Positions 1-64,000 of a stretch of 64,000 nucleotides of DNA are shown here, piece by piece. The position numbers and the translations under genes are program-made. The notes beneath the pieces are model-generated. The model was not told where the DNA came from and made no database searches. It saw only the letters and a program-made list of their open reading frames with translations. Source of the DNA: Archangium violaceum (GTDB lineage Bacteria; Myxococcota; Myxococcia; Myxococcales; Myxococcaceae); contig NZ_CP069338.1 in assembly GCF_016859125.1 (NCBI RefSeq), positions 3,064,501 to 3,128,500 on the forward strand. The letters are read 5' to 3'. Positions within the stretch are counted from its first letter, which is position 1. Every line of letters begins with the position of its first letter.

Positions 1-104
1 CCTGGGGCCGAGGGAGGCCGCGAGGAAGGAGAGGAAGCACAGGCCGCCGCGGCGAGCGCGAGGGCGGACAGTGCACAGCGAGGCGGCGGGCGGGACGAGG
101 GCAT
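1..104 (-). CDS. Putative lipoprotein, N-terminal fragment at window edge
   Basis: A leftward frame starts at the ATG at 104 and runs off the left edge. Its 34 visible codons begin with a short Arg/Pro-rich stretch and a hydrophobic Ala/Leu segment ending ALAAAAC near residue 22, then a Ser/Pro-rich stretch. This is the usual look of an exported lipoprotein followed by a flexible linker. The rest is outside the window, so no family can be named. The call rests only on the signal-like N-terminus and could be wrong. Confidence 0.5.
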   Translation of the reverse strand, partial: MPSSRPPPRCALSALALAAAACASSPSSRPPSAP

Positions 105-290
105 CGTGGAACACCTGCAGGCGACGGGCCGGGAAACCGCAGATGCACGGTGTCCGAAAGAGAGCGCCCCCACCACTCCCGGGAAGAGGCTCGAGGGACT
201 GCCTGACATCGCGTCCCAGGAGCCACTCCGATACTGAACAGAACACCGGTGCGTCCCGGCCCAGGAAGAGGGCCGGAGAAGAGGTCCGGC

Positions 291-1163
291 TCAGCGCCGA
301 TCGGCTGGCGCGCGGCGGGCCTGCCCTCGCTTCACCTCGGGAGCGACCTGCCCGAGGAGCTTGTGCGCCTGCTGGCGGTGCTGCACGAGCGTTTGGAGCT
401 CGTCCTGGATGGCCTGGGTCAGCCGCGGGTTCTTCACCTGCTTCAAGGCCCACTGCATCTTGTCGACGGCCAGGTCGTACGAGAGCACCACGGACGACAG
501 GTAGGCTCTATCCAGGTTCACCCCGCTCAACATCGGGAGGCTGGCCAGCGAGGTGAGGATCGCCGCGTGCATGAAGTCCTGCCTTGCGTTCAGCTCGCCC
601 TGTTGCAGGGCCTGCGCAATATCGATGCCCTCGCGCTGCGCGAGCTGCTGGAGCTGTTGCTCGAAGCGCTGGTGCGTCTGCACCGACTTCTGCGCGAACT
701 GACGGACGGAGGGGGTAGCGGCCTGGCCCTCGGCGATCCGCGACATGTCGGCGGCCCACCGGTTGGCCAGCATCAGCTCGGCCAACCACTGGCTCTCGTC
801 GAGCTGTCTCACCTGGGGCTGCGCGCCCGGCTGCTGCATCGCGCCCGGCTGCTGCATCGTGCCCGGCTGCTGCATCGCGCCCGGCTGCTGCATCGCACCC
901 GGCTGCTGCATCGCACCCGGCTGCTGCTGCTGGGCGCCGGCCCCGGCCGCGCCGCCAGTGCCCTGGGCCTGCTCCTGCTCGTAGGAGCGTCCGAAGAGCT
1001 CGTCTTCCTCGGTTGCCTCCTGCTGCGGCAACGTGCCTTCCTCGCGCGTGCCACTGGCCACCTGCTCCTGCTCCGTCTGTCGTTCCGCCCGCTCCTGAGG
1101 GCCGCTCGCACATCCCCAGCCCGCCAACGAGGCCGCCACCATCAAACCCATCAGTTTTCGCAT
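291..1163 (-). CDS. DUF4142-like exported protein with PGAMQQ repeats
   Basis: 290 residues. The N-terminus is a signal sequence with a Cys at residue 18 (AGWGC), a weak lipobox. Residues about 25-115 are Glu/Gln-rich and low complexity, including tandem PGAMQQ hexapeptides. Residues about 120-275 are all-helical and His/Gln-rich and look like the DUF4142 (ferritin-like, 'predicted outer membrane protein') domain, whose role is unknown. The neighbours are other small exported proteins on the same strand. The start ATG at 1163 opens the signal peptide directly. Family assignment is by recall of the helical pattern, not by a search. Confidence 0.75.
   Translation of the reverse strand: MRKLMGLMVAASLAGWGCASGPQERAERQTEQEQVASGTREEGTLPQQEATEEDELFGRSYEQEQAQGTGGAAGAGAQQQQPGAMQQPGAMQQPGAMQQPGTMQQPGAMQQPGAQPQVRQLDESQWLAELMLANRWAADMSRIAEGQAATPSVRQFAQKSVQTHQRFEQQLQQLAQREGIDIAQALQQGELNARQDFMHAAILTSLASLPMLSGVNLDRAYLSSVVLSYDLAVDKMQWALKQVKNPRLTQAIQDELQTLVQHRQQAHKLLGQVAPEVKRGQARRAPADRR
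823..930 (-). repeat. 18-bp coding tandem repeat (PGAMQQ)
   Basis: Five full and one partial copies of an 18-base unit (top strand GCGCCCGGCTGCTGCATC with one- or two-base variants) run head to tail at 823, 841, 859, 877, 895 and 913. They encode PGAMQQ/PGTMQQ in the exported protein read leftward. The length of a whole number of codons keeps the frame, so copy number can change without breaking the gene. Confidence 0.9.
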
Positions 1164-1372
1164 GTCTTATCCCCCCGGGGCCCCTGGCCCCCAGGAGAAT
1201 CTACGGTGCGATTCCGGCCGGGGAAGTCGGCATCCCGAGCCGCCGTGCAGGCCCTCGCCCCACCGGTGTGGAGCTCCCGCACCACGAGGATGAGACGCAG
1301 ACCGCACGTCCACAGGGCCTTCCCTCCCCTGGGGCGGGAGGATTGATAGGGATTGGCCGCGGGGGACAGCCC

Positions 1373-1846
1373 TCACCGCCGTGACTCGTTGGTGTGACCG
1401 GGGCGCTGGATGAGCGGTACCACGTACCAGCACACGAGCGCGATGACCAACACGAGCCCGGCCACGAGCATGCCCCAGGACATGTCGAAGACGAACTGGG
1501 TGACCAGGAGGATGGCGGTGATGATGGAGACGAGCAGGAAGAGCAGGCCGCTCACCGTCATCACTCCCGCGTATTTGATGCGCCTCCGACGATGGACATC
1601 CCGCTCCTGGGACAGGCGCGTGATGCGATGATAGGAGGCGGGGGCCAGCAGGAGGATGGTCGCGATGGCCGCGCTGGCCACCGCGACTCCGTACAGCGTC
1701 CGGCCTGTCTGGCCAAGCTGGTCGAATCGGGAGGAGAACGGGGTGGTGAGCAGGAACGCCAGGAGGACCTGGACGCCCGGAATGATGGTGCGAAGCTCCT
1801 CCAGGATTTCCCGGAACCGTTCTCGCTCCGTCGATTGCGAGTCCAT
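1373..1846 (-). CDS. DUF6328-type small membrane protein
   Basis: 157 residues. After a charged N-terminus (residues 1-22) comes the stretch LRTIIPGVQVLLAFLLTTPF, typical of the DUF6328 family. About four hydrophobic segments follow, separated by a basic Arg/His loop near residues 75-90, so this is an inner-membrane protein. Some databases call relatives 'sodium:proton antiporter', but I see no transport motif. The gene ends shortly after the DUF4142-like gene on the same strand begins upstream sequence, and 16 bp separate it from the next gene, which suggests co-transcription. Confidence 0.7.
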   Translation of the reverse strand: MDSQSTERERFREILEELRTIIPGVQVLLAFLLTTPFSSRFDQLGQTGRTLYGVAVASAAIATILLLAPASYHRITRLSQERDVHRRRRIKYAGVMTVSGLLFLLVSIITAILLVTQFVFDMSWGMLVAGLVLVIALVCWYVVPLIQRPGHTNESRR

Positions 1847-1862
1847 GTCGAGGGCGTTGTCT

Positions 1863-2642
1863 CTAACGGCCCTGCTCGTCCTGGGGCTCCACTCCAGCCC
1901 CGCCCGTCGCCGGAGACTGCTGCCGGTTGATCCTCATCGTCTTCCCACCGGAGGTGAGCTGGTCGGCGACCAGGACGATGCGATCCGTGAGAATCACGGG
2001 CCGTGCACGAACGGAGAGGCGTTGCCCCTCCTTGAGTTGGGCCGAGCCCAGCTGATCCGCGGGCCCGAGATCGACGGCCGCGATTCCCTGCTGGGTGCGC
2101 AGCAGCACCACCGTGTTGTCCACGTCACTGCCCGGCACGGACACGTTCTTCTGGCGTACCACCTGCCCCGTCACCTGGCGCGCCAGGCTCTTGTTGAACC
2201 GTTGCTCTGGCCGGTTGAGCTGGACCTCCTTGCCGCCGATCGTCGCGCGCTGGGCGAACAGGACGGCCCGGTCCCCGACGCGGCCGGCGACCCCGGAGGC
2301 CTGCAACTGCTGACCCTCCTTCAGCTGAGGGGCGTTGCGCATGGGGGAACCCAGGTCCACCACCACCCGCCGGCCCCCTTGCGTCTCCAGCAGGACGACC
2401 TGATGGCGGCGATCCGTGCCGCGGACGGTGACCTCCTTCTGTTTGAGGATGGTGCCCTGCACCTTCCTCATGCCGCGCTGTCGCGCCTGCTGGCCCGTCC
2501 CGCCCTGATGGGCCGCCTCCCCCTGCTGCATCTGTGTCTGTTGTTGCCGCGAACCGCCCGCCTGCTGCTGTCCTTGTGCGAAGGCGGGAGTCACACACAC
2601 CACGGTCCCCGCGACGATCCACGCGCTCAATGCACTCTTCAT
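1863..2642 (-). CDS. Exported protein with two homologous beta domains
   Basis: 259 residues. A signal peptide (residues 1-22, ending AFAQ) is followed by a Gln/Gly-rich linker to about residue 58. Two domains of about 80 residues then match each other: each begins V-x-G-x-[IV]-[LV]-[KR]-Q-K, has VVLL.T..G in the middle, QLKEGQ[QR]L later, and ends GGK.[VM][QR][IL]NR. The pattern looks like a small OB/BOF-type beta barrel, but I cannot name the family. The C-terminus is a disordered tail. It lies in the same leftward run of exported proteins. Confidence 0.7.
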   Translation of the reverse strand: MKSALSAWIVAGTVVCVTPAFAQGQQQAGGSRQQQTQMQQGEAAHQGGTGQQARQRGMRKVQGTILKQKEVTVRGTDRRHQVVLLETQGGRRVVVDLGSPMRNAPQLKEGQQLQASGVAGRVGDRAVLFAQRATIGGKEVQLNRPEQRFNKSLARQVTGQVVRQKNVSVPGSDVDNTVVLLRTQQGIAAVDLGPADQLGSAQLKEGQRLSVRARPVILTDRIVLVADQLTSGGKTMRINRQQSPATGGAGVEPQDEQGR

Positions 2643-2684
2643 GACTTGTCTCCTGGATGATTGAGAGGCTTTACATCCGGCTCC

Positions 2685-3026
2685 TCAGATGTCGAAGAGC
2701 CCCTCGTCGCCCGGGTCGTCGTAGGTGTCGTAGAACCAGTCGTTGCCGGCATCCGCGTCGTAGTCGCCGTCGTACAGCTCGTTCTCGTTCCAGCCCATAC
2801 CGTACTCGCCCACCTCATCCAGGCCCGCGCCCCCCACGCCCGTGTCGTACATCCCCATGTCGTAGGTGTCGTAGTACCAATCGTTCTCGAAGGTGTCGTT
2901 CTCGTAGATTCCTCCTTCGAAGAACCCTTCCTCCTCCTGCGCCATGGCCTGCCCGGCCGCCAGGGCGGCCGTCAGCGTGCCGAGGGCAAAGGCCCTGCGC
3001 AGGAACCCGCGGATTGAAAGCGTCAT
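2685..3026 (-). CDS. Small secreted Tyr/Asp-rich protein
   Basis: The start at 3026 is chosen because it is preceded by GAAGGGGAC and opens a clean signal peptide (MTLSIRGFLRR followed by a hydrophobic run ending QAMAQ). The mature part, about 80 residues, is extremely acidic and aromatic, with DWYYDTYD and DWFYDTYDD near its two ends and many Glu, Asn and Gly. I do not recognise a family. The composition suggests an extracytoplasmic, possibly metal-binding or intrinsically disordered protein. A longer in-frame extension to 3053 has no better support. Confidence 0.6.
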   Translation of the reverse strand: MTLSIRGFLRRAFALGTLTAALAAGQAMAQEEEGFFEGGIYENDTFENDWYYDTYDMGMYDTGVGGAGLDEVGEYGMGWNENELYDGDYDADAGNDWFYDTYDDPGDEGLFDI

Positions 3027-3241
3027 GTCGTCCCCTTCAGGAATCGGGTGCACCAGCCTCCAGGACGAAAATGGTGCGCACCCGGAGAGAGAGAACTGCC
3101 CTTCGTGGGTAGCGTCTGTGTGGTGAGGTGCAGGAGGAGGAGGGAACGGAAGGATGGGTTGCCCGGCAGCCTCGGCTCGTCCTGCTTCAACCTCAGCAAT
3201 ACCAGCAGCGGCACGCGGAACACCGCCAACCGGGAACCCGA

Positions 3242-3270
3242 AGCGCGCCCGGTGTCACACCGGGCGCGCT
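3242..3270 (-). terminator. Perfect 13-bp hairpin after the GH114-like gene
   Basis: AGCGCGCCCGGTG at 3242-3254 and its exact reverse complement at 3258-3270 enclose a TCA loop. It starts 5 bases beyond the stop codon of the leftward glycosidase gene. The leftward transcript continues with CTTCGGGTT rather than a long U run, so it is a strong hairpin but an imperfect intrinsic terminator. Confidence 0.75.
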
Positions 3271-3275
3271 CCAGA

Positions 3276-4241
3276 CTACCCGCAGGTGATGGCCACGTTG
3301 TTGTAGCGGACGTTCGAGGTCTTATAGACCAGGGTCCTCATGTCGCCCTGAGCGAAGCCGCGCTCCCCGCAGGCGCAGCTCGCCTGCGTTCCCGTGCACG
3401 ACGTCCAGCTCGTGACGTCGCCGCCCGCGTCCTCGCGGTACTCGGCGTTGAAGACAGCCTTGTTCTGGTCCACGAAGGCGGTCTTGTAGACCCCACACTC
3501 GTTGTACCTCTGGCACTCCTCGTTGATGGCGAAGTCGAAGGACGGGGCGAGCTGGGCAACCTGTTCGACGTCATTCTTGAGCGCGATGCCCAGACACCTG
3601 GCATGGGCCGCTTCGGCGAGCCAGCGGTTGTAGGCGAGCTGGTCCGCCGCCGTGAGGCCCCAGCAGGCCTGATCCGTGCACGAAATCTCATCGTCGTGTG
3701 CGTAGGCGTCGACGTTGTCCGGCTCGACCGCGTCGCACCCCTTGTCACGCGCCAGCTGCAGGCGGGCCTCCATCACGGTCCGCACCGCCGGCTTGCGGTG
3801 ATCCAACCACCACTCGCAGCCCCCGCCGCTCTCGCACCAGTCGCCCATGATGTGGATGGACTCGTTACAGTCCTCGCCGGGGCTGCAATAGGTGTCGCGC
3901 GGGAACTGGGCGGCATCGCTCCGCCAGTTCTCGTAGGAGCCAGCGCTGAAGTAGCAGACCACCTTCTTGCCAGCGTTCTTGTACTCCTGGATCTTCGCGC
4001 TCGAGGTCCCGAAGAGGTCGACGACATAGACCTGGGCGTTGAGCGTCGTGGGGATGGAGCTGTTCTCGAGGTCCCAGATCCAGGTGGTCCCCTTGGGGAA
4101 GCTCGGGATGGTGCACGCCAGGTCGCCGGAGGCCTCCTGCCTGGCTCCCGCTTCGGCCAGGGCGTCCTCGCCCTCCATGGGCATGCACCCGGACACGAGC
4201 AGCGCGGAACAGGAAATCAGACGGGTCAATCGCTTCAGCAT
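3276..4241 (-). CDS. GH114-like endo-alpha-1,4-polygalactosaminidase lipoprotein
   Basis: 321 residues from the ATG at 4241, chosen because it follows AAGGGAGACACC and opens a lipoprotein signal (LLVSGC). The mature domain shows the TIM-barrel pattern of the GH114/DUF297 family: W-x-W-D-L near its start, VYVVDLFGTS, KVVCYFSAGSYE, GCDAVEPDNVDAY and FAINEECQRY. The conserved acidic residues of the D-P-D-N segment and the late Glu are present. The family cleaves galactosaminogalactan-type polymers. Ten or more cysteines indicate disulfides, consistent with export. Substrate is inferred from family only. Confidence 0.85.
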   Translation of the reverse strand: MLKRLTRLISCSALLVSGCMPMEGEDALAEAGARQEASGDLACTIPSFPKGTTWIWDLENSSIPTTLNAQVYVVDLFGTSSAKIQEYKNAGKKVVCYFSAGSYENWRSDAAQFPRDTYCSPGEDCNESIHIMGDWCESGGGCEWWLDHRKPAVRTVMEARLQLARDKGCDAVEPDNVDAYAHDDEISCTDQACWGLTAADQLAYNRWLAEAAHARCLGIALKNDVEQVAQLAPSFDFAINEECQRYNECGVYKTAFVDQNKAVFNAEYREDAGGDVTSWTSCTGTQASCACGERGFAQGDMRTLVYKTSNVRYNNVAITCG

Positions 4242-4415
4242 GGTGTCTCCCTTGAGCCGTGAGTTGGCTTTGAACATCGCCGCGCATAAGGCATTCAGAG
4301 CCGCTCGTCCAGACAAGCCTGCTTCTCCCGAATCTCATGAAACAAGAGACTAAAAGAACCCCCATCTCGCCCATGAGGCAGCTAAAGTTGTCGTGAACCC
4401 CACAGGAGTGAATTC

Positions 4416-4955
4416 ATGTCCGCCGTCACCATTCCCACCATCGACACCGAGCGCCTCACGCTGCGCGGCCATCGACTCGAGAACTTCGAGGAAGCCTTCG
4501 CGCTGTGGAGCGACCCGGAGGTCACCCGGTACATCGGTGGCAAGCCGTCCACCCGGGAGGAGGTGTGGGCCCGTCTGCTGCGCAACGTGGGCCACTGGGA
4601 CCTGATGGGGTTCGGGTTCTGGGTGGTGCGCGAGAGGAGCACGGGCCGGTTCGTCGGCGAGGTGGGCTTCGCGGACTTCCGACGTGACATCGAACCGTCA
4701 CTCGGGGATGCCAAGGAGGCGGGCTGGGTGCTGTCTCCGTGGTCACACGGAAAGGGGTTCGCCACCGAGGCCGTGCGCGCGGCGCTGAAGTGGGCGGAAG
4801 GCCGGTTCGGTCCGGAGCGGGTGGTGTGCATCATCGACCCGCCGAACGAGGCTTCCCTCAAGGTCGCGCACAAGTGCGGGTTCCGCGAGTTCGCACGCGG
4901 CACGTATAAAGGCGGGCCCATGCTGATGCTCGAGAGGCTCCCCGAGGCCAGGTGA
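4416..4955 (+). CDS. GNAT acetyltransferase, RimJ/RimL type
   Basis: 179 residues, preceded by AGGAG seven bases before the ATG. It opens TERLTLRGHRLEDF-style as in RimJ/RimL N-acetyltransferases, has FGFWVVRERSTGRFVGEVGF in the central beta strands, the acetyl-CoA loop region HGKGFATEAVRAAL (Q/R-x-x-G-x-A variant), and ends NEASLKVAHKCGFREF, a standard GNAT motif B. It acetylates an amino group using acetyl-CoA; the acceptor cannot be told. It is divergent from the glycosidase gene. Confidence 0.9.
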   Translation: MSAVTIPTIDTERLTLRGHRLENFEEAFALWSDPEVTRYIGGKPSTREEVWARLLRNVGHWDLMGFGFWVVRERSTGRFVGEVGFADFRRDIEPSLGDAKEAGWVLSPWSHGKGFATEAVRAALKWAEGRFGPERVVCIIDPPNEASLKVAHKCGFREFARGTYKGGPMLMLERLPEAR

Positions 4956-5002
4956 GCAGCCGGGCGTGGATCTCCTGGGGCCGGCAGGGTTAACCTCAAG
5001 AC

Positions 5003-5275
5003 ATGTGCCGAAGCATCAAACCCCTGTTCAACTTCGAGCCGCCCGCCACCGACGATGACATCCGCGCGGCGGCGCTGCAGTTCGTCCGGAAGATCGCCGG
5101 CACGCGCAAGCCGTCGAAGCAGAACGCCGACGCCTTCGAGGTCGCCGTCGAGGAGATCTTCCAGAGCTCCAAGCGCATGCTCGAGGGGCTGGTGGCGACG
5201 ACCCCACCAAGGAATCGGGCGCGCTTCGAGGAAATGAAGAAGCTGCGCTTCAAGAAGGCCGAGCCACGGGGCTGA
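5003..5275 (+). CDS. DUF2277 family protein
   Basis: 90 residues beginning MCRSIKPLFNFEPPATDDD, followed by an Arg/Lys-rich helix and FEVAVEEI. The MCR[SN]I..L.NFEPPAT start is diagnostic of DUF2277, a small cytoplasmic family of unknown function found in many bacteria. The length is normal for the family. It follows the acetyltransferase by 47 bases on the same strand and could be read with it. Confidence 0.9.
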   Translation: MCRSIKPLFNFEPPATDDDIRAAALQFVRKIAGTRKPSKQNADAFEVAVEEIFQSSKRMLEGLVATTPPRNRARFEEMKKLRFKKAEPRG

Positions 5276-5324
5276 GGTCTCCCCCCGAGCCCGTGGCGAG
5301 GCCCCTGCGCATACCGGATGCGCC

Positions 5325-5930
5325 CTACTTCTGCTTCTCCTGGTCTCCGTGCGTTCCGGAGCCACCGACCGCGGCTTGCGGCATGTCTCCCCAGCCCGCC
5401 TCGGAGAACGCCTTCCATTTCCACTGACCATCGCGCTTCACGAGCAGCCCGGCGTTCCTGCCGGAGTACTTCTGGCCCCCCATGGTCATCGTGTAGTCAT
5501 CCGTGAGGTTGGCGAGCGAATCGGACAACACGGTGATGCCGAGCTTGTGGTTCATCTGTATGTCCGAGGGCATCTGCTCGTACATGGGCTTCATCATCTG
5601 CACGTACTGCTGCCGGTCGTACGTCTCGGCCATCGGCACGCCCTTGCTGTCATCGGTCAGCATGTAGACCGGGAAGTCGGCCCGGGCGAGCTCCGCCTCG
5701 AAGTCGCGACGCTTCATGATGGCATCGCCCTCCTTGACCCAGGCTTCGATCTCCTTTCGTGTCTTCGCTTCATGGGTGGGCTTGCGAGTCCACGGGCCCA
5801 TCCTGGACATGTCCATGGGAATGCCCGAACCACCCGTGGCGGCCGGGGCGTGCTCCTGCTCCTGGCCCTGGGCCCAGACAGGCGAGGTGAGCACGAGCGA
5901 GACGAGACACACCGCGATTCGACGCATCAT
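5325..5930 (-). CDS. Exported NTF2/SnoaL-like protein
   Basis: Start ATG at 5930, ten bases after AGGAGG; the next codon is also ATG. Residues 1-20 form a signal peptide (ending VWAQ). The domain from about residue 55 has the helix KEIEAWVKEGDAIMKRRDFEAELA followed by beta strands ending GLLVKRDGQWKWKAFSEAGWG, which is the pattern of SnoaL/DUF4440 (NTF2-like) ligand-binding folds. No catalytic residues can be assigned. The mature N-terminus and C-terminus are low complexity (His/Gly/Gln). Confidence 0.65.
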   Translation of the reverse strand: MMRRIAVCLVSLVLTSPVWAQGQEQEHAPAATGGSGIPMDMSRMGPWTRKPTHEAKTRKEIEAWVKEGDAIMKRRDFEAELARADFPVYMLTDDSKGVPMAETYDRQQYVQMMKPMYEQMPSDIQMNHKLGITVLSDSLANLTDDYTMTMGGQKYSGRNAGLLVKRDGQWKWKAFSEAGWGDMPQAAVGGSGTHGDQEKQK

Positions 5931-6114
5931 GAGCAAGCGACCTCCTTTTCGCCCGAAGTTGGTGGTGCTCCGACCCGGGGACAAACCGGCCCACTGAAGC
6001 TGCCCTGGCCCGCGGGGCCCCCCAGGGAGCCGAGCGGGGCCGCGACTTCCTCGGCGCGCCCGAACTTCGCTATGGTCCGAGCCCGGGTTGGCTCACCGAA
6101 CAAGGGAGGGGAAC

Positions 6115-6555
6115 ATGGATGACACGACCCACGCGCTGAAGGGCAGCACGGGCAGGGAAGCAGACGCCAACGCGTATCCCGGCAACGAACTGGTCACCGT
6201 ATCCGACTGGGTGGTGGGCTACTCGGACGGCACGCTCTCCGTCTGCTGCACGGTGAAGCCGAAGGATTCCTCGAACGCGGTCTCGAGTCTGTACGTGTCC
6301 GCGTACAGCGCCCGGGGCAAGCGCGTGCAATACTGCTCCAGCAACAGCAGCCTCAACGGCATGAACGCCCCGCATGGAACCTGGATGTCTGGTTTCGCCA
6401 GCACCCAGCTCTTCGACCCCGCGGTCAACGGCCACACGAGCACCAGCGTCATCTGCGGGTTCGTGAAGACCGACATGGGCTCGAAGAACTTCTACATCAA
6501 GCGTGACTTCGACGTCACGGACGCGTCCTTCCAGAGCGAGAAGCGGCACTCGTAA
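6115..6555 (+). CDS. Unrecognised 146-residue protein
   Basis: The ATG at 6115 is taken because AGGGAGGGGAAC lies just upstream; an in-frame TTG at 6088 is less likely. There is no clear signal peptide or membrane segment. The sequence is rich in Ser, Thr, Val and Gly with about four Cys, and reads like beta strands (VTVSDWVVGYSDGTLSVCC, SLYVSAYSARGKRVQYC, SVICGFVKTDMGSKNFYI). I do not recognise a family. Its last 64 bases overlap, on the opposite strand, the 3' end of the 360-residue gene. Confidence 0.6.
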   Translation: MDDTTHALKGSTGREADANAYPGNELVTVSDWVVGYSDGTLSVCCTVKPKDSSNAVSSLYVSAYSARGKRVQYCSSNSSLNGMNAPHGTWMSGFASTQLFDPAVNGHTSTSVICGFVKTDMGSKNFYIKRDFDVTDASFQSEKRHS

Positions 6556-7574
6556 TAGGGGTAGGCCTTCGCCGTGAGCGGCTCGTGGGGCCGACACACC
6601 AGCTTCACCCCGAGCGTCCGGCACAGCTTGTTCGGCCAGGCGTGGCCGTCGAGGATGACGCGCTCCGACCCCGGCCACGCCAGCACCGCATCGCATCTGG
6701 CGGGCGAGCAGAGCCCGGCCTCGACCAGCCGGCGGAGCACGCCCTCCGCCCACGTCCCGCGCGGCTCGTCGGGCATCGCCAGTCCGAGCCCCACGGTGGG
6801 TCCGATGGTCTCTCCCACGTCCAGGTTCAGATCGATCAGGTGCAGGTGCGAGAGCCAGCGCTCGGCGATCTCCTCGATTTGAGCGCGAGGGCCCGGCCAG
6901 CCGATCCGCTCGAGGAACGCCCCCAGCTCCGCTCGCGGCGCGCCGATGACCACCCGGATCGCCTCCGAGCCGCGAGCGGCGAGCGGCGCGACGTGCGCCA
7001 CCTCCGCCAGGTCGGGGAGGAATTCGAAGCAGCGGGTGATGGTCCTCGCGATGGCGGGCGACACCGGCCTGCCCTGGAGCACTTCCAGGGCCCGCCAGAT
7101 GATGCGAAGCGCCTCATCGTGGGTGGCACCCGAGGCCCGGCGGGAGGTAGGCACCCTCCGTTCGAACTCGGGCTGCACACAGACGAAGGGAAAAGGCGTG
7201 GGTACACCGGAGACAGCCCCCTCCAGATCGTACTCCAGCCAGAAGATGGGGACCCGCGACAGCACCGAGCCGGGCTTCACCCACTCCTGGGAGAACGCAC
7301 GAATGCCGTCCCAGTGGGGGCCGCGCAAACGCTCACGTGTCTTGGACAGCGCCTCGGCCAGTGCCGGGGGCCCCCCATCACTGGCCATGCAGCAGACCAT
7401 GAAGTCCACCCGCCGGGAGCCCTCCTCCAGGCGGCACTCGAGGCAGATGCCTCCCGAGACTTCCGGCAACAGCCGCGCCGCGGTGTGGATGTTGTCCAGG
7501 GCCCGCCCGTCCACCAGCAGCTCGGGGAGCAACGGACGCAGCCGACTCAGCAACTCATCGACGTGGACGATCAT
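6492..7574 (-). CDS. 360-residue protein of an unnamed family
   Basis: Soluble, with no signal peptide or membrane segment. Notable blocks: PIFWLEYDLEG, PFVCVQPEF, FLERIGWPGP, LNLDVGETIGPTVGLGL, EAGLCSPARCDAVLAWPG and PHEPLTAKAYPYY near the C-terminus. From memory these blocks recur in unnamed proteins of cyanobacteria and myxobacteria; I know no function and could not search. It starts 25 bases after the stop of the LigA/IPT gene, on the same strand, so the two are probably co-transcribed and functionally linked. Its stop codon lies inside the opposite gene's coding sequence. Confidence 0.75.
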   Translation of the reverse strand: MIVHVDELLSRLRPLLPELLVDGRALDNIHTAARLLPEVSGGICLECRLEEGSRRVDFMVCCMASDGGPPALAEALSKTRERLRGPHWDGIRAFSQEWVKPGSVLSRVPIFWLEYDLEGAVSGVPTPFPFVCVQPEFERRVPTSRRASGATHDEALRIIWRALEVLQGRPVSPAIARTITRCFEFLPDLAEVAHVAPLAARGSEAIRVVIGAPRAELGAFLERIGWPGPRAQIEEIAERWLSHLHLIDLNLDVGETIGPTVGLGLAMPDEPRGTWAEGVLRRLVEAGLCSPARCDAVLAWPGSERVILDGHAWPNKLCRTLGVKLVCRPHEPLTAKAYPYYECRFSLWKDASVTSKSRLM

Positions 7575-7599
7575 CGGGGGAGTGCTCGCTCTCGCGTGC

Positions 7600-8100
7600 T
7601 CAGGCGCTCACGATCGTGAGGGCGTTGTCCTTGCTCCCGTAGTGCCCGTCCGGGTTGGCCACCAGCACCGAATACGCGCCGAGCGGCACGTTGGAGGGAA
7701 TCTGTACCTGGGCGGTCAGACGCGACCCCCGGTTGCCCGCGTTCACCACGTTGAGCGTCTGCCCGGGGAGCTCCACCGTCCCCTGCTTGAGCACGGCCAT
7801 CGAACCCAGCGCGAAGAAGTCGCCGGAGATCTGGAGCTGAACCGAGGTGCCCGTCTCGACAGGGTCCGGCGTCACCGAGGAGATCTCCACCACCGACTTC
7901 ACCCAGACCGCGGCGAACAGCTCCACGTGGCTCAACTCCAGACGGAGGTGCTCGATGACCTTGTCGAGAGAACCGGCATGCAGGGCCTCCAGCTGAGCCG
8001 GGGTCAGGCCGGCTTCCTCCATCATGCCCTTCGGGTTCTTGGTGAACTTGCGTTGGAGTTCCGGGTTGCGAAGCAGATCAGAGATGAAATGCAGAAGCAT
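7600..8100 (-). CDS. LigA-like leader domain fused to an IPT/TIG domain
   Basis: 166 residues from the ATG at 8100, preceded by AAAGGGAAAC. Residues about 1-40 (FISDLLRNPELQRKFTKNP, then GLTPAQLEAL) resemble the small helical domain of protocatechuate 4,5-dioxygenase LigA and related leader-like domains, without any dioxygenase catalytic subunit nearby. Residues about 75-166 form an IPT/TIG immunoglobulin-like domain (ISSVTPDPVETG, IPSNVPLGAYSVLVANPDG). No signal peptide. This fusion, between a kinase gene and the 360-residue gene, suggests a dedicated substrate or scaffold protein; that is inference. Confidence 0.7.
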   Translation of the reverse strand: MLLHFISDLLRNPELQRKFTKNPKGMMEEAGLTPAQLEALHAGSLDKVIEHLRLELSHVELFAAVWVKSVVEISSVTPDPVETGTSVQLQISGDFFALGSMAVLKQGTVELPGQTLNVVNAGNRGSRLTAQVQIPSNVPLGAYSVLVANPDGHYGSKDNALTIVSA

Positions 8101-8156
8101 GTTTCCCTTTCGGCGTCGACGCAAATCACCACTCGTTCGATAACAGCCGGGCTATA

Positions 8157-11100
8157 TCATTTGAAACCCGGAACCAGAAGGGTCGCCCATCGCTCCGGGC
8201 GTTTGATTCCGCCAGCCGTCAGCAGCGTGTCGGCCCGGAGTTTGAGCGCCCTGCCCTCCTCACCGCCCAGCAGCTCGCCCTTGCACCAGAGAGCACATGC
8301 CGCATGGGTGGGCATGTTGGCCGACTGGTAACCGTTGATGGCCACCGACAGGTGGGCCAGGGCCTGCTCGTGCTGCCCTCGCACCCGGGCCAGACCCGCC
8401 CGGAGCAGCTGCTCCAGGAAGGGAGCATCCCTCCGCATCTCGCGGCCGACCCGGGCAGCGTCCTGCTCGGCCGTCTCGAGCAGCTTCGCGCGCCGGCTCG
8501 AGTCCTCCCGCACCAGGGCCAGCGCGATCTGCGCCCGCAGCGCATACAGCTCCATGCGCGCGTTCTGCGCCCGGAAGATCTGCCCCGAGACGAGGGCGGG
8601 CCAGCTCTTCTCCAGGCGGGCCCAGGCGTCCGCGGGCCGTCCCTGGTAGAGGTCCGCCTGGGCATGGCGCTGGAAGTCGAAGTTCTTCTGGACGAGACCG
8701 CTCTGGGTCCAGCTCGCCATGGTCTCCCGCAGCAGCGCCCGGGCCTCCTCCGGCTCGTCCCGGGCGAGCAGGCAGTACGCGGTCGAGAACGAGGCGGTGA
8801 CCCGGGAGAACAGATCGCCCACCTCGGTGGCCCACCGGAACCACTCGGAAGCGCGCCGCTCCAATCCCTGGATGTCGCAGGTGGCCTGCAGCACCAGGGT
8901 GTAGAGGGTATGCCCCACGTTGAGCTCCCAGATGACGTCCGTCCCGTGCCGCTGGAGCAGCGTCATCCCACCATCCACCTGTGCGAGCGCGGTGCTCCAG
9001 TCACCCAGGACGAACGAGCGCGCGGCACGGTAGGTCTCGGCAAAGCCAATCAACGCGGGCTCCTTCAGCCGCTGGGCAAGCTCCCAGCCCCGCTCGAGGT
9101 AGCGGGTGCCCTTCTCCAGCGTCTGGGGCGTCCCCTGCCAGATCAGGATGGGACCGAAGGCGATCAACGCGCGGGCGACCCGGGACGGCTCCCCCGCTTC
9201 CAATGCCAGCCTCAAGCTCTGCAGCTGGTAGCTGCCCGCCCGCATCCACTCCACGCTCGCCAGCGATTTACCGAGCGCCCAACCCATGTCCACCTGGACG
9301 AGCATCCCGGGCGGAGCTGGCGTCCTCCGCGCCTTCGGCTCCAGACGGCTCATCTGGAGGCGGAGCATCTGATAGAGCAGGTTGGAGAAGGCTCCGACGT
9401 TGGTCCGGGGATAGGACAGGCCCACCTGGGAGAGCAGTGGCCGAACCAGGCCCAGCCCCTCGTCGATACGGCCGCTCAGCATCAGGCTCTCGATGGCCCG
9501 GCGCTGGAGCCCCAACCCCTCTTCCGGAGGGCTCTCGCGAGCCACCTCGAGGAACAGCGGCCCCGCCTCGGCGCCCCTGCCGGCATTCGCGAGGGCCTCG
9601 GCCCGGCGCGTCTTGAGCACCCTGGGACGCGGGAGCTCCGCGTCGGAGGCACCGCCCCCCCATTGGAGCGCGGACCCGAAGAGCTCCGCGGCACGGTGGA
9701 AGGCCAGGGCCTTGTAGGCGCGCTCGGCCGCGTGGACGGCATGGACCGCCGCCCTGCGCAGCTCACCCGCTCCGTGAAAGTGCTCGGCCAACAGCTCGTG
9801 CTCCGGCTCGGGCCGGGTCTCCAGCACCTCGGCGAGCCGACGGTGGCGTCCGGCGAGCGCGCTGGCCTCGAGTCCCTCCACCACGTACTCGCGGATTCGA
9901 TCATGGGAGACCTCCAGGCGGGTGTGCTCCCCCCTGCGGACCCGCAACAGACTCCGAGCGCGCAGCAGGACGAGCGAGGAGAGCGCGGCCTCTCCCTCCC
10001 GGGCCGCTTCGAGCACCAGGGTCTCGTCGGTGGGCCGCCCAGCCACGGCCACCAGTTCCAGCAGGTACCGCGCGCTCTCCGGGAGCTGGTGGATCCGCCT
10101 TCCGAGCACATCCCGGAGGGAGCTCCCCTCCCTGGACGCCGCGGGCGCCTCCTCGGTGACCTGCTCGGGCTCGAGGGAGAGCTCCTCGATGAAGAAGGGA
10201 TTGCCCTCGGCTTCGCGGACGATGCGCTCGGCGCGGAGCCGGGCCTCGGGCGAGGAGGAGCCCAGCCGGAACAGCGCGAGCCGCAGGGCCTCCTCCGCCG
10301 GGAGCGGTTGGAGCACGAGCTCGCGCCGGGGAGCCAGCGCGGGCGAGTGCGCCAGCAGTTGCTCCAGCTCGCGGAGGAAGGGGCTGACCTCCGCCTCCCC
10401 GGTGCGGTAGCTCGCCACGAGGAGCAGGTGCGGCACGTCTGGAGGCGAGAGCAACTCGGCCAGCAGGCGTGCGCTGTCCGCGTCGCCCCACTGGAGGTCA
10501 TCGAAGCAGAGCACCACGGGTCCCCGCCGGGCCAGGCTCGCGAGCAGCTTCTTGAGGACGGCCACCATCTGATGGCGCATCTGGAGCGAATCGAGCGGCT
10601 CGGCGGGTGCCGGAGCGTCCGGAGCGAGCTGCGCGAGCACCCGGAATACGGGGAAGAAGGCCGTGAGCTCCTGGACCTGGGCGGGGATGGGCTCTCGCGC
10701 CTCGTTGTCGGGCAGCTGCAGGAGGTAGCGCATGAGCGCATCCAGCAGGCTGTCCAGGGTCTTGTAGGGGACCGACTCGCGCTCGTAGCAGCGCCCCATC
10801 AGCGTGATGGCACCACGCGCGTAGGCGGAGTCCAGGAAGGTCCGCAGCAGGGTGCTCTTCCCCAGGCCGGGACCGCCGCTGAGGTACACCGTCTCGACCC
10901 GCCCCTCCCTGCTCCGCTCGAAGGCCTCCTCCAGCACCTGGAGCTCCGCCTCGCGACCCACGAGCGAGCGCCCCTGACCCGTCAGCACCTGACGGCTCTT
11001 CCCGTGGCTCCCGCTCCCCTCCGGGGCCAGGCAGGAGAGGATCTCCTCGTGCTTGGGGCGGTCCTCCGGCATGGGGCTCATCATGCGCATGCAGAGAGCC

Positions 11101-12071
11101 TCGAGCTCCGGCGGCAGGCCGTACGTGAGCCGCGAAGGCGGCACCGCCCCCCTCTTCTGATCCTGGAGGCGCTGGGCCGGAGGACCCACGAAGGGGCGCT
11201 GCCCGGTGAGGGCCTCATAGAGCATCACCCCCACGCTGAACCAATCGCTCGCCTCGGTGGCGGCCTCGCCCATCCACTGCTCCGGTGCCATGTAGCAGGG
11301 CGTGCCGGCCAACTCCTCGGGAGTCGCGTCCATGGGCGCGGGCGCGAACTCGCGGGCGAGCCCGAAGTCGAGCAGCACCACCCGGCCGGTGCTGGTGACG
11401 AGGACGTTGGAAGGCTTGAGATCGCGGTGGACGATGCCCGCCGCGTGCAGGGCCCGGACGCCCTGGGCCAGGAGGAAGAAAGCGGAGCGCAGGCGCCGCG
11501 GGTCCACGGAGAAGACGGGGCGAGCGGGCTCTGGGGCACCGGGCGCGGGAGCGGCGGAGAGCGGCGCGGGCGGTGCCGCGCGTGCCGACGTCTCCGATGG
11601 GAACACCAGGGTCGTCTCTTCGACGTGGCTCGTCCACGGGGCCCTGGGCTCGAGCGTCTCGGTGGGCGCCTGCGACAAGATGGGGTTGAAGGAACCCGAG
11701 GTGGCGGAGCGCTCGCGGACGTAGGCGATGAAGTTGCTCCCCGCCACATACTCCATGGTGAAGAACCACCGGTCACCTTCCGAGTGCAGCTCGTAGAGCG
11801 TCACCAGGTTGGGGTGGACGATGTCCGTGAGGAGCCGGAACTCCTGCTTGAAGCGGTAGAGCGCGCTCGGCCGGGAGTCATGGAGGAGCTTGAGTGCCAC
11901 CACCATGTTGTAGTGACGGTCGAAAACCTCGTAGACGGAGCCGAAGGCTCCCTGACCGATGAGCCGGCGGACCTCGAACCGCGCGGTCCCCTCGAATCCC
12001 TTCTGAGACAGAATCCGCACGTGCCCCGCCTTTCCCCCGGCGAACCGGACAGGACCCATGGAGGAGGACAC
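8157..12071 (-). CDS. Ser/Thr kinase-AAA ATPase-TPR giant regulator (PknK-like)
   Basis: 1304 residues from GTG at 12071 (ATG at 12059 is an alternative; neither has a strong ribosome site). The kinase domain, about residues 30-330, has GQGAFG, Lys61 in VALK, HRDLKPSN at 215 and DFG at 235, so it should be active. A Pro/Ala-rich insert of about 65 residues (122-188) sits between hinge and catalytic loop. Next comes a STAND-like ATPase (GREAEL, Walker A GGPGLGKST, Walker B VVLCFDDLQWGD), then about 550 residues of helical TPR-like repeats. This architecture is common in myxobacteria. It precedes the LigA/IPT gene by 56 bases. Confidence 0.92.
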   Translation of the reverse strand: MSSSMGPVRFAGGKAGHVRILSQKGFEGTARFEVRRLIGQGAFGSVYEVFDRHYNMVVALKLLHDSRPSALYRFKQEFRLLTDIVHPNLVTLYELHSEGDRWFFTMEYVAGSNFIAYVRERSATSGSFNPILSQAPTETLEPRAPWTSHVEETTLVFPSETSARAAPPAPLSAAPAPGAPEPARPVFSVDPRRLRSAFFLLAQGVRALHAAGIVHRDLKPSNVLVTSTGRVVLLDFGLAREFAPAPMDATPEELAGTPCYMAPEQWMGEAATEASDWFSVGVMLYEALTGQRPFVGPPAQRLQDQKRGAVPPSRLTYGLPPELEALCMRMMSPMPEDRPKHEEILSCLAPEGSGSHGKSRQVLTGQGRSLVGREAELQVLEEAFERSREGRVETVYLSGGPGLGKSTLLRTFLDSAYARGAITLMGRCYERESVPYKTLDSLLDALMRYLLQLPDNEAREPIPAQVQELTAFFPVFRVLAQLAPDAPAPAEPLDSLQMRHQMVAVLKKLLASLARRGPVVLCFDDLQWGDADSARLLAELLSPPDVPHLLLVASYRTGEAEVSPFLRELEQLLAHSPALAPRRELVLQPLPAEEALRLALFRLGSSSPEARLRAERIVREAEGNPFFIEELSLEPEQVTEEAPAASREGSSLRDVLGRRIHQLPESARYLLELVAVAGRPTDETLVLEAAREGEAALSSLVLLRARSLLRVRRGEHTRLEVSHDRIREYVVEGLEASALAGRHRRLAEVLETRPEPEHELLAEHFHGAGELRRAAVHAVHAAERAYKALAFHRAAELFGSALQWGGGASDAELPRPRVLKTRRAEALANAGRGAEAGPLFLEVARESPPEEGLGLQRRAIESLMLSGRIDEGLGLVRPLLSQVGLSYPRTNVGAFSNLLYQMLRLQMSRLEPKARRTPAPPGMLVQVDMGWALGKSLASVEWMRAGSYQLQSLRLALEAGEPSRVARALIAFGPILIWQGTPQTLEKGTRYLERGWELAQRLKEPALIGFAETYRAARSFVLGDWSTALAQVDGGMTLLQRHGTDVIWELNVGHTLYTLVLQATCDIQGLERRASEWFRWATEVGDLFSRVTASFSTAYCLLARDEPEEARALLRETMASWTQSGLVQKNFDFQRHAQADLYQGRPADAWARLEKSWPALVSGQIFRAQNARMELYALRAQIALALVREDSSRRAKLLETAEQDAARVGREMRRDAPFLEQLLRAGLARVRGQHEQALAHLSVAINGYQSANMPTHAACALWCKGELLGGEEGRALKLRADTLLTAGGIKRPERWATLLVPGFK

Positions 12072-12158
12072 CGAGGCCCGCCTCGAGGATGCGTTGATGG
12101 ACAGGAATTATCCACCGCGCGATTCCGCTTGTGAAGGAGGCGCGGGTGGGCCCTCCAG

Positions 12159-13499
12159 CTACTCCTGCTCCTTCTCGTCCTTCTGGAGCAGGGACTGGCA
12201 GGGGACCTCCGGCCGGGGATACGCATTGAACGGGAGGAACCAGACACCATCGAACCCATGCAGGTTGGCCCTGCCATGGCAGGCCATGCACGAGGACCTC
12301 GAGTCCTGGAACCAGGTCTCGGCCGCCACGTTGGCCGTGTTCGTCTGCGGCTGCGGCTGGCGCGCATTGGGGAAGCTGTCCGTCCCGTCGTGGGTCGGCC
12401 ACTGCGTCATCACGAGTTGGTAGTTCTCCCAGACGGTGCCCTTGACGCCTGGGGCGGCGTGATAGTCCTCGTTGGTACGCTGGGTCGAGCTGGCGATCGG
12501 CCGCATGCGCACCACCTGCGTCGGCTCCGGGTCCCGCCGCGGCGGATTACACCGATCGATCGGCCTGCCCATGGGAGAAGGCGGCGTCGTCGGATCGCCG
12601 TTGTTGAGCGCGTACGGCGCGCGCCCCTGGCTCTTCTCACCCGGGATGGCCGGAACGTTATCGACGTGTTCGAAGGTGGCCCAGATCCAGTTCGGGAAGC
12701 CCACGACCTTGTTGACGATGTGCAGGCCGATCAGACCGACGGGGGTTGGGGTGCACCTGCCGGACACCGGGTCGAGCACGTTGGCCTGGGTGACGTAGTA
12801 GCGGCTCCATTGCTCGGGAGGCACCCCCGTCATGATGCGCCACGAGGCCTTGACCCCGATCGAACCAAACGGGAACTCCAGGGGGTTGTCCGTGCCGCCA
12901 TGCAGGTTCTCCGCCAGATACAGCGGGCCCGGGTACCGCGAGGGAGGATTGATGATGAAGTTGTACTGCGTGTTGTTGACCCGGAACTCGTAACGGACGT
13001 ACTGGCGGTTCTGGCTCACCAGCGGACCGGCCTGACGTTTGAGGCCGGCCTGGTTGAACCCGTGGAACCTGTCGAAGGAGGCCAGGTATTTCGTGTAGGG
13101 CGCCAGCCGCTCGTTGGGATCGCATGGCGAGAGTGTGTCGAAGCTGTTCCAGGTGGCCGGAGCCGCACCCCCGGGGAGGAACAACTCGTAGTCCGCCTTC
13201 CATGTCTCCCAGACCCCCGGCACGGACACGTCACCATAACGCTTCCCGTTGTCGGCGAGGCCCCGGTATCTGCCCTTCTGTGCCGGCCAGGTGAGCGCGA
13301 TGAACTCCCGCCACGCGAAGTCATCGAAATACGGCAGGTTCTTCTCGGGGTCGGAGAACGGCGGGGTGATGCTGACGGGGACGACCGCCGACACCTGGGG
13401 CGACGGGCGAGCGGCCGGGGCCTGGGCGCTCGCGACGGGAAGCCAGGCGAGGAGAACTCCCATGAACAGTCGGGTGACGAAGGTGTATCGACTCAGCAT
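12159..13499 (-). CDS. Exported protein with one CxxCH haem motif
   Basis: 446 residues from the ATG at 13499, which opens a signal peptide ending VASAQA; a longer frame to 13592 has an unlikely N-terminus. The mature protein is rich in Trp, Pro and Tyr (WREFIALTWPAQKGRY, ENYQLVMTQWP) and carries a single CMACH motif near the C-terminus for covalent c-type haem. Such proteins are annotated only as 'cytochrome c family' in relatives I recall. It is periplasmic by inference; partner enzyme unknown. No other cytochrome genes are adjacent. Confidence 0.75.
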   Translation of the reverse strand: MLSRYTFVTRLFMGVLLAWLPVASAQAPAARPSPQVSAVVPVSITPPFSDPEKNLPYFDDFAWREFIALTWPAQKGRYRGLADNGKRYGDVSVPGVWETWKADYELFLPGGAAPATWNSFDTLSPCDPNERLAPYTKYLASFDRFHGFNQAGLKRQAGPLVSQNRQYVRYEFRVNNTQYNFIINPPSRYPGPLYLAENLHGGTDNPLEFPFGSIGVKASWRIMTGVPPEQWSRYYVTQANVLDPVSGRCTPTPVGLIGLHIVNKVVGFPNWIWATFEHVDNVPAIPGEKSQGRAPYALNNGDPTTPPSPMGRPIDRCNPPRRDPEPTQVVRMRPIASSTQRTNEDYHAAPGVKGTVWENYQLVMTQWPTHDGTDSFPNARQPQPQTNTANVAAETWFQDSRSSCMACHGRANLHGFDGVWFLPFNAYPRPEVPCQSLLQKDEKEQE

Positions 13500-13659
13500 C
13501 GGATGCGATCCCCCTGGTGCTCGACTGAAACCACGTGGACGGGCCCCGCGAGGTGCCCGGATGGGGGCAGGTTGCAGCAGCCTCCGGGGCATCCACCATG
13601 AAGAGGTTCACCCGTTTGGAGTGAATTGCCTCACACCCCGCGGCTCCAGGGGGTGGCGC

Positions 13660-14916
13660 TCAGCGCTGGTAGATCTTCACCCAGTCCACGTACATCTTCA
13701 CCGGAGCGCCCATGGTGGTGCGGAAGGCGTCGAGCTGGATGCACAGATGGTGTGCCACGTCCGGGATGGCATTGACGTCCGTGAGCGTCCAGACCAGGGC
13801 CCCGTCGCGGAAGATGCGCAGGGCCTCCGGCTCCCACTCCATCGCGACGGTATGCCATTGGGTCGCGTCCACGGCGTGTCTGTAATGGTACTGGCGGTTG
13901 TCCGCGCCGTAGTGGATGAACGTGCTGAAGCTGGCGCGGCTCGTGCCGGTGCCCGTCTCGTAGATGTCGTTCTCCCCATCCGAGGGCCAGTTCCCGCTCT
14001 GGGGCCACGTGAGCACCACGCCACTGGTCGTGCCGCTGGGGTCCGGCTCGGTGCGGACGCGGAACTCGAAGCGGCCGTACTTGTAGTTCGACTTGTGCGA
14101 CATGCCGCCCGACACGAGCGTGCCATCGACCATCTGCGCGGTGACTGTCAGCAGGCCATTGGCGACGCTGAACGCGCTCGGACGGCGCAAGCCATTGCCG
14201 CCATGCCCGGGCGAGTAGTACATGCTCCACTGGGTGGTATCGACCGCGCTCCCCAGGAAGTCATCCTGGAAGACGAGCCGCCAGCCCGGGGGCGTGCCAG
14301 GCGCCGTGACGCGGATGTCATCCGCGTAGAGGGCGTCACCCGACACGCTGTTCGTCTGGAGGATGTAGAAGGACAGCTTCCGGTCCGTCTGCTCGAGCGT
14401 GGCCGAGACGGTGACCTTCTGGAAGGTCTGCGTCAGTGTCGCCCTCTGCTCCCACACACGGACGACACCGCTGGCATCCGTCTCCCGGAGCGCGAGGATC
14501 ACCGTCTTGCCCACCGCGCTCGTGCTCGCGGCGGCGACGTAGGCGCTCGCCGTGTATGTGCCCAACGCAGCGGGAGCCGCCACCACGCTCGACGCGGCCT
14601 CGAGCGAATACCCTCCGCTCGTCCCGGCCACGGGCGTGACCTTCACCACGTAGCCGCCCTCGGGCGCGTCCGAGGAACGGAGGATCCGCGACAGGCTTGC
14701 CTGCCACGTCTTCCAGCCCTGGAGGTCCTGCTCGAAGCCGCCGTTGGCGAGCAGGTTGTCCGTCGCCGCGGCCGTGCTCGCTCGGGTCTCCTCCGGCGCG
14801 AGCGCCCGGACCTCCGGCTCGGGCCCACAGCCCATCCCCAACAGCCCGCTCAGGCCCACCACGCAGGCCAGCCGCACGCACCGCCCACGTCCTCGTCCCA
14901 CGAGACTTCGCATCAT
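13660..14916 (-). CDS. GH16 glycoside hydrolase lipoprotein with CBM-like domain
   Basis: 418 residues from ATG at 14916, six bases after GGAGGG. The signal ends LLGMGC, a good lipobox. Residues about 45-190 look like a carbohydrate-binding beta-sandwich (LLANGGFEQDLQGWKTW start, IRVTAPG end). The catalytic domain has the GH16 signature E-x-D-x-x-E as ENDIYETG, preceded by GVVLTWPQSGNWPSDG, and ends MYVDWVKIYQ. GH16 enzymes cleave beta-1,3 or beta-1,4 glucans and galactans; the exact substrate is unknown. The gene stands alone, 160 bases downstream of the haem protein. Confidence 0.92.
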   Translation of the reverse strand: MMRSLVGRGRGRCVRLACVVGLSGLLGMGCGPEPEVRALAPEETRASTAAATDNLLANGGFEQDLQGWKTWQASLSRILRSSDAPEGGYVVKVTPVAGTSGGYSLEAASSVVAAPAALGTYTASAYVAAASTSAVGKTVILALRETDASGVVRVWEQRATLTQTFQKVTVSATLEQTDRKLSFYILQTNSVSGDALYADDIRVTAPGTPPGWRLVFQDDFLGSAVDTTQWSMYYSPGHGGNGLRRPSAFSVANGLLTVTAQMVDGTLVSGGMSHKSNYKYGRFEFRVRTEPDPSGTTSGVVLTWPQSGNWPSDGENDIYETGTGTSRASFSTFIHYGADNRQYHYRHAVDATQWHTVAMEWEPEALRIFRDGALVWTLTDVNAIPDVAHHLCIQLDAFRTTMGAPVKMYVDWVKIYQR

Positions 14917-15085
14917 CTGAAACCCTCCATCCTCGAAAAGGTCTACAGGGAAGAGGGGGACTCCCGCCCCGCATCTCAAAAAAGCCATGCAGCTCGACTT
15001 CGCGCTCGACGCCTTCCACCCAACTCCGACAAGGGCTCCGCGGCGACGGCGAACGGCTTCCCCACGCTCGCATGCCAGACGCGTA

Positions 15086-15129
15086 GGCGCCCCGGCCCCG
15101 CCTCCGCTCACTCACGGGGCCGGGGCGCC
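15086..15129 (-). terminator. 15-bp perfect inverted repeat after the GST remnant
   Basis: GGCGCCCCGGCCCCG at 15086-15100 pairs exactly with 15115-15129, leaving a 14-base loop. It begins 10 bases after the stop of the leftward GST remnant and points to a terminator. No U run follows. It may serve both the truncated gene and the tRNA array upstream. Confidence 0.7.
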
Positions 15130-15139
15130 GGGGTAGGCG

Positions 15140-15655
15140 TCAGTCCTCCGTCCGCGGCTGTGGAAAGAGACCTCTATAGGGCCGAGCCTCCTCCACGGCG
15201 CGGGCGAAGGACGGCCGGTTCAGCAGGCGGTCCAGATAGGCCCTGACGTGCGAGTGCGCCTGGGTGATGGGCACGACCCAATCGGCGTAGAACAAGGCGG
15301 GGCCCGCGGCACAGTCCGCCAGGGTGAACGCCTCGCCAATGGCCCAGGTCCGGTTCGCCATCTGTCGATCGAGCAGGCCATAGGCGGTGAGCAACGAAGC
15401 CCTGGCCACCTCCACACCGTGTGGATCTCCGCGCCCTTTGGGGCGGATCCGGTCGGTGACGATCTTCTGCATCGGCTCGGCGATCTGGAGATCGAAGAAG
15501 CGATCCCACAGGCGCGCTTCGAGGGCCTGGTCGAATTCTCCGGGAATCAGCGGCGTCGCGCCCGGGTGATGGCGATCCAGGTATTCGATGATGATGCTGG
15601 ACTCGGGAAGGGTCCGGTTCGCGGCGCGGTCCACCAGGACCGGCATCCGTCCCAC
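15140..15655 (-). pseudogene. Glutathione S-transferase lacking its N-terminus
   Basis: The reading frame starts inside the thioredoxin-like domain at VGRMPVLVD, continues PESSIIIEYLD, the normal glutathione-contacting Glu-Ser pair, and then has a complete helical C-terminal domain (NRTWAIGEAFTLADCAAGPALFYADWV, NRPSFARAVEEARPY). Normal GSTs have about 45-55 more residues before this point, carrying the catalytic Ser/Tyr/Cys. An in-frame stop lies at 15683-15685 and the tRNA array begins at 15717, so the first exon-length of the gene is gone. I call it a remnant; a GTG at 15655 could still start translation of a 171-residue product. Confidence 0.75.
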
Positions 15656-15716
15656 CGGGCAGTGGCCGTCGAGGGTTGGGCGTCATCGGCCGTTTCTCTC
15701 ACGACCCCACGCGAAG

Positions 15717-15789
15717 TGCACGCCCTGGGGATCGAACCCAGCGAAATCGGTGTGTGGAACCGACGCCGTCTCCAGCTGGCTCGGCGTGC
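15717..15789 (-). tRNA. tRNA-Val-like (anticodon CAC), atypical
   Basis: 73 nt cloverleaf: acceptor GCACGCC/GGCGTGC, T arm CTGGG-TTCGATC-CCCAG, anticodon stem TCGGT/ACCGA with loop TCCACAC, discriminator A73 as in Val tRNAs. Position 8 is G instead of U and position 33 is C instead of the near-universal U33. No CCA encoded. First (3'-most) gene of the array. Confidence 0.65.
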
Positions 15790-15797
15790 ATGAGAAG

Positions 15798-15868
15798 TCG
15801 CGGAGCAGGGAGTTGAACCCTGTGGCGCAGGCGTATGAGACCCGGTGGGGCACCGGCCCCTCTCCGCG
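15798..15868 (-). tRNA. tRNA-Met (anticodon CAT), short D arm
   Basis: 71 nt. Acceptor CGCGGAG/CTCCGCG is fully paired including C1-G72. Anticodon stem CGGGT/GCCTG has two G-U pairs and loop CTCATAC with U33. T arm CAGGG-TTCAACT-CCCTG. Discriminator A73 fits Met. The D region is reduced to a GGGC/GCCC stem with a loop of about 4-6 nt. It is neither a classic initiator (no C1-A72 mismatch) nor clearly the Ile2 type. Confidence 0.75.
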
Positions 15869-15877
15869 TTGAACGAG

Positions 15878-15951
15878 TGCCTCTGGCAGGAATTGAACCT
15901 GCGGCCTCACGGTTCGGAGCCGTGCGCTCTCATCCACTGAGCTACAGAGGC
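15878..15951 (-). tRNA. tRNA-Arg (anticodon CCG)
   Basis: 74 nt, canonical in every arm: acceptor GCCTCTG/CAGAGGC, D arm TAGCTCAGTGGATGAGAGC, anticodon loop CTCCGAA, T arm GCAGG-TTCAATT-CCTGC, discriminator A73. Reads CGG. No CCA encoded. Confidence 0.93.
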
Positions 15952-15963
15952 AAGAAGAAGAAG

Positions 15964-16037
15964 TGGTTCCGGCAGGACTCGAACCTGCGACCCCACGGTT
16001 CGCAACCGTGTGCTCTCATCCGCTGAGCTACGGAACC
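15964..16037 (-). tRNA. tRNA-Arg (anticodon GCG)
   Basis: 74 nt, canonical fold: acceptor GGTTCCG/CGGAACC, D arm TAGCTCAGCGGATGAGAGC, anticodon stem CACGG/CCGTG with loop TTGCGAA, T arm GCAGG-TTCGAGT-CCTGC, discriminator A73. Bacteria normally read CGC with an A34 (inosine) tRNA-Arg ACG, so a GCG anticodon is unusual. Closely similar to the adjacent CCG gene, suggesting local duplication. Confidence 0.92.
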
Positions 16038-16047
16038 AGAAAACAGA

Positions 16048-16119
16048 AGCTGCCGGCGGGACTCGAACCCGCATCGTCCTGAGTGGCGCTCAGGTGCCTC
16101 ACCTCTCGGCCACGGCAGC
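16048..16119 (-). tRNA. tRNA-Gly-like (anticodon GCC), atypical loop
   Basis: 72 nt. Acceptor GCTGCCG/CGGCAGC, D stem GCC/GGC, anticodon stem CCTGA/TCAGG with loop GCGCCAC, T arm GCGGG-TTCGAGT-CCCGC, discriminator U73, which is the Gly identity base. Position 33 is C rather than U. The variable loop is short, so despite a Leu/Ser-like D arm (GGCCGAGAGG) it is not a class II tRNA. Confidence 0.7.
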
Positions 16120-16142
16120 AACACGACCTTCGGTACTGCGAG

Positions 16143-16215
16143 AGCCCCTGGTCGGGTTCGAACCGACGGCCTCCGGTTTACGAAACCGGCGCTCCTCCAG
16201 CTGAGCTACAAGGGC
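16143..16215 (-). tRNA. tRNA-Thr (anticodon CGT)
   Basis: 73 nt. Acceptor GCCCTTG/CAGGGGC (one G-U), D arm TAGCTCAGCTGGAGGAGC, anticodon stem CCGGT/ACCGG with loop TTCGTAA, T arm GTCGG-TTCGAAC-CCGAC, discriminator U73. Reads ACG. No CCA encoded. Only four bases separate its 5' end from the 3' end of the Trp gene. Confidence 0.9.
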
Positions 16216-16219
16216 ATGG

Positions 16220-16287
16220 CAGGCCGCCAAGGAGTTGAACCCTGCACGCTCGGATTTGGATTCCAAGCTGCTCCCGGAGCGCGGCCT
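16220..16287 (-). tRNA. tRNA-Trp (anticodon CCA), truncated D arm
   Basis: 68 nt only. Acceptor AGGCCGC/GCGGCCT, anticodon stem TTGGA/TCCGA with loop ATCCAAA, T arm CAGGG-TTCAACT-CCTTG, discriminator G73 as in Trp tRNAs, followed directly by CCA. The D region is 14 nt, GCTC-CGG-GAGC plus three bases, so there is no normal D loop with GG; the tertiary D-T loop contact must be altered. Confidence 0.75.
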
Positions 16288-16330
16288 ATGAACACAGACA
16301 ACAAACAACAGACGACGGGTGCGACGTGAG

Positions 16331-16400
16331 AGGCCCATGCGGGAGTCGAACCCGCCCCACGCGGTGTTGCAAACCGCTGCCGCCCCAGGCGGAACGGGCC
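16331..16400 (-). tRNA. tRNA-Cys (anticodon GCA), truncated D arm
   Basis: 70 nt. Acceptor GGCCCGT/ATGGGCC, anticodon stem GCGGT/ACCGC with loop TTGCAAC, T arm GCGGG-TTCGACT-CCCGC, discriminator U73, the key Cys identity base. The D region is CGCC-TGG-GGCG, a three-base loop. No CCA encoded. Confidence 0.8.
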
Positions 16401-16419
16401 ATGTCCTGCATGCTGCGTG

Positions 16420-16492
16420 CACCGGGAGCAGGCTTCGAACCTGCACCTGCGGGGTCAGAGCCCGCCATCCTCGCCAGTTAGACGATCCCGGT
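16420..16492 (-). tRNA. tRNA-Gln (anticodon CTG)
   Basis: 73 nt. Acceptor ACCGGGA/TCCCGGT, D arm TCGTCTAACTGGCGAGGAT as in Gln/Glu tRNAs, anticodon stem GCGGG/CCCGC with loop CTCTGAC, T arm GCAGG-TTCGAAG-CCTGC, discriminator G73 as in Gln. Reads CAG. It is the promoter-proximal gene of the array. Confidence 0.9.
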
Positions 16493-16520
16493 ATGAGTGA
16501 AGATGAAGCTCGAAAACACG

Positions 16521-16554
16521 AGAGGCCGGGTTCCCCTTCGGGAGCCCGGCCTCT
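16521..16554 (-). terminator. 10-bp hairpin just upstream of the tRNA array
   Basis: AGAGGCCGGG at 16521-16530 pairs exactly with 16545-16554; the loop can pair further (CCC/GGG). In the leftward direction it is followed by CGTGTTTTCG, a modest U tract, and then the tRNA-Gln gene starts 29 bases on. It could end transcription of the small upstream frame or be a processing signal of the array precursor. Confidence 0.55.
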
Positions 16555-16560
16555 GATCGA

Positions 16561-16587
16561 CAGCGCCTCGAGAGAGAAGAGGCGCTG
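16561..16587. other. Second strong hairpin beside the array
   Basis: CAGCGCCTC at 16561-16569 and GAGGCGCTG at 16579-16587 are exact reverse complements around a 9-base purine-rich loop. It lies seven bases from the first hairpin and just beyond the stop of the small leftward frame at 16592. Role unknown; tandem hairpins here may form a double terminator. Confidence 0.5.
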
Positions 16588-16591
16588 ACGG

Positions 16592-16744
16592 TCAGAAACC
16601 GGGTGGACGACCGCGATACTGCCAGCGCCGGGCACGGAAAACCGGAGCGGCAACCACGTGGGTGCGCGGGAGCGAATCGATGCAACCGGCAAATTTCTCA
16701 GTGTGCTTGGGGTTCATCGCGCTCTGCATCGCCACCGTCGTCAT
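16592..16744 (-). CDS. Possible 50-residue protein upstream of the tRNA array
   Basis: The ATG at 16744 follows AAAGGAGCGGTGACC, an excellent ribosome site at normal spacing. The product begins MTTVAMQSAMNPKHTEKFAG, is basic and His/Arg-rich toward its end, and matches no family I know. It reads toward the two hairpins and the tRNA array. The case for it is the ribosome site; codon bias over so short a stretch says little. Confidence 0.35.
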   Translation of the reverse strand: MTTVAMQSAMNPKHTEKFAGCIDSLPRTHVVAAPVFRARRWQYRGRPPGF

Positions 16745-16898
16745 GGTCACCGCTCCTTTCATCGAGAAAAGACGCGGCCGGAAATGTGTCCTGACACGCC
16801 ACGCGGATCTTCCTTCGACGCTTGGGGACAAGCAGGCACGCGAGCCCTCACTCCTCATGGACAAGCGCCACCGGCACTCCAGGACGCATCACCCCCGC

Positions 16899-17869
16899 TC
16901 ATGCGACGTCCCGGGAACGATGGTCCCGGGCCTTCTCCGCGTTCTGCCGCTTCTTGAGCAGGGTGACGAAGTCGTCGCTCACCGAGTGATCGTGCGTCGC
17001 CGCAGCATGCTCCACCAGCATATCGCGCAGGGTCTGGGCCTGCTCCGGCTCCAGCAACAACGCGAGCAGCAGGTAGACGCCCCGGAAGCGTGGATCCTTC
17101 AGGTGCTTGACTGCTCGCCGGTTGTCCTTCCCCAGGAAGGTCTGGGCAATGAAGAACTCATGAATCTTGCCGTGGCGGAAGCGCCACTCGCACTGCTCCT
17201 CACCGTCGGGAGTCTTCCACTTCAGACACACCACCATCTTGGCGGCTTCCATCCGCTGCAACTCCCGGCGAAACTTCTTCTCCGAGAGGGCGCTCCTCGA
17301 AGGTCCTCGTCCTCCAGGAGCCTGGCGACGAGAGGCGCCTGCGCTCCGGCCTCCGACCCCATCGCCCCCAGCGCCTCCAGTGCCGCCCAACAGATGTCCT
17401 TGTCGTCGCTCCGCAAGAGGTTGGCAACGGTTGGCGCCAGCGCGCTGGCCGCATCCCCCATCTCCCGCAGTGCCTCCAACGACTCCAGACAGACGTACTG
17501 GTTTCGTGAACAGTCGACGAGCGAGGAAAGGTGCGCTTGCTCCAATCCCATCCCCAGCACGCTCAATGAAGAGATGGTGGCAAGCTGGATGCGCCAGTCC
17601 TTCGCATTCAACAGCTCCCGCATGCGCGGCTCTCGAGCGAATACCCCCAGCCGTTCTCGAACTCCAGGCTGTGCGAGCTCCTTTTCGCTCAACCGCAACA
17701 GCGCTCTCACGACGATCTCAGGGTCGGGATCGTCCAGAGCCGCGAGCAGTCCCCGAATCCGCGTTGGCGGCGCCTCGGCGGGACCTTCCCTGGTCGTGGC
17801 CTGTGAACTGCTCCCGAGCAGAAGGGTGAAACAACACACCCTCAGCCACATCAGAGTTCGTCGCTGCAT
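16899..17869 (-). pseudogene. HEAT-repeat protein gene broken by a frameshift
   Basis: The upstream part (17869 leftward) encodes a signal-like start (MQRRTLMWLRVCCF, ending SSQA) and HEAT-type repeats (IRGLLAALDDPDPEIVVRALLRL, LLRSDDKDICWAALEALGAMG, LVARLLEDEDLR). At about 17285-17310 the frame is lost; a second frame then carries a coherent C-terminal domain (EKKFRRELQRMEAAKMVV, WRFRHGKIHEFFIAQTFLG, DPRFRGVYLLLALLL). That C-terminal block resembles the end of NACHT/STAND-type NTPases I recall, with no NTPase domain here. A single-base indel would join the two. It is either a recent pseudogene or a sequence error. Confidence 0.7.
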
Positions 17870-17996
17870 TCAGCCCCCCCATCCCGAGGGAGGATTCTGA
17901 CCGCAGACAGTACGGACGGGAAAGGCCCCCTCCCTCGCGCACGCCAGGGGTGTTTGACAGAAATGTGACGATTGGGGAGTTGGGCTCGGAGCGCGC

Positions 17997-19277
17997 CTAC
18001 CGGTCCAGCACCATGCTGCGGATGAAGAACTTCGGGTAGCGCACGTACGTGCGCAGGTGCATGGCCGTGTCCACCATCCACGGCACCCAGTCGCCCGTGT
18101 CGATGACCGCGTCCACCGCGTGCTCCCGGTTGCGCGCGTACCACTCGCGCCAGTGCTTCACCTCGTCCGAGGACAGCCGCCCCGACAGCCCCTGCGCCCT
18201 CAAGAGCAGCTCGAAGATGCCCCGGTGGCAGTAGATGTACTGCCCCCCTCCCTTCCAGCCGAGCGTCTCCTTCGCCTCTTCGCCCAGCCGCTCCTCGTGC
18301 CCGCACGCCGCCTCGTACACGAACAGCGGCAGCGGACTCCCCCGCGCGATGTCGAAGCCCATCTGGCTGTAGAAGCGCGGGTTGAAGTCGATGAGCAGCT
18401 GCTTGCCTCCGGCCCGGATGAACTCGACCTCGAACGTGCCGTGGTAGCCCAGCTTCTTGCACAGCGCCCGCACCTTCTCCGCGAGCCCCGCGTCCACCGG
18501 CACGTCCTCGAAGCACAGGCCGATGCCCAGCTTGCGCGGACGCTGCAACACCTTCACCGCCCCGCGCGCCACGAACAGCTCGCCCGTCCGGTCCACGAAG
18601 CCGCTCAGGCTGAAGATGTTCTGCGCCGCCTCCGTGTAGAAGGCCTGCACCATCGGCCGGTTCGCCCGCGCGTCGTACTCCAACAGCTTGCGCCCGTACT
18701 TGTTGCGCTCCAGGAACTCGCGGTAGCGCGGCAACAACTCGCTCGCGCGCTCCACCTGCGCGCCCTTCACGTGGCTCTCGAACAGAATCTGCGTCCGGGG
18801 CTTGAGTAGCACCGGGAAGCGCGCCTCGGCCGCCACCTTCTCCAGGTCCGCCTCACCCTCCGGGAACCACGTGTCCGGCACGTCCAGCCCCACCTCCTTG
18901 CACTGGTCGTGGAGCGTCTTCTTGTTCAACAGCCCGTAGATGACGTCCACGTCCGGCTGGTACATGCGGAAATGCTTCGACAGCTCCTCGCGGCGCAGGG
19001 CGAACAGCCACGCCATGTCATCGCTCGTGGGGTACAGCACGTGCCCCGGCTCGGCCTCACCGAAGCGCAGCAGCCACTCCAGGAAGGCCTCCGAGTCTCC
19101 CACGTCCGGGCACTCCACCCGCCGCGTCACGTACCGGCTCCAGCGCGCGGGCGCCAGCAGCTTGGACTCGGCCATGGTGATGGGAATGCCCAGCCGACCC
19201 AGGCACCGCACCGCGGCGAGCGTGCCGTAGTAGTCGGCCATCGTCAGCAGGATGGGAGGACGCGCCTGTGTGTTCAT
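17997..19277 (-). CDS. ATP-grasp family ligase
   Basis: 426 residues. The N-terminal Rossmann-like part (ILLTMADYYGTLAAVRCLGRLG) is followed by a central and C-terminal ATP-grasp fold: FPVLLKPRTQ supplies the nucleotide Lys, GTFEVEFIRAGGKQLLIDFNPRFYSQMGFD contains the Mg-binding Glu/Asn pair. The family forms amide or related bonds with carboxylates via acylphosphates. It starts 34 bases after the acyltransferase gene and is the last gene of a three-gene leftward unit, so modification of a cell-surface glycan with an amino acid or similar group is a reasonable inference. Confidence 0.88.
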   Translation of the reverse strand: MNTQARPPILLTMADYYGTLAAVRCLGRLGIPITMAESKLLAPARWSRYVTRRVECPDVGDSEAFLEWLLRFGEAEPGHVLYPTSDDMAWLFALRREELSKHFRMYQPDVDVIYGLLNKKTLHDQCKEVGLDVPDTWFPEGEADLEKVAAEARFPVLLKPRTQILFESHVKGAQVERASELLPRYREFLERNKYGRKLLEYDARANRPMVQAFYTEAAQNIFSLSGFVDRTGELFVARGAVKVLQRPRKLGIGLCFEDVPVDAGLAEKVRALCKKLGYHGTFEVEFIRAGGKQLLIDFNPRFYSQMGFDIARGSPLPLFVYEAACGHEERLGEEAKETLGWKGGGQYIYCHRGIFELLLRAQGLSGRLSSDEVKHWREWYARNREHAVDAVIDTGDWVPWMVDTAMHLRTYVRYPKFFIRSMVLDR

Positions 19278-19310
19278 GTATCGATTCCTCGTGTCCTCAG
19301 CGCGCCAGCG

Positions 19311-20432
19311 CTAGCCCGGGTTGACCGGGGTGCTCGCCACCGGCTCGGCGGCCGGCTGCGGCTTCTTGTCGCGCCAGTCGAAGCGGTTCTTCAGCTTCAG
19401 GAAGGGCTTCTCGAAGTAGCGGTAGCTCAGCGTCGCCAGGCCGACGCTCAGGAGCATCGTCAGCACGTAGTAGAGAATCAGGTTGTGCGGCACCACCCGG
19501 CGCACGATGTTCAGCGAAATCATGTGCAGCAGGTAGATGCCGTAGGTGATGGAGCCCATGTAGCGCAGCCACTTGTGGTCCACCAGCGGCGCGAGCACGT
19601 GGTCGGGCCGGATGCACATCGCAATCACCATCGCCGTGAGCAGCAGCGAGGAAATCCACAGCGGCGTGTCGTGGTTGTAGATGGCGAAGAACACCAGCAC
19701 CACCACCACCGGCACGCTCCACACCTGCCCCAGCACCTTCCACGTCCACTCGAAGACTTTGGGGTAGTGCGTCAGGTACGCCGCCAGGCAGCCCATGCAC
19801 ACGGAGACGGAGATGCTGGCGAGGATGCGCACCCACAGCAGCCGGGTGTCGAGAAAGCCCGTCTTCGTGGCCCAGTCCATGAAGATGGCCACCGCGAGCA
19901 TGCCCGACATGAAGACCACCGGTCCCCACGTCGTCTTGAAGTAACGCACCACGAAGGGCCACATCAGGTAGAACTGCTCCTCGGTGGCCATGGACCACGC
20001 GAAGTAGAAGATGATGCGGCCCTCTTCCAGCTTGATGAACCAGTTCGACGTGTACGTGAGGTAGTACTTCAGGTTGTCGAAGAACGCGCCGCGCACCACC
20101 ATGTCCTGCTCGAAGAAGAAGACGAGCACGATGTAGAGGAACGTCACCGCGTAGTAGAGCGGGAAGATGCGCAGCGAGCGCCGGGCGTAGAAGCCCTTGA
20201 GGGAGATGGAGCCCGTCGTCTCGCGCTCGCGCAGCAGCAGCGTGGTGATGAGGAAGCCGCTGATGGCGAAGAAGAGCGAGACGCTCAGGTAGAAGCGCCC
20301 CACGAGGCCCTCTCGCGCTTCCAGCACGTGGTAGAGCACCACGGCGAGGATGGCGAGGGCTCGCAGCCCGTCCAGGGCTCCGAAGGTCTTGGTGCGAAGA
20401 AAGGCCTGATGGGCGGCTTTGGCGGATTCCAT
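19311..20432 (-). CDS. Acyltransferase family 3 membrane protein
   Basis: 373 residues with about ten hydrophobic segments. It opens FGALDGLRALAILAVVLYH, the hallmark of the OafA/OatA/ExoZ acyltransferase-3 family (conserved R/D and catalytic His after the first helix), and ends with a basic, Pro-rich cytoplasmic tail. Such enzymes O-acetylate or succinylate sugars of surface polysaccharides. It follows the WecG-like gene by 71 bases and precedes the ATP-grasp gene by 34, forming one leftward unit. Confidence 0.93.
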   Translation of the reverse strand: MESAKAAHQAFLRTKTFGALDGLRALAILAVVLYHVLEAREGLVGRFYLSVSLFFAISGFLITTLLLRERETTGSISLKGFYARRSLRIFPLYYAVTFLYIVLVFFFEQDMVVRGAFFDNLKYYLTYTSNWFIKLEEGRIIFYFAWSMATEEQFYLMWPFVVRYFKTTWGPVVFMSGMLAVAIFMDWATKTGFLDTRLLWVRILASISVSVCMGCLAAYLTHYPKVFEWTWKVLGQVWSVPVVVVLVFFAIYNHDTPLWISSLLLTAMVIAMCIRPDHVLAPLVDHKWLRYMGSITYGIYLLHMISLNIVRRVVPHNLILYYVLTMLLSVGLATLSYRYFEKPFLKLKNRFDWRDKKPQPAAEPVASTPVNPG

Positions 20433-20503
20433 GTCCGCCCATTAGGAACGCAGAATTCCCGACGACCCACAAGAGGGCCAGCCCCGGCCTCCGGGCAGAC
20501 ACG

Positions 20504-21289
20504 CTAGCGCACCGCCCGCCCGCCCGTCTGGTCCGCGCCCCCCGACATGCGGACCTCCGCCACGTGCGAGAAATAGATGGGGATGCCAAGGACGTAGCGG
20601 CTGAACAGCCGCCGGGGCTCCACCGCCAGACGGAACAGCCACTCCATCCCCACCTTGCGCATGACGAGCGGCGCCCGCGGAACCTTGCCGCCGATGTAGT
20701 CCAGGATGGCGCCCCCATTGACGATGAGCACCGGGTGCGAGAGCGCCTCGCGCAGCTGCACCGAGACCGCCTCCTGCTTGGGCATGCCCATCGCCATGAT
20801 GATGAGCTCCGGCTTCGTCCCGGTGGCCAGCCGCACGTACGTCTCCGGCGCGTCGAAGCCGTCATGGCAGGCCACGATGTCCAGCCCCCACTCCTCCAGC
20901 GTGCGCCGCGCGTTGTCCAACCACGGCGAGCGCGTGCCGAAGAGCGCCACCCGCCGCCCCTTGTACGCACGGGCGAGCTTGGGGATGAAGTCCGTGCCAT
21001 TCATGTTCAGCCCATACGGCCGGCTGAACGCTTTCATGCCCAGCTTCACCCCGATGCCGTCACGCAACAGCATGTCCGAGCGCAGCAGCCCGTCCAGCAT
21101 CCCTGGCTGATTCCACCCCAGGTTCACCGCGTGCGCGTTGACGAAGGACAGGATGAAGGGCCTCCCGGGCCGGGTGAGCTCGTCGAGCAGCGCCCGCTCC
21201 GCCGCCTCGTCGTCGATGACACGGATGCGGTCCATCAACGTCATGAAATTGCGCGACCGCTCCGACTTCGTCTCCCCCGGGGTTGCCAT
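20504..21289 (-). CDS. WecG/TagA/CpsF-family glycosyltransferase
   Basis: 261 residues from ATG at 21289, preceded by GAGGAGGACAC. Family blocks present: FVNAHAVNLG, LLRDGIGVKLGMK, the Rossmann segment RRVALFGTRSPWLDNARRTL, and IIMAMGMPKQE. These enzymes add a UDP-activated amino-sugar to a lipid-linked sugar precursor at the membrane. The C-terminus (MEWLFRLAVEPRRLFSRYVLG) is the usual basic amphipathic membrane anchor. First gene of the glycan unit with the acyltransferase and ATP-grasp genes. Confidence 0.93.
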   Translation of the reverse strand: MATPGETKSERSRNFMTLMDRIRVIDDEAAERALLDELTRPGRPFILSFVNAHAVNLGWNQPGMLDGLLRSDMLLRDGIGVKLGMKAFSRPYGLNMNGTDFIPKLARAYKGRRVALFGTRSPWLDNARRTLEEWGLDIVACHDGFDAPETYVRLATGTKPELIIMAMGMPKQEAVSVQLREALSHPVLIVNGGAILDYIGGKVPRAPLVMRKVGMEWLFRLAVEPRRLFSRYVLGIPIYFSHVAEVRMSGGADQTGGRAVR

Positions 21290-21518
21290 GTGTCCTCCTC
21301 CTCCCTGTCCGGAAGATAGCGGAAACCGGAACATCCGGGAGGGACTCGCGGAGACCCGGACGGGGGACCCCGGAATGTCCGCCGCCGACGAACCTCGCGG
21401 GCCCTCCGCTCGCTGGTGAACGCATGGGAGGGACTCCAGGACACTGGATGCCGAAGCCACTCGTGCCCCGTGCCTAGCTTCTGGCGTCCACGACGCAGCG
21501 CAGAAGGGCGGCGCCCTC

Positions 21519-22970
21519 ATGCAGGAGCTCAACTTCCTTCCGGCCCACCGGCTCGCGGCCCTGGTGCGCACCCACGAGGTGTCCGCCCGCGAACTGTTGG
21601 AGGCGCATCTGGCGCAGATCTCCCGGCACAACTCCCGCCTCAACGCCATCGTCACGCTCGACGAGGAGCGCGCCCGCGCCCGAGCCCGTGAGGCCGACGA
21701 GGCGCTCGCCCGCGGAGAGTCCTGGGGCCCCCTGCACGGGGTGCCCTTCACCATCAAGGACTCCTTCATGACGGCCGGGGTGCGCACCACCAGCAGCTAC
21801 AAGCGGCTGAGTACGTACGTGCCCACGCACGACGCCACCGTGGTGGCGCGGATGAAGCAGGCGGGAGCCATCCTCCTCGGCAAGACGAACCTGCCCACGC
21901 TCACGCTGGACTTGCAGACGAGTGGCCACCTCTTCGGCCGGGCCAGCAACCCCTGGGACGAGTCGCGCACCCCCGGAGGCAGCACCGGCGGAGGCGCCGC
22001 GGCGGTGGCCTCGGGGATGACGCCCCTCGAGGTGGGCAGCGACCTGGCCGGCTCCATCCGCGTCCCCTCCCACTACTGTGGCATCTTCGGCTTCAAGCCC
22101 ACCGAGCACCGCGTCCCCATCTCCGGTCACATCCCCCCGCTCCCCGGCCGCCCCCGCGGGGTGCGTTACGAGGGCGCCGCCGGGCCGCTCGCGCGCTGCG
22201 TGGAGGACTTGAAGCTGGGATTGAAGCTGCTCGCGGGCCCGGATGACGAGGACTGGGACGTGCCTCCCGTGCCCCTCCGCGACGTCCCGCCTCGCGAGCT
22301 GCGCTCCTACCGCGTCGCCTGGACGGATGACTTCGGCGGCCTGCCCGTGACGCGCGAGACGCGCACCGCCATGGACAAGCTGGCGCGCACCCTGGAAGCG
22401 CAGGGCTGCCACGTGGAGCGCCGTGGGCCCAGGGGGCTGGACCTCGAGGAGGCATGGGAGGTGTGGGGCCGCGTGCTCGGCGCGGAGCTCGGCTCGGAGA
22501 TGCAGGCCGTGGCGCGCTTCATCTTCAGCATCCGCTTCAACGCCATGCCCGGCGACGCCATCCTCAACCGCGGCATCGTGCGCGGCGTGCGGGGCAGCAT
22601 GTCCGATTACGCCGAGGCGCTCGCCATCCACGACCGCATCACCGGGCAGGTGGAGGCCTTCCTGTCCGAGTGGGACGCCTGGCTGTGTCCCGTCACCGTG
22701 AGCCAGGCCTTCACCCACCGGCGCAGCGGCGAGTGGATCAACGTGGAGGGCAAACAGGTGCCCTACATCACCGCCACCTGTGGCTTCACCACCCTGTTCA
22801 ACCTCACCGGCCACCCCGTGGTCGTGGTGCCCCTCCCGAAGCTGGCGGACTCACCCCTACCGCTGGGCGTCCAGCTCGTCGGCCGGCGGTGGCGCGACGA
22901 GGAGCTGCTCGCCTTCTCCGAGTCCCTCGTGGAGCTCACGGGCGACTTCCGCAAGCCGCCCGGGTACTGA
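21519..22970 (+). CDS. Amidase signature enzyme
   Basis: 483 residues. The amidase-signature triad is complete: Lys in GVPFTIKDSF, cis-Ser in TPGGSTGGGAAA and nucleophile Ser in SDLAGSIRVP. The overall layout (RLAALVRTHEVSARELLEAHL at the N-terminus, FGFKPTEHRVP after the nucleophile) is that of GatA-like amidases, but there are no gatB or gatC neighbours, so it is a stand-alone amide hydrolase of unknown substrate. The start ATG at 21519 lies at the beginning of the conserved region. Confidence 0.92.
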   Translation: MQELNFLPAHRLAALVRTHEVSARELLEAHLAQISRHNSRLNAIVTLDEERARARAREADEALARGESWGPLHGVPFTIKDSFMTAGVRTTSSYKRLSTYVPTHDATVVARMKQAGAILLGKTNLPTLTLDLQTSGHLFGRASNPWDESRTPGGSTGGGAAAVASGMTPLEVGSDLAGSIRVPSHYCGIFGFKPTEHRVPISGHIPPLPGRPRGVRYEGAAGPLARCVEDLKLGLKLLAGPDDEDWDVPPVPLRDVPPRELRSYRVAWTDDFGGLPVTRETRTAMDKLARTLEAQGCHVERRGPRGLDLEEAWEVWGRVLGAELGSEMQAVARFIFSIRFNAMPGDAILNRGIVRGVRGSMSDYAEALAIHDRITGQVEAFLSEWDAWLCPVTVSQAFTHRRSGEWINVEGKQVPYITATCGFTTLFNLTGHPVVVVPLPKLADSPLPLGVQLVGRRWRDEELLAFSESLVELTGDFRKPPGY

Positions 22971-22977
22971 CGGCGCC

Positions 22978-24438
22978 TCAGGGGGCCGACGGCTTCGGGG
23001 CTCCCACCGGCGCGGCCGGAGCCTTCGGGGCCTCGGCCGGAGGAGCCTCGGGGCGGGGCAGCACGCCCGGCACCTCGGCCAGCACGTAGCTCACCCACGC
23101 CAGCGCCGCCGTGCTCTGCGCCAGGTCCTTCGGGTCCACCTTGTCCAGCGTGTCCGCGTGCGAGTGGTGCACGTCGAAGTAGCGGCTGCTGTCCACCCGC
23201 ACGCCCACGAAGGGCACTCGCGCCGGAATCAACGGCGAGATGTCCGCGCCTCCCGCCTCGCCCGGGAGCAGCCTGCCCGCCCCCAGCGCCTCGAGCGGAC
23301 GCAGCCACGGACGCACCAGCTCCTCGCCCCCGGGGCCCGCGCGCAGCGCCACGCCCAGCGGCCTGCCACCTCCCGAGTCCATCTCCAACGCCGCCACGTG
23401 GTTGGCCAGCTCCGCCGCGTGCGCCTCGGCGTAGGCCCTGCCCCCGCGCAGGCCGTTCTCCTCGTTCATGAAGAGCACCACGCGCACCGTGCGCCGCGGC
23501 GCCGGCTTCAGCTTCGCGAGCAGCCGCGCCGTCTCCATCACCATCGTCACGCCCGCGCCGTCGTCGTGCGCGCCCGTGCCCACGTCCCACGAGTCCAGGT
23601 GCGCCCCGAGCAGCACCACCTCCTGGGGCCTCTCGCGGCCCTTCACCTCGGCCACCACGTTGAAGGAGTCCGCGTCCGGCAGCGTCTTGCAGCCCAGCTT
23701 CAGCTCCACCTTCACCGGCCCGCCCGCCAGCAGCCGGTGCAGCAGCTCCGCGTCCTCCACCGACACCGCCGCGGACGGCACCTGCGCCACGCCGTCCTCG
23801 TAGCGCATGGCCCCCGTGTGCGGTGAGCGCAGCGACGCCGTGGCCAGCGAGCGCACCAGCGCCCCCACCGCCCCCGCCTTCGCCGCCACCGACGCGCCCC
23901 GCGTGCGCAGCCCCGCGTATCTGCCGTAGTCCGCGGCCTCGGCCATGGCGTGGTTGAAGAAGACGATCTTCCCCTTCACCTTGTCACCCAGGGCCGCTAC
24001 CTCCTCGAACGAGCGCACCTCGATGACCTCGGCGGTGAGGCCCCCCGCGGGCGTCCCCACGCTGCCGCCCAGCGCCATGATGGACAGCGGGTGCTCTCGG
24101 AACCGGTTCGAGGCGAGCACCCGGGCACTCTCCTCACCTCGCACCCAGCGCGGCACCTTCACCGGCTCCAGCCACACCTTCACGCCGTCCGCCTCGAAGC
24201 TCCGCTTCGCCCACTGCACCGCGGCCTCGGCGCCCTCCGAGCCGGACAGGCGCGGACCGATGCCGTCGGTCAGCTCGGCCAGGCGCGCATAGGCATGGCC
24301 TTCCGTGAGCGCCGCGCCGATGAGCCGCTCCGCCACCTGCGGCGAGGGGCCCGTGTCCTTCGTCGCGGTCGCCGGGGCCTTCGGCGGGGCGGTGAGCAGG
24401 GAAAGCAGCGCGGCGGACAGGGGAAGGGCCGAGGGCAC
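22978..24438 (-). CDS. M28 zinc peptidase, carboxypeptidase Q-like
   Basis: 486 residues from GTG at 24438, chosen because GGAG lies seven bases upstream and it opens a hydrophobic signal (LPLSAALLSLL). The zinc site is visible: LLGAHLDSWDVGTGAHDDGAG (His, Asp), MNEENGLRGG (Glu pair), LEMDSGGG (Asp) and DVHHSHADT (His). A PA-like insert precedes it (VIEVRSFEEVAALGDKVKGKIVF). Such exported enzymes remove residues from dipeptides or peptide ends. The C-terminal tail is a Pro/Ala-rich linker. It converges on the amidase gene with seven bases between stops. Confidence 0.9.
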   Translation of the reverse strand: MPSALPLSAALLSLLTAPPKAPATATKDTGPSPQVAERLIGAALTEGHAYARLAELTDGIGPRLSGSEGAEAAVQWAKRSFEADGVKVWLEPVKVPRWVRGEESARVLASNRFREHPLSIMALGGSVGTPAGGLTAEVIEVRSFEEVAALGDKVKGKIVFFNHAMAEAADYGRYAGLRTRGASVAAKAGAVGALVRSLATASLRSPHTGAMRYEDGVAQVPSAAVSVEDAELLHRLLAGGPVKVELKLGCKTLPDADSFNVVAEVKGRERPQEVVLLGAHLDSWDVGTGAHDDGAGVTMVMETARLLAKLKPAPRRTVRVVLFMNEENGLRGGRAYAEAHAAELANHVAALEMDSGGGRPLGVALRAGPGGEELVRPWLRPLEALGAGRLLPGEAGGADISPLIPARVPFVGVRVDSSRYFDVHHSHADTLDKVDPKDLAQSTAALAWVSYVLAEVPGVLPRPEAPPAEAPKAPAAPVGAPKPSAP

Positions 24439-24560
24439 GTCGGAGCTCCGGGGAGAGAGGGCTGCGCGAACTCTCGTCCCGCGGGCGCCTCCTCGCAAGC
24501 ACCTCGGTGGGTTGACGCCCCGTCCGGCCCGCCTGCTTCCCCGGGTTCCACTCCGGCTAC

Positions 24561-25010
24561 CTATTTCTCCACGGGAGTGCGATACGTGAGCACCGGGCAG
24601 GACGCCAGCCGGACGACCTTCTCGGCCACGCTGCCCATCATCATGTGCGACAGGCCCGTGCGCCCGTGTGTGCCCATCACGATGAGGTCATACCCGCCCT
24701 CCGCCGCCACCTTCGCGATGACGTGCGCGGGCTCACCCGCCTCCAGCATCTGCTTCGAGTGCGGCACGTTCTTCAGGAAGGCCGAGAGCTGTTGATCCGC
24801 GTGGTTGCGCAGGAAGGTGGACAGCGTGAGCTCGGGCTCGCTGCGCGTGAGCACCACCATCTCGTCGCCCGCGTACTCGGACGGCCGCCACACGTGCAAC
24901 ACGTCCAGCTTCGCGTCGAAACGGTTCGCGAAGAAGTACGCGTAGTCCAAGGCCCGCTTCGAGGTCTCGGAGAAGTCGACTGGCACGAGGATTCGATGGA
25001 TCTTGCTCAT
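24561..25010 (-). CDS. Universal stress protein (UspA family)
   Basis: 149 residues, single Usp domain. It begins KIHRILVPVDFSETSKRALDYA and has the ATP-binding motif G-x2-G-x9-G-S as GTHGRTGLSHMMMGSVAEKV, so it belongs to the nucleotide-binding branch. A cytoplasmic stress-response role is the family expectation. Divergent from the MpaB-like gene, with about 190 bases of shared upstream region. Confidence 0.95.
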   Translation of the reverse strand: MSKIHRILVPVDFSETSKRALDYAYFFANRFDAKLDVLHVWRPSEYAGDEMVVLTRSEPELTLSTFLRNHADQQLSAFLKNVPHSKQMLEAGEPAHVIAKVAAEGGYDLIVMGTHGRTGLSHMMMGSVAEKVVRLASCPVLTYRTPVEK

Positions 25011-25200
25011 GGTTCACTCCAGGGTCGGGTCCCTCCCTCCTGGTGCAATGGCCGTTCCCACCCGCGCTCCCTCGGAAGGGGCCACCCGGGGAGCGCAAAT
25101 GCTGCGTACCCGCGCACCCGACGCAATTCCTGCACCCGCCCCAGCAGGCAGGTGCAAGGCTCGACGCACTCCGTTAAAGGTTTCCCGGGAGTCCCCACCC

Positions 25201-26085
25201 ATGCTCTTCCGACGCACCATCCTCGAACGAATCCAGCGGCTCGACCCGGAGAGGGATGCTCAGCGCATCCTCGTCCTGAGCTGGTACCACGACTTCCCCT
25301 GGGACAGCCGCAAGGCCCTGGAGTTCGCCCTCTTCCGCACCTTCGCCGTCCCGAGTATCAGCGGCCTGCTCGACTTCTCCGGTGAGTTCGTCCAGCGCAC
25401 CCAGAAGCGCTATGACGACACCGAGCTGCTCATCGCCGAGTTCATCGAGCACGGCTACGACAGCGAGCGCGGCCGGCGCGCCATCCGGCGGATGAATCAA
25501 ATCCACCACCGCTTCCGCATCTCCAACGAGGACTACCTCTACGTCCTCTCCACCTTCGTCTTCGAGCCGCGCCGGTGGATCGACCGCTTCGGCTGGCGCC
25601 CCTACAGCGAGCACGAGCGCCTGGCCAACTGGTTCTTCTGGCGCAACGTGGGGCGGATGATGAACATCCACGACATCCCCTCCACCTACGAGGCCTTCGA
25701 GCGCTTCAACGTGGAGTACGAGCGCGCCCACTTCCGCTACTCGGAGAGCAACCGCCGCGTCGGCGAGGCCACGCGCGAGCTGTTCCTGAGCTGGTACCTG
25801 CCCCGGCCGCTGCGCCAGCTCGGCCAGCCCGCCGTCCACGCGATGATGGATGATTCGCTGCGCGAGGCCTTCGGCTTTCCCCCCGCGCCCCTCCCCGTAC
25901 GGCTCGCCGTGCCGGGCCTGCTGCGCGCCCGGAGCCACGCGCTGCGCTACTTCCCCGAGCGCAAACACCCCCGACTCATCACGCGGCTACCACACGTGAG
26001 CTACCCGCACGGATATGACATCGAGCGGCTCGGCCCCGCGAGCTCGCCCCCCCAGGAGCCACACGGCCCGGGACACGGCGGGTGA
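25201..26085 (+). CDS. MpaB/rubber-oxygenase-like DUF2236 protein
   Basis: 294 residues from ATG at 25201. The sequence matches the ER-bound oxygenase MpaB / DUF2236 pattern: FRTFAVPSISGLLDFSGEFVQRTQKRYDDT, then INQIHHRFRISNEDYLYVLSTFVFEPRRW with the His pair thought to bind haem b, and HERLANWFFWRNVGRMMNI. No signal peptide. Relatives include latex-clearing haem oxygenases and MpaB of mycophenolate biosynthesis; substrate here is unknown. Confidence 0.85.
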   Translation: MLFRRTILERIQRLDPERDAQRILVLSWYHDFPWDSRKALEFALFRTFAVPSISGLLDFSGEFVQRTQKRYDDTELLIAEFIEHGYDSERGRRAIRRMNQIHHRFRISNEDYLYVLSTFVFEPRRWIDRFGWRPYSEHERLANWFFWRNVGRMMNIHDIPSTYEAFERFNVEYERAHFRYSESNRRVGEATRELFLSWYLPRPLRQLGQPAVHAMMDDSLREAFGFPPAPLPVRLAVPGLLRARSHALRYFPERKHPRLITRLPHVSYPHGYDIERLGPASSPPQEPHGPGHGG

Positions 26086-26131
26086 CGCTCCCCGCACTCC
26101 GCGCGATACTCTCCGCCAGGAGGAATCACGG

Positions 26132-27289
26132 ATGATCCGCCCCCGCCTTCCCTGGCTGCTGCCGATCCTCGCCATGGCCGGCTGCGCGCCGTTCGAGCCC
26201 TGGTTCGACTACAACTCGAATGACGAGAAGATTCAGCACATCGGGCGCATCGACTGGAAGACCCCCGACGGGCCCACGTATGCCTACCCGGGCGTCACCC
26301 ACCGCTTCCGCTGCAACTGCACCGGCGTGGACGTGGCATTCAAGGACCTGGGCGGGGGCGGAGAGTCGAACACCAACTGGGTCAACATCATCGTCGACGG
26401 CGAGACGAAGGCGAAGGTCGAGCTGAAGCAGGACGCGGAGCTGCTGCGCGGCGTGCGCGGCCTGAAGAAGGGCGAGCACACCATCGAGATCGTCAAGCGC
26501 ACCGGGCCCCATGCCGGCAGCGTCCGGTTCCTCGGCGTCAGCCTGCAGGGCGTCCTCGTGGATCCCCCCGGCTGGCGCCCGAAGAAGCTCGAGGTCATCG
26601 GCGATTCCATCACCTGCGGCTACGGCAACGAGGAGCGCATCCCCCCCGGCCCCGACTACACCGGGCCCAACACAGGCTACCACGCGAAGAACGAGGACGT
26701 GTCCCAGGCGTATGGCACCCTGCTCGGCCGCAGGTTCGACGCCGAGGTGGTGACCACGTGCCTATTGGGTGCCGGCATCTACCGCAACGTCGATGGCGCG
26801 ACGGAGGGCAAGGCGTTCCCCTACGTCTACGAGCGCATCTACCCCAACAGGGAGGACAGCGAGGCGCCGCGCTTCGACACGACGTTGTTCTCCCCCGACC
26901 TCATCGTCATCAACCTGGGCAACAACGACTTCAACGTGCTCGACGAGAGCGGCACGCCGAGCGCTCCGCCCAAGGAGGCCTTCCAGACGGCCTACGAGAA
27001 CTTCGTCCGGAAGCTGCGCGAGCTGTACCCCGCGGCGAAGATCGTCTGCACCATCGGTCCGACGATGAATGACACCTACCCGGAAGGCCGCAATCACTGG
27101 ACCCTGGCGCGGGAGTACATCTCGGAGATGGTCAAATCCCTGGGAGACCCCAACGTCCTCTATTTCGCCTACGATACCGCGTCCATCCCGAGCGACACGT
27201 ACGGCGAGGACTGGCACCCCACCGCCGAGGGCCACGCGGCCATGGCCGACCAGTTGTCCACGTTCATCGAGCAACACGGCGGCCTCTGA
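26132..27289 (+). CDS. SGNH esterase lipoprotein, CE2 acetylesterase type
   Basis: 385 residues from ATG at 26132, preceded by AGGAGGAATCACG. The signal ends LAMAGC. An N-terminal jelly-roll domain (FRCNCTGVDVAFKDLG, LKKGEHTIEIVKRTG) precedes an SGNH hydrolase: nucleophile in EVIGDSITCGYG, LGNNDFN, and DWHPTAEGH with the catalytic Asp/His. This two-domain order is that of carbohydrate esterase family 2, which removes acetyl groups from plant polysaccharides. The lipid anchor suggests surface or periplasmic action. Confidence 0.9.
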   Translation: MIRPRLPWLLPILAMAGCAPFEPWFDYNSNDEKIQHIGRIDWKTPDGPTYAYPGVTHRFRCNCTGVDVAFKDLGGGGESNTNWVNIIVDGETKAKVELKQDAELLRGVRGLKKGEHTIEIVKRTGPHAGSVRFLGVSLQGVLVDPPGWRPKKLEVIGDSITCGYGNEERIPPGPDYTGPNTGYHAKNEDVSQAYGTLLGRRFDAEVVTTCLLGAGIYRNVDGATEGKAFPYVYERIYPNREDSEAPRFDTTLFSPDLIVINLGNNDFNVLDESGTPSAPPKEAFQTAYENFVRKLRELYPAAKIVCTIGPTMNDTYPEGRNHWTLAREYISEMVKSLGDPNVLYFAYDTASIPSDTYGEDWHPTAEGHAAMADQLSTFIEQHGGL

Positions 27290-27295
27290 CAAGAA

Positions 27296-27325
27296 ACGGG
27301 CGGACCCCGTGAGGAGCCCGCCCGT
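27296..27325. terminator. Hairpin between convergent genes
   Basis: ACGGGCGG at 27296-27303 pairs exactly with CCGCCCGT at 27318-27325 across a 14-base loop. It lies between the stops of the esterase gene (27289) and the protease gene (27349), so it may stop transcription from both sides. No long U run follows on either strand. Confidence 0.65.
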
Positions 27326-27348
27326 GGGGTGAGAGGCTTTACGCCGCG

Positions 27349-28872
27349 TTACGGGTTGGCGATGGCGTAGTCCAGAGCGGCCTTCGCCTGCACCAGGCCG
27401 TTGCCGTAGTAGTTGTCACGGCCGGCCGCGCCGAGGTCCTGGGCGCTCTTCTCGAGCGCGGCGCGGACGCGGGTGTTGGTCCAGCTGGTGTCGTAGCTCC
27501 AGACCAGGGCCGCCACCGCGGAGACGTGCGGGGTCGCCATGGACGTGCCGTCGTAGGCCTCGTACCCGCTGGCCGGCTCGGTGAGCAGGCTGACCTCCGT
27601 GGCCGACTGGCCGATGCCGCCCGCGGCGATGATGGCGTTGCCGTCCTCCTGGCTCAGCGAGATGGCCGGGATGGTGCTCGTGACGCCATCACCCAGCGTG
27701 CCCGCGAAGCCACCCGAGACGTTGTTGTAGATGGCCGCGCCGATACCCCCGCCGGACTTCACGTTGTTCACCTTGTCCGCGAAGCTGATGGTGCCGCGCT
27801 GGCAGAGCACCACCTTGCCGCTCCAGGCGCCCACGCTGTCGCACAGACCGCCGTCCACCAGCGTGCCCGTCACGCCTGCGGTGCGGGCCGCCCCGGTGAT
27901 GTAGCCACCGGAGTAGGTGGTACCGGCGACGGTGAGGGTGTTGTTGTCCACCGCGCCAACCGTGGAGACCACGCCCACGCCCGGAGCCGCGATGTCCACC
28001 TCGGAGTTGTACTGCGAGAAGCTGGCGATCTGCTTGTTGGCGTCCACCGCGCCCACCGAGATGACGCTCGGGTAGGAGGCGGGATAGCTCATGCGGTTGT
28101 TGCCGTCGTTGCCCGCCGCGGCCACCGAGATGAGGCCGGAGCTCCACGCGTTCTTGAAGGCGGTCTCCTCGGTCCTGCTCTTGGTGCTACCACCGAGGCT
28201 CATGCTGATGACGTTGGCGCCCGCGCTCACGCAGCGGTTGGCCGCGTCCGCCAGGGAGGAGGCGTAGGTCCAGGCGCAGTCATCCCCGAACACCTTGATG
28301 ATGTGCAGGTCGACGCCGTTGGGGAGCACGCCCACCACGCCCGTGCTGTTGTTCACCGCGGCGATGGAGCCCGCCACGTGCGTGCCGTGGTGGCACTTGT
28401 CGGTGTTCCAACCGGCGGGGTAGCCGGTGATCGCCTTGCCGCTCTGATGATCCTCATGGGCGGCGTACAGGCCGGAGTCGATGATGCAGATCTTCCGGTT
28501 GGCGCCCGTGGCCGACGGCCACACCAGCGGGGCCTGCACCTGGTCGATGCCGTACGGCGTGCTCTGGGACAGCAGCCTGCGGGGCGCGTCCTCCTCGACG
28601 AACTCGACGGCCGGGTTCTTGCTCAGCGCATCCAGGGCACGCACCGGCAGCTCCACCGCCGACGCGTTCATCCCGTGGATGGCGAGCAGCTCCTTGCCGC
28701 CCGCGGCGGAGATCACCTTCGCCCGGTCCGCCCCCTTCCTGAAGCTCACGATGACGCGCTGGGTCTCGGAGAGATCCGCCTTCTGTGAACCGAGTGCCTG
28801 CGCCTCCGTGGAAACCTCGGACGTGCACGCGGACAGAACAGCCAGCGCTCCCATCAAGGACAACTTCTTCAT
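27349..28872 (-). CDS. Subtilisin-family (S8) protease lipoprotein with PA insert
   Basis: 507 residues. Lipoprotein-type start (LAVLSACTS), then an I9 inhibitor propeptide (RVIVSFRKGADRAKVI, ending VEFVEEDAPR). Catalytic triad: Asp132 in IIDSGLYAAH, His162 in HHGTHVAG, Ser about 444 in GTSMATPHVSA. A protease-associated domain of about 110 residues (GKVVLCQRGTISFADKV) is inserted between His and Ser, as in PA-containing subtilases. Secreted or surface protein digestion fits a predatory lifestyle (inference). GGAG lies seven bases before the ATG and a good promoter lies upstream. Confidence 0.95.
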   Translation of the reverse strand: MKKLSLMGALAVLSACTSEVSTEAQALGSQKADLSETQRVIVSFRKGADRAKVISAAGGKELLAIHGMNASAVELPVRALDALSKNPAVEFVEEDAPRRLLSQSTPYGIDQVQAPLVWPSATGANRKICIIDSGLYAAHEDHQSGKAITGYPAGWNTDKCHHGTHVAGSIAAVNNSTGVVGVLPNGVDLHIIKVFGDDCAWTYASSLADAANRCVSAGANVISMSLGGSTKSRTEETAFKNAWSSGLISVAAAGNDGNNRMSYPASYPSVISVGAVDANKQIASFSQYNSEVDIAAPGVGVVSTVGAVDNNTLTVAGTTYSGGYITGAARTAGVTGTLVDGGLCDSVGAWSGKVVLCQRGTISFADKVNNVKSGGGIGAAIYNNVSGGFAGTLGDGVTSTIPAISLSQEDGNAIIAAGGIGQSATEVSLLTEPASGYEAYDGTSMATPHVSAVAALVWSYDTSWTNTRVRAALEKSAQDLGAAGRDNYYGNGLVQAKAALDYAIANP

Positions 28873-28946
28873 TGGGCTACTCCAGTCTGGGGGGAATTAC
28901 CGGGTTGGCTTCATAGGCCCGTGTTCCGGCGTTGCCTACGCATTCT

Positions 28947-28975
28947 CTTATAAATAGAGAATCGTAGAATTGCAA
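28947..28975 (-). promoter_or_regulatory. Sigma-70-like promoter with palindrome over the -10
   Basis: Reading leftward, TTGCAA (28975-28970) and TATAAG (28952-28947) are separated by exactly 17 bases in an AT-rich island within very GC-rich DNA, about 75 bases upstream of the protease ATG. An inverted repeat ATTCTCT (28942-28948) / AGAGAAT (28956-28962) overlaps the -10, a possible operator. Confidence 0.65.
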
Positions 28976-29088
28976 TGTTCCAGTCTGGACGGTTTTTACC
29001 CGTGTCGGCTCTTGTGAGCGGAGCTGCGTTGGAACAGTGAGAGGTGGGTGGCTCGGGGTCGGGGTGGGGTTCAACCAGGGGTCCGGGA

Positions 29089-29123
29089 ACCCTCACCCCC
29101 CGCCCTCTCCCGGTGGGAGAGGG
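29089..29123. repeat. Interspersed palindromic repeat, copy 1
   Basis: CCCTCTCCC-GGT-GGGAGAGGG hairpin (29103-29123) with a flanking CCCTCACCCC arm; reverse orientation relative to the copy at 53206. It sits 4 bases beyond the stop of the amidohydrolase gene, so it may also act as a terminator-like hairpin. Confidence 0.8.
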
Positions 29124-29126
29124 TGA

Positions 29127-32450
<3,324 letters not shown>

Positions 32451-32537
32451 TCCGGATCCTCGTCGGTCTTGCGTGATGGGGAACGCAGCCTACCCCGACG
32501 AGGGCACGTGTGGAGCGCGGTGAAGCGGGCGGGCCGG

Positions 32538-33191
32538 CTAGCGCTCCAGTCCCTCGAAGAAGTCGACCTGGCCGGTCTCCAGCGAGTACTCGGCACCGAC
32601 GATGCGCATTCCCTCCTCCTGGATGAGCCGCTCGAGCAGGCGGCTGCCGTGGCGCAGATGGGCGCACGACTGACGGACGTTGGCGCGCACGGCCTCGCGC
32701 ATGAGGCGCTCCCTGTCCGCCTCCTGCCCCGCGGCGTGCACCACGCTCTCCACCGCGGGCCGGCACCGTTCCACCAGGTCGAGGATGTTGTCCGAGGGCG
32801 CCCCCACCCGGTGCTGGATGAAGTCCAGCGTGGACTTGATGGCACCACAGTGCGAGTGGCCCATCACCACCGCCAGGCGAGTGCCGAAGGTGGCCGCCGC
32901 GAACTCCACGCTCCCCACCAGCGAGGGCGCCACGACGTTGCCCGCCACGCGGATGACGAAGAGGTCTCCCAACCCCTGGTCGAAGACGATCTCCGAGGGC
33001 ACGCGCGAGTCGGAGCACGAGAGGATGATGGCGAAGGGATGCTGCCCGGCCACCAACGAGGCGCGCGCGGACTGTCCGACCGCGACATCCAGGCTGCGCA
33101 CGTTCTGGCAGAAACGACGGTTGCCTTCTTGCAGGCGCACGAGTGCCTGGTCGGCGGGAAGCGGGGCGGGAGGAACACCAGCGATGGTCAT
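32538..33191 (-). CDS. Beta-class carbonic anhydrase
   Basis: 217 residues from ATG at 33191, seven bases after GGAAGGAG. Zinc ligands and active-site dyad are clear: CSDSRVPSE (Cys, Asp, Arg) and MGHSHCGAIKS (His, Cys). It interconverts CO2 and bicarbonate in the cytoplasm. The length is typical. An in-frame extension to 33389 overlaps the bestrophin gene and is rejected. It is divergent from that gene with 112 bases between starts. Confidence 0.95.
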   Translation of the reverse strand: MTIAGVPPAPLPADQALVRLQEGNRRFCQNVRSLDVAVGQSARASLVAGQHPFAIILSCSDSRVPSEIVFDQGLGDLFVIRVAGNVVAPSLVGSVEFAAATFGTRLAVVMGHSHCGAIKSTLDFIQHRVGAPSDNILDLVERCRPAVESVVHAAGQEADRERLMREAVRANVRQSCAHLRHGSRLLERLIQEEGMRIVGAEYSLETGQVDFFEGLER

Positions 33192-33303
33192 ATCCGGACT
33201 CCTTCCCTCCATGAATGGTGCTGCCCGATGGGATTCGCACCCGACGCCCGCTAGCCCGCTACCCTCCTTGTCGCGTCCCGGAGGGGTACCTAGCGTTTCC
33301 AGG

Positions 33304-34269
33304 ATGCAGTGGAACTCGAACACATCCAAGGGATACCTGGAGAAGAAGCGCTTCTGGAAGGACGCCTTCACCTGGCAGGGCGCGGTCACCCCGATCGTGA
33401 TGCCACAGGTGCTCCTGTTCGGGCTCTATGGATTGCTCGTCGGGCTCGTCCACGTGGTGTACGGCTGGAGCAGTCTGGAGCGCGGGCCCGTGGAGTACAC
33501 CGGCGCCTTCCTGGCGCTGCTGCTGGTGCTGCGCACCAACGGGGGTTACGAGCGCTGGTGGGAGGCACGCAAGCTGTGGGGCGGCATCGTCAACCAGTCG
33601 CGCAACCTGGCCATCGCGGGGCTGAGCTACGGCCCCAGGGACCGGGAGTGGCGCGAGCGGTTCGTGCGGTGGACGGCCGCCTTCAGCCACGTGGCCCGGC
33701 GAAGCCTGCGCGGCGAGCGGGAAGTGACGGAGCTGATCCTCCTGCTCCAGGACACGGGCGCCGCGGATCGCATCGCCCGGGCTCAACACATGCCCACGTT
33801 CGTCGCCCATGCCCTCGGCGGCCTGCTGCGCGAGGCCGTCGAGCATCACGGGATGGACCGCTTCGCCTTCCTCGCGGCCGACCGCGAGCGGGCCCAGCTC
33901 ATGGATCACCTGGGCGGATGCGAGCGCATCCTCAAGACGCCCCTGCCGCAGGTCCACACCGTCAAGCTGCGGCGCTTCATCGTCCTCTATCTCCTGGGAC
34001 TGCCCATCGCCGTCGTGGGGGAGTTGTGGTGGGTCCCCGGCCTGGTGACCGCGCTCGTGGCCTACCCGCTGCTGGGCATCGACCAGATCGCCGTCGAGCT
34101 GCAGAACCCCTTCTCCCCGAGGAACCTCAGCCACCTGCCGCTCGATCCCATCTGCGACACCATCCAGGGAAACCTGCTCGCGCTGCTCGAGGCGGAGGAG
34201 GCGCTCCCGATGCCACGGACCCATGAAAACGCCCCCGCGTTCTCCCGGCCCTGGCACACGGAGGGATGA
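33304..34269 (+). CDS. Bestrophin-like anion channel protein
   Basis: 321 residues from ATG at 33304. It matches the bacterial bestrophin/UPF0187 family: hydrophobic first helix pair (PQVLLFGLYGLLVGLVHVVY), FLALLLVLRTNGGYERWWEARKLWGGIVNQSRNL, and the late block LVAYPLLGIDQIAVELQNPFS before a cytoplasmic tail. These form pentameric anion or cation channels. The adjacent divergent carbonic anhydrase suggests bicarbonate traffic, as proposed for algal bestrophin-like proteins; that link is inference. Confidence 0.92.
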   Translation: MQWNSNTSKGYLEKKRFWKDAFTWQGAVTPIVMPQVLLFGLYGLLVGLVHVVYGWSSLERGPVEYTGAFLALLLVLRTNGGYERWWEARKLWGGIVNQSRNLAIAGLSYGPRDREWRERFVRWTAAFSHVARRSLRGEREVTELILLLQDTGAADRIARAQHMPTFVAHALGGLLREAVEHHGMDRFAFLAADRERAQLMDHLGGCERILKTPLPQVHTVKLRRFIVLYLLGLPIAVVGELWWVPGLVTALVAYPLLGIDQIAVELQNPFSPRNLSHLPLDPICDTIQGNLLALLEAEEALPMPRTHENAPAFSRPWHTEG

Positions 34270-34326
34270 GGGCAACCGCTCGACGGGCCTTTCCAGGTAT
34301 GGGACCCTTCCCATTCGAGTGCGAGA

Positions 34327-35040
34327 ATGGTCCCCAGAACAAGGTATCTGCTCATTCTTCTTTCATGTATCGGGTGCTCCGCGGCCACGCCCATCCCCGG
34401 CGTTGTACAACCCATGCCGGGAGAACGGCTGAGCCGCATCCCCGGGCCGATGCCTGGTTTCGGGCCATTTCAAAACTACTCGGATGCGCTGCTCTCCGCC
34501 TGCCCTCTCATTCTCGAGAAGCCGCACGCAACCGCCGGCCGACCCGATGACCCGAATTTCGATTTGTACTGGCGGCTCTCAACCGAGTATTGCGCTTGGC
34601 TGTACCACACGCCCGACGGCAATTATGAACTGAGCATGCTCGCGGCGAGCGCGGTACAAGACGACTCAAAGAAAAGACGATGTGATCTTCCTGCTTTCGT
34701 GGAGGATCCACGCTATCCGGCGGAGGGTCTCGGCTATGTCTTCGTCCTGCACAACCACCCGTATACAGACACACTCACGGAACTCGACATCCGGTTCATC
34801 GTCGACATGGGCCGGATTCACGGATTTGAAGTACAAACCAAGAAGCAGAAGGTCCCACTCAGCATCGTGGCCTTTTTCTCGAACAACAAGCCACCCAGGT
34901 GCGATGGCTTCTATCAATATGCACCCTTGACCGGCCAGATCCTCAAATGGACCGTCGACGAGAGGGGAATGTGGGACCGCAAGTCGACCGCGACCGTGAT
35001 CTGGACGGATTCGGAATCCTACCGCATCGAGAAGAACTGA
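34327..35040 (+). CDS. Lipoprotein with a JAMM-like HxHP motif
   Basis: 237 residues. Lipoprotein signal (LLILLSCIGCSA), then an unrecognised domain. The segment GYVFVLHNHPYTDTLTELD has the HNHP...D spacing of JAB/JAMM metal sites as in RadC and archaeal JAMM proteases, though the upstream Glu is not certain. Codon GC bias is weaker than in neighbouring genes. Followed 44 bases later by another small lipoprotein gene, probably one unit. Assignment to JAMM is tentative. Confidence 0.7.
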   Translation: MVPRTRYLLILLSCIGCSAATPIPGVVQPMPGERLSRIPGPMPGFGPFQNYSDALLSACPLILEKPHATAGRPDDPNFDLYWRLSTEYCAWLYHTPDGNYELSMLAASAVQDDSKKRRCDLPAFVEDPRYPAEGLGYVFVLHNHPYTDTLTELDIRFIVDMGRIHGFEVQTKKQKVPLSIVAFFSNNKPPRCDGFYQYAPLTGQILKWTVDERGMWDRKSTATVIWTDSESYRIEKN

Positions 35041-35084
35041 CGCCCTGTATTCCCTGCCCCGCAGCACCCCATGGAAACGTAGAG

Positions 35085-35684
35085 ATGCATTCCGTCAAGG
35101 CAAAGATTCTCGTCGCGGGACTGGGTCTCCTTCTCTCTGGCTGCGCGCGGAGTCGATGTTCCACGCTCATGTCCCTGTTCGGCTGCGCTTCCCAGAACGA
35201 GGCGGTTCTGGCAGAGGATCCGTCCATCCGGTTTCCACGGTTCCATGAGCACGCTCCCTTCAGGGTGGAAACGGATGGTGGAACACTTGAATTGGACGGC
35301 ACGGTGCTCCGCGCCATCCAGATCGCAGCCGACGATTTCCTGCCGCCAGGAGCGAAGAACCCTCCTTGCTGGGCAACCCAAGCCGCGCACACGTATCGCG
35401 TGATTCGTCAGGACGACATCGTCTTCGTGCGGATCGATGAGGACCCCGAACGCTGCGGACAGCAGGTCATGGCTCTGGACTCCGGTGCGCAGTACGCCAT
35501 CAGCTCCGATGGCCGCATCCTCCGGCGCCTCTTCGATGGTCAACCCGAGTCGCCACCGAGCCCGGAACCACCGGATGCCGGCCCTCGGGGTGTTCCAGCG
35601 CAGCCGGGTGTCGTCCCCGGCTATGAGCCCATCGAAAACAAACCGTCGCCCTCCTCGCTGCCGGGCTCACAAGACGAAGGCTGA
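35085..35684 (+). CDS. Small lipoprotein, unknown function
   Basis: 199 residues from ATG at 35085. The N-terminus (KILVAGLGLLLSGCARS) is a textbook lipobox. The mature part contains a compact domain (TLELDGTVLRAIQIAADDFLPPG, YRVIRQDDIVFVRIDEDPERCGQQ) and a long Pro/Ser/Glu-rich C-terminal tail. I do not recognise the family. Paired with the preceding lipoprotein, with similarly lower G/C bias. Confidence 0.75.
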   Translation: MHSVKAKILVAGLGLLLSGCARSRCSTLMSLFGCASQNEAVLAEDPSIRFPRFHEHAPFRVETDGGTLELDGTVLRAIQIAADDFLPPGAKNPPCWATQAAHTYRVIRQDDIVFVRIDEDPERCGQQVMALDSGAQYAISSDGRILRRLFDGQPESPPSPEPPDAGPRGVPAQPGVVPGYEPIENKPSPSSLPGSQDEG

Positions 35685-35989
35685 TTCAAAATCGTCCACC
35701 CACGCCAACATTCTCAGCACCACACACGCAGAGTACGCACCCACCCCGCCCCACCCCGTCACCTGCACGACGAACGAGCGCGCCCCAGCACCTCTCGTTA
35801 AAAGTAGGCCGCGCCGAGTCCGGCTCCTCCTGGTAAACCTTCGCGTCCTCCAGCAGAGGCCCGCCCGCCCGGCTGCAAGACACGTCTGTCTCTTTGGGTC
35901 ATGATGCGGTGCGGTGTCGCACACCAGGTCCGAGTCGGGCCTGGGAGGAACGTAGGAATCGAGGGCCTGGCGTCGTCAGGGGGAAGTCC
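35685..35989. other. Gene-poor 305-bp stretch
   Basis: Between the lipoprotein pair and the kinase. The first part is C/A-rich (many CACC and CCCAC runs) with an isolated AT-rich patch (CGTTAAAAGTAGG near 35820). I see no convincing frame on either strand, hairpin or tRNA. The kinase promoter is presumably here, but no clear -35/-10 pair stands out. Confidence 0.5.
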
Positions 35990-38929
35990 TTGGAGAGGCT
36001 GAAGGAAACGGTGGGGGAGCGGACTCCGGACGACCGTCCAGGTAGCCCCGAGCCCGAGCTGGACGCACTGGAGGTGCTGGAGCAGGAGCTCGAGCGCGCC
36101 CGCTCGGTGCTGAGCCAGGGCGAGTCCGAGCCGACACGGGTGGTCGGCTCTCCTCCTCCGCTGTCCCTCTTCTCCGACGAGCCCCAGCCCCTGCCCCGCG
36201 GCACCTCCGTGGGACGCTACCTCGTGCTGGAGCGGCTGGGCGCCGGCGGCATGGGCGAGGTGTACGCGGCGTTCGATCCGCAGCTCAACCGCAAGGTGGC
36301 CATCAAATTGCTGCTGCCCGGCGGCGAGGGACGGGAGCGCAACGAGGCCCGCCCGCGGCTGATGCGCGAGGCGCAGGCCATGGCCCGCCTGTCCCACCCC
36401 AACGTGCTGCCCGTGTTCGACATCGGCGAGCACGGGGACCGTGTCTTCATCGCCCTCGAGCTGGTGGAGGGCTGCACCCTGCGGCAGTGGCTCAAGGAGC
36501 AGCCCCGCCACTGGCGCGAGGTGGTGCACGTGCTCACCCTGGCCGGCCGGGGACTCGCCGCCGCCCATGCCGCGGGACTCGTCCACCGCGACTTCAAGCC
36601 GGACAACGTGCTGGTGGGCCGCGACGGGCGCGTGCTCGTCTACGACTTCGGCCTCGCCTGTGAGCAGGGCACCGGCCCCCCCGGAGCCCCCGTCCCGGTG
36701 GACCTGGCCGAGCTGCTGCGCGCCGAGCCCCCCCTCCACCAGGACACCGACACCGGCCCCATTTCCGGACTGCGCACCCGGGAGCCGCTCGAGACGCCGG
36801 TGACGCGCCATGGCCTCATCATGGGCACGCCGGGCTACATGGCCCCGGAGCAGTACCGACAGGAGCCCGTCACCGACCGCGCCGACCAGTTCAGCTTCTG
36901 CGCCACGCTCTACTACGCCCTGTACCGGGAGCACGCCTTCGAGGGCACCGGAGCCGGCGCGCTCGCCCGCGCCACGCTGGAGGGCCACGTGCGTCCGCCG
37001 CCGCGTGACTCGCGCGTGCCGGGCTGGCTGCGCCGCGTCCTCCTCAAGGGCCTGAGCCTCCACCCGAGCGAGCGCCATGCGTCCATGGGCGTGCTGCTGG
37101 AGGCGCTCCACGACGACCCGCGCACGCGCCGCCTGCGTCAGGCGCTCGTCGCGGTGGCCGCGGCCTTCCTCGTGGCCGTGGTGGCCGGTGCCGTGGGCCA
37201 GTGGCACCAGAGCCAGAGCCGCTGCCAGGGCATGGCCGCGAGACTGGAGGGCGTGTGGGACGCCCCGCGCCAGGAGGCCGTGCGCAAGGCCTTCCTCGCC
37301 ACCGGCGCGCCCTACGCGGCCGATGCCTGGAATGGGGTGAAGGGCGCGCTCGACACCTATGCCTCCGCCTGGGTGGAGAAGCAGCGGCAGGCGTGCGGGG
37401 CGACGCGCACGCGCGGCCAGTCCTCCGGGGAGCTGCTCTCCGCGCGCACCATCTGCCTGGAGCGCCGGCGCTCCGAGCTGAAGTCCCTCACCGGCGTGCT
37501 CGCCGAGGCCGACACCAGCGTGGTGGAGCGCTCCGTGGAGGCGGTGCGTGGCCTGTCCGAGCTCGGCACGTGTGACGCGGAGGACGCGCTCGCCGCGGAC
37601 GTGCCCGCCCCCGCGGACGCGACCATGGCGGCCCGGGTGGAGGACCTGCGCGCCTCGCTCTCGCGCGCCCGCGCCCTGCGCATCTCCGGCCAGTACGCGG
37701 CCGGACTCTCCGTGGCCGCCCCCGTGGTCGCCGAGGCGCGCGTCCTGGGCTACCGCCCCCTGGTGGCCGAGGCCCTGTTGGAGCTGGGCCAGCAGCAGGC
37801 GGGCTTCGGCAACCCCGAGGCCGAGCACCTCCTCAAGGAGGCGGCGTGGACGGCCGACGAGGTGCGGCTGGACGAGGTGCGCGCCGAGGCGCTGGTGGCC
37901 CTCACCCAGTACGTCGCCTACGACGCCGCGCGCGTGCGCGATGGCCATGACTGGTACCAGCAGGCCCGCGCCCTGCTCGTGCGCACCCGGCGCGCGGGCC
38001 GCCTCCTCGCCGAGCTCGAGAGCGCCCACGGGCTGGTGTACGCCGCCCAGGGTGACGCCGCCGCCGCCGAGGCCTCGCAGCACAACGCGCTCGCCGCGCT
38101 GGCCAGGGTGTCCTCCCCGGAGAGCCCCGAGGCGGCCGTGGTCCTGCGCCGGCTGGGCACCACGCTGAGCGCGCAGGGACTCCACGAGGAGGCCCTCTCC
38201 GTGTACCAGCGCGCGCACACCGCCTTCCTCGAGGCGCTCGGCGCCGAGCACCCGCGCGTGGGCAGCTCGCTGGTGAACATCGGCACCACGCTGAGCGCGC
38301 TGGGCCGCCACACCGAGGCGCTCGAGCCCCTGCGTCAGGGCCAGGCCATCGTGGAGCGCTCGCTGCCGCCGTACCACCCGTTCCACGCCATCGCGCTGGA
38401 CGCGCTGGGCGCCGCGCTGTGGCGGGAGGGGAAGACGGACGAGGCGCTGAAGGTGCTGCACCGGGCGGTGGAAGCGGCCGAGCAGGCGCGCGGGCCCGAG
38501 CACCCGGACGCCGCGGGGCCGAGCACCACGCTGGGTCTGGTCCTGGTGGACGCCGGGCGCCCCACCGAGGCGCTGGGCTACTTCGAGCGGGCCCTGCGCC
38601 TGCGCGAGAGCGCGCTGGGTGTCCACCACCCGGAGCTGGCCGCGCCGCTCACGGGCCGGGGCGAGGCGCTGCTGAAGCTGGGCCGGGCCGCCGAGGCGCT
38701 CGCACCGCTGGAGCGCGCCCTGTCGCTGCGCGAGACCCATGCCGTGCCCCGACAGGAGCTGGCCGAGACGCGCTTCGCGCTGGCCCGCGCGCTGTGGGCC
38801 TCGCGCAAGGACACCGCTCGCGCCCGGGAGCTCGCCCAGCAGGCCGAGCGCACCCTGGAGCAGCCCGGCACCGAGAGCCTGCGCGCCCGCGTCCAGGAGT
38901 GGCTTGCCCCCCGGATGCCGCGCGGGTAG
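35990..38929 (+). CDS. Membrane Ser/Thr kinase with TPR sensor domain
   Basis: About 979 residues from TTG at 35990, which follows AGGGGGAAGTCC; GTG at 36011 or an upstream start are alternatives. The kinase has GAGGMGEVY, VAIK, HRDFKPDN, DFGLA and APEQ, all intact. A single hydrophobic segment (LVAVAAAFLVAVVAGAVG) follows, then about 600 residues ending in tetratricopeptide repeats (GRHTEALEPLRQGQAIV, GRPTEALGYFERALRLRE). So a cytoplasmic kinase is coupled to a large TPR region, a design very common in myxobacteria. Next gene follows within ten bases. Confidence 0.92.
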   Translation: MERLKETVGERTPDDRPGSPEPELDALEVLEQELERARSVLSQGESEPTRVVGSPPPLSLFSDEPQPLPRGTSVGRYLVLERLGAGGMGEVYAAFDPQLNRKVAIKLLLPGGEGRERNEARPRLMREAQAMARLSHPNVLPVFDIGEHGDRVFIALELVEGCTLRQWLKEQPRHWREVVHVLTLAGRGLAAAHAAGLVHRDFKPDNVLVGRDGRVLVYDFGLACEQGTGPPGAPVPVDLAELLRAEPPLHQDTDTGPISGLRTREPLETPVTRHGLIMGTPGYMAPEQYRQEPVTDRADQFSFCATLYYALYREHAFEGTGAGALARATLEGHVRPPPRDSRVPGWLRRVLLKGLSLHPSERHASMGVLLEALHDDPRTRRLRQALVAVAAAFLVAVVAGAVGQWHQSQSRCQGMAARLEGVWDAPRQEAVRKAFLATGAPYAADAWNGVKGALDTYASAWVEKQRQACGATRTRGQSSGELLSARTICLERRRSELKSLTGVLAEADTSVVERSVEAVRGLSELGTCDAEDALAADVPAPADATMAARVEDLRASLSRARALRISGQYAAGLSVAAPVVAEARVLGYRPLVAEALLELGQQQAGFGNPEAEHLLKEAAWTADEVRLDEVRAEALVALTQYVAYDAARVRDGHDWYQQARALLVRTRRAGRLLAELESAHGLVYAAQGDAAAAEASQHNALAALARVSSPESPEAAVVLRRLGTTLSAQGLHEEALSVYQRAHTAFLEALGAEHPRVGSSLVNIGTTLSALGRHTEALEPLRQGQAIVERSLPPYHPFHAIALDALGAALWREGKTDEALKVLHRAVEAAEQARGPEHPDAAGPSTTLGLVLVDAGRPTEALGYFERALRLRESALGVHHPELAAPLTGRGEALLKLGRAAEALAPLERALSLRETHAVPRQELAETRFALARALWASRKDTARARELAQQAERTLEQPGTESLRARVQEWLAPRMPRG

Positions 38930-38938
38930 GTGGAGGCC

Positions 38939-39658
38939 ATGACGGAGCGCAACGGGCGCGAGGCGTGGCCGCCGGAGCTCACCGAGCTCCTGCGCAAGGT
39001 GGACCGGCTGCGGCGCAGCGGGCGCCAGGACGAGGCGCTCTCGCGCATGCGCCAGCTCGTCGAGGCGTACCCGCGGCAGGCGCGCGTCCTGCTGGAGATG
39101 GGGCTGACGCTCGGCATCTGGGGCCGCTCCCCCGCCGAGGCCCTGCCCTGGTTCGAGCGCGTCCTGGAGATGGCGCCCGGCCATGCCTCCGCGCAGCTCC
39201 ACCGCGCCCTCGCCCTCGCCCGGCTCGGCCGCCATGCCGAGGCCGTGGCCGACTTCGACGCGCTCGAGGCCGTGGGCTTCCGCAAGGCGCTCGTCCTCCA
39301 CATGAAGCGCGCCGAGTCCCTCGAGGTGCTCGGCCGGCTCGTGGACGCCGAGCGTGACTGGACGCTCGCGCTCGACGAGGACCCCGGCAACCCCTGGCTG
39401 CTCCACCAGCGGGCCTCGGTGCTCGCGCGGCTCGGCCGGCTGGAGGACGCCGTGAAGGACCTCACCGAGGCGCTCGCGTCACGGGAGGGTGAACCGGTGG
39501 ACGCGGAGCTGTTACGTGACCGGGGCGTGCTGCGCGAGCGCCTGGGCGACACGGCCGGAGCCCGCGCGGACTTCGAGGCGGGACTCTCCGCCCTGCGCGA
39601 GGGAGACCCGCACGGGCTCGCGGAGGACCTGCGCCGCAGGCGCCCACAGCACCCCTGA
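38939..39658 (+). CDS. TPR-repeat protein
   Basis: 239 residues from ATG at 38939 (a GTG at 38930 abuts the kinase stop and is an alternative; GGAGG is only two bases before the ATG). Helical TPR units fill it: SGRQDEALSRMRQLVEAYP, GRHAEAVADFDALEAVG, GRLEDAVKDLTEAL. No signal or membrane segment. Directly downstream of the TPR kinase, so likely co-transcribed and possibly its partner. Confidence 0.85.
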   Translation: MTERNGREAWPPELTELLRKVDRLRRSGRQDEALSRMRQLVEAYPRQARVLLEMGLTLGIWGRSPAEALPWFERVLEMAPGHASAQLHRALALARLGRHAEAVADFDALEAVGFRKALVLHMKRAESLEVLGRLVDAERDWTLALDEDPGNPWLLHQRASVLARLGRLEDAVKDLTEALASREGEPVDAELLRDRGVLRERLGDTAGARADFEAGLSALREGDPHGLAEDLRRRRPQHP

Positions 39659-39757
39659 CGCCCTTCCTCACTTTCCGAGAGAGGACGAACGCTCCGCGTA
39701 CGCCCGGGCGCCTTGCATTTGATGGGTCCCCGGGGCTGTGCGACGTTCCGCTCCGTC

Positions 39758-41107
39758 ATGGATGACACCACGCTCGCCTCTCTCAAGGCCGCGCTCGCCG
39801 CGAGCCCCGACAATGGACCGCTGCGCGCGCTCGTGATCAAGGCCCACCTGGATCGCAACGAAGTGAAGGAAGCGCGCGCCATCCTCGGCGACCATGCCCC
39901 GGACCTCTTCTCCGAGCCGGACAGGCTCCACGCCGCCCGCACCCTCCTCCAGTCCGGCGAGCCCGAGCGCGCCCTCCTCTTCTGCGCCCACCACCCCGCC
40001 GCCGAGGCCGCCCTGCTGTCCGCCCGCGCCCTCGCCGCGCTCGGCCGCAAGGACGAGGCCCGCACCGCCTACCAGCGCGCCGTGTCCCTCAACCCCACGC
40101 TGGAGGACCACGACCTCCTGGCCCAGTTCACCTCCACCGTGCGCGACGTGCAGCCCGCCGCGTCCGGTGGCCCCCGCCTGCGCGTCATCTCCAACGACGA
40201 CACCGCCACCAACGAGGTGGACCGCGTCCTCGCGCCCCCGCAGAAGCCCCTCACCTTCGCCGACGTGGGCGGACTGGAGGAAATCAAGCAGCAGATCCGC
40301 AAGCGCATCATCCTGCCCTTCCAGAAGCCCAGCCTCTTCGAGCGCTTCCGGAAGAAGGCCGGCGGCGGCATCCTCCTCTATGGCCCGCCGGGCTGTGGCA
40401 AGACGCTGCTCGCGCGCGCCACCGCCGGCGAGTGCGGCGCCACCTTCTACAACATCGCCATCTCCGACATCCTCGACATGTACATGGGCGAGTCGGAGCG
40501 GAAGCTGCACGCCCTCTTCGAGAAGGCCCGCCAGACGACGCCCGCCGTCCTCTTCTTCGATGAGCTGGAGGCACTCGCCGCCAAGCGCCAGTACAGCCGC
40601 GAGGGCACCAGCGCCAAGCTCGTCAGCCAGTTCCTCGCGGAGATGGATGGCTTCGCGCAGAACAACGGGGGCGTGCTGATTCTGGGCGCCACCAACACGC
40701 CCTGGGCCATCGACCCGGCCTTCCGCCGCCCCGGCCGCTTCGACCGCGTCCTCTTCGTCCCCCCGCCCGACGCTCCCGCGCGCGAGGAGATCCTCCGGCT
40801 CCTGCTCGAGGACCGGCCCCAGGAGCCACAGCTCGACCTGGGCTTCGTGGTGAAGCACACCAGCACCTTCTCCGGCGCGGACCTGGCCAACGTGGTGGAG
40901 ACGGCCAGCGACGCCGCCATCGAGCGCTCGCTCGCGCAGGGCAGCGAGGTGCCCATCTCCTCCGCGGACCTCAAGGCCGCCCTCAAGGAGGTGAAACCCA
41001 CCGCGCTCGAGTGGCTCACCACCGCGCGCAACTACGCGCGCTACGCCAACGACGCCGGCCAGTACGACGAGGTGCTGGCCTTCCTCCAGGCCCACGGAAA
41101 GTCCTGA
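39758..41107 (+). CDS. AAA+ ATPase with N-terminal TPR region
   Basis: 449 residues from ATG at 39758. Residues 1-140 are TPR-like. The AAA+ module has FADVGGLEEIKQQIRKRI, Walker A GPPGCGKT, pore-loop-like DMYMGESERKL, Walker B AVLFFDELEAL, and the sensor/arginine-finger region RRPGRFDRVLF, so it resembles the FtsH/Cdc48/spastin group without a protease domain. It likely remodels or extracts proteins. The next gene starts two bases after its stop, and a TPR membrane gene follows. Confidence 0.93.
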   Translation: MDDTTLASLKAALAASPDNGPLRALVIKAHLDRNEVKEARAILGDHAPDLFSEPDRLHAARTLLQSGEPERALLFCAHHPAAEAALLSARALAALGRKDEARTAYQRAVSLNPTLEDHDLLAQFTSTVRDVQPAASGGPRLRVISNDDTATNEVDRVLAPPQKPLTFADVGGLEEIKQQIRKRIILPFQKPSLFERFRKKAGGGILLYGPPGCGKTLLARATAGECGATFYNIAISDILDMYMGESERKLHALFEKARQTTPAVLFFDELEALAAKRQYSREGTSAKLVSQFLAEMDGFAQNNGGVLILGATNTPWAIDPAFRRPGRFDRVLFVPPPDAPAREEILRLLLEDRPQEPQLDLGFVVKHTSTFSGADLANVVETASDAAIERSLAQGSEVPISSADLKAALKEVKPTALEWLTTARNYARYANDAGQYDEVLAFLQAHGKS

Positions 41108-41109
41108 GC

Positions 41110-41586
41110 ATGAGCGCCACCTACCGCATCCAGGACGAGCCCCGCCCCGGAGCCCTGGGACACCTCGTCGTCAACCCCGTGTTCCCCCTGCTGGCCACCA
41201 TGATGGGTGGCGTGTGGCTCGGCCTGCCGTGGTTCGTCTTCAATGGCTTCGCCATGGGCAGCACCACGCGCATCAAGGAGCTGGTGCTCGCGCTGCTGGT
41301 GGTGCCGGGCACGCTGCTGCTCTTCTTCCTGCTCGGCACGTTGGTGCAGCAGGGCGTGCTGACGAAGACGTCCGCGCCCTACGCCGGAGTGGGCATCACC
41401 GTGTGGAAGCTGGCCATGGGCTACGTCCTCTTCAACCTCCAGCAGCGCAGCTTCGCCCTGCACGAGTACTACGGCGGCGTGGTGCGCAACGGCGCGCTCG
41501 TGCTGGTGGCCAGCATCTTCCTGGGCTCCTCCATCCTCTCCTCGCTCACCGGCGGCGACACCCTGCTGCTGGTGCTGCTCGGGTGA
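41110..41586 (+). CDS. Small integral membrane protein of the AAA+ operon
   Basis: 158 residues, ATG two bases after the ATPase stop. Three or four hydrophobic segments (VFPLLATMMGGVWLGLPWFVF, LVLALLVVPGTLLLFFLLG, NGALVLVASIFLGSSIL) with a short polar N-terminus. I know no family name. Tight spacing on both sides indicates one operon with the ATPase and the TPR membrane protein; it may anchor or be a substrate of them. Confidence 0.8.
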   Translation: MSATYRIQDEPRPGALGHLVVNPVFPLLATMMGGVWLGLPWFVFNGFAMGSTTRIKELVLALLVVPGTLLLFFLLGTLVQQGVLTKTSAPYAGVGITVWKLAMGYVLFNLQQRSFALHEYYGGVVRNGALVLVASIFLGSSILSSLTGGDTLLLVLLG

Positions 41587-41590
41587 TGCC

Positions 41591-42523
41591 ATGAGCGACA
41601 CGCCCCCCTACCAGTGGCTCCACTACGCTCGGGTGCAGATCGCCCGCGGAGACAATCACGGTGCCGTGGAGACGCTGCGCCGCACCCTCGCCTCGGAGCC
41701 GGAAGACGCCGAGGCCCATGCCCTGCTCTCGCTGGTGCTGCTCTCCCTCAAGCGCCCTCACGCCGCCGAGCACGAGGCCGGCATCGCCCTCTCCCAGGAG
41801 CCCCTGCTCCCCCTGGCCCACGCCGCCGCGGCCTCGGTGGCCATGGCCCGCGGGCGCTTCAAGGCCGCCGAGCGGCACCTCACCGACCTCCTGGAGCTGG
41901 AGCCCGATGAGCCGAGCAACCTCCGCCTCCAGGCCCGCTTCTTCGACCTGACGGGCAAGAAGGAGCGCAAGCGCGAGGTGCTCCAGCGGGCCCTGTCCCT
42001 GGCACCCGACGAGCCCGCCACGCTGGTGGCGCTCGGCGAGGACGCGCTGGAGCGGGGAGACGTGACGCGCGCCAGGCAGTGGGCCGCCGACGCCCTCACC
42101 GCTCGGCCCGAGTTCCAGGACGCGCTCGTCCTCATGGGGCAGGTGTACCTGCGCCAGGGCCGCGTCGAGGACGCTCGCGAGCACGCGCTGTGGGCCCTGC
42201 GCCAGGACGCCACCGACGAGGCCTCGCTGCGGCTGCTCGCCAGCATCAAGGCGCGCCAGAGCCCGCTGCTCGGCCTGTGGTGGCGCTACGCCATGTTCAT
42301 GGGCGCGCTGGGCGACGGCAAGAGCACGCTCGTGCTGCTGGGCGCCTACGTGCTCTACCGCTTCGCCACGCTCGCCGCGAAGGACCTGGAGCAGCCCGGT
42401 CTCGCCTCCATCATCCAGGTCGTGTGGCTGGGCCTCGTCATGTACACGTGGGTAGGCCCCGCCCTCTTCCAACGGATGGTGCGCCAGGAGTTGGAGACGG
42501 TGCGGTTGGATCCACGCTTCTAG
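41591..42523 (+). CDS. TPR protein with C-terminal membrane segments
   Basis: 310 residues. Residues 1-220 hold about five TPR units (GDNHGAVETLRRTLASEPED, GRFKAAERHLTDLLELEPDE, GRVEDAREHALWALRQD). Two hydrophobic segments follow (STLVLLGAYVLYRFATLAA, IIQVVWLGLVMYTWVGPALF). It starts four bases after the preceding membrane-protein gene, completing the AAA+/membrane/TPR operon. Predicted topology puts the TPRs in the cytoplasm next to the ATPase. Confidence 0.85.
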   Translation: MSDTPPYQWLHYARVQIARGDNHGAVETLRRTLASEPEDAEAHALLSLVLLSLKRPHAAEHEAGIALSQEPLLPLAHAAAASVAMARGRFKAAERHLTDLLELEPDEPSNLRLQARFFDLTGKKERKREVLQRALSLAPDEPATLVALGEDALERGDVTRARQWAADALTARPEFQDALVLMGQVYLRQGRVEDAREHALWALRQDATDEASLRLLASIKARQSPLLGLWWRYAMFMGALGDGKSTLVLLGAYVLYRFATLAAKDLEQPGLASIIQVVWLGLVMYTWVGPALFQRMVRQELETVRLDPRF

Positions 42524-42624
42524 CGCTCCAGCCCGGCTGGTCGGGCAGCACCCTGCCCACCCGATTCCCACGAAGCGCCGGAGGGGACAGCCCGGACTCG
42601 CTGCGGTATGAGGGAGCCGCCCCG

Positions 42625-44064
42625 ATGTCTTCTTCCGCCCCCTCGCGACTGCCGGGCCCCACCGCGTGGGCCGTGCTCGTCTTCCTCGGTCTCACCACCG
42701 CCACCTGGTGGCCCCATACCGACCTCGGGGACTCGCAGCTCTACCAGGTCGTCTCCCGCCACATGGTCGAGGACGACTCCTGGCTCGCCCTCCGCTACCT
42801 CCCCGACGTCCACCCGCGCTTCTTCGAGCACCTGCCCTTCGGCTTCTGGCCCTTCGCCCTCGTCATCCGTCTCTTCGGCGAGCCCGCCCTGCGCCCGCTG
42901 TGCGCCGCCTTCTCCCTGGGCACCCTGCTCCTCACCGGCCTCGTCGCCCGCCGCGCCGCCGGTACCTGGGCCGGCGTCACCGCCATGCTGGTGCTCGCCT
43001 TCCCCGATGGCTTCTTCATCCGCGGCGGCCACCCCTTCCTCGAGCCCCTCCTCCTCCTGCTCGCCACCGCCTCCGCCGTGCCTCCACTGCTCGGTGTGCC
43101 GCGCGCTCGGGACTGGCTCGTCTGTGGCGTGCTCGCCGCTGGCGCCTGCGCCGTGAAGGGTCCTTTCGGCCTGCTGCCCTTCGCCGGGGCCACCGTCGCC
43201 CGCGCCCTCGTCGAGCGCTCCTGGAAGGTGCTCGTCATCGGCACCCTCGTGGGGCTCGCCTCCACCGTGCCCACGGTGCTCTTCCTCGTCACCCACGCCG
43301 ACTGGTGGGAGGGCTACGTCCGCCACCAGGTGCTCGCGTCCGCCGCGGGCGAGCGCACCGACGGGCAGCGCTCCTGGTACATCCCCTTCAGGACCGTCGT
43401 CAGCCGCTTCTGGCCCGGGCTGCCCCTGCTCGCGGCCGGTGGAGTGCTGGCGCTCGGCCGGCCCGCGCGAGCCTTCCGCTCGCTGCTCCCCGAAGGCACA
43501 CGTGACGCGGCCGGTGTGCGCCGCTCCGCCCGGGTGCTGCTGCTCGCGAGCCTCTTCATCCTCACCGCGCTCTGCATCCCCGGACGCAAGGTATGGAACC
43601 ACTCGCTCGTCGCCTTCCCGCTGCTGGCCATGCTCGTGGGCGTGGGCGTGGGGCCCTGGTTGGAGGCGCGGCTCTCGTCCCCCGAGCGCGCGCGCCGGGC
43701 CCGGCTCGGTCTGGCCGCGCTGGCACTGGCCGTGCTGGGTGCCTCGGCGGCGGGCGCGGGACGGCTGCTCTTCCCCCGGCCGTGCCCCGCTGCCTCGGAG
43801 GTGCTCGCGCCAGCGCTCGCGGACGTGCCCCCCGGGGCCTCCGTCCTGGTGGTGTCCCCGCGCGCCGAGTGGACCACCGTGGCCGCCTTCGCCGTCGAGC
43901 GGCGCTGGTCACCGTGGCGCCTCACCGAGCTGGGTACCGGACTCGCCCCGGGGGGTCCCTCGGAGGCCCGCGTGGCCTTCGTCGCGGATGGAGCGCCCGT
44001 GAGTGACCCGGCCTGGCGCGAGGTGGGCCGCGACGGCCGCTGGCGGCTGCTGCGCCGGCCCTGA
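42625..44064 (+). CDS. GT39-like polytopic glycosyltransferase
   Basis: 479 residues from ATG at 42625 (GGGAG upstream). About ten hydrophobic segments. The first extracytoplasmic loop has WPHTDLGDSQLYQVVSRHMVED, with acidic residues in the position of the catalytic D/E of ArnT/PMT-type (GT39/GT83) enzymes, and HPRFFEHLPFGFWPFALVIRLFGE follows, typical of that family. They move sugars from polyprenyl phosphate to lipid A, protein or other acceptors. Acceptor unknown; the gene stands between the AAA+ operon and the thioesterases. Confidence 0.85.
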   Translation: MSSSAPSRLPGPTAWAVLVFLGLTTATWWPHTDLGDSQLYQVVSRHMVEDDSWLALRYLPDVHPRFFEHLPFGFWPFALVIRLFGEPALRPLCAAFSLGTLLLTGLVARRAAGTWAGVTAMLVLAFPDGFFIRGGHPFLEPLLLLLATASAVPPLLGVPRARDWLVCGVLAAGACAVKGPFGLLPFAGATVARALVERSWKVLVIGTLVGLASTVPTVLFLVTHADWWEGYVRHQVLASAAGERTDGQRSWYIPFRTVVSRFWPGLPLLAAGGVLALGRPARAFRSLLPEGTRDAAGVRRSARVLLLASLFILTALCIPGRKVWNHSLVAFPLLAMLVGVGVGPWLEARLSSPERARRARLGLAALALAVLGASAAGAGRLLFPRPCPAASEVLAPALADVPPGASVLVVSPRAEWTTVAAFAVERRWSPWRLTELGTGLAPGGPSEARVAFVADGAPVSDPAWREVGRDGRWRLLRRP

Positions 44065-44099
44065 GCGGTGGCGGAGGGGAAAAGCTATCATCCCCCCTC

Positions 44100-44549
44100 A
44101 TGGCGAGTGACGACGCGTTCCACGACACGCAGCAGATGATGGAGAGCATCAACCGCTTCATGAGCGACTCCGTCCCGCACAACCGCGAGCTGGGCCTGCG
44201 CGTGGTGGAGCTCGGCGAGGAGGGGGCCACCGTGCGGCTGCCCTACTCGGAGAACCTGGTGGGCAACCCCGAGACGGGCGTGCTGCATGGGGGCGCGGTG
44301 ACGACGCTCATCGACGCCACGTGCGGCATCGCCGTCTTCTCGAAGATGGCGCGCATGGCCCGCATCGCCACCCTGGATTTGCGCATCGACTACCTGCACC
44401 CGGCCACGCCGGGGAAGGAGCTGCTGGCGCGCGCCGAGTGCTACAAGCTCACGCGCGCGGTGGCCTTCGTGCGAGCGCTCGCGCACCACGGAGACGCGAA
44501 TGATCCGGTGGCCTCGGCGCAGGGCACCTTCATCATCGTGGAGGACTGA
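44100..44549 (+). CDS. PaaI-type hotdog thioesterase, copy 1
   Basis: 149 residues, single hotdog domain. LHGGAVTTLIDATCGIAVFSK is the PaaI-family helix with the active-site Asp; TLDLRIDYLHPATPGKELLARAECY follows as usual. Hydrolyses acyl-CoA thioesters; substrate unknown. Its stop is three bases before the start of a second hotdog gene, so the two are co-transcribed and may form a hetero-oligomer. Confidence 0.93.
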   Translation: MASDDAFHDTQQMMESINRFMSDSVPHNRELGLRVVELGEEGATVRLPYSENLVGNPETGVLHGGAVTTLIDATCGIAVFSKMARMARIATLDLRIDYLHPATPGKELLARAECYKLTRAVAFVRALAHHGDANDPVASAQGTFIIVED

Positions 44550-44552
44550 GCC

Positions 44553-44987
44553 ATGGAGAGCATCGCCCACATCCTCCGCCAGGTGCGCCAGACGGGCGAG
44601 TACCGCCTGCTCACCGACGTCATCCCCTACACGCGCTTCCTGGGCATCGGCGTGGAGAACACCACCGGCGAGGTGCTGTGCCGCATGCGCTTCTCCCCCA
44701 TGTTGATTGGCAACAGCTCCCTGCCCGCGCTGCACGGGGGCACGCTCGGCGCGCTGCTCGAGTCCGCCGCCATCTTCGAGCTGCTGCTGCGCACCCAGGA
44801 GGAGCGCGTGCCGAAAATCATCTCCATCACCGTGGACTTCCTGCGCTCGGGCAGGCCGCAGGACACGCTGGCCAAGGCCACCATCACCCGGCTCGGCCGG
44901 CGCGTGGCCAACCTCCAGGTGCAGGCCTGGCAGGAGGACCGCGGCAAGCCCATCGCCAGCGCCAACGCCCTCTTCCTGCTGTCGTGA
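44553..44987 (+). CDS. PaaI-type hotdog thioesterase, copy 2
   Basis: 144 residues. It keeps LHGGTLGALLESAAIFELLL and ISITVDFLRSGRPQDTLAKATI. The catalytic-position acid is Glu (LLESA) where copy 1 has Asp (LIDAT), a common variation. It shares about the same length and secondary structure as copy 1 and clearly arose from the same family. Convergent with the DUF2059 gene downstream. Confidence 0.92.
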   Translation: MESIAHILRQVRQTGEYRLLTDVIPYTRFLGIGVENTTGEVLCRMRFSPMLIGNSSLPALHGGTLGALLESAAIFELLLRTQEERVPKIISITVDFLRSGRPQDTLAKATITRLGRRVANLQVQAWQEDRGKPIASANALFLLS

Positions 44988-44997
44988 GCCCGCGGGC

Positions 44998-45534
44998 CTA
45001 CAGCTGCTGACCCTCGTGGCTCACGGCGTCGCTTTGCTGCTCGCGCTCCTGCTCCGCGAGCGCCCGCAGCGTCTTCTCCGCGAGGCGCACACCCCATTGC
45101 TCGCCCACCTCCTTCGCCTCCTGCAGCAGCGCCGGCTGGGCCGCGAGGAAGCGCTTGCCGGCCGGGGAGCCGTGGAAGGCGATGGCCGCGTCCAGGTCCT
45201 CCTCGGAGAAGTTCTTCATGTAGACGGGCACCAGCATGTCCACGATGGACTCCTGCGCGGCCAGCTCGCGGAACTTCTCCATGAAGCCCGGCGGGATTCT
45301 GGCCATCTGCTGGAAGTGGCCCGTCATCATGTCGATCATCTGCTGGCCGGTGGCCTCCGCCCCCGTGAGCGCCATCAGCTCACGCACCTTCCGCTCCTTG
45401 CGGAGCCGGGCCGCGGAGGTCTCGGAGGCGGCGACCGGAGCAGAGGACGTGCCCGTCCCCGAGTGCGCGCAGCCCACCACGAGGACAGCCAGAAGACTCC
45501 ACCGCCAGGACACCCGGGACTTGAAGGAGCGCAA
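44998..45534 (-). CDS. DUF2059-type exported protein
   Basis: 178 residues if the TTG at 45534 is used; it follows GGAGG by eight bases and opens a compact lipoprotein signal (WSLLAVLVVGCAHS). An ATG at 45588 would add 18 residues but has no ribosome site. The domain (VRELMALTGAEATGQQMIDMM, FREL, DLDAAIAFHGSPAGKRFLAAQPALLQEA) is that of DUF2059, a helical periplasmic family of unknown role. Confidence 0.8.
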   Translation of the reverse strand: MRSFKSRVSWRWSLLAVLVVGCAHSGTGTSSAPVAASETSAARLRKERKVRELMALTGAEATGQQMIDMMTGHFQQMARIPPGFMEKFRELAAQESIVDMLVPVYMKNFSEEDLDAAIAFHGSPAGKRFLAAQPALLQEAKEVGEQWGVRLAEKTLRALAEQEREQQSDAVSHEGQQL

Positions 45535-45614
45535 GGAGCAGCCCTCCACGACGAGAGAACGTCCAGGATAGTCCCCCCTCCCACGCATTCGTAAAGAGGG
45601 GGGCTCCCGCCGAC

Positions 45615-47027
45615 TCAGCGCGGGCGCACCGTCACGGTGTACGTCCGGCGGCTCCCGTCCTTCGTCCACACGAGCAGGGGAGTCGTACCGGGCCCCACGG
45701 GCTCGAAGCTCAGCGTCTCCGCTCCCACCACCTGGACGTCTACGACGCCTGGCTCGCCCACGGCCACACGGTGCACCCCGGGCACCTTGATTTCGTACCG
45801 GGAGCCCAGCTCGAGCGTCAGAGGCACGGCCTCGGGCATCTTCGCCGCCACTCGCGTCGGCTCCTTCGTCCTCCACACCAGGACGTCGGCCCCCGAGAGC
45901 ACCAACCCCAGCCCGACCACCCCCACCGTCACCGGGCCCCAGCGCGAGCCGGGAGGCCGAGCCAGTGCCGCCAGCAACGCGTCCATCGAAGGAAAGCGCG
46001 CCTCCGGCTCCAGCGCCAGCCCCCGCTCAATCGCGGCCCTCACGTACCCCGGCGGGCGGAGGCCTCGAGGCGCCGGCACCCGCTTCCAGCGCGCCTCGCC
46101 CCTCTCCCGCGCCTCGAAGGGGCGTACCCCATACAGCGCCTCGTGGAGCGCCACGCAGAAACTGAACTGATCCCCGCGCGCGTCCACCTCGCGGCCCGCG
46201 AGCTGCTCGGGTGACATGTACGCGGGCGTCCCCGGCACCGCGCCCGCCCGGGTGAGTGCTTCCCCGGTGTCTCCGGACGCGCCTTCCGGTACGCCACCGC
46301 TCACCTCGGCCCCGTGCCGCACCAGCCCGAAGTCCGTGACGCGCGGCCGTCCGTCCGCGCCCACCAACACGTTGGCCGGCTTGAAGTCCCGGTGCACCAG
46401 CCCCGCCCGGTGCGCCGCCGCCAGCCCCTCGCCCGCCTGGAGGAAGAGGGCCAGCACCTCGCGCCATGGCCGCTCGCGCTCGCGTAGCCAGTCCGCCAGC
46501 GTGGAGCCCTCCACCCGCTCCATGACGAGGAAGACGCGCTCCGCTTCCGTCCCCAGCTCGAAGAGCGGCAACACGTTCGGATGTGCCAGGCGCGCCATCG
46601 CCTGCGCCTCGCGCACCAGCCGCGCCCGGCCCTCCTCCCCGCCCGCTCCGGAGCGCAACAGCATCAGCGCCACCGTGCGCCCCAACCCCGGGTCCCTCGC
46701 CGCGTACACCACGCCCATGCCGCCCTGACCGAGCAGCCCCTCGAGCACGTAGCGGCCCACCGTGTCCCCCGGGGCCAGGACGTGCGCCTCGGGGTGCATG
46801 GGCAGCGTGGGCGCCCCCGTGTCCAGACGCGTGGGTGCATCCCTGGCATCGGGCTCCGAGTCCTCGGCCGCCACCGCCGCCACCAACTCCCGGCATGGAG
46901 CACACCCGTCCAGGTGCCGCTCCACCTCCGGCGAGTCCGAGAGGGACAGCGCGCCCGAGGCGAAACCCGCGAGCAGATTCTCGTCCGGGCACCCGTCCGG
47001 CGCGCGGAGCCGTGATTCCAGGGACAT
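45615..47027 (-). CDS. Zinc-finger anti-sigma/pseudokinase/pilus-N-domain fusion
   Basis: 470 residues from ATG at 47027. Residues 20-50 hold the anti-sigma zinc finger HLDGCAPCREL (His38, Cys42, Cys45). The kinase domain (about 90-370) has GQGGMG, Glu140 of helix C, HRDFKPAN and DFGLV, but the ATP-binding lysine is Met122 (VALMLLR), by one base change from AAG to ATG. A membrane segment (VTVGVVGLGLVLSGADVLVW) is followed by a small beta domain like the N-terminal domain of pilus/secretin proteins. Downstream of the sigma gene and a small exported protein; likely a membrane anti-sigma factor. Confidence 0.9.
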   Translation of the reverse strand: MSLESRLRAPDGCPDENLLAGFASGALSLSDSPEVERHLDGCAPCRELVAAVAAEDSEPDARDAPTRLDTGAPTLPMHPEAHVLAPGDTVGRYVLEGLLGQGGMGVVYAARDPGLGRTVALMLLRSGAGGEEGRARLVREAQAMARLAHPNVLPLFELGTEAERVFLVMERVEGSTLADWLRERERPWREVLALFLQAGEGLAAAHRAGLVHRDFKPANVLVGADGRPRVTDFGLVRHGAEVSGGVPEGASGDTGEALTRAGAVPGTPAYMSPEQLAGREVDARGDQFSFCVALHEALYGVRPFEARERGEARWKRVPAPRGLRPPGYVRAAIERGLALEPEARFPSMDALLAALARPPGSRWGPVTVGVVGLGLVLSGADVLVWRTKEPTRVAAKMPEAVPLTLELGSRYEIKVPGVHRVAVGEPGVVDVQVVGAETLSFEPVGPGTTPLLVWTKDGSRRTYTVTVRPR

Positions 47028-47076
47028 CGCGGCGGATTCTCGCAGGCGCGCGCCGCGACGGGAAGCCACCCCCGGC

Positions 47077-47409
47077 TCAACCCTGGACGACGAGCTTGTA
47101 TGCCTTGCGTGCCCCATCACTCGTCCACACCCGCATCGTCGTCTCGCCCTTTTCGAGACCGGTGAGGCGGATGCCCGAGCCGCCCTCCACGGTGACGCCG
47201 ACGATCTCCGGGTCGCCCACCGCGATGCGGGTGAGGCCCTTCACCTCCAGGGTGCGCACCTCCCGGGCCTTCAGGGTGAGCGTCTCCTCGGGGGCGGGGG
47301 CCTGGGCCTCGTTCGTCCGGACCGGCCCGGCCTGCGCCGCGCCCGCCGTCGAGCCAAACACCATCACCGCCAGGACCGCGACCCCTCCGAGCATCTTCTT
47401 CACGTGCAT
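47077..47409 (-). CDS. Exported pilus/secretin N-domain protein
   Basis: 110 residues from ATG at 47409, preceded by AAAGGGAGACACC. Signal peptide ending AGAAQAG, then one domain (LTLKAREVRTLEVKGLTRIAVGDPEIVGV, then TTMRVWTSDGARKAYKLVV) of the type found at the N-terminus of CpaC/secretin-like proteins. The same domain ends the kinase encoded 49 bases downstream (IKVPGVHRVAVGEPGVVDV). It lies between the sigma factor and the kinase and probably works with them as an extracytoplasmic sensor or decoy. Confidence 0.85.
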   Translation of the reverse strand: MHVKKMLGGVAVLAVMVFGSTAGAAQAGPVRTNEAQAPAPEETLTLKAREVRTLEVKGLTRIAVGDPEIVGVTVEGGSGIRLTGLEKGETTMRVWTSDGARKAYKLVVQG

Positions 47410-47500
47410 GGGTGTCTCCCTTTCATTGCCTTCCGCCCGGGTGACACCGGTGGCCGCGCGGTGTTGCACGGCGGCGCGAAAATAAATCGTGGGCCCCCTT

Positions 47501-48397
47501 TCAACGGGTGCTGGCCAGGAGCGAGGAGAGGCTCTGGTCGAGCTGCCCGGGCACGTCGCGCAGGAGGCTGTGCAGCTCGCCGTCGGACAGGTGGAGGCGC
47601 TCGGCGAGCCGGGAGCGGGTGCCGGCGAGCACCTCCTCGCGAGCACGGGCGAGCCAGCGGGAGACGGTGGACTTGTGGGTGCGGTACACGGCGCCGATGC
47701 GCTCCAGGCTCAGCCCCTCCACCAGGTGGAGGCGCAGCACCGTGCGCTCGCGCGAGGACAGGGCGGCGAGGGCCTCGGCGAGCGCGGCCTGGAAGTCGGC
47801 CCGGTGGCGCTGTCGAAGGAGCTCCAGCTCCGGGTGGCCGACGGGGACGCTGGCGTCGGCGAGCGCCTCCTCCTCGGCGCGGGCCTGGCGCTGGGAGGAG
47901 CGGCGCAGGTTGAGGGCGGTGCGAACGGCGGCGGCGCGCAGCCACGCGGCGAGCGGGCCCTGCCCCTGGTAGTCGGCCATTCGGGGCGGGCGGCCCGACT
48001 CGGGGGTGAGGAGCTTCTCGCGCAACACCTGACACACCTCGGAGGCGGCGTCCGCGCCCGGGTACACGCGAGCGACGGCGGCGGCCACCTTCGGGAGGAA
48101 ATGCGCCTCCAGGGCCGCGTGGGCGGCGGCATCCCCCCGCACGCAGGCACAGGCGAGGAAGAGATCCGCGGCGGGGAGGGCACGCAGGGCGCGCTCGGGC
48201 TCGGAACTGGGGGGGAGGCGCTCGGCGAGGTGGCGGAGGAAGACGGCCTCGTCGAGCCGCACCCGGGGCCAGGCCGCACGGGCCGAGTCGAGCATCCGCG
48301 CGAGCTCCGCCTCCAGCGAGGGCAGCTCCGCGTAGGCCCGGGCCGCTGGCCGCAAATGAGGAACGAGGAGGCGGGCGAGCGGGACGGAGTGGGACAT
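47501..48397 (-). CDS. Myxococcales-type sigma-70 family sigma factor
   Basis: 298 residues. Region 2 lies around residues 100-170 (ARVYPGADAASEVCQVLREKL, YQGQGPLAAWLRAAAVRTALNLRR) and region 4 around 215-265 (LSSRERTVLRLHLVEGLSLERIGAVYRTHKSTVSRWLAR). The long N-terminal extension and this motif style fit the sigma group described as specific to Myxococcales (Sig-70_gmx1). It heads the leftward locus with the small pilus-N-domain protein and the zinc-finger kinase, the normal place for a cognate anti-sigma factor. Confidence 0.9.
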   Translation of the reverse strand: MSHSVPLARLLVPHLRPAARAYAELPSLEAELARMLDSARAAWPRVRLDEAVFLRHLAERLPPSSEPERALRALPAADLFLACACVRGDAAAHAALEAHFLPKVAAAVARVYPGADAASEVCQVLREKLLTPESGRPPRMADYQGQGPLAAWLRAAAVRTALNLRRSSQRQARAEEEALADASVPVGHPELELLRQRHRADFQAALAEALAALSSRERTVLRLHLVEGLSLERIGAVYRTHKSTVSRWLARAREEVLAGTRSRLAERLHLSDGELHSLLRDVPGQLDQSLSSLLASTR

Positions 48398-48682
48398 GGG
48401 AGGATGAACCCTGACGGGATTACAGGCCGGAGCGGGGCTCTCCTCACTTTCTTACAGGGTCCAGGAATCCAGACAAAACCCGCCATCACCGGAATCCTCC
48501 TACCGAGGCGCGGACTTCCCGTGGAGTCTGCCAGGAGGAGAACACCGGAAGTGACGCGGTGCCAACGGAAGGGGCGAGCCCGGGGCGGGAGCGCCCGGTG
48601 GATCAGCGGCACAGCGCGTGCTTGTGCTCGCGGGGCACGGGGCCGGCGAGCGTCGTATCCGGGGGCGGTGTCGGGGGTGGTG

Positions 48683-49312
48683 ATGGGCGTGAGGGAGCTG
48701 AAGGAAGAGGCGCTGGACCTGTACACCCGGCGGAGGTTCGCCGATTGCGCGCGCACCTACGGGAAGCTGCTCGAGCTGGAGCCGGGGGATCCGCACCTGT
48801 ATGTGCGCCACGCCGAGGCCTGGCGGCGGGCGGGGGACAGGCAGAAGGCCATCAGCTCGTACCGGACGGCGGCGGAGCTGTTGCTGCAGCTGGGGTGCGA
48901 GGCACGGGCCCGGGCGGCGTTGAAGGTGGCGCTGGAGTTGGATCCACGGGACACGGAGGTGGCGCAAGCGTTGGCGCGACTGTCGCCCACGTACCCGCCT
49001 CCCGCGTTCTCGAGGCCGCCCTCGCGCATCCCCGAGCAGAAGCGGGACACGGTGGAGCTGCACACGCGACAGGCGAGCGTGCCGGGACGGCTGGCCCTAC
49101 CACCGGCGCCGGCCGCCCCCGCGGCGCCCCTGCCCTCACCGGCCGAGGTGCGAAGGCTGTCGGGGAACACGCTGGCCATGAGGGCCGCGCCGGGGACGCG
49201 CTGGGTGGTGGTGTCCTCGCGCACGCCGCTGACGGCCTACGAGGTGGACGACCTCGAGCGGGTGATGTCGAGGGAGTTCACGCTGGAAGTCACGGTTGCC
49301 CCCGAGGGGTGA
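48683..49312 (+). CDS. TPR-containing protein
   Basis: 209 residues from ATG at 48683 (upstream in-frame GTG codons are possible). Residues 1-95 carry TPR units (RELKEEALDLYTRRRFADCARTYGKLLELEPG, GDRQKAISSYRTAAELL, ARARAALKVALELDPRD). A Pro/Ala-rich linker and a short C-terminal segment (GTRWVVVSSRTPLTAYEVDDLERVM) follow. No membrane segment. Divergent from the sigma factor gene, with 285 bases between starts, so a shared control region is possible. Confidence 0.8.
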   Translation: MGVRELKEEALDLYTRRRFADCARTYGKLLELEPGDPHLYVRHAEAWRRAGDRQKAISSYRTAAELLLQLGCEARARAALKVALELDPRDTEVAQALARLSPTYPPPAFSRPPSRIPEQKRDTVELHTRQASVPGRLALPPAPAAPAAPLPSPAEVRRLSGNTLAMRAAPGTRWVVVSSRTPLTAYEVDDLERVMSREFTLEVTVAPEG

Positions 49313-49315
49313 GCC

Positions 49316-51253
49316 TCAGCCGCGGCGCGGCAGCAACACACAGAAGGTGGTGCCCTCCGCGGCCGTCGAGTGCACACGGATGTGTCCCCCGTGGGCGCGC
49401 ACGATGCCGTCCACGATGAAGAGGCCCAGGCCGATGCTGCGCGAGGAGGGGGCGGGCGGTTGGGCCCCACGCTCGAGCGGCTGGAACAACCGCGCCAGCT
49501 TCTCGGGCGGGATGGGCTCCCCCTCGTTGTGCACCTCCAACGCCACGTAGGAGCCGTCCTCACGCGTCGTCACACACACGGGACTGCCCGCGGCGCCGTA
49601 GGCCAGCGCGTTGGAGAGCAGGTTCGCCAGCAACTGCGCGACGCGGTCGGCATCGAGGGCGGCCCAGACCTCGCCTTCGGCCCGCACCTCCACCTCTCGC
49701 CCGGGGTGGGCCGCCAACACTTCCTCCACCACCCCGCGAACAAGGGCGTGCAGGTCCCGGAGCTCACGCTGCACGGGCAGGCCCTGCCCCAACCGGACCT
49801 GGGTGAAGTCGAGCAGGTCGCACACCAGGCGCCGCATGCGCTCGGCCGCGTCGAACACGCACCGCAGCGCCCCCTCCTTGCGTGCATCCGACTCCGCGCG
49901 GCGCAGCAGCATCGTCGCCGACAGGAGGATGGCGTTGAGGGGGTTGCGCAAATCGTGGGACACGATGCCGATGAGCTGGCGCTCGAAATCGGCGCGCTCG
50001 CGCAGCGTCCGCTCGGCCTGCTTGCGCCGGGTGACGTCGGTGAAGAGGACCGCCACCTTGCGCTCGTGGGGCTCGCCAATCCGGAAGGCATACACATCGA
50101 ACCACCGGCCCATGGACGCGGCATGGCCCTCGAAGCGCGTCGGCTCGCCCGTCAGCGCGACCCTGCCGTAGACGTCGATCCAGAAGGGCTCGATACCCGG
50201 CAGGAGCTCTCGAAAGGTCCTTCCGAGCGCGTCATGGATGCCGCTGTGCCGCTCGAAGGCGGGGTTGACCTCGAGGTACCGGCAGTCGAGCGGCCGCTGC
50301 TCCGCGTCGAAGAGGAGCTGCATGATGCAGAAGCCCTCGTCGATGGAGTTGAACAGCGTCTGGTAGCGCGCCTCGCTCTCACGCTGGGCCGCCTCGGCCT
50401 GCTTGCGCGCCGTGATGTCGATGTTCATCCCGACCCACTTGAGCACCGACCCATCCGCGCCTCGCAGCGGCGCGGTCCGCACGTGCGTCCATCTCCAACT
50501 CCCGTCGGGGCCGCGCAGACGGAACTCGGCCGTCAAGGGGGCGACGGTCCGTACCGCCTCGCGCCACGTCCGCAGGACGTCCTCCCGGTCATCGGAGTGG
50601 ATCGCCGCCATCCATCCATCGCCCAGATACTCGTCCACCGTCTGCCCGGTGTACGCCCGCCAGCTCGGCGAGTCGCTCACCACCCTGCCCCGCGCGTCCG
50701 TCTCCCACACGGCCTGCGCGAACGGCTCCACCAGACCTCGGAATCGCGCTTCACTCTCCCGGAGCGACACCTCGGCCCGGTGTCGCTCGGTCGTCTCGAG
50801 GACGGTGACCAGCACGCCCGCGACCTGGCCGGACGCGTCCCTGACCGGACTGAAGGAGAGCGTGAACCATGCGTCCTCCAGCCTGCCCGAGCGCGTGAGG
50901 GGGTAGAGCGCGTCCTCGAAGGTGAGCGTCTCGCCCGCGAACACCCGCTCGTAGATGGGCACGTTGATGTGCCGCACCTCGGGCCAGCACTCGTGCGTCG
51001 GTTGCCCGAGGCCCGCCGGGTGCTTGATGCCCATGAGCGCCCGGTAGCTGTCGTTGTAGAGCTGGACGAGCCGCGGTCCCCAGAGCACCACCATGGGGAA
51101 GCCGTTGGGCAACATCATGTCCACGATGGCCCGGAGGCTGTGCGGCCAGCGCTCCATGGGCCCCAGGGGGGTGGCCGCCCAGTCATGCGCACGGATGCGC
51201 TCGGCCATCTCGCCCTGGCCCGCGGGCCACCCCACGGGTGCTTCGCTGGTCAC
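49316..51253 (-). CDS. Three-PAS sensor histidine kinase (soluble)
   Basis: 645 residues from GTG at 51253. No membrane segment. Three PAS regions in order (about 40-160, 165-290, 295-410; the second with the PAC motif GSWRWTHVRTAPLRGADG), then the dimerisation box with phospho-acceptor His in GIVSHDLRNPLNAI, and an ATPase domain with NLLSNALAYG, LFQPLERG and GLGLFIVDGIVRAHGG. It senses an unknown cytoplasmic cue. No response regulator gene is adjacent, so it is an orphan. It converges on the TPR gene three bases away. Confidence 0.93.
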   Translation of the reverse strand: MTSEAPVGWPAGQGEMAERIRAHDWAATPLGPMERWPHSLRAIVDMMLPNGFPMVVLWGPRLVQLYNDSYRALMGIKHPAGLGQPTHECWPEVRHINVPIYERVFAGETLTFEDALYPLTRSGRLEDAWFTLSFSPVRDASGQVAGVLVTVLETTERHRAEVSLRESEARFRGLVEPFAQAVWETDARGRVVSDSPSWRAYTGQTVDEYLGDGWMAAIHSDDREDVLRTWREAVRTVAPLTAEFRLRGPDGSWRWTHVRTAPLRGADGSVLKWVGMNIDITARKQAEAAQRESEARYQTLFNSIDEGFCIMQLLFDAEQRPLDCRYLEVNPAFERHSGIHDALGRTFRELLPGIEPFWIDVYGRVALTGEPTRFEGHAASMGRWFDVYAFRIGEPHERKVAVLFTDVTRRKQAERTLRERADFERQLIGIVSHDLRNPLNAILLSATMLLRRAESDARKEGALRCVFDAAERMRRLVCDLLDFTQVRLGQGLPVQRELRDLHALVRGVVEEVLAAHPGREVEVRAEGEVWAALDADRVAQLLANLLSNALAYGAAGSPVCVTTREDGSYVALEVHNEGEPIPPEKLARLFQPLERGAQPPAPSSRSIGLGLFIVDGIVRAHGGHIRVHSTAAEGTTFCVLLPRRG

Positions 51254-51344
51254 CGAGTCGCACCTCCACCAGGGCGCCCACGCTCACGTCGAGCCCGTAC
51301 CTTGAACACGGGGTCTCGAGAAAGCCTGCCCGCGATGGCGGTCC

Positions 51345-51644
51345 CTACAGCGAGGCGACGTCCGACGTCTCCCGCTCGGCGGAGGCGGTCTCCAGCCCGG
51401 GGGAGAAGAAGTCCCACACCCGGGTGGCCTTCTTCTCGGAGGGCTCGTTCACCAGGGCCATGGATTCACAGTGCTCGCTCTTGCGCTTGGGGTGGCAGTG
51501 GCGGACACCGTAGACATGGTGGCAACCACACGCATCCACCCGCTTCTTGGCGCAGATGGACGGGTTGAACACCGGCGCCGTCTTCACATCCACGGGCCCC
51601 GCGTTCACGGTCACAGCCACCACCAACGCTCCGAGAATCCCCAT
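51345..51644 (-). CDS. Small secreted Cys/His-rich protein
   Basis: 99 residues from ATG at 51644 with AGGGAG immediately upstream. The short signal (GILGALVVAVTVNAG) is followed by a Cys/His-rich stretch (CAKKRVDACGCHHVYGVRHCHPKRKSEHC) with five or six Cys and four His, suggesting a metal site or disulfide knot, and a polar tail. I recognise no family. It lies between the histidine kinase and the divergent rtcB. Confidence 0.55.
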   Translation of the reverse strand: MGILGALVVAVTVNAGPVDVKTAPVFNPSICAKKRVDACGCHHVYGVRHCHPKRKSEHCESMALVNEPSEKKATRVWDFFSPGLETASAERETSDVASL

Positions 51645-51839
51645 CTCCCTACCCCCTTGAAGCTCCGAGAGAAGGAATGGGAATTCTTCAGTGAAGGGGC
51701 AACTGCGGGTGCCCGGGGCCCAACATTCACCGGGCGCGGCCGTTGACCGGTCGTAAGCCGGGCCCCCTTCTGTGTTCGTCAGCTTCCAGAGGAAGCTTCC
51801 GTCGCTGCCACCGGTTGGATCCACCCAGGGAGAAGGGTC

Positions 51840-53192
51840 ATGAGCTGGACGCAAAGGTTGGAGAAGGTCGCGGAGGGGCACTACGTCCTGCCGAAGACCA
51901 AGACGATGAAGGTGGATGCCCACCTGTTCCTGTCGGACAAGCTGCTGTGGGGCGAGGGCCCCGAGCTGCCGGGCCTGGAGGAGGGTGTCTTCGATCAGGT
52001 GGTCAACGCGGCCTCCTTCCCGGGAGTGACGCGGGTGGCGGTGACGCCGGACTGTCACGTGGGCTACGGCGTGCCCATCGGCACGGTGGTGGAGACGGAC
52101 GGCATCCTGCTCCCCACGGCGGCGGGGTACGACATCGGCTGCGGCATGGTGCAGCTCAAGACGACGCTCACGGCCGAGGACGTGGCGGACAAGGCCAGGC
52201 GCCGCCAGTGGATCGACGAGGTGATGAAGCGCATCGCCGTGGGGGTGGGGGCGTCGCGGGTGCAGAAGCAGCGGCGCATCGACACGCGCACCTTCGCCGA
52301 GGTGGTGCGCCACGGGGCCAAGGCGCTGGGCCGCGGCTCGTCCACCACCGAGCGCGACTTCATCCCGGTGGAGGATGACCGGGTGGACATCCCCGAGCGC
52401 GCGTACGAGAAGCGCGATCAGCTGGGGAGCCTCGGCGGGGGCAACCACTTCACGGAGATGCAGGTGGACGAGGACGGCCGCGTGTGGGTGATGTTGCACA
52501 CGGGGAGCCGGGGCTTCGGGTGGAACATCGCGAAGCACTACTTCGTCGAGGGCGCGGCGGAGCTCGGGCTGGGCAAGCGCAGCGAGGACTTCATCTGGCT
52601 GGACGCGTCGAGCCGGCTGGGGCGCGAGTACTGGAACCTGCACAACATGGCGGCCAACTTCGCGGTGGCCAACCGGCTCATCATCGGCGAGGCGGTGTGC
52701 GCGGCGCTCGAGGAGGTGTTCGGCGGGACGGCGGACATCTATTACGAGATTTCGCACAACCTCATCCAGAAGGAGTCGGGGAAGTTCGTGGCGCGCAAGG
52801 GGGCGACGCGGGCGTTCCCGGGCGGGCACCCCGCGCTGCGCAAGACACCCTGGGAGAAGACGGGGCACCCCATCCTCATCCCGGGCTCGATGGAGACGGG
52901 CAGCGCCATCCTCTTCGCGCAGGAGGGAGCCGAGCAGTCCATCTACTCGGTGAACCACGGCGCGGGGCGGCGGCTGTCGCGAGGCGAGGCGCGGCGGGTG
53001 CTCAACCAGTCCGAGACGGATCGGCGCATGACGGAGGCGGGCATCCTGCTCAACACACGCACGACGCCGCTGGACGAGTCGGGGCCCTGCTACAAGAACC
53101 TGGACGACGTGCTGGACACGGTGGAGATGGCGGGCCTGGCGAAGGTGGCCCGGCGCCTCAAGCCCATCGCCTGCATCAAGGGCGCCGACTGA
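51840..53192 (+). CDS. rtcB: RtcB RNA-splicing ligase
   Basis: 450 residues, start ATG after AGGGAGAAGGGTC. The RtcB active site is complete: DCHVGYGVPIGT (residues 71-82), Cys101 in GYDIGCGM for Mn, GGGNHFTE, the HTGSRG loop, and NHGAGR with the guanylylated His near residue 373. It joins 2',3'-cyclic phosphate or 3'-phosphate RNA ends to 5'-OH ends using GTP and Mn. No archease or rtcA gene is adjacent. RNA repair is the family role. Confidence 0.97.
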   Translation: MSWTQRLEKVAEGHYVLPKTKTMKVDAHLFLSDKLLWGEGPELPGLEEGVFDQVVNAASFPGVTRVAVTPDCHVGYGVPIGTVVETDGILLPTAAGYDIGCGMVQLKTTLTAEDVADKARRRQWIDEVMKRIAVGVGASRVQKQRRIDTRTFAEVVRHGAKALGRGSSTTERDFIPVEDDRVDIPERAYEKRDQLGSLGGGNHFTEMQVDEDGRVWVMLHTGSRGFGWNIAKHYFVEGAAELGLGKRSEDFIWLDASSRLGREYWNLHNMAANFAVANRLIIGEAVCAALEEVFGGTADIYYEISHNLIQKESGKFVARKGATRAFPGGHPALRKTPWEKTGHPILIPGSMETGSAILFAQEGAEQSIYSVNHGAGRRLSRGEARRVLNQSETDRRMTEAGILLNTRTTPLDESGPCYKNLDDVLDTVEMAGLAKVARRLKPIACIKGAD

Positions 53193-53205
53193 ACAACCCC
53201 CTCCT

Positions 53206-53239
53206 CCCTCTCCCCCTGGGAGAGGGCCGGGGTGAGGGT
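53206..53239. repeat. Interspersed palindromic repeat, copy 2
   Basis: CCCTCTCCC-CCT-GGGAGAGGG hairpin at 53206-53226 followed by CCGGGGTGAGGGT, the fullest copy in the window. It lies 14 bases downstream of the rtcB stop. Confidence 0.85.
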
Positions 53240-53286
53240 CTTCCCCACTCGTCGCCTCCCCGGGAGCGCGCTAGAGTGGACGGCAG

Positions 53287-54207
53287 ATGAACGCGCCGTC
53301 CCCAGTCCCGCCCCAACCGCCCAACCGAGAAGCCGAGCTCACCCGCTCCGAGGCCGAGCTGGCCAGCCAGGAAGCGCGGCTCGCGGATCAGCTCCACCGA
53401 GCGGCCCTGGAGGCCGAGTCCCTCTCACGCCGGCTCGCGGAGCTGCGGCAGCAGGTGTCGCGGGTGCCGGCCGAGCGCCAGGCGGACGAGCACGTGCGGG
53501 CGGCGAGCGCGCGGCTCGAATCGGCCTCGGTGCACACCGGCTCCTCGGAGGACGCCCGGGAGCGCGCCCTGGCGGCGCGCGACGAGGCGTTGGAGGCCCG
53601 GCGGCGAGCCGCGCAGGACGCCCAGAAGGCCCTCCAGGCCCTGCAGCTGCTCAACACGCGGGCCCAGCAGGACCTGAGCGAGGCGGAAGCGGGGCTGAAG
53701 CGCTCGGCGGAGGCGGCGGCCCGAGCCCAGCGCGAGCGCGAGGCGGCGGCCCGGGCGGCCCAGGCGGCGCAGACGGTCCCCGCGACCCAGTCGCACCGGG
53801 CGGTCCCGACGCGCCAGGCGGCCGGGGCGCAGCAGGAAAACCTCACCCTTCCGGATCCACGCCCGCTGGGGTCCCGCGCGTCGCGCGTGCGCCTGCAGGC
53901 GACGATCAACCTGAACAGCGATTCGAACTTCTTCACGGGCTTCACCACGAACATCAGCGAGGGCGGCATCTTCGTGGCGACGGTGCAGACGGTGCCGCGC
54001 GGGACGCTGGTGGACCTGGACTTCACGCTGCCGGGAGGCCGGCCGATGAAGGTGACCGGGGTGGTGCGCTGGACGCGCGAGGTGAACGACAAGACGCCCG
54101 AGCTGATGCCGGGAATGGGCGTGCAGTTCACCCAGCTGCCGCCGGAGATGGCCGCGGCCATCTCGGACTTCGTGGCCACGCGCGAGCCGCTGTTCTTCCC
54201 GGACTGA
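53287..54207 (+). CDS. PilZ-domain protein with coiled-coil N-terminus (myxobacterial type)
   Basis: 306 residues. Residues about 15-175 are Glu/Ala/Arg-rich with heptad-like spacing, a long coiled coil. Residues about 195-306 form a PilZ domain of the type expanded in Myxococcus (SRVRLQATINLNSDSNFFTGFTTNISEGG, VVRWTREV, PGMGVQFTQL). The R-x-x-R region and NISEGG that bind c-di-GMP are recognisable though not textbook. Likely a c-di-GMP effector of motility or polysaccharide control; unlinked to pilus genes here. Confidence 0.9.
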   Translation: MNAPSPVPPQPPNREAELTRSEAELASQEARLADQLHRAALEAESLSRRLAELRQQVSRVPAERQADEHVRAASARLESASVHTGSSEDARERALAARDEALEARRRAAQDAQKALQALQLLNTRAQQDLSEAEAGLKRSAEAAARAQREREAAARAAQAAQTVPATQSHRAVPTRQAAGAQQENLTLPDPRPLGSRASRVRLQATINLNSDSNFFTGFTTNISEGGIFVATVQTVPRGTLVDLDFTLPGGRPMKVTGVVRWTREVNDKTPELMPGMGVQFTQLPPEMAAAISDFVATREPLFFPD

Positions 54208-54214
54208 GAGGCCC

Positions 54215-54796
54215 TCAGGCGAACAGCTCGGCCACGGGCAGGGACAGCCCGGGCAGAGTCGCGCAGGAGAGCGTCTCCCCCACCCCGAGCGTGCGCATCG
54301 TCCGGTAACGGCCCGCGTCCACATCCGGCTCGGAGTACACCTCGACGGCGCGGCCGGTCACATCCACCACCCAATACTCCGGTACCCGGGCGCGGGCGTA
54401 GATGCGGCCCTTGAGCAGCCGGTCCCTGCGCAACGAGTCGTCGGCCACCTCCACCACCAGCAGCGCGGAGCGGGGATGCGCCTGGGACGTCTCCTCCTCG
54501 TGACGGGTGACGACGGCCAGGTCCGGCTCCGGCTCACTGTCATCACCGAGCGAGAGCGGGAGCTGCGGACGGACGCTGTAGGCGTCCCCGAGCACCCGGC
54601 TCATGAAACGGTTGAGCCGGGAAATCACCAGCGCGTGAGGTCGGCCCTGTGGCGTCATCTCGACGATTACCCCCTCCAACAACTCCACGCGCTCATCCTC
54701 GCCGAGCACTCCGACATCGATGAGCCGGTGGTACTCGTCCAGGCGGAAGCGGCGCGGAGCCACGAGCCCGCTCTCGAGGATGTCAGGGGAGTGCAT
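54215..54796 (-). CDS. Uma2 family (DUF820) restriction-like endonuclease
   Basis: 193 residues from ATG at 54796, seven bases after AAGGAGG. The PD-(D/E)xK-like pattern is present: ERVELLEGVIVEMTPQGRPHA, EPEPDLAVV (metal Asp), and ALLVVEVADDSL with the E-x-A variant of the K, typical of Uma2. These are often orphan genes of unknown role in cyanobacteria and myxobacteria. Its length is normal. It converges on the PilZ gene with seven bases between stops. Confidence 0.92.
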   Translation of the reverse strand: MHSPDILESGLVAPRRFRLDEYHRLIDVGVLGEDERVELLEGVIVEMTPQGRPHALVISRLNRFMSRVLGDAYSVRPQLPLSLGDDSEPEPDLAVVTRHEEETSQAHPRSALLVVEVADDSLRRDRLLKGRIYARARVPEYWVVDVTGRAVEVYSEPDVDAGRYRTMRTLGVGETLSCATLPGLSLPVAELFA

Positions 54797-54854
54797 GGCC
54801 GAGCCTCCTTGCTTCTTCAAGGTAGTGCCGCCCATGCGAGGGCGTCCACCCCAC

Positions 54855-55388
54855 TCACAGCGCCACGCCCACCTCGAGCAGGGTGAGCCCATAGAGCACG
54901 CCGAGCCCGGGCCTGTCCGTGCCCACGCCCACGCCGAGCTCGAGCACGGACACCTGCGCGCCTCCCAGCGAGAAGCGAGCGGGCGCCAGCGTCAGCCCCA
55001 GTCCCAGCGAGGGCCCCACGACGGGCGCCGGGCTCGCGGGCGTGAGGAACTCCATTCTGTCCCCGAAGAGGCCGGTGAGGCTCACCAGCGCGGCGGGAGC
55101 CCATGCCCCCTGGGGCCGCCACTGCATGCCCGCGCCCACCCGCACCGCGAGCACCGAGCCCAGGCCCGTGAGGCCGCTCGCATCCACCTGGAGCAACCAC
55201 CGCCCGTCCACCGTGTCGCGCACGCCGAAGCCGCCGCCCAGCCCGCCCTGGGTGCGCGCCGACGACAGGTACACCGCCGCCCCCGAGAGGGCATACAGCG
55301 AGAGCTGGTGCCGCGAGGGCAGGGGCACCTCGGCCGGGGCCGGTGAGGTGGCCAGCGTGGAGAGCACGAGAAGCGTCGTCGGCATCAT
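54855..55388 (-). CDS. Exported beta-rich (outer-membrane-like) protein
   Basis: 177 residues. A short signal (LLVLSTLATSPAPAE) then alternating hydrophobic/Gly strands (ALSGAAVYLSSARTQGGLGGGFGVRD, SVLAVRVGAGMQWRP, GLGLTLAPARFSLGG) that suggest a small outer-membrane beta barrel. The ATG overlaps the stop of the M28 peptidase gene (ATGA), so translation is coupled. No family name known. Confidence 0.7.
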   Translation of the reverse strand: MMPTTLLVLSTLATSPAPAEVPLPSRHQLSLYALSGAAVYLSSARTQGGLGGGFGVRDTVDGRWLLQVDASGLTGLGSVLAVRVGAGMQWRPQGAWAPAALVSLTGLFGDRMEFLTPASPAPVVGPSLGLGLTLAPARFSLGGAQVSVLELGVGVGTDRPGLGVLYGLTLLEVGVAL

Positions 55389-56395
55389 GGCAGGGGACCT
55401 CCGGCCCAGAAGGAGAGCCCGGCGGCGGACAGCCGGGTGACGTCGGCGAGGAAGTCCGGGTCGAGCGTGGAGGGTACGTCGGTGTCGTGGTGGTAGTTCG
55501 GGTTGCGGAAGTTGGCGGTGTCGGTGAGGAAGAGCGCGCTCTGCCCGGCCAGCCAGAAGGGAGCATGGTCACTGCGCATGAGGTTGCCCGAGGCGGGGCC
55601 GGAGCCCTCGTTGGGCACCACCACGCCCCGCACGAACCCGTAACCCAGCCGGGTGGCCAGCGTGTACAGCTCCTCCAGGCGCGGGCGCGACGGCTCGTTG
55701 GCGATGGCGGCGATGAAGTCCCCCGTGGTGGGCACGGGGAAGCCGGGCAGGCCCTGCTGGGCGCCGGGGCGCGCATCCTTGTACCCGATGCAGTCGAAGA
55801 CGATGGAGGCGACGATCCGCTCCCCCGGGTGCGTCTGGACGTAGCGCGTGCTGCCCACCAGGCCGAGCTCCTCCAGATCGAACCCCACGAAGCGCACCGT
55901 GCGCGCGAAGCGCTTGCCCGCGGCCAGCCGCGCCATCTCCAACAGGGCGGCCACACCCGAGCTGTTGTCGTCCGCGCCCGAGAAGTAGGCGTCGTAGTGG
56001 GCGCCAATCACCACCACCTCGTCGGGGTGCTCGGTGCCGCGCAGCTCGGCGATGAGGTTGCTGGTGGGGAAGCGCGCATCCTCGGTGTCGTGCGTGGTGA
56101 CGGTGTACCCGAACGACTCGAGGCGCTCGCGCACCAGCTGACGGGCCTTGTCTCGGGTGAGGTTGCACACGGGCCGGCGAGTCGTGTCGATCTCCGAGGG
56201 CTCGAAGAGCGCGCAGTCCAGCGGGGTGTCCTCGCGGTGGGAGGCCACCAGCGCCTCCACGTCCGACATGAGGCGGGACTTCTCCACGCCCGCGGCGAAG
56301 TCCCCGGCACGCACGGCGGAGGACTCGTCGACGGAGGGCCGCGAGGAACAGGAGCTCACGGCGAGGAACAGGAACGCGGCGGACAGGGCTCTCAC
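55385..56395 (-). CDS. M28 zinc aminopeptidase lipoprotein
   Basis: 336 residues from GTG at 56395, overlapping the upstream gene's stop as GTGA. The signal ends LFLAVSSCSS. Zinc site: VVIGAHYDAYFSGADDNSSG (His, Asp), FDLEELGLVGS (Glu pair), FDCIGYKD (Asp) and MRSDHAPFW (His). Typical of M28 aminopeptidases. Both neighbours are beta-barrel-like exported proteins in overlapping frames, so the peptidase is probably produced together with them at the cell envelope. Confidence 0.92.
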   Translation of the reverse strand: MRALSAAFLFLAVSSCSSRPSVDESSAVRAGDFAAGVEKSRLMSDVEALVASHREDTPLDCALFEPSEIDTTRRPVCNLTRDKARQLVRERLESFGYTVTTHDTEDARFPTSNLIAELRGTEHPDEVVVIGAHYDAYFSGADDNSSGVAALLEMARLAAGKRFARTVRFVGFDLEELGLVGSTRYVQTHPGERIVASIVFDCIGYKDARPGAQQGLPGFPVPTTGDFIAAIANEPSRPRLEELYTLATRLGYGFVRGVVVPNEGSGPASGNLMRSDHAPFWLAGQSALFLTDTANFRNPNYHHDTDVPSTLDPDFLADVTRLSAAGLSFWAGGPLP

Positions 56396-56925
56396 AGCGA
56401 CACCCCCAGGTGGACGAGGCCGAGCTGCAGGCGAAGGGAGGCGCCGGGCGCCGCGAGGCTGGTGCCCCACTGGAGGGCGAGCGCGCTCACGGTGAAGCGG
56501 CGGAAGGAGAAGCGCAGGGGCTCGGCGTGGAGGGCGACATAGACGGGTCCCAGCTGCGAGGCCTGCTGCCGCGAGTGGTCCTCCGGGAAGCCTCCGCGAG
56601 GCGGAATGACGATGGGCGCACCGCTCAAGCCCAGCTCGGGGCCCACCGCGGGCCGCCACACGCCCAGGCGAGTGGAGAGCAGGGCGCGGGCGTAGACCTC
56701 GAGGGGCACCGAGCCAGGCCCCGAGGGAAGCCAGCGCAACCCTCCGCCCAGGCGCCAGGAGCCGAGCTCGTACGCATAGGCGGCCTCGAGGCCGGGACGG
56801 GGGTCGGAGACGTTGTAGGCGCCACCGTTGGTGAGGACGAGGGCGGTGGCACCGAGGGACACATCCTGTCCGGCGGCCGCGGCTCCCGGAAGGAGCGCGG
56901 CGACGAGGAGCAACCAGGGTCGCAT
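56392..56925 (-). CDS. Exported beta-barrel-like protein, first gene of the M28 trio
   Basis: About 177 residues from ATG at 56925 (an in-frame GTG at 56934 is possible). Signal ending AAAAGQ, then Gly-rich amphipathic strands (VSLGATALVLTNGGAYNV, RLGGGLRWLPSG, FTVSALALQWGTSL) and a terminal hydrophobic residue pattern ending GVSL, as in outer-membrane proteins. It resembles, in style and length, the gene on the other side of the peptidase, perhaps an old duplication. No family known. Confidence 0.7.
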   Translation of the reverse strand: MRPWLLLVAALLPGAAAAGQDVSLGATALVLTNGGAYNVSDPRPGLEAAYAYELGSWRLGGGLRWLPSGPGSVPLEVYARALLSTRLGVWRPAVGPELGLSGAPIVIPPRGGFPEDHSRQQASQLGPVYVALHAEPLRFSFRRFTVSALALQWGTSLAAPGASLRLQLGLVHLGVSL

Positions 56926-57039
56926 GGGGGGCACACTCTAACCGGCGGGTCCCACATGAGCGAGGACGAGCGAATCCCGGTCAGGAAGGTCCGCGAAGGA
57001 GTGCCCCTGTGAACATGAGCAGACAACCGCGGCCATTTC

Positions 57040-57060
57040 CCCTCTCCCGAGGGGAGAGGG
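57040..57060. repeat. Interspersed palindromic repeat, copy 3 (short)
   Basis: CCCTCTCCC-GAG-GGGAGAGGG, just the hairpin core without the GGGGTGAGGG arm. It lies 11 bases beyond the stop of the leftward M50 gene. Confidence 0.75.
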
Positions 57061-57071
57061 AGCATCGGGGA

Positions 57072-57728
57072 TTAGATGCCGGCGGTGGCGATGCCGGAGA
57101 TGAGCCGCTCCATGAGCCCGACGAGATAGCCCGTGGGCCCGGCGATGAGCCTTCCGCCGAAGAACAGGATGCCGATCAGCAACAGCGGTCCGAGCGCGAG
57201 GACACGCTGCCAGGAGCCGAGCAGCCGCTGGGGCAGGAGTCCCTCGACGACGCGGCTGCCATCGAGCGGGGGCACGGGCAGCATGTTGAAGAGGGCCAGG
57301 GTGACATTGATCACCACCATGATGCCGAGCAGGGAGCGCAGACCCGGGTTGGCGACGAGGAAGTCCGGGGCCCAGCGCAGGGTGAGGCCATAGGCGAGCG
57401 CGCTCACGGCGGCGAGGAACAGATTGGAGAGCGGCCCGGCCGCGGCGGTGAGCATCCACCCGGTGCGCATGGGAATGTCCCGCCGGAAGCGGGTGGGATC
57501 CACGGGCACGGGGCGGGCCCAGCCGAAGGGGATGCCGAGCAGCGGCAGCAGCAGGGTGCCGATCGGATGGATGTGCGCGAGGGGGTTGAGGGTGAAGCGG
57601 CCCATGCGCTCGGCGGTGTCATCCCCGAGGAGCCTCGCGCTCCAGGCATGGGCGAACTCATGGATGGTGAGGGAGAGAACGAGCGGAATGAGCATCAACG
57701 CCCGTTCGAGGAGGGGCTGGGATTGCAT
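57072..57728 (-). CDS. M50 site-2 protease family protein
   Basis: 218 residues from ATG at 57728. Zinc motif HEFAH in the first transmembrane helix (LIPLVLSLTIHEFAHAWSA), second motif NMLPVPPLDGSRVVEG (Asp ligand), and about five hydrophobic segments. This is the short S2P-like group without PDZ domain. These intramembrane proteases cut within membrane helices, often to release regulators; substrate unknown here. Confidence 0.93.
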   Translation of the reverse strand: MQSQPLLERALMLIPLVLSLTIHEFAHAWSARLLGDDTAERMGRFTLNPLAHIHPIGTLLLPLLGIPFGWARPVPVDPTRFRRDIPMRTGWMLTAAAGPLSNLFLAAVSALAYGLTLRWAPDFLVANPGLRSLLGIMVVINVTLALFNMLPVPPLDGSRVVEGLLPQRLLGSWQRVLALGPLLLIGILFFGGRLIAGPTGYLVGLMERLISGIATAGI

Positions 57729-57795
57729 CGCGCTCTCACATAAGACGGGAAACAGGGCTCCGCCACGCAAGCGGCGAACGAGCCGCCAGGCGCCT

Positions 57796-57829
57796 CCCTC
57801 GCCCCCTGGGACAGGGCCGGGGTGAGGGT
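57796..57829. repeat. Interspersed palindromic repeat, copy 4 (degenerate)
   Basis: CCCTCGCCCCCTGGGACAGGGCCGGGGTGAGGGT in two halves: a hairpin core with two mismatches followed by the conserved CCGGGGTGAGGGT arm seen in copy 2. It lies between the divergent M50 and MBL genes. Confidence 0.7.
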
Positions 57830-57933
57830 ATCGGCCCCCGCGCCAGGCAACCGAGCATCGCGGAGCCCCCGCCATCTGGCCCGCCCTCGTACTCCGCCCC
57901 ACCTTTGCGACGAACGAAGAAGGGAGCAGCGGG

Positions 57934-58875
57934 ATGCGCGTCCATCATTTGAACTGCGTGACGATGTGCCCACCGGGTGGCCGGCTGATGGATGGGAGGC
58001 AGCGGCCGAAGGGCATACCGGCGGCGCTGGTGTGCCACTGCCTGTTGCTGGAGACGAATCAGGGGCTGGTGATGGTGGACACGGGCTTCGGGCTCGAGGA
58101 CGTGCGCAACCCGAGGCCCCGGCTGAGCCCCTTCTTCCTGAACCTCAACCGGCCGCGGCTCAACGAGGACATGACGGCGGTGAGGCAGATCGAACGCCTG
58201 GGCTTCAAGGCCTCGGACGTGCGTCATATCGTGCTGACGCACCTGGACTTCGATCACGCGGGCGGGCTGGACGACTTCCCGGCGGCGCGGGTGCACGTGA
58301 TGGCGGCGGAGGTGGACGCGGCGATGTCCCAGATGACGTGGCTGGACCGCCGGCGCTTCCGCCCGAGGCAGTGGAGCACGCAGCCGCACTGGGTGACGTA
58401 CCCGATGCCACGCGGGGGCGATCGCTGGTTCGGCTTCGAGTGCGTGCGCGAGTTGGAGGGCCTGCCGCCGGACATCCTGCTGGTGCCGCTGGTGGGACAC
58501 ACGCTGGGGCACGCGGGCGTGGCCATGCAGCTGTCGGATGGGTGGCTGCTGCACGCGGGCGACGCGTACTTCTTCCACGAGGAGATGAACCCGGACCGGC
58601 CCCGGTGCACGCCGGGCCTGTGGGCCTACCAGGAGCTGATGCAGAAGGACGGGCGGATGCGGAAGCTCAACCAGGAGCGGCTGCGGGAGCTGGTGCGCCG
58701 CCATGACCGGGACGTGCGCGTCTTCTGCGCGCACGACGCCGTGGAGTTCGAGCGCCTGGAGGAGGAGGAGCGCGCCCACGAGCCGCATGCCCTGCGAGGC
58801 CTCGGCTCGGTGCTGGAGACACCCGACACGAGGGAGCCGCCCCTGCCCCCGGTGCCGCCCATGCCGACGGTGTGA
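57934..58875 (+). CDS. MBL-fold metallo-hydrolase
   Basis: 313 residues, ATG after GGGAGCAGCGGG. Metal motif THLDFDHAGG (H-x-D-x-D-H variant, Asp in place of the second His), preceded by LVMVDTGFG, later GHTLGHAGV and HAGDAYF supply further ligands. It resembles the lactonase/esterase-like MBL proteins. Cytoplasmic by lack of signal. The Pro-rich C-terminus is disordered. Substrate unknown. Confidence 0.9.
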   Translation: MRVHHLNCVTMCPPGGRLMDGRQRPKGIPAALVCHCLLLETNQGLVMVDTGFGLEDVRNPRPRLSPFFLNLNRPRLNEDMTAVRQIERLGFKASDVRHIVLTHLDFDHAGGLDDFPAARVHVMAAEVDAAMSQMTWLDRRRFRPRQWSTQPHWVTYPMPRGGDRWFGFECVRELEGLPPDILLVPLVGHTLGHAGVAMQLSDGWLLHAGDAYFFHEEMNPDRPRCTPGLWAYQELMQKDGRMRKLNQERLRELVRRHDRDVRVFCAHDAVEFERLEEEERAHEPHALRGLGSVLETPDTREPPLPPVPPMPTV

Positions 58876-58885
58876 GGCCCCGCGG

Positions 58886-59620
58886 CTAGAGCTGGATGTT
58901 CTCGTGCTCCACCAGCGCGGTGAGGGCCTCCTCCATCACCGCGCGCGCCGCCGCCGTGTACCGGTAGAGCAGCGCGTGCACCTGCCGGTCCGCCTCGTTC
59001 CGGCTCTCGCAGTGCTTCGAGTACTCCTCGAAGGCCTGCAGGCTGCTGACGATTTGAGACAGGTGGTTGGGGCACTCGCACTGCACCGCGCTGGAGACCT
59101 CCAGCAACACGCCCAGCTGCGCGGCCGAGTAGCGGGGCGGCTTCGGCACGGCGGGCACCGTCACGGTGGACACCGCGCCCGGCGCTCCCAGTTGGAGGGC
59201 CGGAGCCTGGACCATCGGAGCCGGCGTCACCGCGGCCGGCTTCGCGGGTTGCGGCTTCAGCATGGCGTCCAACACCGCCAGGTGCACGTGCGCGCGCAGC
59301 AGCGACAGGGAGATGGGCCCCTGGAGCAGCCGCACCTTGCCCGCCGGGTACTGCTGCAGCACCCCGCGCCGCGCGAACCGGTACGTGACGATGGCGTGCC
59401 GCGCCCCCGAGTCCTCCAGCAGCGCCGGGACCGCGCCCGTCTCCACCCCGTTGAGCTCCAGGAAGTCCAGGGCCAGCACGTCCGGACGCTTCGCCGGCAC
59501 CTGCGCCCGAAAGGCCTCCAACGACGTCCCAGACCACACCACATCCACGTCCCGGAGCGCCTGTGGATTCTCCCGGAGCTGCGCCGGGTAGGACTCTCCC
59601 AGAAGGGCCAGCTTCACCAT
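58886..59620 (-). CDS. Receiver-like protein with MerR/CarH-associated C-terminal domain
   Basis: 244 residues. Residues 1-115 look like a degenerate receiver or Rossmann-like fold (MVKLALLGESYPAQL, DVLALDFLELNGVE). After a Pro/Ala linker, residues about 165-244 (SAAQLGVLLEVSSAVQCECP, LQAFEEYSKHCESRNEADRQVH) form a helical domain that I recall at the C-terminus of some cobalamin-type MerR regulators. No DNA-binding helix-turn-helix is seen. It could be a signalling partner of the histidine kinase 56 bases upstream on the same strand. Confidence 0.75.
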   Translation of the reverse strand: MVKLALLGESYPAQLRENPQALRDVDVVWSGTSLEAFRAQVPAKRPDVLALDFLELNGVETGAVPALLEDSGARHAIVTYRFARRGVLQQYPAGKVRLLQGPISLSLLRAHVHLAVLDAMLKPQPAKPAAVTPAPMVQAPALQLGAPGAVSTVTVPAVPKPPRYSAAQLGVLLEVSSAVQCECPNHLSQIVSSLQAFEEYSKHCESRNEADRQVHALLYRYTAAARAVMEEALTALVEHENIQL

Positions 59621-59676
59621 GACTCACCTCATACAGGCCTTCAGGGTGTCGCCACCGCGTACCCGGCTCAATCCGA

Positions 59677-61955
59677 CTAATGCACCAACCCCGGATGCGG
59701 TTGACTGGCATCCACTTCCCGACTCGCCGGGACCAGAGGGAGTTCAACGGTGAACGCCGCCCCCTCCCCTCCCGGCTCTCCACCCGGATGGTGCCCCCAT
59801 GCGCCTCCACCAGTTGCCGGACGATGTAGAGGCCCAGCCCGAAGCCCTCCCTCTTCTCTCCCCGCGCGGGGGCCTTCTTGAAGCGCTCGAAGATTTGATG
59901 TTGCTGCTCCAGGGGGATGCCCGGCCCGTGGTCCCTCACCTCCAACCGCCCGTAGCCGTCCGTGCGCTTCACGCGCAGCTCGATGGGCTGGCCCTTGCCG
60001 TACTTGAAGGCGTTGGACAGCAGGTTCGTCAGCACCCGCTCCAATCGCAGCCGGTCCCACCGCCCCACCACGCCCAGCTCCACGTCCAACACCAGATGGC
60101 TGCCCGCCTCCGCCGCCTGATCCGCGTGCCGCTCCACCGCCTCGTGGACCAGCTCGGCCAGGTCCACCTCTCCCACCTCCAGCTCCAGCTTCCCCGAGGA
60201 CAGCCGCGACAGGTCCAACAGGTTGTGCAGGAGCCGCCCCAGCCGCTGGGTGTGACGCACCGCCGCGGTGAGCACCTCGCGCAGCTTGTCCGGCTCCGAG
60301 GGGGGCGCGCGCCGCAGCCTGCCCAGCATCAATTGCAGGGCCTGGAGCGGGTTGCCCAGATCGTGCGCCGCCACGCCGATGAGCTCCAGCGCCGCTTGCG
60401 CCTCCCGCAGCAGCCGCGAGTTGTCCAACGCGAGCGCCGCGCGGCTGGCCAGCTCCTCGACGAACACCCGGTCCGTCTCCGTGAAGCGGCGCTCCGGCCG
60501 CTGGGACAGCAGCACCAGCACGCCCAACGTCCGGCCCCCCGCGCGCAGCGGCACGGTGAGCGCGGAGGAGGCGCCCATCCGCCGGATGAGCTCCAGGTGC
60601 TCGGCATCCGTGGACACCGCCTCCATCACCTCCGGCGTCACCTCCGTGAGCAGCTCGGACCTCCCCGTGCTCAGGACGTGCCACACGCCGACCGCCGCCC
60701 CCTCTCGAAACGCGGGGCGGCGGGCGATCAGCTCCCACAGCAGTGCCTCCTTCTCCACGGAGACGTGGGCCACCGCGTGAGGTAGCAGCTCGCCCTCCGG
60801 GGAGAGGAGGAACATGAGGCAGCCATCCGCCAGCTCCGGCACGAGCAGCCGCGCCAGCTCGGCCACCGCGAGATCCGGATCCTGCGTGGAGAGGAAGAGT
60901 CGCTCGGCCTCGGCGAAGAGACGCTGGGCGCGCTCCATGTGCTTGCGCTCGGAGCTGTCGCGGGTGAGCACCGCGTAGCCCTCGAGCTGTCCGTCCGCGC
61001 CGCGCAGCGCGGTGAGCAGCGACTCCGCCCAGAAGCGCGTGCCGTCCTTGCGCAACCGCACGCCCTCCGACTCCAGACGCCCCTCGCGCGCCGCCCGCTC
61101 CAGCTCCCGCTGCGGCCCCCCCTCCCCCATCGCCTCCGGCGGATAGAGGAGCGCGCCGGGCCGGCCGATGATCTCCTCCGCGTGCCAGCCCTGGATGCGC
61201 TCGGCCCCCGGGTTCCAGCTGGCCACCCGTCCCTGCGGATCCAACAGATAGAGGGCATAGTCCTTCACCCCCTCCACCAGCAGCCGGAAGCGCTCCTCGG
61301 AGGCCCGGGCCTCGTGGTGCAGGGGCCACAACGCGCGGGTGAGCACCCAGGCGAGCCCCATCGCCACCAGCAGCCCCAGTGTCGCCACCGCGAGGATGAG
61401 CCAGAGCGCCTGCCGATCGGAGAGCAGGGCGAGCGTGGCGCTCTCGCGGAACGAGGCCTCGGTGAACCGGGCCAGCCCGTTCAGCGACGCGTACGTCTGG
61501 CGGCGCGCCTGATTCCTCCTCTGGGCGTGCTCCACCAACTCCTCCGGGGAGGCCCCTCGCGCCAGGGCCTCCCGCATCGCCTGGACCGCGTCCTCGTGCG
61601 CCTGTTCGGCCCAGGCCAGGTCCTCCAACAAGCGCCGCTCCGCACTGCCCTCCTGGTGCGAGCGCAGGATGCTCAACGACTCCCTGAACCGTGCCCGGGC
61701 CCGTGCCGCCTCGTCCCGGAAGGACGCCTCGCCGGTCAGCTCATGAGCGTGCTGGCTGGCGATCTTGTCACTGAAGGCCCGCCGCAACCGCTCCACCTCC
61801 ACGAGGTGCATGACGCGGTTCTCGGTGAGGTACTCGCCGCTGGACAGGAGCGAGCGCAGGGCGAGCGCGGTGCCGCCAGCGATGGCCAATGCCACCACCA
61901 GCGAGGCGGTGAGTCCCACCGCGATACGCCTGGCGAACGTCCAGGGACGTCGCAT
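59677..61955 (-). CDS. Membrane PAS-GAF histidine kinase with apparent frameshift
   Basis: Start ATG at 61955 opens a first membrane helix (VGLTASLVVALAIAGGTALAL). A helical extracytoplasmic region of about 150 residues, second membrane segment (ALWLILAVATLGLLVAMGLAWVL), PAS, GAF, phospho-acceptor His in GVAAHDLGNPLQAL, and an ATPase domain (NLLSNAFKYG, GFGLGLYIVRQLVEAHGG) follow. Near 59757-59775 the frame slips in a G-rich tract: the frame that continues the ATPase domain (EGAAFTVELPLVPASREVD) is one base away and ends at 59677. The unshifted frame reads nonsense across three genes. Confidence 0.85.
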
Positions 61956-62198
61956 CACCTCCCCACCCCCCCCTCGAGACAGCCAGCCCCACTCGCACAA
62001 GGTGACGACCTGACACGTGTCCAGGAATCGGTGCTCCCGGGCAACACTCTGTCGGAAACCGGTCGCCACGGACCCCTCGGGGACGGCCTCCTCCGTTCAC
62101 CACCGCGAGCCACCACTCCGGGCCCCCTTCCGCCGCCGGGGAGGCCGTCCCAGGTTGCGCCTTCGTGGACCACTCGAAGGCCGGGTGGAGGGTGGGGC

Positions 62199-64000
62199 AT
62201 GGGCGGGCGGTGGAGTGGGCTCGGGTGGGCGGCCCTCGTCGTGGTGTCGGTGGCATGTGGAGGGACGGTGACTCCGGATCCGCTCGCGGATGGCGGGGCG
62301 CTCTCCCGGTGCCAGCCCCAATCATGCGAGGCGCAGGGGTTGAACTGCGGGACGGCTCTCGACGGGTGCGGCGGCGTGCTGCGCTGCGGGACCTGTCCCG
62401 AGGGCGAGGTGTGCGGCGGCGGTGGCGAGCCCAACGTCTGTGGCCCGACGCCGTGCACCCCGGGCACCTGTGAGTCCCTGGGCAGGAATTGCGGCACCGT
62501 CTCCAACGGCTGCGGGGGGACACTCGACTGTGGCGTCTGCCAGGCGCCCGACACATGCGGGGGCGGTGGCCTCCCCAACGTCTGCGGCCGGGCGCCCTGC
62601 ACCCCCACCACGTGCGAAGCGCTGGGCAAGAACTGCGGCACCGTCTCCGACGGCTGTGGGGGGACACTCGACTGCGGCGCCTGCCCCGAGGGCGAGACGT
62701 GCGGGGGCGGCGGCGCTCCCAACATCTGCGGCCGGGCCCCCTGTACTCCCACCACGTGCGAAGCGCTGGGCAAGAACTGCGGCACCGTCTCCAATGGCTG
62801 TGGGGAGACACTCGACTGCGGCGCCTGCCCCTGCGGGACGACGTGCGGCGGCGGCGGAGTCCCCAACGTCTGCGGCAGCCCGCCCTGCGTGCCCGCCACC
62901 TGCGAGGGGCTGGGGAAGAACTGCGGCCTCGTGCCGGACGGGTGCGGAGGGACGCTCGACTGCGGCACCTGCCCCGAGGGCGAGACGTGCGGCGGCGGCG
63001 GCGCGCCCGACGTGTGCGGCCCGGCCTCGTGCATTCCCACCACGTGCGCGGCGCAGGGAAAGAATTGCGGCACCCTCTCCAACGGCTGCGGGGGGACGCT
63101 CGACTGCGGCCAGTGCTTCGGGGGCGAGTCCTGTGGAGGCGGCGGAGTCCCCAACGTCTGCGGCAGCGCGCGCTGCGCACCGGCCACCTGCGCGGAGCTG
63201 GGAAAGAATTGCGGCCTCGTGCCGGAAGCGGGCGGGGTGCTCGACTGTGGCGCCTGCCCCGAGGGCCAGACGTGCGGGGGCGGCGGCGTGCCCAACGTCT
63301 GCGCCGAGCCGGCCTGCCAGCGCGCCACGTGCGCCCTGCTGGGCAAGGACTGCGGCACGGTGGAGGACGGGTGCGGAGGGACGCTGGAGTGCGGCACCTG
63401 CGCGGAGGGGGAGCTGTGTGGTGGCGCGGGCGTGGCCAACGTGTGCTACCGCGCCTCGCCCGTGTGCGTGGACCAGGACCTGGGCAGCACGCTGCCGGTG
63501 CGGGTGAAGGGCAACACGACCTGGGCCAACGATGACCACCGCGCCTCGTGCGGCGGCGCGGGCCCGCCGGATCGCGGCTTCATGTGGACGGCGCCCAGGA
63601 GTGGCACCTTCACCTTCGACACGACGCGCTCGGCCATGGACACGCTGCTGAGCCTGCGGCGGGACGGCTGCGCAGGCGAGGAGCTCGCGTGCGCCACGGA
63701 TGGCATCAGCTACGGCGGAGGCGCGCGGGTGTCGGCGACGCTGGCGGCGGGCCAGCGGGTGCTGGTGGTGGTGGACGGAGCCACCGGGGGGAGCTTCGGC
63801 GCGGGGGACTTCGAGCTGCACATCCACGAGCAGGCGGCCACCGAGGCGGGGCGCTGCTTCGACGGCGCGGACAACGACGGGGACCGGTGGGTGGACTGCG
63901 CGGACACGGACTGCCAGGGCGAGCCCCTGTGCGACGGGCGCGGGTGCATGGACACGGACCTGGGCAGCGCGCTGCCGGTGACGTACCACGGGGACACGGC
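62199..64000 (+). CDS. Cys-rich lipoprotein with eight tandem repeats (partial)
   Basis: The frame starts at ATG 62199, after GGAGGGTGGGGC, and runs off the right edge after 600 codons. Signal lipobox VSVAC at residue 20. Eight units of 47-48 residues follow (consensus CxPTTCEALGKNCG / GCGGTLDCGxC / CGGGGxPNVCG). Then a unique domain (STLPVRVKGNTTWANDD, GFMWTAPRSGTFTFDT) and the Asp-rich CFDGADNDGDRWVDCADTDC, a Ca-binding-like motif common in myxobacterial surface proteins, after which a second copy of the unique domain begins (GSALPVTYHGDT). A large cell-surface or adhesion protein is likely. Confidence 0.85.
   Translation, partial: MGGRWSGLGWAALVVVSVACGGTVTPDPLADGGALSRCQPQSCEAQGLNCGTALDGCGGVLRCGTCPEGEVCGGGGEPNVCGPTPCTPGTCESLGRNCGTVSNGCGGTLDCGVCQAPDTCGGGGLPNVCGRAPCTPTTCEALGKNCGTVSDGCGGTLDCGACPEGETCGGGGAPNICGRAPCTPTTCEALGKNCGTVSNGCGETLDCGACPCGTTCGGGGVPNVCGSPPCVPATCEGLGKNCGLVPDGCGGTLDCGTCPEGETCGGGGAPDVCGPASCIPTTCAAQGKNCGTLSNGCGGTLDCGQCFGGESCGGGGVPNVCGSARCAPATCAELGKNCGLVPEAGGVLDCGACPEGQTCGGGGVPNVCAEPACQRATCALLGKDCGTVEDGCGGTLECGTCAEGELCGGAGVANVCYRASPVCVDQDLGSTLPVRVKGNTTWANDDHRASCGGAGPPDRGFMWTAPRSGTFTFDTTRSAMDTLLSLRRDGCAGEELACATDGISYGGGARVSATLAAGQRVLVVVDGATGGSFGAGDFELHIHEQAATEAGRCFDGADNDGDRWVDCADTDCQGEPLCDGRGCMDTDLGSALPVTYHGDT
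62310..63465 (+). repeat. Eight coding tandem repeats of about 144 bp
   Basis: Each unit carries eight to ten conserved Cys codons. Units 3 and 4 are nearly identical at the DNA level, suggesting recent duplication. Unit 7 lacks one codon and one Cys (VPEAGGVLDCG), unit 4 has GCGETLDCG. Unit spacing is constant, keeping frame. Confidence 0.85.

What the first reader, a model, noticed from the sequence alone, without database searches (positions are those of the whole stretch)
15717..16492. Dense minus-strand array of nine tRNA genes outside any rRNA operon
Nine cloverleafs (Val-like CAC, Met CAT, Arg CCG, Arg GCG, Gly-like GCC, Thr CGT, Trp CCA, Cys GCA, Gln CTG, in order of coordinate) lie within 776 bases with gaps of 4 to 43 bases. 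Every anticodon reads a G- or C-ending codon, matching the genome's codon bias. Such multi-specificity arrays are known from phages, plasmids and some integrated elements and can supplement or replace host tRNAs when these are cut. No phage gene is visible nearby.
Basis: partly seen in the sequence, partly recalled or inferred. Interest (0 to 1): 0.85.

Follow-up and report, generated by a model that had tools for sequence, protein, structure and literature searches.

The report
Spare tRNA array with codon-sensing leader
This soil bacterium carries a second, odd-looking set of tRNA genes in several clusters, most of them behind a tiny gene whose codons match the tRNAs that follow, which suggests that spare tRNAs are made only when the matching ordinary ones run short.

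Summary
The nine-tRNA array is real (8 by ARAGORN, Trp by folding). It is one of five arrays in a 12.7-Mb Archangium genome that together hold 22 tRNAs with no anticodon repeated, beside a complete core set. Of 88 examined sites with the same start motif in related genomes (this one included), 86 show: a leader ORF of 22-62 codons, then tRNAs; nearly all also have a promoter-like GTCAGG-N15/16-CGTC and a terminator-like hairpin. The leader's codons track the tRNAs of its own array at amino-acid and synonymous-codon level (0 of 5000 permutations, also within genomes). The ORF's 3' end, with the stop codon, can pair with the 5' arm of the terminator-like hairpin in place of its 3' arm. Best explanation: ribosome-mediated attenuation. 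A ribosome stalled for lack of a tRNA lets the antiterminator form and the cognate spare tRNAs are transcribed; one that finishes the leader lets the terminator form. The tRNAs are unusual (U33 missing in four kinds, class-I Leu tRNAs, tiny D-loops), perhaps to escape tRNA-cleaving toxins. Library searches showed no report of leader-peptide attenuation of tRNA genes. Termination, induction and purpose are inferred; no expression data were available.

The parts
16766..16795 (-). Promoter-like element GTCAGG-N16-CGTC with following TTTTC (ECF-type by recall)
   Evidence: G000 3081266-3081295; GTCAGG 35-36 nt before the SD in 84 of 86 leaders, CGTC 21-22 nt after its start in 81 of 86
16742..16760 (-). 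Shine-Dalgarno and start codon GAAAGGAGCGGTGACCATG
   Evidence: G000 3081242-3081260
16592..16744 (-). Leader ORF, 50 codons, MTTVAMQSAMNPKHTEKFAGCIDSLPRTHVVAAPVFRARRWQYRGRPPGF
   Evidence: coding constraint of the family
16592..16603 (-). Segment m: last 12 nt of the ORF including the stop, CCCGGTTTCTGA; antiterminator strand
16562..16586 (-). Intermediate hairpin P1, AGCGCCTC-loop-GAGGCGCT
   Evidence: fold
16545..16556 (-). Segment c', TCAGAGGCCGGG: pairs with m, or (its last 9 nt) with d
16522..16553 (-). Terminator-like hairpin c:d, GAGGCCGGG-loop-CCCGGCCTC
   Evidence: covariance model R1 match 16510-16612
16508..16521 (-). Imperfect T-rich tail TCGTGTTTTCGAGC
16419..16492 (-). tRNA-Gln(CTG)
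16330..16400 (-). tRNA-Cys(GCA), 5-nt D-loop
16217..16287 (-). tRNA-Trp(CCA), 3-nt D-loop; not called by ARAGORN in this window
   Evidence: fold
16142..16215 (-). tRNA-Thr(CGT)
16048..16119 (-). tRNA-Gly(GCC), C33
15963..16037 (-). tRNA-Arg(GCG)
15877..15951 (-). tRNA-Arg(CCG)
15797..15868 (-). tRNA-Met(CAT), short D-loop, A8
15716..15789 (-). tRNA-Val(CAC), C33, G8

Best explanation
The locus is a spare tRNA operon controlled by ribosome-mediated transcription attenuation. A transcript starts at the ECF-like promoter and carries a 50-codon leader ORF. If all codons are decoded quickly, the ribosome reaches the stop codon and covers the ORF's last 12 nt (m), so the 5' arm (c) pairs with the 3' arm (d) of the terminator-like hairpin and transcription stops before the tRNAs. 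If a tRNA needed by the leader is scarce, the ribosome stalls upstream, m pairs with c around the hairpin P1 before d is made, and polymerase reads on into the array. Because each leader is enriched in codons read by the tRNAs of its own array, each array answers to shortage of tRNAs that it supplies. Inferred purpose: replacing tRNAs lost to tRNA-cleaving toxins or defence nucleases; the divergent array tRNAs may themselves resist cleavage. Shown in silico: anatomy, codon match, coding constraint, pairing potential, redundancy. Inferred: translation, termination, stalling, induction, purpose (attenuation about 0.7; tRNase-related purpose about 0.4).
For: Leader ORF then tRNAs at 86 of 88 examined motif sites (90 found); 20 of 20 further sites found by the RNA model without the exact motif also precede tRNAs and have a leader ORF with an SD. 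Codon match of leader to own array 0.351 vs 0.234 permuted, 0/5000; within 22 genomes with several arrays 0.361 vs 0.236, 0/5000, and 18 of 20 amino acids commoner where the cognate tRNA is present; synonymous choice 0.664 vs 0.578, 0/3000; one leader per cluster, 0 of 500 in each of 200 draws; 34 pair contrasts: 20 toward, 13 zero, 1 away. Enrichment strongest in the middle of the ORF. Synonymous share .419 in frame.216 and .250 out of frame. Folding of nascent RNA gives at least 8 m:c pairs in 67 of 80 leaders; for none of the 80 does the mean of its codon shuffles reach 8. Own m:c duplex energy -17.9 vs -17.0 permuted, 0/5000, 73 leaders.
Against: No transcript, termination or induction data. 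The T-tract is short, interrupted and some nt from the stem; terminator-like sites in the region do not stand out from shuffles (2 found, mean 1.6). Letter-shuffling the last 36 nt of the ORF as control gave only a modest excess of m:c duplex energy (84 leaders, mean z -0.83, 36% below -1), partly because the ends are GC-rich. Six of 86 leaders lack a recognisable c/d hairpin; one array of this genome has the promoter but no leader. In 5 of 80 leaders m:c pairing is below its shuffled mean. c hardly varies, so covariation is weak (paired 0.745 vs 0.725 permuted, 1 of 2000). Asn and Thr codons are not enriched. Several of the 34 pairs repeat one contrast (five are Ala/Gly/Leu/Pro arrays against Arg arrays of the Myxococcus group). 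One 50-codon leader cannot sense 20 or more tRNAs evenly. In the printed full-length folds c pairs with d even with m free, so the switch would have to be kinetic.
Confidence: 0.7

Rival explanations
1. The array was brought in by mobile elements as an anti-defence tRNA set and kept; the leader and hairpins are relics or a plain promoter-proximal terminator, with expression set only by the ECF-like promoter.
For: The array is absent from the place of the neighbouring gene in 5 of 5 congeners; phages and plasmids carry tRNA clusters with partial matches; weak T-tract; one array has the promoter without a leader.
Against: Relics would not keep a reading frame, a synonymous-codon match to the downstream tRNAs and an ORF end able to pair with the terminator arm. 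No phage family among ten flanking proteins.
Confidence: 0.13
2. The leader ORF makes a functional small peptide whose translation happens to use the array tRNAs; tRNAs are made by partial read-through.
For: The ORF is under coding constraint and leader starts are alike within groups.
Against: Peptides differ between array types and follow tRNA content; in Corallococcus, Met arrays have DSM(E/D)LAIASF where Pro/Leu arrays have DSLDLAIASF. The CCCG motif at the ORF end is kept in different reading phases (CCC GGT versus TAC CCG).
Confidence: 0.05
3. Array tRNAs serve something other than ordinary elongation, such as tRNA-dependent peptide or envelope synthesis, or act as decoys.
For: U33 missing in four kinds, class-I Leu tRNAs, tiny D-loops.
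Against: The set covers most amino acids; stems keep compensatory changes (77 of 566 pairs); the leaders couple the set to decoding. No obvious dedicated enzyme among the ten flanking proteins.
Confidence: 0.08
4. Degenerate tRNA genes without function.
For: Four of nine fall below Rfam's gathering score.
Against: The same odd features recur in several genera, with compensatory stem changes.
Confidence: 0.04

Closest known systems
Ribosome-mediated transcription attenuation of amino-acid operons (trp, his, leu, thr, ilv; recalled)
   Same: Short leader ORF rich in codons for the substance in question; alternative hairpins, one terminator-like; ribosome position as the switch.
   Different: The genes behind the attenuator are tRNAs of several specificities; the antiterminator strand is the last 12 nt of the ORF including the stop codon; ECF-like promoter.
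Anabaena PCC 7120 trn operon and its repressor TrcR (PMC10272220: abstract, introduction and one search passage seen)
   Same: A redundant tRNA array beside housekeeping tRNAs; silent normally, induced by translational stress, its expression favours survival.
   Different: There a repressor protein controls one plasmid-borne 26-gene operon; here several chromosomal arrays each have, as a rule, a codon-matched leader.
tRNA array units of mycobacteria, their phages and plasmids (PMC5966550: start of abstract in a listing; PMC12803027: start of abstract and search passages)
   Same: Dense multi-specificity tRNA clusters with changes in D, anticodon and variable arms; suspected anti-defence role.
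   Different: The words leader and promoter do not occur in the text of PMC12803027; the array here has 9 genes and no mobile-element family was found in ten flanking proteins.
Phage tRNAs with anticodon-loop mutations proposed to evade tRNases (PMC10264068: search passages seen)
   Same: Spare tRNAs altered in the anticodon loop.
   Different: Chromosomal and shared by several genera of one bacterial family; the terms U33 and position 33 do not occur there.
T-box riboswitches
   Same: tRNA-responsive terminator control (recalled).
   Different: No T-box match in 14900-17900 at E up to 1; sensing would be by translation of an ORF.

Membership tests
Leader-peptide (ribosome-mediated) attenuation | Short translated leader ORF with ribosome-binding site before the operon | tested here: met
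   ORF of 22-62 codons before tRNAs at 86 of 88 motif sites; in-frame synonymous excess. Translation itself was not observed.
Leader-peptide (ribosome-mediated) attenuation | Control codons cognate to the regulated product | tested here: met
   Permutation and contrast tests.
Leader-peptide (ribosome-mediated) attenuation | Intrinsic terminator between leader and structural genes | tested here: inconclusive
   Conserved GC-rich hairpin in 80 of 86, but an imperfect T-tract.
Leader-peptide (ribosome-mediated) attenuation | Mutually exclusive antiterminator exposed when the ribosome stalls | tested here: inconclusive
   m:c pairing in folded nascent RNA, 67 of 80 with at least 8 pairs; letter-shuffle control only modest; little covariation.
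Leader-peptide (ribosome-mediated) attenuation | Read-through changes with the level of charged tRNA | not testable with these tools
   Needs expression data.
tRNA array unit | About 20 or more densely packed tRNA genes (definition recalled) | tested here: not met
   9 here; some relatives have 19-27.
tRNA array unit | Carried by phage, plasmid or other mobile element | tested here: inconclusive
   No such family in ten flanking proteins, but the array is absent from the same place in 5 of 5 congeners.
Anabaena-type trn operon | Control by the repressor TrcR | not tested
   No search for TrcR was made.
T-box | T-box RNA motif in the leader | tested here: not met
   No T-box family among matches up to E 1 in 14900-17900.

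The most novel reading that the evidence does not exclude
Myxococcaceae carry a shadow translation set: divergent tRNAs for most amino acids, altered in anticodon loop, D-arm and variable arm so that tRNA-cleaving toxins and defence nucleases spare them, released piecemeal by attenuators that read out, codon by codon, which ordinary tRNAs have been destroyed. It would be a response that senses tRNA loss by translation and repairs it with resistant copies.
Probability: 0.38. Interest if true: 0.95.

Novelty: new variant of a known kind. Interest (0 to 1): 0.88.

Why it matters
Attenuation is known for enzymes and transporters (recalled); here the product appears to be the very tRNA whose shortage is sensed, the shortest possible feedback loop on decoding. 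The leader model matches 70 of 142 genomes of the order, some weakly, in a group that fights with tRNase toxins: SitA3 of Myxococcus xanthus cleaves tRNA-Ala(UGC) when expressed in E. coli (PMC5562445, passages). It makes the question why chromosomes keep redundant, odd tRNA arrays directly testable, and the 86 leader/array pairs are a natural data set for how control codons follow tRNA content.

Tried and rejected
Phage or plasmid origin: best DNA matches in phages and plasmids cover at most 18% of the query. T-box or another known RNA in the leader: no family there in Rfam. Housekeeping promoter: none by the sigma-70 scan. m-c covariation as main proof: too weak, because c is almost invariant. 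Letter-shuffle control of the ORF end: only a modest excess. Spread outside the order: one weak match, G162, E 2.8e-4, not followed. The fully paired stems of array tRNAs are by construction (one ARAGORN structure chosen per kind); only the compensatory counts are evidence. The model matches this genome 6 times; four are the array leaders, the other two were not listed and not examined. Confidence in the main explanation was set at 0.70 rather than 0.72 after the control was written in.

Full report
Observation. ARAGORN finds eight of the nine claimed tRNAs on the minus strand at 15716-16492 and none elsewhere in the 64-kb window. The ninth, tRNA-Trp(CCA), folds as a cloverleaf with a 3-nt D-loop. 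Five of nine reach the Rfam gathering score. The window lies at 3064501-3128500 of a single-contig 12.68-Mb genome.

It is not alone. Parts of the array-plus-leader query recur in the same genome near other tRNAs, among them its first 51 bases at 94% identity. ARAGORN shows further arrays at about 278.7 kb (Tyr, Lys, Asn, Pro, Phe, Leu-CAA), 919 kb (Gly-CCC, Ala-TGC), 1523.6 kb (Val-GAC, Ala-CGC) and 1584.4 kb (Glu, Leu-GAG, Leu-CAG). With the window array these are 22 tRNAs and no anticodon is repeated. The genome has 72 Rfam tRNA matches; the non-array genes that I fetched give 47 distinct sequences covering all 20 amino acids, so the arrays are redundant. Some relatives carry most of the set within 5 kb (26 tRNA genes in G018, 25 in G023, 19 in G014); others have it split.

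Leader. The leader-bearing arrays start with the same head: GTCAGG-N15/16-CGTC, a Shine-Dalgarno and ATG (GAAAGGAGCGGTGACCATG here), a small ORF, a hairpin (P1), a GC-rich hairpin with a T-rich stretch, then tRNAs. The SD-ATG motif occurs 90 times in 46 of 145 genomes of the order; its reversed control occurs 0 times. I fetched 88 of the 90 sites: 86 lead into tRNAs; the exceptions are a site with an over-long reading frame and no detected tRNA (L278, which the RNA model does match) and an unrelated long ORF (L290). GTCAGG lies 35-36 nt before the SD in 84 of 86, with CGTC 21-22 nt after its start in 81 of 86. A covariance model of the 3' leader, built from 49 leaders, matches 70 of 142 genomes and 15 of 46 genera of the order at E up to 0.001, and 68 of 195 in the phylum, with one weak match outside the order; several genomes have only weak matches (E near 1e-4), which were not checked. 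Of 20 model hits that I picked from those without the exact SD motif, 20 precede tRNAs and have a leader ORF with an SD; 16 have the promoter pattern. In this genome a promoter pattern has five hits (reversed control 0): four at the four leader-bearing arrays, the fifth before core tRNA-Pro(TGG). The array at 1523.6 kb (L070) has the element directly before its tRNAs and no leader.

Codon match. For 86 leaders the share of codons read by the tRNAs of the own array is 0.351, against 0.234 (sd 0.0085) with arrays permuted, 0 of 5000. Permuting only within the 22 genomes with more than one array (65 arrays): 0.361 against 0.236, 0 of 5000; 18 of 20 amino acids are commoner in leaders whose array has the cognate tRNA (Tyr 3.5 vs 0.3%, Cys 3.4 vs 0.5, Trp 3.6 vs 0.7, His 5.2 vs 1.2); Asn and Thr are not. 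Among synonymous codons the match is 0.664 against 0.578, 0 of 3000; TTG makes up 10 of 36 Leu codons where Leu-CAA is the only Leu tRNA of the array, and 4 of 129 where the array has no Leu tRNA. With one leader from each of 18 similarity clusters no permutation reached the observed value (200 draws of 500). In 34 pairs of similar leaders with different arrays, each leader used once, changes favour the own array in 20, oppose it in 1 and are neutral in 13 (149 changes toward, 41 away); five of these pairs repeat the same contrast within the Myxococcus group, so they are not fully independent. In Corallococcus, Met arrays have DSM(E/D)LAIASF where Pro/Leu arrays have DSLDLAIASF. Enrichment is strongest in the middle of the ORF (ratio 1.65, against 1.26 and 1.35 at the ends), upstream of the pairing segment, as attenuation requires. 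In frame, 42% of single-base codon differences are synonymous, against 22% and 25% in the other frames.

RNA switch. The stem GAGGCCGGG/CCCGGCCTC or a near variant is recognisable in 80 of 86 leaders. The ORF's last 12 nt (here CCCGGTTTCTGA, including the stop) imitate the 3' arm. In nascent RNA ending before that arm, 67 of 80 leaders form at least 8 pairs between ORF end and 5' arm (mean 8.7; codon-shuffled mean 3.9, no leader with a shuffled mean of 8 or more); 75 of 80 exceed their shuffled mean. Here m, P1 and c' make one long hairpin. Duplex energy with the own c' is better than with those of other leaders (-17.9 vs -17.0, 0 of 5000; 73 leaders, 13 dropped by the pattern used). Against this: letter-shuffling the ORF end gave only a modest excess (mean z -0.83 over 84 leaders, 36% below -1); the T-tract is poor and terminator-like sites do not exceed shuffles; c hardly varies, so covariation is weak; and in the full-length folds printed, c pairs with d even with m free, so the switch would have to be kinetic. 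Leaders of two further genomes (L081 of family f2, L085) have unrelated peptides but a similar terminator-like hairpin (model E 1.4e-5 and 3.9e-4), and L081 has the promoter element too.

The tRNAs. Eighteen array tRNAs of this genome are 55-77% identical to the core tRNA of the same anticodon. Among 589 array tRNAs, U33 is missing in 34 of 35 Gly-GCC, 16 of 16 Leu-GAG, 33 of 34 Asp-GTC and 12 of 15 Val-CAC (it is C33 in the three printed from this genome); 47 of 47 core tRNAs have U33. All 73 array Leu tRNAs have variable loops of 5-6 nt, whereas the core Leu tRNAs have long ones. D-loops are 4 nt in 7 of 7 Trp, 5 in 12 of 12 Cys, 5-6 in 33 of 34 Asp. Compensatory changes occur in 77 of 566 stem pairs over 27 kinds. 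So they look neither decayed nor ordinary.

Context. Ten flanking proteins include a protein kinase, glycosyl hydrolase, GST, HEAT protein, acyltransferase, WecG, amidase and M28 peptidase; two have no Pfam match. In 5 of 5 congeners the gene at 17997-19277 is present but similarity ends at its edge, and no tRNA lies in the stretches fetched. Arrays seem to change place while keeping their heads.

Mechanism and purpose. The data fit ribosome-mediated attenuation in which shortage of a tRNA releases the array that encodes it. Translation, termination and induction are inferred. The purpose is a guess from redundancy, from divergence in parts of the tRNA that tRNases are known to contact (recalled), and from a lifestyle with tRNase weapons (SitA3 cleaves tRNA-Ala(UGC), PMC5562445 passages; Ala-TGC is in one of the five arrays here). 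The Anabaena trn operon (PMC10272220) shows that a silent redundant array can be induced by translational stress and favour survival. Searches of the paper library for leader-peptide or attenuation control of tRNA genes, or for tRNA arrays in myxobacteria, listed no such report (judged from the listed titles and starts of abstracts, some lists cut at 15-20 papers). Most subscription papers are not in that library.

Noticed in passing
window 16899-17869, minus strand: Two overlapping ORFs in different frames: an N-terminal HEAT-repeat protein and a C-terminal piece that by eye resembles the end of a NACHT-type protein; it looks like a frameshifted gene next to the array.
   Followed up: no
L030 (core tRNA-Pro TGG), L302 (core tRNA-Ala GGC), L011 (Val-TAC), own genome: The GTCAGG-CGTC pattern also lies 57 and 53 nt before two core tRNA genes and 104 nt before a third (3 of 68 tRNA genes looked at, some of them array genes), so some core tRNAs may share the promoter.
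   Followed up: partly
L086, L238, L240 (same genus): Short 22-codon leaders (ending WRRYRRLF or WRRSRRLF) before Tyr/Trp, Arg or Trp tRNAs, without the c/d hairpin; a simpler or decayed variant.
   Followed up: partly
L083, L084, L241 (same genus): Two Glu/Asp/Gly/Leu-type arrays, each with its own leader, about 2-5 kb apart, as if duplicated.
   Followed up: no
window 15963-16037: tRNA-Arg with anticodon GCG; no core gene of this genome has it, the core uses ACG, so this tRNA would not need A34 deamination.
   Followed up: no
own genome, two further matches of model R1: Six model matches are counted in this genome; four are array leaders, the other two were not listed and not examined.
   Followed up: no
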